Shown piece by piece: positions 1-20,452 of a DNA stretch of 20,452 nt (positions within the stretch are counted from its first letter, which is position 1; every line of letters begins with the position of its first letter). The stretch comes from a virus. Where the stretch lies: IMG/VR virus record IMGVR_UViG_3300026304_000010, positions 1 through 20,452 of that record, one strand, 5' to 3'. A model generated the notes under the pieces. It ran no database searches, was not told where the DNA came from, and saw only the letters and a list, made by a program, of their open reading frames with translations. The position numbers were made by a program, and so were the translations under genes.

Positions 1-57
1 AGAGTCGGCGGAAAAGTGGTCCTGCCTGAGGCGATCTCTGTACTGAAGATGGGCTAA
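1..57 (+). CDS. Partial 3' end of upstream gene, probably major capsid protein
   Basis: The reading frame is open from base 1 to a TAA at 55-57 and encodes the last 18 residues of a protein (RVGGKVVLPEAISVLKMG). A short hydrophobic tail ending in a 'PEAIxVLK' type motif is common at the C-terminus of HK97-fold capsid proteins. The position, directly before head-completion genes, is where the major capsid gene normally lies. The fragment is too short for a firm assignment; a scaffold or decoration protein is possible. Confidence 0.5.
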   Translation, partial: RVGGKVVLPEAISVLKMG

Positions 58-77
58 GCCCGAAGGAGATACACATC

Positions 78-521
78 ATGTCTTTCATTGGACCAACCGG
101 AAAAAACCCGTCCAGGTACTTCTGGACGATCCAGATGCTTGTCGCGGCTGTCTACAAGACGGCTCAGACAAGCGCCTCCATCGACCGTTATCGCAATGGC
201 GGCTACGCGGCCTTGACGCTTGAACTGTGCCCTGGCCTGTGGACGGATGGCACGCACGCCTTCACGATCAACGAGTCGGATGACAACTCAACCTGGACAG
301 CGGTCGTGGCGGCTGACTTGATGCCCAATCCTGAAGTGGGCGTGTATGGCACGGCTTCCACGTTCCTGCCGATCAACGCTGCTACGGCTGTTGTGCAGCG
401 TATCGACTATATTGGCCGCAAACGCTATGTGCAGGTGGTCTCGGCGGAGACAGGCGCAACCGGCGCGGCCTATGCGCTCTTGGGTCACCTGTTCGCGCCG
501 AACGTCTTCCCGGCGGCCTAG
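78..521 (+). CDS. Putative virion protein after capsid gene (147 aa)
   Basis: A good Shine-Dalgarno (SD) sequence, GAAGGAGAT, lies ahead of the ATG. The 147-aa product is soluble, with no signal peptide or membrane segment. A 'ESDDNSTWTAV' stretch near residue 70 and 'YIGRKRYVQVV' near residue 115 resemble a small beta-rich protein often found next to capsid genes in siphophages, sometimes thought to be a head decoration or structural protein. It lies between the probable capsid gene and the connector, so a virion role is likely. The exact function is inferred from position only. The stop codon is followed at once by three GGTAAC repeats. Confidence 0.6.
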   Translation: MSFIGPTGKNPSRYFWTIQMLVAAVYKTAQTSASIDRYRNGGYAALTLELCPGLWTDGTHAFTINESDDNSTWTAVVAADLMPNPEVGVYGTASTFLPINAATAVVQRIDYIGRKRYVQVVSAETGATGAAYALLGHLFAPNVFPAA

Positions 522-548
522 GTAACTTAAAGGTAACGCTGAGGTAAC
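521..548 (+). repeat. Three GGTAAC direct repeats, 11-bp period, spanning the ribosome-binding site
   Basis: GGTAAC occurs at 521-526, 532-537 and 543-548, exactly 11 bp apart. The last two copies share AGGTAACGCT-like sequence, and the last one supplies the SD-like GAGGT before the ATG at 552. Replication slippage that duplicated a ribosome-binding site is the simplest explanation. Confidence 0.7.
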
Positions 549-551
549 GCT

Positions 552-1220
552 ATGGCTGATAGCTTGAAGCTTGATTGGCAAGTCACGGTCCCGGTTTCGG
601 TAGAGCCTGTAGGGTTGGGTGATTTACGCTCGACGAATACAGGTTCCTACCTGCGTGTGGACTTCACGGATGACGATACGGTGCTCTCGGCGCTGATCTC
701 GCAGTGCAGAGCGGACGCCGAGCGCATGACCGGCAAAGCGTTTGCGCCACAGACCATTCAAGCGATGTGGACGATGCCGCAAATCAACGCCGGGAGCCTG
801 TCCGGCTTCAAGCTCCTGTACGACCAGGACTTTTACCAGTACAACGAGAGCCTGGGGGCCAACCCGTTCAGTCCAGCGCCGCTTATGCTGACCTTGCCGA
901 TGCCGCCCTTGACAGCGGTGAGCCTGTTTGAGTACAGGATCACGGTCTTCAACGCCTGGCAGACGTGGCCGGCGCTGGTGAATGGCGTGCCGAACTATGT
1001 GGTGGACACGCTGCCTATCCCTGGCGTGGTGTTGCTGCAATATCCGCCACCGGCCTACCAGTACCGGCTGACGTACACGTGTGGGTATACGACGCTGCCG
1101 CCTGAGCTGAAGCTGATGTTGTTGCAATATATCGCCTGGAAGTATGAGAACCGGCTCGGTGAGGACAAGGGAGACGAGCTGCGCAACATCTTCTTAGGCA
1201 GAAAGAGTTGGGTGCTATAA
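552..1220 (+). CDS. Head-tail connector, phage gp6-like (222 aa)
   Basis: Residues about 33-65 ('DDTVLSALISQCRADAERMTGKAF') match the signature helices of the gp6-like head-tail connector family (Phage_connect_1 type), in which a D-D-x-x-L-x-x-L-I start is followed by an alpha-helix and an E-x-x-T-G-x-x motif. The C-terminal helix ('LKLMLLQYIAWKYENRL') is also typical. In HK97-like phages this protein forms a ring under the portal and joins head to tail. At 222 aa it is longer than the small HK97 gp6; the extra residues lie in the central part, which is usual for the longer members. The stop TAA shares one base with the ATG of the next gene, so translation is probably coupled. Confidence 0.8.
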   Translation: MADSLKLDWQVTVPVSVEPVGLGDLRSTNTGSYLRVDFTDDDTVLSALISQCRADAERMTGKAFAPQTIQAMWTMPQINAGSLSGFKLLYDQDFYQYNESLGANPFSPAPLMLTLPMPPLTAVSLFEYRITVFNAWQTWPALVNGVPNYVVDTLPIPGVVLLQYPPPAYQYRLTYTCGYTTLPPELKLMLLQYIAWKYENRLGEDKGDELRNIFLGRKSWVL

Positions 1221-1612
1221 TGCCGTCGCTCTCAAGCCGTAAACAGGTATCCAGCACAGCGTCAGGTCGCAAGGTGATTATGAAGTTTCAGCAACTCACC
1301 GGCACACCCAACGGTCAGGGCGGCTTCGTGAATGGTGGCACCTGGAATGATGTGGCAGGGCTCACCAATGTGCCGATCACGATCAGAGCGTGGACGCCCT
1401 ATGAGAAGTTTCTAGCCCAGCAGCTCTATCCAGGTGTGACGAGTAGGGCGTATATGCGCTGGCGACGCGGTGTCAATGTGCTGGTGAGCATGCGTGCGAT
1501 GTATGGCAGCCACGTCTACTGGATACGCGGGGTGTCGAACTACGATGAGGCGAACACGGATATCATCTTGTACCTGGAAGAATGGCAACCAACGGGGACG
1601 ATACGACAGTAA
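1220..1612 (+). CDS. Head-tail adaptor / head closure protein (130 aa)
   Basis: I chose the ATG at 1220, which overlaps the preceding stop by one base (TAATG). An in-frame TTG at 1208 would add four residues. The product has the beta-barrel pattern of the SPP1 gp16 / head-tail adaptor family: a basic N-terminus, a 'GTPNGQGGFVNGGTWNDVAGL' loop, a middle segment with conserved R/W residues and a C-terminal 'YWIRGVSNYDEANTDIIL' strand pair, where 'I.GV...D.....I.L' is characteristic. Such proteins seal the head after DNA packaging. Its place between the connector and the gp10-like protein fits this. Confidence 0.7.
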   Translation: MPSLSSRKQVSSTASGRKVIMKFQQLTGTPNGQGGFVNGGTWNDVAGLTNVPITIRAWTPYEKFLAQQLYPGVTSRAYMRWRRGVNVLVSMRAMYGSHVYWIRGVSNYDEANTDIILYLEEWQPTGTIRQ

Positions 1613-1621
1613 GGAGGGACT

Positions 1622-1861
1622 ATGCGTATAAACGGATTTCGCTGTGATGCCTGCTCAAAAGAGCATCTCTTTGAAGCAGCATTTTTGATGCAAAACACGG
1701 GAATGGAACTACTGCCTGCTGATTGGTTCATTGTGCATCACGGTAAACAAGGCGAGGTGCCCTTGATGTTCTGCTCATTGCAGTGTCTTGCAGACTGGAC
1801 ACATAAGCAACTCCCGGAACCCAAAGAAGTCGCGCCTGGCACATCGGAGAACTGGTGGTAA
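1622..1861 (+). CDS. Small four-cysteine zinc-finger protein (79 aa)
   Basis: A strong SD (AAGGAGGG) precedes the ATG. The protein has Cys8-x2-Cys11 near the N-terminus and Cys51-x3-Cys55 in the C-terminal half, a good candidate for one structural zinc site. His15, His39 and His40 are nearby. There is no obvious nucleic-acid-binding basic patch. It sits inside the head-tail completion block, between the adaptor and the gp10-like protein, where such proteins are unusual. It may be a small virion protein, an assembly factor, or a regulator carried within the late operon. Function unknown. Confidence 0.7.
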   Translation: MRINGFRCDACSKEHLFEAAFLMQNTGMELLPADWFIVHHGKQGEVPLMFCSLQCLADWTHKQLPEPKEVAPGTSENWW

Positions 1862-1864
1862 GCC

Positions 1865-2239
1865 ATGAGCGATGAAGTCACGATCAGCGGCATGGACGCG
1901 GTATTCGCGCAGATCGATGCGCACTACCAGAAGCAGGTCAATCGCGCCAATAAGTTCGTGCATCTCGCGGGCTTCACCTGTCAGAAAGTCGGCAAGATCA
2001 ACTGCCCGGTAGGCACACCCGAAAGCACGGGCATCAAGAACTACCACGGTGGCAGGCTGCGGGCCTCCATCCAGGTGGACAACTCGGTGTTTCTGGAAAG
2101 CACGGTTGGAACAAACGTTTACTATGCGCTGTGGGTCCACGAGGGAACCGTGAAGATGCGCGGACGGCCATTCTTGCGGCAAGGGTTCGATGCTGGCGCA
2201 AAGCAGTTGCAGGCTGATCTCGGAGGGAGTGACATTTGA
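1865..2239 (+). CDS. HK97 gp10-like neck / tail-completion protein (124 aa)
   Basis: The protein shows the HK97 gp10-like signature. An N-terminal helix covers residues about 15-45. It is followed by 'INCPVGTPESTG.....GGRLRASI', where the family has a P-V-x-T-G-x-L-x-x-S motif. The C-terminus reads 'TNVYYALWVHEGTVKMRGRPFLRQGF', where the family has 'YA.yvE.GT..m..rPFlrpa'. In HK97-type phages this protein helps join the tail terminator to the neck. The gene starts three bases after the previous stop and overlaps the next start by 4 bp (TTGA), so it is part of a tightly coupled block. Confidence 0.85.
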   Translation: MSDEVTISGMDAVFAQIDAHYQKQVNRANKFVHLAGFTCQKVGKINCPVGTPESTGIKNYHGGRLRASIQVDNSVFLESTVGTNVYYALWVHEGTVKMRGRPFLRQGFDAGAKQLQADLGGSDI

Positions 2240-2676
2240 GCGCGCAAACATCGCTCTCAGAAGTGCAAACGGCTATCTACAGCAGGCTCACCGGCGATAC
2301 AACGCTGATGGCAATGCTGGCGACGCCGCTCATGGGCACCTTTGCGGTGTTTGGCTTCGGCAACGTGCCGGAGAACCAGTCATTCCCGTACATCACGCTC
2401 GGGGATGCGCAGGAGAAGCCGCTCAACGCCTTTGGCACGCGGGGCTATGTCACGATGGTCAAAGTGCACATCTGGGATAGCCAGTTCGGCGGCTTCCAGA
2501 AGGCGCAGCAGATTTTAGCCAGGATGAATACCTTGCTCGATCAGCAGCCGATGACGCTGGCGACGCAAAAGCTGGTGTATTTCCTGTACCAGGCGGCAAT
2601 CACCCTGAATGACCCGGGGGATTACAAGATTTTACATATATCCGTGGAGTACGAGTCCTTCACTCAGGAGATGTAG
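2236..2676 (+). CDS. Tail completion / terminator protein, DUF3168-like (146 aa)
   Basis: Translation probably starts at the TTG at 2236, which has a strong SD (GGAGGG) at normal spacing and overlaps the previous stop. The sequence fits the DUF3168 tail-terminator family: an N-terminal helix 'LSEVQTAIYSRLTGDTTLMAML', then 'VPENQSFPYITLGDAQEKPLNAF', then 'VTMVKVHIWDSQFGGFQKAQQI', where the family has 'V.V.vws...g...a..I', and an 'ILHISVEYESFTQEM' end. These proteins cap the tail tube and set its junction with the head. Position directly after gp10-like and before tail-tube genes supports the call. Confidence 0.8.
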   Translation: MSAQTSLSEVQTAIYSRLTGDTTLMAMLATPLMGTFAVFGFGNVPENQSFPYITLGDAQEKPLNAFGTRGYVTMVKVHIWDSQFGGFQKAQQILARMNTLLDQQPMTLATQKLVYFLYQAAITLNDPGDYKILHISVEYESFTQEM

Positions 2677-2680
2677 ACAA

Positions 2681-2712
2681 ATGTTATGCACATGTTATGC
2701 ACATGTGTACAC
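2681..2712 (+). repeat. 11-bp tandem repeat before the first tail-tube gene
   Basis: ATGTTATGCAC is repeated twice without a gap (2681-2691 and 2692-2702). A degenerate third unit follows that ends in the 8-bp palindrome GTGTACAC (2705-2712). It lies in the only sizeable gap of this part of the operon. No promoter-like -35/-10 pair is clear in it, so an mRNA-level role or plain slippage is possible. Confidence 0.65.
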
Positions 2713-2733
2713 GAGAAGTAAGGAGATGCCATT

Positions 2734-3132
2734 ATGGCTGTAGCCGCATATCCAGCGACTCTTAAAATCGGGGCTAATGCCATCTTAGACCTAATGACCC
2801 ATGAGTTGCCCTTCAAGATGGACAATGTCGAGACAACAGCGTTTAGCGGCTCTGGTGGCGCTGCGGTTGGAACAAAAACATTCGTTCCAACCCTGGTGGG
2901 TATGCAGGCCAAAGTCACCGGCTCATGGAACAAGGCTGACACGAACGGGCAACTGGTCATGGAAACAAACTTCTTTGCCAGGACGCTGACCACGTTCATC
3001 TTCTCGCCCAACGTCACGAACACCTACACGTTCTCAGCATGGATCATCGATTACATCGTCAAGACGGATCCCAAGTCCAAGGTGGACGTCGAGTTCACCC
3101 TGCTGATGAACGGCACCGTAACGCTCGCCTAA
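2734..3132 (+). CDS. Tail tube (major tail) protein, copy 1 (132 aa)
   Basis: The SD GTAAGGAGATG precedes the start. The compact beta-rich 132-aa product starts MAVAAYPATLKIG and contains 'KMDNVETTAFSGS...GTKTFVPTLVGMQAKVTGSW'. This matches the tail-tube pattern in which a strand leads to 'vd.T.f....G...f.pGl...t..G.w'. It would form the hexameric rings of the tail tube. The same motif recurs in the next gene, so the two are paralogues. The copy without the inserted domain is the better candidate for the main tube subunit. Confidence 0.7.
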   Translation: MAVAAYPATLKIGANAILDLMTHELPFKMDNVETTAFSGSGGAAVGTKTFVPTLVGMQAKVTGSWNKADTNGQLVMETNFFARTLTTFIFSPNVTNTYTFSAWIIDYIVKTDPKSKVDVEFTLLMNGTVTLA

Positions 3133-3156
3133 TAGCCTAGAAAGTGAGGCCGCACG

Positions 3157-4107
3157 ATGGCTGTAGCCGGTTATAACTCGCAAGTCCTTGTGGCATCGCT
3201 GCCCAGTGTGGCCTTGACTGACGATGCGACTACGACGGCGGACGGTGGTATCACCTATGTTACATCGGTAGCCGCGCACCGCTACCTGGACAAATCAGTA
3301 GCGGTGGTGGTGCAGGCGCAATTCGACGAAGTGCAGCAGATCGCGCTCACCGGCAATCCGACCGGTGGCACATTCACGCTGACCTTTGGTGCTCAGACGA
3401 CAGGAACGATCAACTGGAATGACCCGGCCTCAACGGTGCAGACGAGGCTCCAGGCGCTTTCCAGTATAGGCGCGGGCAATGCGCTGGTGACTGGCGGGCC
3501 TGGGCCAGGCGTCCCGTGGGTGGTGGAATTTGCGGGCACACTGGCGAAGACCGCCGAAGCGTTGATCACGCGCACCACCAACAGCCTGACAGGTGGCACA
3601 TCCCCTGATGCGATAATCACGCGCATCGTCGGTGGGAGCGGTGTCTATACCGCGATCACACCTACAGGCACGCCGCCGTTCACGCTCTTTAGAGCAAATG
3701 CGCGTATTGTGTTTACTCAGGCCATCCCAGGCGCTTTAGTGCGGTTTCACTCTGGCAACTACTTCCCGTATGCGCAGATTGCCGAGGCGGCCTCCTGTGA
3801 GTTCAGCGGCAAGATGAACACGGAGGACACCACGACGTTTCAGAGTGCAGCGGCCTCAAGCGGCGGCAAGAACTTCACGCCAACCACGCTTGAGGGCACA
3901 CTCAAGTATGGAAGCTTCTGGATCAACATAGCCAGGGCGCAAAGCCTGGTAGCGCGTGATTTCTTGATTGTGAGCTTTCAAACGCCGCCTGGCAACCGCT
4001 ACGAGGGGTTCTGTTATGCAGGCGATTGCAACATCAAGACGGATGCAGGCAAGGTCGTGACGCAGGATTTGGTGTTCCAGTTGACCGATGAGTTCTTTAA
4101 TTCTTAG
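3157..4107 (+). CDS. Second tail tube-like protein with inserted beta domain (316 aa)
   Basis: The start MAVAGYNSQVLVA mirrors that of the previous gene. The C-terminal half (residues about 210-260: 'KMNTEDTTTFQSA...GGKNFTPTTLEGTLKYGSFW') aligns with the tube motif of copy 1. Residues about 57-165 are a separate unit, beginning 'EVQQIALTGNPTGGTFTLTF' and ending in a 'GGTSPDAIITRIVGGSG' segment. That pattern, roughly 'VQ.I.l.G.p.GGtFtLtf.G..T..I.wn...', recurs in phage and secreted actinobacterial-type proteins and looks like an adhesive or surface-displayed beta domain. The whole may be a minor tube subunit, or a decorated tube protein mixed with copy 1. Confidence 0.65.
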   Translation: MAVAGYNSQVLVASLPSVALTDDATTTADGGITYVTSVAAHRYLDKSVAVVVQAQFDEVQQIALTGNPTGGTFTLTFGAQTTGTINWNDPASTVQTRLQALSSIGAGNALVTGGPGPGVPWVVEFAGTLAKTAEALITRTTNSLTGGTSPDAIITRIVGGSGVYTAITPTGTPPFTLFRANARIVFTQAIPGALVRFHSGNYFPYAQIAEAASCEFSGKMNTEDTTTFQSAAASSGGKNFTPTTLEGTLKYGSFWINIARAQSLVARDFLIVSFQTPPGNRYEGFCYAGDCNIKTDAGKVVTQDLVFQLTDEFFNS

Positions 4108-4131
4108 TGATTATAAGGTAAGGAAAATTAC

Positions 4132-4632
4132 ATGTCACATAACGCGGCGGAGGCGCGGGCTCTGCTCTTTAATCGCAAGTTGCAGGAGAAGCTGGTGGAG
4201 TTCTCACTTCCTGGGCTTGAAGAGCTTGACGGGGAATTGTCCGTGCTGGAGCTCAAAGCCTCCGAACTCAAGCAGTGCGAGAAGCTGGCGGAGGGTCCAG
4301 ACGGGGAAGCAGATGAAATCCTGATGATGGCTGCGGTGGTGTGCAAGTCCCTGGTCATGCGCGCCACCAAAGAACGCCTGTTCAGCGATACGGATATGGG
4401 CACGATCAACTATGCGACGGGCGAAGGCTCTGGCGTGGCAGCCTTCGGCCTGGTCGTGCTCAAGCCGTTATCTGACCTGGCTTCTCAGGCATCGGGGATT
4501 GGCGTTGATTTGCTGGCCGAAACGAAAAAAAAGTTGCAAGCAGCCCAATCAAACGGTTCTCAAAATTCCTCTACCGAGAGCTCGGGGCAGCCGGCTCAGG
4601 ACTTACAGAAGATGAATTCTTCGAGCGCATGA
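4132..4632 (+). CDS. Tail assembly chaperone, short form (166 aa)
   Basis: This gene stands between the tail tube and the tape measure, the fixed place of lambda G-like chaperones that coat the tape measure during tail assembly. The N-terminal 130 residues are mostly helical. After the slippery site at residues 132-134 (KKK) the zero-frame tail is a short low-complexity segment rich in Ser, Asn and Gln, typical of the unshifted product. The TGA overlaps an ATG (4629-4631) in the -1 frame. The unshifted protein should be the major product. Family membership rests on position, frameshift layout and length rather than strong sequence similarity. Confidence 0.8.
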   Translation: MSHNAAEARALLFNRKLQEKLVEFSLPGLEELDGELSVLELKASELKQCEKLAEGPDGEADEILMMAAVVCKSLVMRATKERLFSDTDMGTINYATGEGSGVAAFGLVVLKPLSDLASQASGIGVDLLAETKKKLQAAQSNGSQNSSTESSGQPAQDLQKMNSSSA

Positions 4633-4745
4633 CGGCAACGGAATTCCACGAGTGGATTGTCTTCTACCAGTTGGAAAAAGAGGACACACAGGCAGAGATC
4701 GAGGAAGCCAAACGCAAAGCACGCGAGGAAGCAGGAAGCAACTAG
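4132..4745 (+). CDS. Tail assembly chaperone, -1 frameshift fusion (about 204 aa)
   Basis: The zero-frame codons through AAG at 4531-4533 (134 residues), followed by a -1 shift, continue in an open frame from 4533 to the TAG at 4743-4745. This adds 70 residues. The added part contains 'GLTEDEFFERMTATEFHEWI' and then a charged helix ending EEAGSN. That 'l...ef..W..fy.le...' pattern is typical of the T domain of GT chaperones. The stop abuts the tape-measure ATG at 4746. An ATG at 4629 could give a 38-aa stand-alone product instead, but the extended open frame upstream of it argues for the fusion. The long form would recruit tube subunits to the tape measure. Confidence 0.8.
4527..4533 (+). promoter_or_regulatory. 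Slippery heptamer A_AAA_AAG for -1 frameshift
   Basis: The heptamer is in the correct phase: zero-frame codons AAA (4528-4530) and AAG (4531-4533), preceded by A at 4527. It belongs to the most efficient class of bacterial -1 slippery sites. It lies in an 8-A run (4525-4532). A GC-rich hairpin at 4578-4597 (GAGC-T-CGG / CCG-GCTC, one bulge) is about 45 nt downstream, farther than a usual stimulator. Confidence 0.85.
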
Positions 4746-6623
4746 ATGAGTACAGTATCAGTCGGTGATCTCCTGGTGAAATACAAGGCAGACGTGTCTG
4801 ATCTGACTTCGAAGGTCAAATCGGTGAAGTCCGAACTGTCCTCTGTGTCCTCAAACGCTGAGCAGTCAGGCAAAAGCCTCAAGAAGACGGGTGAGGGTGC
4901 CAAAGAGGCGGGCTTTGGCTTCGGCGAGATGATCAAGCACGCCCTGGCCTTTGCCGCAGTTGACGAAGGGCTGGCGACGGTTGGCGGGGCTTTGGGCTTT
5001 CTCAAAGAGCAGACGCTTGACGTGATTGGCGTGACTGAGAAGCACGCATTTGTGGCAGCACAGACGGTTCAGGTGCTCAAATCGACAAAGGACGTGTCAG
5101 GCGAAACCACTGCTTCACTCAACGACATGGCTGATGCGCTTTCCCAAACAACAGACTTTTCGCATGATACCATCCAGGGCGGGGAAAATCTCCTGCTCAC
5201 CTTCACCAACATCGGCAAGGGCGTGTTTCCGCAAGCGACACAAAGTATCCTCGACGTGTCGCAGGCGATGGGCCAGGACTTGAAATCAAGCGCCATTCAG
5301 GTAGGCAAGGCGTTGGGTGATCCCCTGACCGGCATGACCGCGCTACAAAGGATTGGCGTCACCTTCAGCGCGACCGAGAAAGAGCAGATCAAGACGATGA
5401 TGGCGCATCACGATGTCATTGGGGCGCAAAAGGTGATTCTGAAGGAACTGGGCACGGAATTCGGCGGCAGCGCGCAGGCGGCTGGCAAGACCTTCGGCGG
5501 CATGATGAAGGGACTCTCAAACACGATGGAGGATGTCAAGATCAAGATCGGTACGGCTGTGATGCCTCTCTTGACACGGCTTGGACAGTGGTTTATAGCA
5601 AACGGTATGCCATTAATCACGAATTTCAGCACGATCTTGACTACTAAGCTGATCCCTGGCTTTGTCAATCTCATTACCATCGGCAGCAATGTCGTCAATT
5701 TCTTCAAGCAGAACGAACTGGCGATGGACGGACTGAAAGCCGTGCTGGCAGGCGTGAGTATCGTTATCGCGGTCGCGTTGGTCAGTGCCTTTATCGCCTG
5801 GGCTACAGCGGCGTGGGCTGCGGCTACAGCAACCATTGCAGCAACGTGGCCTATTCTGCTCATAGGGGCGATCGTGGCTGCGGTGGTGTTTGGCATCATC
5901 CTGGCAGTCCAGCACTGGGGGCAAATCACGCAATGGCTGGGGAATCTGTGGGCCACGGTCAGCGGCTGGATTGGTGACCGTTTCTCCTGGCTTGGCGACC
6001 ATGTACACGGTATCATCAACGCGATAGGCGGCTTGTTCAGTTGGATTGGTGCCCAGTTCAGCAAGCTTGGGTCATTCTTCCATGCGGTAGGTCAGGCCAT
6101 CGGTGGCGTCTTCTCGTGGATCGGTGGCCTGATCCACGATGAAATTTTGGGCTGGGAGATGCTCTTTTCCTGGATAGGCGATCGGTTCAGCAGCCTCGGC
6201 TCCTTCTTCCAGACTATCGCAGGCGCAATCGGAGCCGCCTTCTCAGGCCTGGGCTCGCTCATCTCCGGCGTGTGGAACGGCATCGTGGGGGATATCAGGC
6301 AGGCTATTAACTGGATCATCTCAATGATCAACGGGTTTATTGGTGGCATCGACTCCATCGGGATAGACATAGGGCCTGTCCACATCCACCCCAACATCCC
6401 ACAAATCCCCTACCTGGCGTCAGGCGGCTACATCGAGTCAACCGGCCTGGCGATGGTGCATGCAGGTGAGAGCGTGGTACCGGCGCGTGCGAGCTCAGGC
6501 GGCGTTGGCGGAACGCAGACATTCATCTTAGAAGTGGATAGCGTGCAATTGGCACAGGTCAACGCCAGGGCGACGGACCGGATCGTACGTCTCAAGCTTG
6601 GGGCAGGAGGTCGCGCGCCATAA
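4746..6623 (+). CDS. Tail tape measure protein (625 aa)
   Basis: Four features mark this as the tape measure. It has an N-terminal helical, coiled-coil-like region (residues 1-60). A long hydrophobic segment covers residues about 330-388. Glycine- and tryptophan-rich helical repeats with WIG/WLG and 'LGSFF' motifs cover about 397-515. The C-terminus has the common 'ASGGYIESTGLAMVHAGESVVPA' motif. By the usual 1.5 angstrom per residue, 625 residues imply a tail of roughly 90-95 nm (inference). The ATG directly follows the chaperone stop. Its last base overlaps the next gene's ATG (TAATGG), so it is translationally linked to the hub. It is relatively short for a siphophage tape measure. Confidence 0.9.
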   Translation: MSTVSVGDLLVKYKADVSDLTSKVKSVKSELSSVSSNAEQSGKSLKKTGEGAKEAGFGFGEMIKHALAFAAVDEGLATVGGALGFLKEQTLDVIGVTEKHAFVAAQTVQVLKSTKDVSGETTASLNDMADALSQTTDFSHDTIQGGENLLLTFTNIGKGVFPQATQSILDVSQAMGQDLKSSAIQVGKALGDPLTGMTALQRIGVTFSATEKEQIKTMMAHHDVIGAQKVILKELGTEFGGSAQAAGKTFGGMMKGLSNTMEDVKIKIGTAVMPLLTRLGQWFIANGMPLITNFSTILTTKLIPGFVNLITIGSNVVNFFKQNELAMDGLKAVLAGVSIVIAVALVSAFIAWATAAWAAATATIAATWPILLIGAIVAAVVFGIILAVQHWGQITQWLGNLWATVSGWIGDRFSWLGDHVHGIINAIGGLFSWIGAQFSKLGSFFHAVGQAIGGVFSWIGGLIHDEILGWEMLFSWIGDRFSSLGSFFQTIAGAIGAAFSGLGSLISGVWNGIVGDIRQAINWIISMINGFIGGIDSIGIDIGPVHIHPNIPQIPYLASGGYIESTGLAMVHAGESVVPARASSGGVGGTQTFILEVDSVQLAQVNARATDRIVRLKLGAGGRAP

Positions 6624-9600
6624 TGGGTACGTTAAGTGTTGCCATTAACAGCGTTCCCGTGCAAATCCTCGAAAACTCATTCCAGGAAAGTGACGCGATC
6701 AGCGCTGTATCCACCCTTATGTTCAAGGTGAAGGATGACTCAGGCTCAAACCACTACACCAAAGGCCAGCCCGTTTCGATTACTGATTCAGTCAACGGTG
6801 TGCAATACACCGGCTTTGTGAGCGCAGCCATAGAGGATCGAGTGAGCCCCAACACACTCATCATTACCGACATTGGTGTGCGCGATAATCACTATCTCGC
6901 CGAGAAGCGTACCTACGACGGGCCAGAGGCGCAAAACATCTATGCTGGCGTCATGTTCTGCCAGATGCTGAACACGCTTGCAAGTGAGGGCATCGTATCC
7001 AAATATGCGTTTGATCGGGACACGACCGCGACTGATTTCAATGCAGGCACGCTTACGGGCGTTGTGGGTGCATCCAATGTGGATGACGGCGATCTGGAAC
7101 TGGTGCCAGCAGGAACGAACGTCAGCCAAACCGACAGGACCACGGCTGACTTTGCCGCTAGCTCACAGTCTCTTAGCGTCGATGCACGCAATAATCAACT
7201 CAACCTGCACGCATACAACGTGATCAAGCTGACCGGAACATGTGCCATCAGCGGCAACAATGCGTTTCTCTACTGGAAGATTTGGAGTGGTTCGCAGGGC
7301 ATCATCGCCGGTAATTTCATCGAATACGATGTGTGGATATCGTCTTCGAGTCCATTGCAGCAGGCGGCGGTTGACCTGGTGTGTACTGATGGTACGACCA
7401 TGCGTGATTTCAACTCTCAAGGCATCGTTGATCAGATGGGCATGAAAGCGCATCCAGGCGGCGACCTTTCCGGCTTCGCAACGGACACCTGGTATCATCG
7501 CAAGATTGATATAGGCGGCCTGGCCGGCAAAACCGTTGCCTTTGTGGATATCGCGTTTGAGGGTGACAACGTTGGCAGCTACCAGGCGTATTTCAGGAAC
7601 GTGAAACTCACAGGAACCTCTAGCGCTACGTTCTATGACAGCACGACGCATCCCTACGACCCGCAAAACGCGCCACTTCAGACGAGCGCGCAAGTCTCCA
7701 ATCAAGGCTATGCCAATGTAAGCGTGCAGGTGATCACCGCCTATGACCAGTTTGGCTACCGCATCAGCGACACCATCAGCATTGACGCAGCCAAGGTGGT
7801 GAATTCCTCTCAAGTGTCCTGGTCCTCCGTCGTCCCAGCAGGCGTAACGCCTGCCTCTCAGGTGGCAGGGAATACCGGGCCACCTGTGCCAAATGGAACG
7901 ACGCTCACCATTTTGACAAGCATTGACACGGACGCAACGTGGCAGCCGGCTGTCTTCAATGCGCCTATTGCCGATTTAGCAGCGGGCTTCAATGTTGCGG
8001 GTCGCAGCCTCTACACACAAATCGTGCTGGCGATCACCGGCACCACGCCAGAGCAGACGCCGGCTGTTTCCACGCTGACCACACTCGTTACCACCGCCTA
8101 TGTCGCAGGCACCACGAACGCGCTGGCAAGCTATAAGAACAACACGGATTTCGCTACAGGCACCAATGGCAACACACAAAACTGGGGGCCTGCCATAACG
8201 CCAACGTTCGGAACCATTCACGGCAACGCTGCTATCACGCTGCTGGGCATGTTTTACGACTGGGATAAGCACTTCTTCCAGGATCAGCAGAACACCTCCT
8301 TTGAAACGCTCTTTGGCGCAACATCGCCAGCACAGGCCAACTTCAGGCACCAGCTAAAACTCACGACCGGGACCGGCACGGATGTGAAGTCGCGCTTAGA
8401 TAGCTTTGGCGGCGGCGGGAATAGCTTCCAGAATTTCACGGCGCAAGTCACCGTGCAAATACCACCGACCAGCGCAACCATCGGCCTTGTGTACCGCACG
8501 ACGGGGTGGGTGAATGCCAACAATACCTATGCCTACGCAGCGGATATCTCAACGACGGCTGTTCAACTTGGCCGAGGGACCAATGGGGGAGCATCGACAT
8601 TTACGCTGATTACCTCCACGGCAGTGACCTTAACGGCTGGCAACTGGTATACGCTCAAGATCGTGGTCAATGGCAATAACCACCAGGTGTTTGTGGACGA
8701 TGTGCAGTATATCAACGCAACCGATGCGACCTACCCGGCTACCGGCCAAATCGGATTGCATTTCTTTGACAATACCGGCTCGACACAAAGCGGCTTCTTC
8801 GAGAACTTTGGGGTGGTCGCCACCCTCACCGGCACGTGGATTTCGCCAGCGGTCAGCTTGAACGCGCTTACCACCATCGGGCAAAGCGCGGTCTTCTGGA
8901 ATGCCCTTGTGCCCGCTGGTGGGAGCCTGATTTGTGAATCCACCATCAACGGCGGCTCTACCTACCAGGCCGTTGCGCAAGGCGGGCAAATCGGCAACTT
9001 GCCCCCAGGCACAAGCACAGTTGGGGTGAGTGTGCAACTGCGTTTTACGTTCACCACGCCCAATGCGAGTGTGACGCCTGTGTTGCAAGCGGTGAGCGTT
9101 TGGGCGGTCAGTCAGGTAACGGCCTCAGGCAATCGCATATCCCCTGCGCTCTCCCTCACCAACGTCGGGCGTTTAGGCGGCTCGGTCGTGGCATGGAACA
9201 ACGTCGCGCTGGCCTCAGGTGCCACGCTCGGAGTGGATGCGCGTGTGGATGCGGGCTCGTGGGTAGATGTGACCGGCAGCAATGGCGGGGCTATTCCCGG
9301 CCTGACGGCGCAGCCCAATCCGACCAACGACAGCTTCACCAGTGATACGCACACGAACTATAGCAGCACGTTTGCGACCGGTGGCGCTGCTGTGACTTCA
9401 GCGACATTCGATACAGCCAATAGTCGCTTGCTGCTCACCGGCGGCACCAATGCGCTCTATATCAACAATCTGGCTACCGCTCTCGGAGATGTAGATTTCC
9501 TTGTGGACATAGACGAGTCGGATAACGGCGGCCTGGTGTGGCATTTCATCGACGGGAATAACTTCTATGACCTGATAGCCAGGGATGGTAGTAGTTCAGG

Positions 9601-10966
9601 CAGCCCACAAAGCTCTCTCACGCTGTTCAGAGTCCTGGCAGGAGTACGAACACAGGTAGCGCAAGCGACCGGCCTGGTATGGCCTCGGCCTTCCTATCAC
9701 CGCTTCAGAGTGACCATGCTAGGAAGCATCATTACGGTCTATATGGACGGCGTGCAGCAATTGAGCTATACCGATGCAACCCCGGTAGGTGCTGGCAAAT
9801 GCGGCATGCGCAACGATGTGGCGGCAAAAATAAGCCGCTATTATCAGATCAATATTCAACCGCAAGGCGATAACGTGAGCAGCCACACCGTCCAGACACG
9901 GCTGCGCCTGGCTACCACCAACCCACAGGCCACGCCTCAGGTGACTGATGCAACGCTATGCGCATTCGGTACCACGATTGCGCTCGGGGTGCTGGTCCCC
10001 CAGACGAACTACTTTCACAAGTACATCGACAAGAATAACGATGATTTAGCGAAGCGCTCAAACTTCTGGTGGTACTTCGACAAGAACAAGGTGCCGTATT
10101 TCCTGCCAACGAACGGCATACCGGCGCCCTGGATTGGCAGTAGCACGCCTGGCTGGATGGACAATGGCCTTCTGACTTCAGACTTCCAGGATGCCAATAT
10201 CACCGTCGAGGACTCTTCAGACCTCTATCGCAACCGGCAAATCATTGATAATGTGCTGGCCCCTGTCACGATCAACGAGACCAGGCTAGGAGATGGCGTG
10301 AGCACCTCCTGGACATTTGGTAACCAGTGGGCGGGCGCGCCAACGATCACCACCACCGTCAACGGCGTGGCTATAGTAGCGACGGTGGGCGTGAAGAATG
10401 TGGATAGCGGCAGGCAATTTTATTATGCCGTGGGGGACAACACGATCACTGAGGACAGTTCAGGACCGGTGTATGACGCAACGTTTACGCTCAACTTCAC
10501 AGGGCCAGGGCAATACCTGACCTATAGCCAGGCCGATAACAGGGCAGAGCAGACGGCCATCGCGGCTGTCGAAAGCGCTGGCTCTGCGTTCTACGTCCCG
10601 CGTGCTTTGAGCGGCACATTTCTTTTCACGAAAACAACTGGCATTGTGGTCAATGTGGAGGATGGTGCCGGGCTCACGAAAGCGCAAGGGGACGCGCTGG
10701 CACAGGACAGGCTCAACCAGTACAGCGTGCGCGGTAGATTGCTCAAAGCCTCGACGCGGCGCTATGGCCTGGCACCGGGGCAACTGTTCAATGTGTTCCT
10801 GCCCGAGCATGGCGTCAAGGATGGCTTGTTCCTGATCAGGCAGGTGCAAACGAGGCTCACGACGGAGGGGCCGACCGGGGCCATGGTGCAACAGCCGTGG
10901 TACACAATAGAGGCCATAAGTGGGCCGGATGTGGGGGATTGGTCGAAGATGTATGCAAGAACATAA
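6623..10966 (+). CDS. Tail hub / tail-associated protein with giant domain insertion (1447 aa)
   Basis: Residues about 1-135 look like the first part of a gp27/Gp44-type tail hub ('KGQPVSITDSVNGVQYTGFV...DNHYLAEKR'). The second part reappears at about 1129-1447: 'SNFWWYFDKNKVPYFLP', 'YRNRQIIDNV', 'YGLAPGQLFNVFLPEHGVKDGLFLI'. Between them lie about 1000 residues of likely carbohydrate-facing modules. These are a jelly-roll-like region (about 156-330), three beta-sandwich units ('SPALSL...W...P.G..l' type, at about 379-489, 737-826, and 835-900 plus 1080-1115), and LamG-like domains at about 574-735 and 902-1080. The second LamG-like domain interrupts the third sandwich. No separate Dit gene lies between tape measure and hub. 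It probably forms the tail tip and contributes to host binding. Confidence 0.8.
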   Translation: MGTLSVAINSVPVQILENSFQESDAISAVSTLMFKVKDDSGSNHYTKGQPVSITDSVNGVQYTGFVSAAIEDRVSPNTLIITDIGVRDNHYLAEKRTYDGPEAQNIYAGVMFCQMLNTLASEGIVSKYAFDRDTTATDFNAGTLTGVVGASNVDDGDLELVPAGTNVSQTDRTTADFAASSQSLSVDARNNQLNLHAYNVIKLTGTCAISGNNAFLYWKIWSGSQGIIAGNFIEYDVWISSSSPLQQAAVDLVCTDGTTMRDFNSQGIVDQMGMKAHPGGDLSGFATDTWYHRKIDIGGLAGKTVAFVDIAFEGDNVGSYQAYFRNVKLTGTSSATFYDSTTHPYDPQNAPLQTSAQVSNQGYANVSVQVITAYDQFGYRISDTISIDAAKVVNSSQVSWSSVVPAGVTPASQVAGNTGPPVPNGTTLTILTSIDTDATWQPAVFNAPIADLAAGFNVAGRSLYTQIVLAITGTTPEQTPAVSTLTTLVTTAYVAGTTNALASYKNNTDFATGTNGNTQNWGPAITPTFGTIHGNAAITLLGMFYDWDKHFFQDQQNTSFETLFGATSPAQANFRHQLKLTTGTGTDVKSRLDSFGGGGNSFQNFTAQVTVQIPPTSATIGLVYRTTGWVNANNTYAYAADISTTAVQLGRGTNGGASTFTLITSTAVTLTAGNWYTLKIVVNGNNHQVFVDDVQYINATDATYPATGQIGLHFFDNTGSTQSGFFENFGVVATLTGTWISPAVSLNALTTIGQSAVFWNALVPAGGSLICESTINGGSTYQAVAQGGQIGNLPPGTSTVGVSVQLRFTFTTPNASVTPVLQAVSVWAVSQVTASGNRISPALSLTNVGRLGGSVVAWNNVALASGATLGVDARVDAGSWVDVTGSNGGAIPGLTAQPNPTNDSFTSDTHTNYSSTFATGGAAVTSATFDTANSRLLLTGGTNALYINNLATALGDVDFLVDIDESDNGGLVWHFIDGNNFYDLIARDGSSSGSPQSSLTLFRVLAGVRTQVAQATGLVWPRPSYHRFRVTMLGSIITVYMDGVQQLSYTDATPVGAGKCGMRNDVAAKISRYYQINIQPQGDNVSSHTVQTRLRLATTNPQATPQVTDATLCAFGTTIALGVLVPQTNYFHKYIDKNNDDLAKRSNFWWYFDKNKVPYFLPTNGIPAPWIGSSTPGWMDNGLLTSDFQDANITVEDSSDLYRNRQIIDNVLAPVTINETRLGDGVSTSWTFGNQWAGAPTITTTVNGVAIVATVGVKNVDSGRQFYYAVGDNTITEDSSGPVYDATFTLNFTGPGQYLTYSQADNRAEQTAIAAVESAGSAFYVPRALSGTFLFTKTTGIVVNVEDGAGLTKAQGDALAQDRLNQYSVRGRLLKASTRRYGLAPGQLFNVFLPEHGVKDGLFLIRQVQTRLTTEGPTGAMVQQPWYTIEAISGPDVGDWSKMYART

Positions 10967-10981
10967 AGAAAGGAAGCAGGC

Positions 10982-11167
10982 ATGGATTGGATTTTCTTTA
11001 TACGGCTGATCATCCTGATCACGTTCTTACTGATCCTGGTATGGGATGTGACAGCCATTATCTTTATACGCCGGTTCTACGCACGCTATGTCACCAAGCA
11101 TCGTGAGTTGGAGGTGCGGCTAGAAGCCACCGAGCGCCGCATCAAGGCACTTGAGGAAATTACATGA
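10982..11167 (+). CDS. Small membrane protein with C-terminal helix (61 aa)
   Basis: AAAGGAAGCAGGC provides an SD before the ATG. Residues 4-28 form one strong transmembrane helix, followed by a basic 'RRFYARYVTKHR' stretch and an amphipathic charged helix ('ELEVRLEATERRIKALEEI') with heptad spacing. The stop overlaps the next ATG (ATGA), so the two are translated together. Possible roles are a lysis accessory protein or a membrane anchor; its place inside the tail genes does not decide. Function not recognised. Confidence 0.65.
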   Translation: MDWIFFIRLIILITFLLILVWDVTAIIFIRRFYARYVTKHRELEVRLEATERRIKALEEIT

Positions 11168-11511
11168 CCAACTGGACGCAAATTCTCGCTATCCTTAGCT
11201 TCTTCCTGGCACTCGTGGGCCCCTTGGGTATCGTGCTGGCGCTGCGTGGCAGCAAATTGCAAGAGGAGCAAAAAATCGCTGAACGCGTCAGGGACATGTA
11301 CCACGACGAAAACGAACTGCTGCTCTCGCGGGTAACGCGGCTTGAGGCAGACAGTAAGCACTGCAATAAAGTGATAGAACTCATTATCGATACATTGCAA
11401 AAAGTCAAGGGCATCACGCTTGAGGTCGAAGATAGCGTCATCACGCTGCGCGACGGCGCAAGCACGCATAGAAGCAAACTGAGCGATACAGGCCCGCTGA
11501 AAGCAGTATGA
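11164..11511 (+). CDS. Membrane-anchored coiled-coil protein (115 aa)
   Basis: One transmembrane helix covers residues about 7-27 ('ILAILSFFLALVGPLGIVLAL'). It is followed by a long charged helical part ('KLQEEQKIAERVRDMYHDENELLLSRVTRLEAD') with coiled-coil character and a hydrophilic tail. The 4-bp overlap with the 61-aa gene and the shared layout (membrane helix, then coiled coil) suggest the two proteins form a hetero-complex through their helices. XhlA-like lysis proteins also combine a coiled coil with a membrane helix, but in the opposite order. Function unknown. Confidence 0.65.
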   Translation: MTNWTQILAILSFFLALVGPLGIVLALRGSKLQEEQKIAERVRDMYHDENELLLSRVTRLEADSKHCNKVIELIIDTLQKVKGITLEVEDSVITLRDGASTHRSKLSDTGPLKAV

Positions 11512-11525
11512 AAGGAGAATAACAT

Positions 11526-11936
11526 ATGGCAGGGAAAGCGACCTACCTGGAGGATCAGGTACTTAACTACATGAAGGGGACAACGTTTGTAGCACCCACG
11601 ACAAACGTGTACGTGGCGCTCTTCACGACGGCTCCCGCCGATGATGGGACAGGTGGTACTGAGGTGTCGGGCGGCTCCTATGCACGCGCACTCGTCGCCA
11701 GGTCAAGCGGTTGGTCAGCCATCACCGGCGGCACGGCACCGCACCAGATCAGCAATGCGGGTGTCATTACATTTGCAACCCCCACAGCCAACTGGGGGAC
11801 TGTGCTGGCTATCGGTATCTATGACGCGCTCACGACGGGCAACCTCTTGTACTGGAATACCATCACGTCCCAGGTCATCAATACAGGCGTCGTGGCAAGT
11901 TTCGCCATTGGTGCTTTAGTCGTATCTGAAGATTAA
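11526..11936 (+). CDS. Gp80-like phage tail/fibre-associated protein (136 aa)
   Basis: The sequence fits a widespread phage family sometimes named Gp80-like. It begins with 'ATYLEDQVLNYMKGT', continues 'NVYVALFTTAPADDGTGGTE', then 'YARALVAR', 'NWGTVLAIGIYDALTTGNLLYW', and ends in a beta-strand 'GVVASFAIGALVV'. Members are small beta-rich proteins, usually encoded near tail fibres and annotated as minor structural or fibre proteins. The SD is AAAGGAGAAT. Assignment to the family is confident; the biochemical role is not known with certainty. Confidence 0.75.
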   Translation: MAGKATYLEDQVLNYMKGTTFVAPTTNVYVALFTTAPADDGTGGTEVSGGSYARALVARSSGWSAITGGTAPHQISNAGVITFATPTANWGTVLAIGIYDALTTGNLLYWNTITSQVINTGVVASFAIGALVVSED

Positions 11937-11971
11937 GTAGTGCTCATTCAACAAAGAAAGGAAACACACTC

Positions 11972-12619
11972 ATGGCCGTAGGTTCAACTCCTAGGGACTC
12001 TGGCAATATCCCTCTTGGATGCGTGCTTGTGCCTGGCGACACCACGCCACAAGCCTTGCAGGGGGGCGCGGAATTTACCGATGCGAACAGCAACATCTCG
12101 GCACCGGTCAGGGCGGAGATAACACCGAATAGCAAGGCGACTTATGTGGCTTCTGGCACTGTCGTTCCTGTAACGGGTGCAACTGACCTCGTGACTATCA
12201 TCGGGTCGGCGACCAAGCTCGTCAAGCTCCTTCGCGTTATCTTCTCAGGAACTATCACGACAGCAGCTATCAACGGCTCGGTGTCGATTGTGAAGCGTAG
12301 CACGGCAGATACCGCTGGAACCAGTACGGCACCCACTATTATCCCTCTTGATAGCAATAACGCTGCTGCGACGGCTGTCCTGGCTGCCTACACAGCCAAC
12401 CCGACGCTAGGCAATACTGTCGGTACGATCTGGCAAGCGAAATACCTCTACCAGATTGCAGCTAGCGGGAATCCGACGGTCCTGATGATTGACTTCAGCC
12501 AGTTGGGCCAGGCGGGTACGTTGCGCGGTGTGGCGCAGCAACTGGCCCTCAACCTGAATGCCGTGGCCTTTGCCTCGGCGGGATCGGTGGATTACTCCTT
12601 CGTCTTCACTGAAGAGTAA
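11972..12619 (+). CDS. Putative minor virion protein (215 aa)
   Basis: A beta-rich 215-aa protein with Ala, Thr and Gly richness and no membrane segments or signal peptide. The N-terminus ('PLGCVLVPGDTTPQALQ') and the C-terminal half ('NLNAVAFASAGSVDYSFVFTEE') resemble small structural proteins found among tail-fibre genes. In that type, a short linker is followed by a cytokine-like beta-sandwich sensing 'LVKLLRVIFSGT'. It lies between the Gp80-like protein and the fibre. The SD is AAAGGAAA. A virion role is inferred from context. Confidence 0.55.
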   Translation: MAVGSTPRDSGNIPLGCVLVPGDTTPQALQGGAEFTDANSNISAPVRAEITPNSKATYVASGTVVPVTGATDLVTIIGSATKLVKLLRVIFSGTITTAAINGSVSIVKRSTADTAGTSTAPTIIPLDSNNAAATAVLAAYTANPTLGNTVGTIWQAKYLYQIAASGNPTVLMIDFSQLGQAGTLRGVAQQLALNLNAVAFASAGSVDYSFVFTEE

Positions 12620-12632
12620 AGCGGGGTAAACC

Positions 12633-14384
12633 TTGGCAATCATTGGAAGCGATAGCTTTTCGCGTGCCGATCAATCAGGCTGGGGGAATGCCTCGGACGG
12701 ACAAACATGGTCACAAGTCCAGGGCGCCGGCACGCTCGCTATCGCCTCTAATGAGGGCACATTTACCGGGCAAATCGCCACTGATGAGGTGATGGTGCTT
12801 GGGAGCACGAGCCAGGCCGATACCGATTGCCTGGTTCGCTTCAAAGTCACCAATTCTGGTAACGACGTGCCAGGTGTGGTGTTCCGCTCCAATGGCTCCA
12901 ACACGTTCTACCGTGTCAGAAATAATAGCGGCACACTCGGTATACGGCGCATCAATGCAGGGTCATCGACCACGGTAGGGGTTGATACAGCGGTAGCCAT
13001 GTCTGCCGGGACGTTCTACTGGATACGTGGTAAGATCGTCGGGTCTACCATCTATGCGACCATGTGGGCCGATGGAGGCTCCGAACCGGCGCCGCAAATC
13101 ACCGTAACAGACGGCACACCGATAAGCACGGCAGGCCGCTTTGGCATCTATGCCTCGATCAATACGACCGCGACCGATACGATCTTCTATGATCACTTTA
13201 CTGCGACCGATACAGTTGTAGCGGCACCCTCAACCTATCCGCGTTTTATCCCACGTGCGCTGGGCGCGACGATTATCCCGGTCATTGTCAGCCAACCGTT
13301 GCCGTATATCGACCGTGCATTAGGATCCACGATTATCTATGAGGACCGTACGTTCATCCCACGCGCACTAGGCGGGGTCTACATTCCTGATACCGTGATG
13401 TGGGTACCGCGCGGTCTTTCCAGCATAGTGCAGTCCTCGCTGTTACGTAGCCTCACCCTTGCCGGGGTAGGGACACTTTCGCCAACGCTTTCCGCAAACC
13501 TTGCGTTGCCCGCTACGACCCTCGCCGGCGTAGGGACACTCACCGGCACGCTTTCACTTAGTGCGGCGCTCACAGCAGAGTGCGACGGGGTAGGAACGCT
13601 GGCGGGCACGCTCTCAGCGAATACGGCGCTCTCGGCGCAGCTTGCGGGTGTGGCTACATGCTCTGCATTAAGCCTGCAAACGCAAGCGAGCCAGCCGCTT
13701 CCCTATATCGGGCGTGGGCTGCTCTCCACGATTGTCTACGAGGCGCGTGTATTCATCCCACGCGCTCTCAGCGCAACCTATATCCCTGACACGTCCATAT
13801 GGGTACCTCGTGCCCTTGATAGCGGCGCGATGCAGCTACAACCGCTTGCGGCCACACTGCCCGGAGTAGGGACGCTTGCGGGGACACTTTCGACAACAGG
13901 CGGCGTATCGCTCTCAGTCACGATGGCTGGAGTAGGGACGCTTGCGGGGACACTCCCACTCTCAACAGCGCTCTCCACGACTATGAGCGGGGTTGGCACG
14001 CTTACGGGAACGCTTAGCGCCTCCCTCACACTTCCATCGACATCACTTGTGGGAGTCGGGACACTTGCGGGCACACTCGTTCTTACAACGGCGCTCAGTC
14101 GAACGCTTACAGGAGTAGGGACGCTTACAGGTGTCTTCTCGCCACGGACAGCACTCTTCCTCACCTGCGCAGGTGTTGGCACGCTTGCGGGCAATCTCAG
14201 CATACCGTCAACATCCTACCTCACCGCTGTATGGGTGACACGCGATCTTGTCGCTACCTGGGTCACAAGGGATGGCAAAGTCACATGGGCAACGAGAGAT
14301 GAGAAGGCGGCATGGGCCGCTAGAGATGAGCAAGATACATGGGCAACGAGAGATGAACAGGCGTTATGGAAAACAAGGAGTTAA
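12633..14384 (+). CDS. Modular, repeat-rich tail fibre (583 aa)
   Basis: The start is a TTG with GGGGT as a likely SD. Residues 1-192 form a LamG/concanavalin-like beta domain ('DSFSRAD...GVVFRSNGSNTFYRVRN...GTFYWIRGKIVGSTIYATMW'), suited to carbohydrate binding. The rest is built from repeats. A 'QPLPYI.R.L.STI.YE.R.FIPRAL...YIPD...WVPR.L' block occurs at about 221-265 and again at 354-400. 'AGVGTLAGTLS' units of about 20 residues follow each block (four from residue 276, six from residue 409). Last comes a C-terminal array of 9-residue 'xxWxTRDxx' repeats (532-583). It is probably a trimeric fibre or receptor-binding shaft. The repeat regions may vary in length by recombination. Confidence 0.75.
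   Translation: MAIIGSDSFSRADQSGWGNASDGQTWSQVQGAGTLAIASNEGTFTGQIATDEVMVLGSTSQADTDCLVRFKVTNSGNDVPGVVFRSNGSNTFYRVRNNSGTLGIRRINAGSSTTVGVDTAVAMSAGTFYWIRGKIVGSTIYATMWADGGSEPAPQITVTDGTPISTAGRFGIYASINTTATDTIFYDHFTATDTVVAAPSTYPRFIPRALGATIIPVIVSQPLPYIDRALGSTIIYEDRTFIPRALGGVYIPDTVMWVPRGLSSIVQSSLLRSLTLAGVGTLSPTLSANLALPATTLAGVGTLTGTLSLSAALTAECDGVGTLAGTLSANTALSAQLAGVATCSALSLQTQASQPLPYIGRGLLSTIVYEARVFIPRALSATYIPDTSIWVPRALDSGAMQLQPLAATLPGVGTLAGTLSTTGGVSLSVTMAGVGTLAGTLPLSTALSTTMSGVGTLTGTLSASLTLPSTSLVGVGTLAGTLVLTTALSRTLTGVGTLTGVFSPRTALFLTCAGVGTLAGNLSIPSTSYLTAVWVTRDLVATWVTRDGKVTWATRDEKAAWAARDEQDTWATRDEQALWKTRS
13293..13856 (+). repeat. Duplicated PRAL block and first GVGTL repeat block in the fibre
   Basis: The first PRAL block begins at 13293 and its copy at 13692. 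Between them, from 13458, lie four GVGTL-type units about 60 bp apart; the fourth has decayed (GVATCSAL). The module duplication is visible in protein and partly in DNA. Confidence 0.75.
13857..14225 (+). repeat. Second GVGTL repeat block (six units)
   Basis: Six units of 60-69 bp begin at 13857; the last begins at 14166. Two neighbouring units share identical DNA over roughly 27 bp around GGAGTAGGGACGCTTGCGGG, which points to recent expansion by recombination or slippage. Confidence 0.75.
14226..14381 (+). repeat. 27-bp repeats coding nonapeptides xxWxTRDxx
   Basis: Five full units and one partial unit of 9 residues each carry a Trp and a T/A-R-D motif. The most similar units share ATGGGCAACGAGAGATGA. 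They form the extreme C-terminus of the fibre. Confidence 0.8.
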
Positions 14385-14387
14385 GTT

Positions 14388-14726
14388 ATGAGCTGGTCCC
14401 CAATTCCCGCAGGCGACGGGCGCCCGTCGCATCACACCCTAACGACGGATAGCGGCATCTTTGCCCTGACCGGTGTGGCAAATGGCTCAATAGCGATGCA
14501 CATGCAGGATACCAACAACGGTTATGCGTTATATGTATGTACGGGCACGTGGGCAGTCACCGATGCGGCGGGCGGCAAGGCTGATTTTACACCGAGCGCC
14601 GCTGACTTGCTCACCACCAATCCACTCGGCAAGCCTGGACGCTATCAAGCGTACCCGGTCGTGACGCTCAGCACAGGGCCAGTCCCGATGGATGCCCAGA
14701 TTGTACTGGTCGTGTCTGAGCCTTAG
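14388..14726 (+). CDS. BppU_N-like baseplate/fibre accessory protein (112 aa)
   Basis: The sequence fits the small beta-sandwich seen at the N-terminus of phage baseplate upper proteins: 'TTDSGIFALTGVANGSIAMHMQ', then 'GTWAVTDAAGGKADFTPSAADL', then 'GRYQAYPVVTLSTGPVPMDAQIVLVV'. In that family the pattern is 'G.W.i.D...G.v.y....DL..pG.Y.a.......g'. Here the domain stands alone. It lies between the fibre and the endolysin and has an AAGGAG SD. A role as an adaptor that attaches fibres to the tail tip is plausible but inferred. Confidence 0.65.
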   Translation: MSWSPIPAGDGRPSHHTLTTDSGIFALTGVANGSIAMHMQDTNNGYALYVCTGTWAVTDAAGGKADFTPSAADLLTTNPLGKPGRYQAYPVVTLSTGPVPMDAQIVLVVSEP

Positions 14727-14743
14727 AAAGGAAGGAGGTATCT

Positions 14744-15745
14744 ATGTCAATTGTTGATCCGCCTATGGTCAACAAGCTGATGCTTGTGCCTGAACAAAAT
14801 ACGTTCATAGGATCACAGCCCGGTTCTGCGCTTGTGATCCACAAGACGGCATCAGGGACGAGCGCCGAGGCTGTCGCAAACTTCTTTACCAATGACCCCA
14901 ACGGGTCATCAAGTCATTTCGTGATTGGACAAGATGGCGAAATTGTCCAGTGTGTGCATCTTGTTGATGGAGCCGGGGCCAATTGTTGTGTCGAAAACGG
15001 GTTCGATCCGTATTGGCAACAATTTAACCCGATGCATGTAGGATCATCGACAGGGACAAACCTCAATACGATCACTGTTTCTATTGAGCACTGTGACCCT
15101 GCTTCAGATAACAGCACGCCATTGACTAGCGCACAAAAGGCATCGTCTTTCAAGCTGGTCAAATGGCTTGTCGATCAGTATGGTTTTGATATCACGCCCG
15201 ATGGGCACGGGCAGATGGTTGATATTAAGGGGCACAACACGATAGACCCGATCAATCGCGCTCGTTGCCCTGGCAATTATCCGTGGGCTGAATTACAGAC
15301 CTACTTACAAGGAGGTGGAACTATGGGAGTACCGACAGGATGGCATGACGACGGAACGACACTGACCGCACCCAATGGACATAAAGTGGTGCATGGCTTT
15401 CGTGCGAAAGTACTGGCAGGATGGGATGCGGCTGATGTACCGCTCGAAGAAGAGCATCAGGTAGCGCATGTGGAGAACTACTACGCATCTGATGCGGGGG
15501 CTATCCAGACCTTCAGATTCGCACGCCTCTGCTATACCGCAGCGCGGGGCGTGTACAAGATGGGCATCGGCAACGAACTGCTCGGATGCGAGAAAGCGCT
15601 AGCCGCCTGTAAAGCAACGGCCGTGACTACCGTGCAAGGTGTGGATCCTGCCGCTGTCAAGGCATTTGAGGCGCAGGTGAGCATGCAGGCGCATCAGATT
15701 GTCATCGCGGCTCAGACGTTGGAGGGCCTGACGGTTCCGTTGTAG
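14744..15745 (+). CDS. Endolysin, N-acetylmuramoyl-L-alanine amidase (333 aa)
   Basis: Residues about 25-190 form an Amidase_2 domain, which cuts the bond between N-acetylmuramic acid and L-alanine in peptidoglycan. Likely zinc ligands are His33 ('VIHKT'), His164 ('KGHNTIDP') and Cys175 ('RARCPGNYP'). Other landmarks are 'SSHFVIGQDGEIVQ' with His58 and 'VSIEHCD' with Glu115. After a Gly-rich linker (190-193) the C-terminal part (194-333) begins 'GWHDDGTTLTAPNGHKVVHGF', likely a cell-wall-binding domain, and ends in a helical tail. No signal peptide is seen, so release needs a holin; a candidate is at 16570. The SD GGAAGGAGG is very strong. The gene's last 44 bp overlap an antisense gene. Confidence 0.9.
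   Translation: MSIVDPPMVNKLMLVPEQNTFIGSQPGSALVIHKTASGTSAEAVANFFTNDPNGSSSHFVIGQDGEIVQCVHLVDGAGANCCVENGFDPYWQQFNPMHVGSSTGTNLNTITVSIEHCDPASDNSTPLTSAQKASSFKLVKWLVDQYGFDITPDGHGQMVDIKGHNTIDPINRARCPGNYPWAELQTYLQGGGTMGVPTGWHDDGTTLTAPNGHKVVHGFRAKVLAGWDAADVPLEEEHQVAHVENYYASDAGAIQTFRFARLCYTAARGVYKMGIGNELLGCEKALAACKATAVTTVQGVDPAAVKAFEAQVSMQAHQIVIAAQTLEGLTVPL
15309..15316 (+). promoter_or_regulatory. Internal perfect ribosome-binding site in endolysin
   Basis: AAGGAGGT, fully complementary to the 3' end of bacterial 16S rRNA, lies 6 nt before an in-frame ATG (15323-15325, residue Met194), exactly at the domain border. It codes for the linker (Q-G-G), so the sequence does double duty. Confidence 0.75.
15323..15745 (+). 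CDS. Probable separate C-terminal endolysin domain (140 aa, internal start)
   Basis: Initiation at Met194 would give a 140-aa protein with only the 'TAPNGHKVVHGF' wall-binding-like domain and helical tail, lacking all amidase residues. Several known endolysins of Gram-positive phages (for example CD27L, CTP1L and enterococcal LysIME-EF1) make their binding domain this way, and it then assembles with full-length enzyme. Here the evidence is the perfect SD, the optimal spacing, the start in frame and the location at the domain linker. Not experimentally shown. Confidence 0.6.
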   Translation: MGVPTGWHDDGTTLTAPNGHKVVHGFRAKVLAGWDAADVPLEEEHQVAHVENYYASDAGAIQTFRFARLCYTAARGVYKMGIGNELLGCEKALAACKATAVTTVQGVDPAAVKAFEAQVSMQAHQIVIAAQTLEGLTVPL

Positions 15746-16007
15746 GCCATTCAGTGAGGTCGGGGATATGGGAGATAGGGTTATCCTCATCTTCTGTTAT
15801 CTCTGCCTTTGCTACTTCATAGGTGTATGGCTCAAAGTCATGGAGACTCAGGTTCTCGATGATATGCACAGCCAGGTCGTAGGCACGCTGGGCGATGATG
15901 TCTTCAGGCTCACGAATCAAATCATGCAGAGCCGTTTGCAGTTCTGACCAGAGCAGTCTAGCAAAGCCCTGGAAGTGTTCGTTTCGTTCTCGTTCGTTCT
16001 TATCCAT
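15702..16007 (-). CDS. Unknown acidic protein on the minus strand (101 aa)
   Basis: I chose the ATG at 16007. It gives a hydrophilic protein: an N-terminal helical region ('NEHFQGFARLLWSELQTALHDLI'), a middle helix and an acidic, proline-rich tail. There is no SD; TATAAT ends 7 bp before the ATG, so the mRNA may be leaderless. An in-frame start at 16049 would add 14 hydrophobic residues but would lie within the upstream terminator and upstream of the promoter. The 3' end overlaps the endolysin gene by 44 bp in antisense. No family recognised. Confidence 0.65.
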   Translation of the reverse strand: MDKNERERNEHFQGFARLLWSELQTALHDLIREPEDIIAQRAYDLAVHIIENLSLHDFEPYTYEVAKAEITEDEDNPISHIPDLTEWPTTEPSGPPTSEPR

Positions 16008-16010
16008 AGA

Positions 16011-16022
16011 AAGGATTATACC
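16011..16022 (-). promoter_or_regulatory. Extended -10 promoter (TGGTATAAT), probable leaderless start
   Basis: On the minus strand TGGTATAAT lies directly ahead of CCTTTCT and the ATG. The expected transcription start falls at or beside the A of the ATG. No good -35 is seen at 16-18 bp; the TG dinucleotide one base before TATAAT would compensate. Confidence 0.6.
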
Positions 16023-16026
16023 ATGC

Positions 16027-16060
16027 AAAACAACAAAAACGCCTCTCAACTCGGAGAGGC
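16027..16060 (-). terminator. Rho-independent terminator of the 134-aa gene
   Basis: On the minus strand a perfect 7-bp stem GCCTCTC/GAGAGGC with a 6-nt loop (16041-16060) is followed by GTTTTTGTTGTTTT. The hairpin overlaps the stop codon of the 134-aa gene and separates its transcript from the next promoter. Confidence 0.8.
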
Positions 16061-16450
16061 GGGAGAGGAAGCACTTTGAAGCGGCTGGTTGTATTCAGGC
16101 GTACTCTCATCGGGGTCGCATTGCCTGATTTTCCAGCTTTTGCGCGGCAATCCATAGGTATTGAAAGCCTGTTCGCGTGCATCGGCTTTATGCTCTGCCT
16201 GAATGTACTGCCCACATGTGCCGTCTTTCTGCTCAGCGTAGAACCAGTGAGACGCGCCATCGCCAATCGTCTCGTTCAGGCGGGCTGCTTTGGCATAGGC
16301 ATTCTGGCGGCTCTTGTATACCTTGCTGCCATCAACTGGACGACTGGTGTATCGGTCGGAAAGGTAGTTGATCGTCCATCCACCGATAACTTTGTACACT
16401 TTGTAGATTGGATAATACTTGGCTGGATAAATGGTAACGGTTTGGTTCAT
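16046..16450 (-). CDS. Unknown protein of an inverted accessory unit (134 aa)
   Basis: The start ATG at 16450 has an AAAGGA SD with 8-nt spacing. An in-frame start farther upstream would add 24 residues and lies in the operator region, so I reject it. The 134-aa product is basic and Tyr-rich at its N-terminus ('AKYYPIYKVYKVIGGWTINYLSDRY'). A central 'SKVYKSRQNAYAKAARLNETIG' helix follows, then 'HWFYAEQKD' and a Ser/Pro-rich tail. No domain is recognised. It has its own promoter, operators and terminator and faces against the late operon, the layout of a phage 'moron' gene. It could be expressed from a prophage and influence host or superinfection; this is inference. Confidence 0.65.
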   Translation of the reverse strand: MNQTVTIYPAKYYPIYKVYKVIGGWTINYLSDRYTSRPVDGSKVYKSRQNAYAKAARLNETIGDGASHWFYAEQKDGTCGQYIQAEHKADAREQAFNTYGLPRKSWKIRQCDPDESTPEYNQPLQSASSPASPS

Positions 16451-16480
16451 TGGTTCAATCCTTTCGTTTCTTTCAACTCT

Positions 16481-16498
16481 GTCATGCTTATTCATGAC
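16481..16498. promoter_or_regulatory. Palindromic operator site 1
   Basis: GTCATG-CTTATT-CATGAC is an inverted repeat with perfect 6-bp arms. It lies just downstream of the expected transcription start, where a bound protein would block elongation or initiation. It matches site 2. Confidence 0.6.
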
Positions 16499-16507
16499 TA
16501 TGATAAG

Positions 16508-16537
16508 AGTATACACTGTCATGATATATCATGTCAA
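16508..16537 (-). promoter_or_regulatory. Strong sigma70-type promoter for the 134-aa gene
   Basis: On the minus strand TTGACA (16532-16537) and TATACT (16508-16513) are separated by 18 bp, near consensus. The expected transcription start is near 16501, about 50 nt before the ATG. A palindromic operator covers the spacer. Confidence 0.75.
16518..16535. promoter_or_regulatory. Palindromic operator site 2 in the promoter spacer
   Basis: GTCATG-ATATAT-CATGTC contains a perfect 14-bp palindrome (16520-16533) that fills most of the gap between -10 and -35. CACT/AGTG arms outside it (16514-16517, 16537-16540) extend the dyad with one bulge. It shares the GTCATG-N6-CATG core with site 1, 37 bp away. 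Confidence 0.65.
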
Positions 16538-16569
16538 GTGTTTTGGCTATCAATTTAGGAGAACTTATC

Positions 16570-16872
16570 ATGAACAACAACAATCCACTCACAGAAATCA
16601 GCCTGCTCGTTTTGAGCGTTGCCATGCTGGCAGCCATGACGGTCTTGCTTGTCTTCGGCATAATCACGTATACCGAGGCGCTGAACTTTTTGATTATCGT
16701 CGCCGGGCTGTTCGGGGTGAACGTGGCAGCAAAGGCCCCTTCGCCTGCACAGCAACAACAACTTCAGCAACTCACACAGCAGGCGCTCTCGGTGCTGCCC
16801 ACGGTGGTAGCGGCTACCCAACAGCCTGCACCGACGCCACCACCGGCGGCCGTGCCACCAGAGACGAAATAG
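16570..16872 (+). CDS. Putative holin, two membrane helices (100 aa)
   Basis: TTAGGAGAA gives a good SD. After a short polar N-terminus there are two hydrophobic helices (about residues 9-31 and 37-55) joined by a short turn ('TYTEA'). A Gln-rich segment and a Pro-rich hydrophilic tail follow. The size, the two-helix layout and the closeness to the endolysin support a holin that opens the membrane for the amidase. It is separated from the endolysin by two leftward genes, so its promoter must lie in 16451-16569 or transcription must read through. Other membrane functions are possible. Confidence 0.6.
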   Translation: MNNNNPLTEISLLVLSVAMLAAMTVLLVFGIITYTEALNFLIIVAGLFGVNVAAKAPSPAQQQQLQQLTQQALSVLPTVVAATQQPAPTPPPAAVPPETK

Positions 16873-16879
16873 GCGAATC

Positions 16880-16888
16880 TGCTATAAT
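16880..16888 (+). promoter_or_regulatory. Extended -10 promoter TGCTATAAT
   Basis: TGC-TATAAT stands 18 bp before the ATG of the next gene and immediately after the holin stop. The -35 region is poor; the TG-n extension fits an extended -10 class. It would start transcription of the 16907-19315 gene chain independently of the late operon. Confidence 0.55.
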
Positions 16889-16906
16889 AGGCAAAAGGGA
16901 GGATGC

Positions 16907-17260
16907 ATGAGCAACAACGACGCACAGATAGCTGACAGCCCAAATTATCGTCGAGCCTGGAATGACCTGCGGCGGATGTGGGCAGATCATCCATTGGTTC
17001 AGGCGCTCTCTAATAAGCCTGGAGATAAAACGGAAAGGAGGGCAGCGAGTATGGCAATACTACCCGAGGGCGATTTTCATTACCTCCACCTACCACCGGA
17101 AAAGGTGAAGTACACGCCGCCGATTGTGGATGACGCGGGCATAGACATCTACAACCGCGTGCCGGACAAGTTGAAGCAGGAGATACGCGACAACATCTGG
17201 AAGTACCTCGAGCAGGTGCAGCGCGATTATCCGCCTGAGCCACGAGCGGAGGGCGCATGA
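16907..17260 (+). CDS. Unknown protein with AWxxL...HPLVQ motif (117 aa)
   Basis: GGGAGG lies only 3 nt before this ATG. Residues 17-34 carry 'AWNDLRRMWADHPLVQAL', a motif repeated in the 240-aa protein encoded at 17583. A second, better spaced SD (AAGGAGG at 17035-17041) precedes an in-frame ATG at 17051 (Met49), so a 69-aa product may also be made. The C-terminal part has a basic helix ('VPDKLKQEIRDNIWKYLEQVQRDY'). The stop overlaps the next start (ATGA). Function not recognised. Confidence 0.65.
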   Translation: MSNNDAQIADSPNYRRAWNDLRRMWADHPLVQALSNKPGDKTERRAASMAILPEGDFHYLHLPPEKVKYTPPIVDDAGIDIYNRVPDKLKQEIRDNIWKYLEQVQRDYPPEPRAEGA

Positions 17261-17583
17261 ATGAGATAGATGCCAAAGTGCTTGCAGCAGCGCAAGACTA
17301 TAATCGTGAATGGGGCAAACCTCCAGCATTAGTGGTCGTTCATCCTGAAATAGCGAAGCGCATGACCACTACGCGCTTTCTTTTTCCTAAGCTGCCCGAG
17401 CTTGATATGAGCGCATTTCTACAAGTCGAAAGTCCGCCACCTTGTGGTATCGACACCATTAATGTAGAGGTAAAGATACTGGATACCTCTCGTATGGAAC
17501 CACTGGAATATGTCCTCTCTTCTGACAGGATTGATTGCCTGAATGAATATCAGGTTATGGAAGTGCTTATGAGGAAATTTTGA
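17257..17583 (+). CDS. Unknown soluble protein (108 aa)
   Basis: Coupled to the previous gene by a 4-bp ATGA overlap, and to the next by a TGATG arrangement. The product is a soluble alpha/beta protein: an N-terminal helix, a strand 'PALVVVHPEIAKRM', and a mixed C-terminus ('INVEVKILD', 'YVLSSDRIDCLNEYQVMEVLMRKF'). There are no metal motifs, signal peptide or membrane segments. No family recognised. Confidence 0.6.
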   Translation: MNEIDAKVLAAAQDYNREWGKPPALVVVHPEIAKRMTTTRFLFPKLPELDMSAFLQVESPPPCGIDTINVEVKILDTSRMEPLEYVLSSDRIDCLNEYQVMEVLMRKF

Positions 17584-18305
17584 TGAACGACGATCAATGG
17601 GCGGATGCAATAGACAAGATGGTAACCGGGCTAGAGCAGTATAATGCATCAATCCACGCTCTTGGAAAGAAGAGCAACAACGATACACAACCATTGGGGT
17701 ATCAAGTACCTGAAGAGTTGCCATATCAAGCCTATGATAAGCCTGTAGAAGAGCAACCGGCATTTCTCTGGAAAGCTTTCCAGCAAGCAAAAGAAGCCTG
17801 GAAAGCGTCGATTAGGAAGCGTTTAGAGGAAGACGTGAAATTACTCGCGCCTGAGCAGGGACTAAAAAGCGAATGGTGGGAGAAAGAGCAGGCCAGATTG
17901 CTAGCGGCTGCTAAATGGGACGAGGGCTTTGGTTCAAGCTATCCAGACGAGAAACGGGCCTATCTTGAGAAGTGGGGGCCAATCGCGGAACAGCAGTACA
18001 AGCAGGAAGAGCCAGAGCAGCCACTTTTGATAGATGATCCTCTGCAAACAGAAGAACAGATGGCTCAGGCCCAAAAGGCCTGGGATGAACTAAAGAAGCA
18101 TCCCCTTGTGCAGGTCTTGACACAACGTTACCAGGAAGCACAAGAGCACGTACATGGACCGTTCGTGTTCTTGATGAACCAGAACCACAATGCGCTGCGG
18201 GGCTGTGTTACCTGTGGCGCTACGTGGGTTGGCCTCATGGCTGGTGAGGCGAAGGGCCTCGTGTGGCATCCTGTCGGGGAATTGCCGGAGGAAGAAGAGG
18301 AGTGA
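17583..18305 (+). CDS. Unknown acidic helical protein with CxxC (240 aa)
   Basis: The ATG at 17583 shares a base with the previous stop. A TTG one codon earlier is possible but less likely. The protein is rich in Glu, Gln, Lys and Trp, and mainly helical to residue about 190. Residues 166-177 ('AWDELKKHPLVQVL') repeat the motif of the 117-aa protein. The end carries Cys208-x2-Cys211 ('GCVTCGATWVG') preceded by several His ('EHVHG', 'NQNHN'), possibly a small zinc site, and a Glu-rich tail. Function unknown; adaptor or DNA-associated roles are only guesses. Confidence 0.6.
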   Translation: MNDDQWADAIDKMVTGLEQYNASIHALGKKSNNDTQPLGYQVPEELPYQAYDKPVEEQPAFLWKAFQQAKEAWKASIRKRLEEDVKLLAPEQGLKSEWWEKEQARLLAAAKWDEGFGSSYPDEKRAYLEKWGPIAEQQYKQEEPEQPLLIDDPLQTEEQMAQAQKAWDELKKHPLVQVLTQRYQEAQEHVHGPFVFLMNQNHNALRGCVTCGATWVGLMAGEAKGLVWHPVGELPEEEEE

Positions 18306-18508
18306 TGAGCGATGAGCAGCGGGATTATGTCGTGATGCTTGATTTTCAGTTCTTAGGCATACACGTACTGGCTGAGAATGAAGAGCAGGCCCGTGAACTT
18401 GTGCTAGCAGCGCTAGATAATCTCCATACCGAACGAGAACCAACCGGCATCGCGGGCATTGAGTACGGGCTGAGAAGTACAAAAGTTCTGCCCGTTGAAG
18501 AGGGATGA
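18305..18508 (+). CDS. Small unknown protein (67 aa)
   Basis: The start overlaps the preceding stop (TGATG), and GGAGGAAGAAGAGGAG upstream provides SD sequence. The protein has a beta-alpha-beta pattern: 'YVVMLDFQFLGIHVLAENEEQARELVLAALDNL' followed by 'TGIAGIEYGLRSTKVLPV'. The 'V.A.neeeAr..vl.a' style occurs in many small phage proteins of unknown function. Another in-frame start upstream would read into the 240-aa gene and is not preferred. Confidence 0.6.
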   Translation: MSDEQRDYVVMLDFQFLGIHVLAENEEQARELVLAALDNLHTEREPTGIAGIEYGLRSTKVLPVEEG

Positions 18509-18511
18509 GTA

Positions 18512-18742
18512 ATGCAATTCGATGAAAGCTATATGCAGGTAGCAAAAGAAGTGCTGGATGAATTGGACCGGTATAAGGGATATTCATACGCCAGCCGTTT
18601 TCAAAGCCCCACTGACATCTCACGCCTGGCAGTTGCCATAGAGCGCGCCGTAGAACATCGCCTGGCAGGTAACGCATGCGCGCATGAGGAGCAATGCAAA
18701 GGGATAGAATATGTCGGTGGGCACTATCAAGAGGGAAAGTGA
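18512..18742 (+). CDS. Small unknown helical protein (76 aa)
   Basis: The ATG is 3 nt after the previous stop, with GAGGG as SD inside that gene's end. The product is predicted helical and charged ('YMQVAKEVLDELDRYKGYSY', 'DISRLAVAIERAVEHRLAG'), with two Cys near the C-terminus (Cys55 and Cys62 by count from the start, approximate). No family recognised. Confidence 0.6.
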   Translation: MQFDESYMQVAKEVLDELDRYKGYSYASRFQSPTDISRLAVAIERAVEHRLAGNACAHEEQCKGIEYVGGHYQEGK

Positions 18743-18767
18743 ATAACACAGAAAGGAGGAATAAGCT

Positions 18768-19049
18768 ATGCCAGAAGAAGATCAGAACCTGGGAGCGACC
18801 GTTGATGCAGCTGCGGCTGAAGAAGTTGCGCCTTCGCCGAAACGAGGACCGGGCGGTAAGTTCGTCTCGGCTGCCGATGCACCTGTCAGTTCAGGCAATT
18901 GCGCCGGTGAGTTGGTTGAAGTGGGCTCACCCGAAGGTGTGACGTACAACACGTATGAGTGCCAGGTGTGCCATCAAGTCCTGCACGTCGGCCTGGAAGA
19001 CCTGGACGAGAATGGGCTGCCAGGTGAGCATTCGCCTCTGGGCGTCTAG
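18768..19049 (+). CDS. Small putative zinc-binding protein (93 aa)
   Basis: AAAGGAGGAATAAGCT gives a very strong SD. After an acidic, Ala-rich N-terminus there is a 'KRGPGGKFVS' segment, then Cys45 and Cys65-x2-Cys68 with His69 and His73 ('YECQVCHQVLHVG'), which could bind one zinc. The overall pattern resembles small phage proteins that carry a half zinc ribbon. Function unknown. The stop directly abuts the GTG start of a 46-aa membrane protein. Confidence 0.65.
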   Translation: MPEEDQNLGATVDAAAAEEVAPSPKRGPGGKFVSAADAPVSSGNCAGELVEVGSPEGVTYNTYECQVCHQVLHVGLEDLDENGLPGEHSPLGV

Positions 19050-19190
19050 GTGGGACAGGTCATCTTTGACATCGTTATTGGCGTGCTTTCGCTCTCTAGC
19101 CTCGTCATGGGCACAATTACCTCTATCCTTCTACGCAGAAGAAACGAGGAGCTGCGCCGCTACTGGCATGAGAGAAGGGGGCAGCCATGA
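19050..19190 (+). CDS. Tiny membrane protein, GTG start (46 aa)
   Basis: The GTG follows the previous TAG without a gap, so re-initiation is likely; no clear SD is seen. Residues about 3-27 ('QVIFDIVIGVLSLSSLVMGTITSIL') are hydrophobic, followed by a very basic tail ('LRRRNEELRRYWHERRGQP'). By the positive-inside rule the tail is cytoplasmic and the N-terminus outside. It overlaps the next gene by 4 bp (ATGA). Possible role in lysis control or membrane protection; unproven. Confidence 0.55.
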   Translation: MGQVIFDIVIGVLSLSSLVMGTITSILLRRRNEELRRYWHERRGQP

Positions 19191-19315
19191 GGCGCAAGAG
19201 AGCGGATCACCGCGTCACCAGCGATATGACGGTCTATGCACGGCGAGCACTGCTTCTCGGCCTTGCGGCCCTTGCGGTGCTCGTACTCATCGGCGTTGTG
19301 CTCGTCATGCGGTGA
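19187..19315 (+). CDS. Tiny membrane protein with basic N-terminus (42 aa)
   Basis: The ATG overlaps the preceding stop, and GAAGGGGG supplies an SD. A basic N-terminal half ('MRRKRADHR...YARR') precedes a single hydrophobic helix ('ALLLGLAALAVLVLIGVVLVM') that ends the protein. The expected topology is N-in, C-out, opposite in order to the 46-aa partner. Last gene of the rightward chain, before a strong terminator. A holin/antiholin-type or other small membrane partner role is possible. Confidence 0.55.
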   Translation: MRRKRADHRVTSDMTVYARRALLLGLAALAVLVLIGVVLVMR

Positions 19316-19321
19316 CACGAA

Positions 19322-19349
19322 GGGGCCGCGCCAACCTCAGCGCGGCCCC
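19322..19349. terminator. Perfect 10-bp hairpin between converging gene groups
   Basis: GGGGCCGCGC and GCGCGGCCCC pair perfectly around an 8-nt loop, 7 bp after the last rightward stop and 12 bp from the leftward stop at 19362. The T-tract is weak on both sides, but a stem this GC-rich between converging genes is most likely a bidirectional terminator. Confidence 0.7.
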
Positions 19350-19361
19350 ATGCTTGACTTA

Positions 19362-19589
19362 CTAGCAATCGCATGGATCACGGAAACGTCCCAGGTACAC
19401 CACCTGGTTCTCAGGTGTGGCTGGCACAACCACGTATTTACGCATGACGGCGATCTTTGCGCCACAATCGATGCAGGAGCCGATGCGCTCTTCGTCCTCA
19501 TCGAGACGAGCGCGATGTTGCTGCAATAACGCCGTGAAGTCATCATTCGTCATGTTCTGATACACCTGTTTCCACTCTTGATCGGTCAT
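19362..19589 (-). CDS. Small four-cysteine protein (75 aa)
   Basis: The AAAGGA SD is preceded by the shared hairpin leader. The N-terminal half is helical and charged ('QEWKQVYQNMTNDDFTALLQQHRARLDEDEER'). Cys39-x2-Cys42 ('CIDCGAKI') and Cys73-x-Cys75 at the very end could complete a zinc site. It resembles small zinc-ribbon-like phage proteins with unknown targets. Last gene of the leftward cluster. Confidence 0.6.
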   Translation of the reverse strand: MTDQEWKQVYQNMTNDDFTALLQQHRARLDEDEERIGSCIDCGAKIAVMRKYVVVPATPENQVVYLGRFRDPCDC

Positions 19590-19608
19590 TGTCTGATCCT
19601 TTCTTTCT

Positions 19609-19620
19609 GCCCTTGCGGGC
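19609..19620 (-). promoter_or_regulatory. Leader hairpin 1, GCCC-GCAA-GGGC
   Basis: On the minus strand the hairpin has a GNRA-type loop, stands directly after the stop of the upstream gene and runs straight into AGAAAGAAAGGA, the SD of the 75-aa gene. One of three similar leaders in the cluster. Confidence 0.6.
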
Positions 19621-19622
19621 CA

Positions 19623-19895
19623 CTAATCCCACTTGAGCTTGCGCAGGGCATCGCTGTATTCTGCCCTGGCATCAAGATCAGCTTCCTTGCTTTCCGCCTG
19701 GAAGGGGCTGGCATAGCCCTCGGCAACGGAGCCTGAATACTGTACCTCAAATGGGAAGATGGACTTGAGATGCGCTGTTTCAAAGTTGCCTGCCTCCAGG
19801 TCGGAGGCAAGAATATCACATGTTGTCCCATCGGGGAGAGCTCCAAGAAACTGTGTCAACTCACCAAAAGATGGGATAGATGTTGTAATGGTCAT
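19623..19895 (-). CDS. Small unknown protein (90 aa)
   Basis: I chose the ATG at 19895, which follows the hairpin leader and AGAAAGGCAGAG. A longer in-frame start at 19928 would cover the leader and overlap the upstream gene. The protein starts with 'SFGELTQFLGALPDGTTCDILASDLEAG' and has a central 'IFPFEVQYSGSVAEGY'. It is soluble and mildly acidic, with no motif recognised. Confidence 0.55.
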   Translation of the reverse strand: MTITTSIPSFGELTQFLGALPDGTTCDILASDLEAGNFETAHLKSIFPFEVQYSGSVAEGYASPFQAESKEADLDARAEYSDALRKLKWD

Positions 19896-19909
19896 TGCTC
19901 TGCCTTTCT

Positions 19910-19921
19910 GCCCTGTCGGGC
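19910..19921 (-). promoter_or_regulatory. Leader hairpin 2, GCCC-GACA-GGGC
   Basis: Same stem and same position relative to the following AGAAAGG and ATG as leader 1; the tetraloop differs (GACA). It sits between the 72-aa and 90-aa genes. Confidence 0.6.
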
Positions 19922-19924
19922 TAC

Positions 19925-20143
19925 TCATTTGTACCTGGCATACTTGCTGCGGATGACGAACTCGACATCCCCGTCGTCTAATAGATCAACATGGGCTTCT
20001 GGATAATCGCTGTGGGACCAGGTCATGACCCACCCATTTGTGCCCTGTAAGAGCGTATTGACGGTGACATCTCTGCCTGCGAACTTTGCCAGTACGACCT
20101 TTTTTTCATTGAGCGCTTGTTGTGCTTCTTGTACAGTTGCCAT
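19925..20143 (-). CDS. Small unknown protein (72 aa)
   Basis: The third hairpin leader and an AAAGGAA SD precede the ATG. The N-terminus is helical ('VQEAQQALNEKKVVLAKFAG'). A beta-rich part follows ('VTVNTLLQGTNGWVMTW', 'AHVDLLDDGDVEFVIRSKY'). There are no Cys motifs, membrane segments or signal peptide. It belongs to the leftward cluster of small genes. No family recognised. Confidence 0.6.
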   Translation of the reverse strand: MATVQEAQQALNEKKVVLAKFAGRDVTVNTLLQGTNGWVMTWSHSDYPEAHVDLLDDGDVEFVIRSKYARYK

Positions 20144-20161
20144 TGTCGTTCCTTTCTTTCT

Positions 20162-20175
20162 GCCCAGGTCAGGGC
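20162..20175 (-). promoter_or_regulatory. Leader hairpin 3, GCCC-N6-GGGC
   Basis: On the minus strand GCCC-TGACCT-GGGC runs into AGAAAGAAAGGAACGACA and the ATG of the 72-aa gene. The stem and the SD-side sequence match leader 1; only the loop differs in sequence and length. Confidence 0.6.
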
Positions 20176-20198
20176 TGCCACCACGGGCGGGCGGGCGG

Positions 20199-20452
20199 CT
20201 ATTGTTCTAACGACGCTTCGATGTACTCACGGCGGCTCTTGCCGCTGGCATCGATCTTTGCCAGCAAGTCTTCGCGGATTGGCAGAGATACAGTAGTATA
20301 TCTGCCTTGTATCTCTTTCGGGCGACCTACGCGCTCACCTAGACTTAGATTGTTGTCTTTTGCTGTACTCCGTATCCAGTCTTCAAGTTCTCGCACGCTC
20401 GTAAACTCATAGAGTTCGCCGAGCCATTCAACCTTGTAGAAGCTCTGATCTG
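20199..20452 (-). CDS. Partial protein with C-terminal ribbon-helix-helix-like domain (at least 84 aa)
   Basis: The frame is open to the right edge of the window. A GTG at 20396 is possible, but the upstream in-frame sequence reads as a normal protein ('FYKVEWLGELYEFTSVRELEDW'), so the gene is probably cut by the window end. The last 33 residues ('RYTTVSLPIREDLLAKIDAS...KSRREYIEASLEQ') fit a ribbon-helix-helix DNA-binding fold: a short strand with alternating T/V/L residues, then two helices. It may be a regulator of this cluster or of the palindromic operators at 16481-16535, which is speculative. The N-terminal part is unassigned. Confidence 0.6.
   Translation of the reverse strand, partial: DQSFYKVEWLGELYEFTSVRELEDWIRSTAKDNNLSLGERVGRPKEIQGRYTTVSLPIREDLLAKIDASGKSRREYIEASLEQ

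Follow-up and report, generated by a model that had tools for sequence, protein, structure and literature searches.

Does the endolysin gene of this soil phage encode its C-terminal domain twice, once as part of the full-length enzyme and once as a separate product translated from a start codon inside the gene? The gene lies in a stretch of 20,452 bases that makes up a complete IMG/VR record of the fragment class (hereafter, the window). To answer the question we considered, in turn, the layout of the gene and the strength of its internal start, the fate of that start among relatives of the C-terminal domain, the predicted fold of the domain, and the dual-start endolysins already described.

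Gene layout and the internal start

The endolysin is a single gene, in which an N-terminal Amidase_2 domain is followed by a 140-residue C-terminal domain without a catalytic match (Table 1). The Amidase_2 profile (PF01510) scored 76.1 bits against a curated cut-off of 26, and residues His33, His164 and Cys175, which from family knowledge we take to be the candidate zinc ligands, are unchanged across the 9 relatives in which these residues were compared. A first-pass annotation of this DNA had placed a Shine-Dalgarno (SD) sequence 6 nt before an in-frame ATG (Met194), at the Gly-rich linker between the two domains. This placement was borne out, as the SD AAGGAGGT occupies positions 15309-15316, the spacer GGAACT (15317-15322) separates it from the ATG at 15323, and residue 178 is the last one in the Amidase_2 match. 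Confidence in the full-length model is low (mean pLDDT 62.8), and we used it for the position of the linker only; it puts the linker region in a coil (residues 190-200) that follows the last amidase helix (residues 181-189).

Table 1. Features of the endolysin locus, in window coordinates.
Feature	Position	Strand	Basis or remark
SD of the full-length endolysin, AAGGAGG	14732..14738	+	7 nt before ATG 14744; anti-SD pairing -13.0 kcal/mol
Endolysin gene, long product	14744..15745	+	ORF, 333 aa, 35.4 kDa
Amidase_2 catalytic domain	14822..15277	+	Pfam match, residues 27-178, E 4e-21
Gly-rich linker LQGGGT, from Leu188 (codon 15305-15307)	15305..15322	+	Sequence
Internal SD AAGGAGGT	15309..15316	+	Anti-SD pairing -12.7 kcal/mol
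Internal start codon ATG (Met194, codon 194)	15323..15325	+	In frame; directly after linker LQGGGT
Second frame, predicted free C-terminal product	15323..15745	+	140 aa, 14.8 kDa; common stop with endolysin
Globular core of C-terminal domain, mixed, residues 1-82	15323..15568	+	AlphaFold2; LGFP-like fold suggested
Two C-terminal helices, residues 84-105 and 109-134	15572..15724	+	AlphaFold2 model
Candidate holin, two hydrophobic stretches	16570..16872	+	Weak holin matches; adjoins endolysin in relatives too

The pairing of the internal SD with the anti-SD sequence is exceptional on several counts: (i) at -12.7 kcal/mol it is the best of the 17 in-frame internal starts in the endolysin gene, the next reaching -7.4; (ii) set against the 25 ORF starts scored in the window, it is second only to the endolysin's own start, which has the top pairing of all; and (iii) none of the other 1,624 internal in-frame start codons in the 16 loci analyzed matches it. 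For the pattern AAGGAGG-N4-9-ATG the window has five sites where 0.31 would be expected; three lie upstream of called ORF starts, and the other two are the endolysin site and an internal in-frame ATG at 17051.

A Gly-rich linker could nevertheless mimic such a signal, its GGA GGT codons resembling an SD and a Met happening to lie downstream. Gly-Gly linkers do readily yield GGAGG, and another strong in-frame internal site, at the ATG 17051 (-12.1 kcal/mol), occurs in an unrelated ORF of the window. Because a Gly-Gly linker by itself tends toward GGAGG, the pairing had to be judged against synonymous-codon redraws in which the linker protein was kept fixed. Redrawn codons averaged -9.3 kcal/mol, weaker than the observed -12.7 kcal/mol (P = 0.027 for the window), and the excess was clearer when 12 lineages were combined (P = 0.0011). 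GGA accounts for 18% of Gly codons, yet it is the first codon of the Gly pair in nearly all Gly-Gly linkers. Moreover, about 5% of the in-frame codons of the 16 genes compared are start codons, yet 15 of these genes have one at the junction. Coincidence is thus very improbable: the internal start surpasses chance, and its SD is stronger than the linker protein needs. Taken by itself, DNA invariance around the site is no more than mildly unusual among the three closest genes (P 0.023), so the argument relies on the wider set. An RNA-folding check of the start region gave no consistent accessibility and was left out of the argument.

The internal site at 17035-17053 (AAGGAGGGCAGCGAGTATG) falls at codon 49 of ORF 16907-17260; it may be fortuitous, may point to a misplaced gene start, or may itself be a further internal start.

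Conservation of the junction start beside different catalytic halves

Domain searches recovered 15 IMG/VR relatives of the C-terminal domain, giving 16 members with the window, from uncultured and mostly unclassified phages. In profile searches the N-terminal half matched Amidase_2 in 9 of the 16 (the window counted), while the remaining members carry an Rv2525c-like hydrolase (L133), a GH25 domain (L140), a C39-like domain (L138 and L142), an SLT domain (L003), or a half without a match (L136 and L144). The start codon at the junction is ATG in 13 members, GTG in L144 and TTG in L142; L138, whose N-terminal half is C39-like, has the domain and no junction start codon. In 14 of the 16 genes the junction site outranks every other internal start. 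Its anti-SD pairing is -8.5 or better in 13 of the 15 junction starts, a value that about 1.2% of background sites reach, and the other two SDs are moderate (-6.4 in L136 and -6.0 in L140).

An SD-like stretch that sits exactly at a domain junction might instead slow elongation between the domains and so aid folding, rather than serve as a start site. Pausing, however, needs no start codon at a set distance, yet in nearly all relatives ATG, GTG or TTG lies 4-11 nt from the SD, which leaves this reading hardly credible. The distance from the start to the domain core varies (M-GVP, M-VP, M-IP, MST-VP and MTT-IP), and the residue that the long protein carries at this position is Met, Leu or Val among relatives. 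Both features fit an initiator codon and not a structural residue.

The closest comparison is offered by L004 and L125, the only two matches in a scan with the linker pattern, which share the amidase, the linker and the start of the domain with the window. The first-pass annotation had proposed to look for genes with the same linker that lack both the SD and the Met; these two identical-linker genes retain both, keeping TACAAGGAGGTGGAAC[TG]ATGGGAGTACCGACAGG besides silent changes. A loose DNA pattern scan gave only chance matches apart from the known contig.

Our analysis also indicates that the catalytic half has been exchanged around this domain. In a tree of the C-terminal domain, the amidase-borne domain of L139 pairs with the GH25-borne domain of L140 (support 98/98), and the window groups with L141 (amidase) and L142 (C39-like; support 92/90); beyond these two groups the tree is mostly unresolved, and the exact number of catalytic exchanges was left uncounted. 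The domain attached to the Rv2525c-like half of L133 is 74-81% identical to amidase-borne domains. The endolysin of the window is itself a mosaic, its amidase and linker being nearest to L004 and L125 and its domain core nearest to L141 (62%). Beside unrelated catalytic halves the start remains strong (Rv2525c-like in L133, C39-like in L142, SLT in L003) or has a moderate SD (GH25 in L140). This persistence of the start through catalytic exchange is new.

Exchange of a domain among unrelated catalytic halves at the same boundary would also suit an unused relic, in which the SD and ATG are left over from a once-separate domain gene or mark a recombination seam, and internal starts have been discussed as products of fusion (PMC12203907). 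The reading frame is open across both halves in all 16 members, so none of them is a separate C-terminal domain gene. In addition, an unused relic should decay, whereas diverged lineages with other linkers retain an SD of full strength, and silent codons favor it, which makes a relic improbable. The internal start that the first-pass annotation had put forward is strongly supported by pairing strength, by silent-site choice and by conservation through swaps of the catalytic half, and on these sequence features we predict that the 14.8-kDa short product is very likely to be made.

Several observations on the surrounding sequence deserve mention. The C-terminal domain of the window (15323-15745) has a mosaic character of its own, with first residues like those of L004 and L125, a core like that of L141, and a tail shorter than most. 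The 3' end of the endolysin gene overlaps by 44 nt the 3' end of a convergent minus-strand gene (15702-16049), which has no Pfam match and is conserved in L004, L125, L131, L133 and L134 (ERNEHFxxFAxLLWxEL ... RAYDL ... IPDLxEWP). For the candidate holin (ORF 16531-16872), the alignment of relatives favors a start at 16570 (MNNNNPLTEI) over the first ATG at 16531, which has no SD. In L125, positions 7240-7420 hold an additional, truncated copy of the endolysin start (PIIDPPMVN...). Next come about 150 bases that include a hairpin and a minus-strand stretch resembling a tRNA T-arm, and after them the intact gene, which has an SD of its own; neither ARAGORN nor Rfam gave a match in this extra stretch. 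Finally, a tail-like protein (12633-14384 in the window, 4377-6116 in L125, 1753-3453 in L133) has a common N-terminal part and differing internal repeats, of AGVGTLAGTLS type in the window and L134 and of DIATRFRL type in L125, L131 and L133.

The C-terminal domain and the predicted complex

The first-pass annotation had remarked that the C-terminal domain was not one familiar from dual-start endolysins. This holds, as Pfam, NCBIfam and PHROGs offer no convincing match for any of the 16 members, and the domain family is new. The Pfam families HCBP_related, DivIC and FlxA were considered and rejected, as they scored below cut-off, the latter two reflecting the helical tail. A sequence search of solved structures with the domain returned only weak coiled-coil-like matches. 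An AlphaFold2 model of the 140 residues (mean pLDDT 84.8) folds as a unit from residue 1. Most relatives have a heptad-patterned tail, clear in several of them; it is weaker and shorter in the window.

The best structural match to this model is the LGFP domain of Corynebacterium glutamicum mycoloyltransferase A (6swz, identified as LGFP from sequence), with a Foldseek E of 0.19 and, in VIA-align, a Z of 6.6 over 70 residues at 2.0 A, the next unrelated row reaching 3.4. The top viral structural matches include Rhodococcus and Gordonia phage amidases whose kin carry LGFP repeats, and an hhalign comparison of the domain profile with 17 LGFP units gave E 0.007, a value that none of 100 column shuffles reached, the largest coming close. 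The LGFP sequence profile (PF08310), on the other hand, found no match at E 0.1 in the 16 members, and filing the domain as LGFP was therefore rejected. What the model suggests is an LGFP-like wall-binding fold for the core, a resemblance of fold and not a claim of membership. In the literature on lysins, the role of LGFP repeats as wall anchors is itself no more than a proposal (PMC3314691). Across eight actinophage LGFP lysins, strong internal starts were not consistently present in the stretch checked, so the internal-start arrangement does not follow from a similar fold. Judging from its position in the protein and this weak fold match, the C-terminal domain is likely to bind the host wall.

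As for the host, no relatives of the C-terminal domain were found in genome contigs scanned with it, nor was the domain found in plasmids and annotated phages or the amidase in plasmids. A tail protein resembles proteins of Streptomyces phages at about 30%, a level too weak for a host to be assigned.

Endolysins whose short product is the binding domain alone are defined as Type II iTSS endolysins (PMC12203907), and we conclude that this gene is probably one of them, with the long enzyme and the free domain joined in a complex with multiple binding domains. Ribosomes starting at ATG 14744 would make the amidase with its C-terminal domain (35.4 kDa), and independent initiation at ATG 15323, directed by the internal SD, would yield only the C-terminal domain (14.8 kDa). 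This free domain would then join the full enzyme, probably by domain-domain contacts and by the C-terminal helices. The resulting complex would combine one catalytic domain, or a few, with several that bind the wall, and would thereby gain avidity for the host wall during lysis. Mechanisms of this kind are known. For the assembly step itself, which we infer by analogy, the balance is moderately in favor, and the modeled helical tails suggest assembly or self-association.

A different outcome of the same internal start is that the short product acts alone, for instance by competing for wall sites, by coating them, or by tuning the timing of lysis. The self-contained fold of the modeled domain would allow this, the phi2638A short isoform chiefly affects release timing (PMC12203907), and in two proven dual-start endolysins, both of the other type, interaction of the two products was not seen, or not clearly (PMC9430671). 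Nevertheless, proven short products that consist of the binding domain only do interact, where tested in the cited work (PMC9430671), and the helical, often heptad-patterned tails of most relatives suggest self-association; a product acting alone is therefore unlikely, though less so than the other alternatives. Extending the preferred reading, the multi-binding-domain complex, we tentatively raise a broader possibility: the internal ribosome-binding site, the start and the unclassified wall-binding domain may form one mobile translational module, which has retained its own start as it joined four or more unrelated catalytic halves, and which builds multimeric lysins through its helical tail and not through a ring of binding cores.

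These results widen the range of dual-start endolysins: the phages concerned are uncultured and for the most part unclassified, and their binding domain belongs to a family outside Pfam, NCBIfam and PHROGs. The 16-member set bears on the debate whether internal starts are fusion relics or selected, as the start and its silent-site bias are kept while the catalytic half changes and the start codon varies between ATG, GTG and TTG. Should the short product be made, work that expresses only the annotated full-length protein would overlook the active form of many metagenomic lysins.

Comparison with known dual-start endolysins

The parallel with dual-start endolysins drawn in the first-pass annotation is correct, and the kind is well documented (PMC9430671, PMC7098653, PMC12203907). 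Internal starts are predicted for about half of the endolysins of Gram-positive phages, and the 15% obtained among portal genes shows the false-positive rate of that prediction (PMC9430671). Type II endolysins are known from enterococcal, clostridial and streptococcal phages (PMC7098653, PMC9430671), and in proven dual-start complexes the extra binding domains are required for full activity (PMC7098653, PMC9430671).

The nearest counterparts are the enterococcal LysIME-EF1 and Lys170, which likewise have one catalytic domain, an in-frame internal SD and ATG at the domain junction, and a short product that is the binding domain only. LysIME-EF1 assembles as one full enzyme with three extra binding domains, and 36 relatives share its internal AAGGAGA and Met (PMC7098653), much as the SD and Met are kept in most relatives here. 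In LysIME-EF1 and Lys170, however, the binding domain is about 8 kDa and forms a tetrameric ring, whereas the present one is predicted from sequence to be a domain of 140 residues with a helical tail, and it matches no known family. The genes of the clostridial CTP1L, CS74L and CD27L and the streptococcal LysP7951 are arranged likewise, the short product being the binding domain; their binding domains differ from the present one, and their complexes have ratios of 2:2 and 1:5 (PMC9430671).

The Type I iTSS endolysins Ms6 LysA and phi2638A also use an in-frame internal start to produce a C-terminal isoform (PMC3314691, PMC12203907), but their short product retains a catalytic domain and that of the window has none. 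Lastly, among the LGFP lysins of Gordonia and Rhodococcus phages, several share the layout of an amidase followed by a C-terminal domain, and a similar core fold is suggested; these lysins carry tandem repeats, whereas the domain of the window consists of one core with a helical tail.
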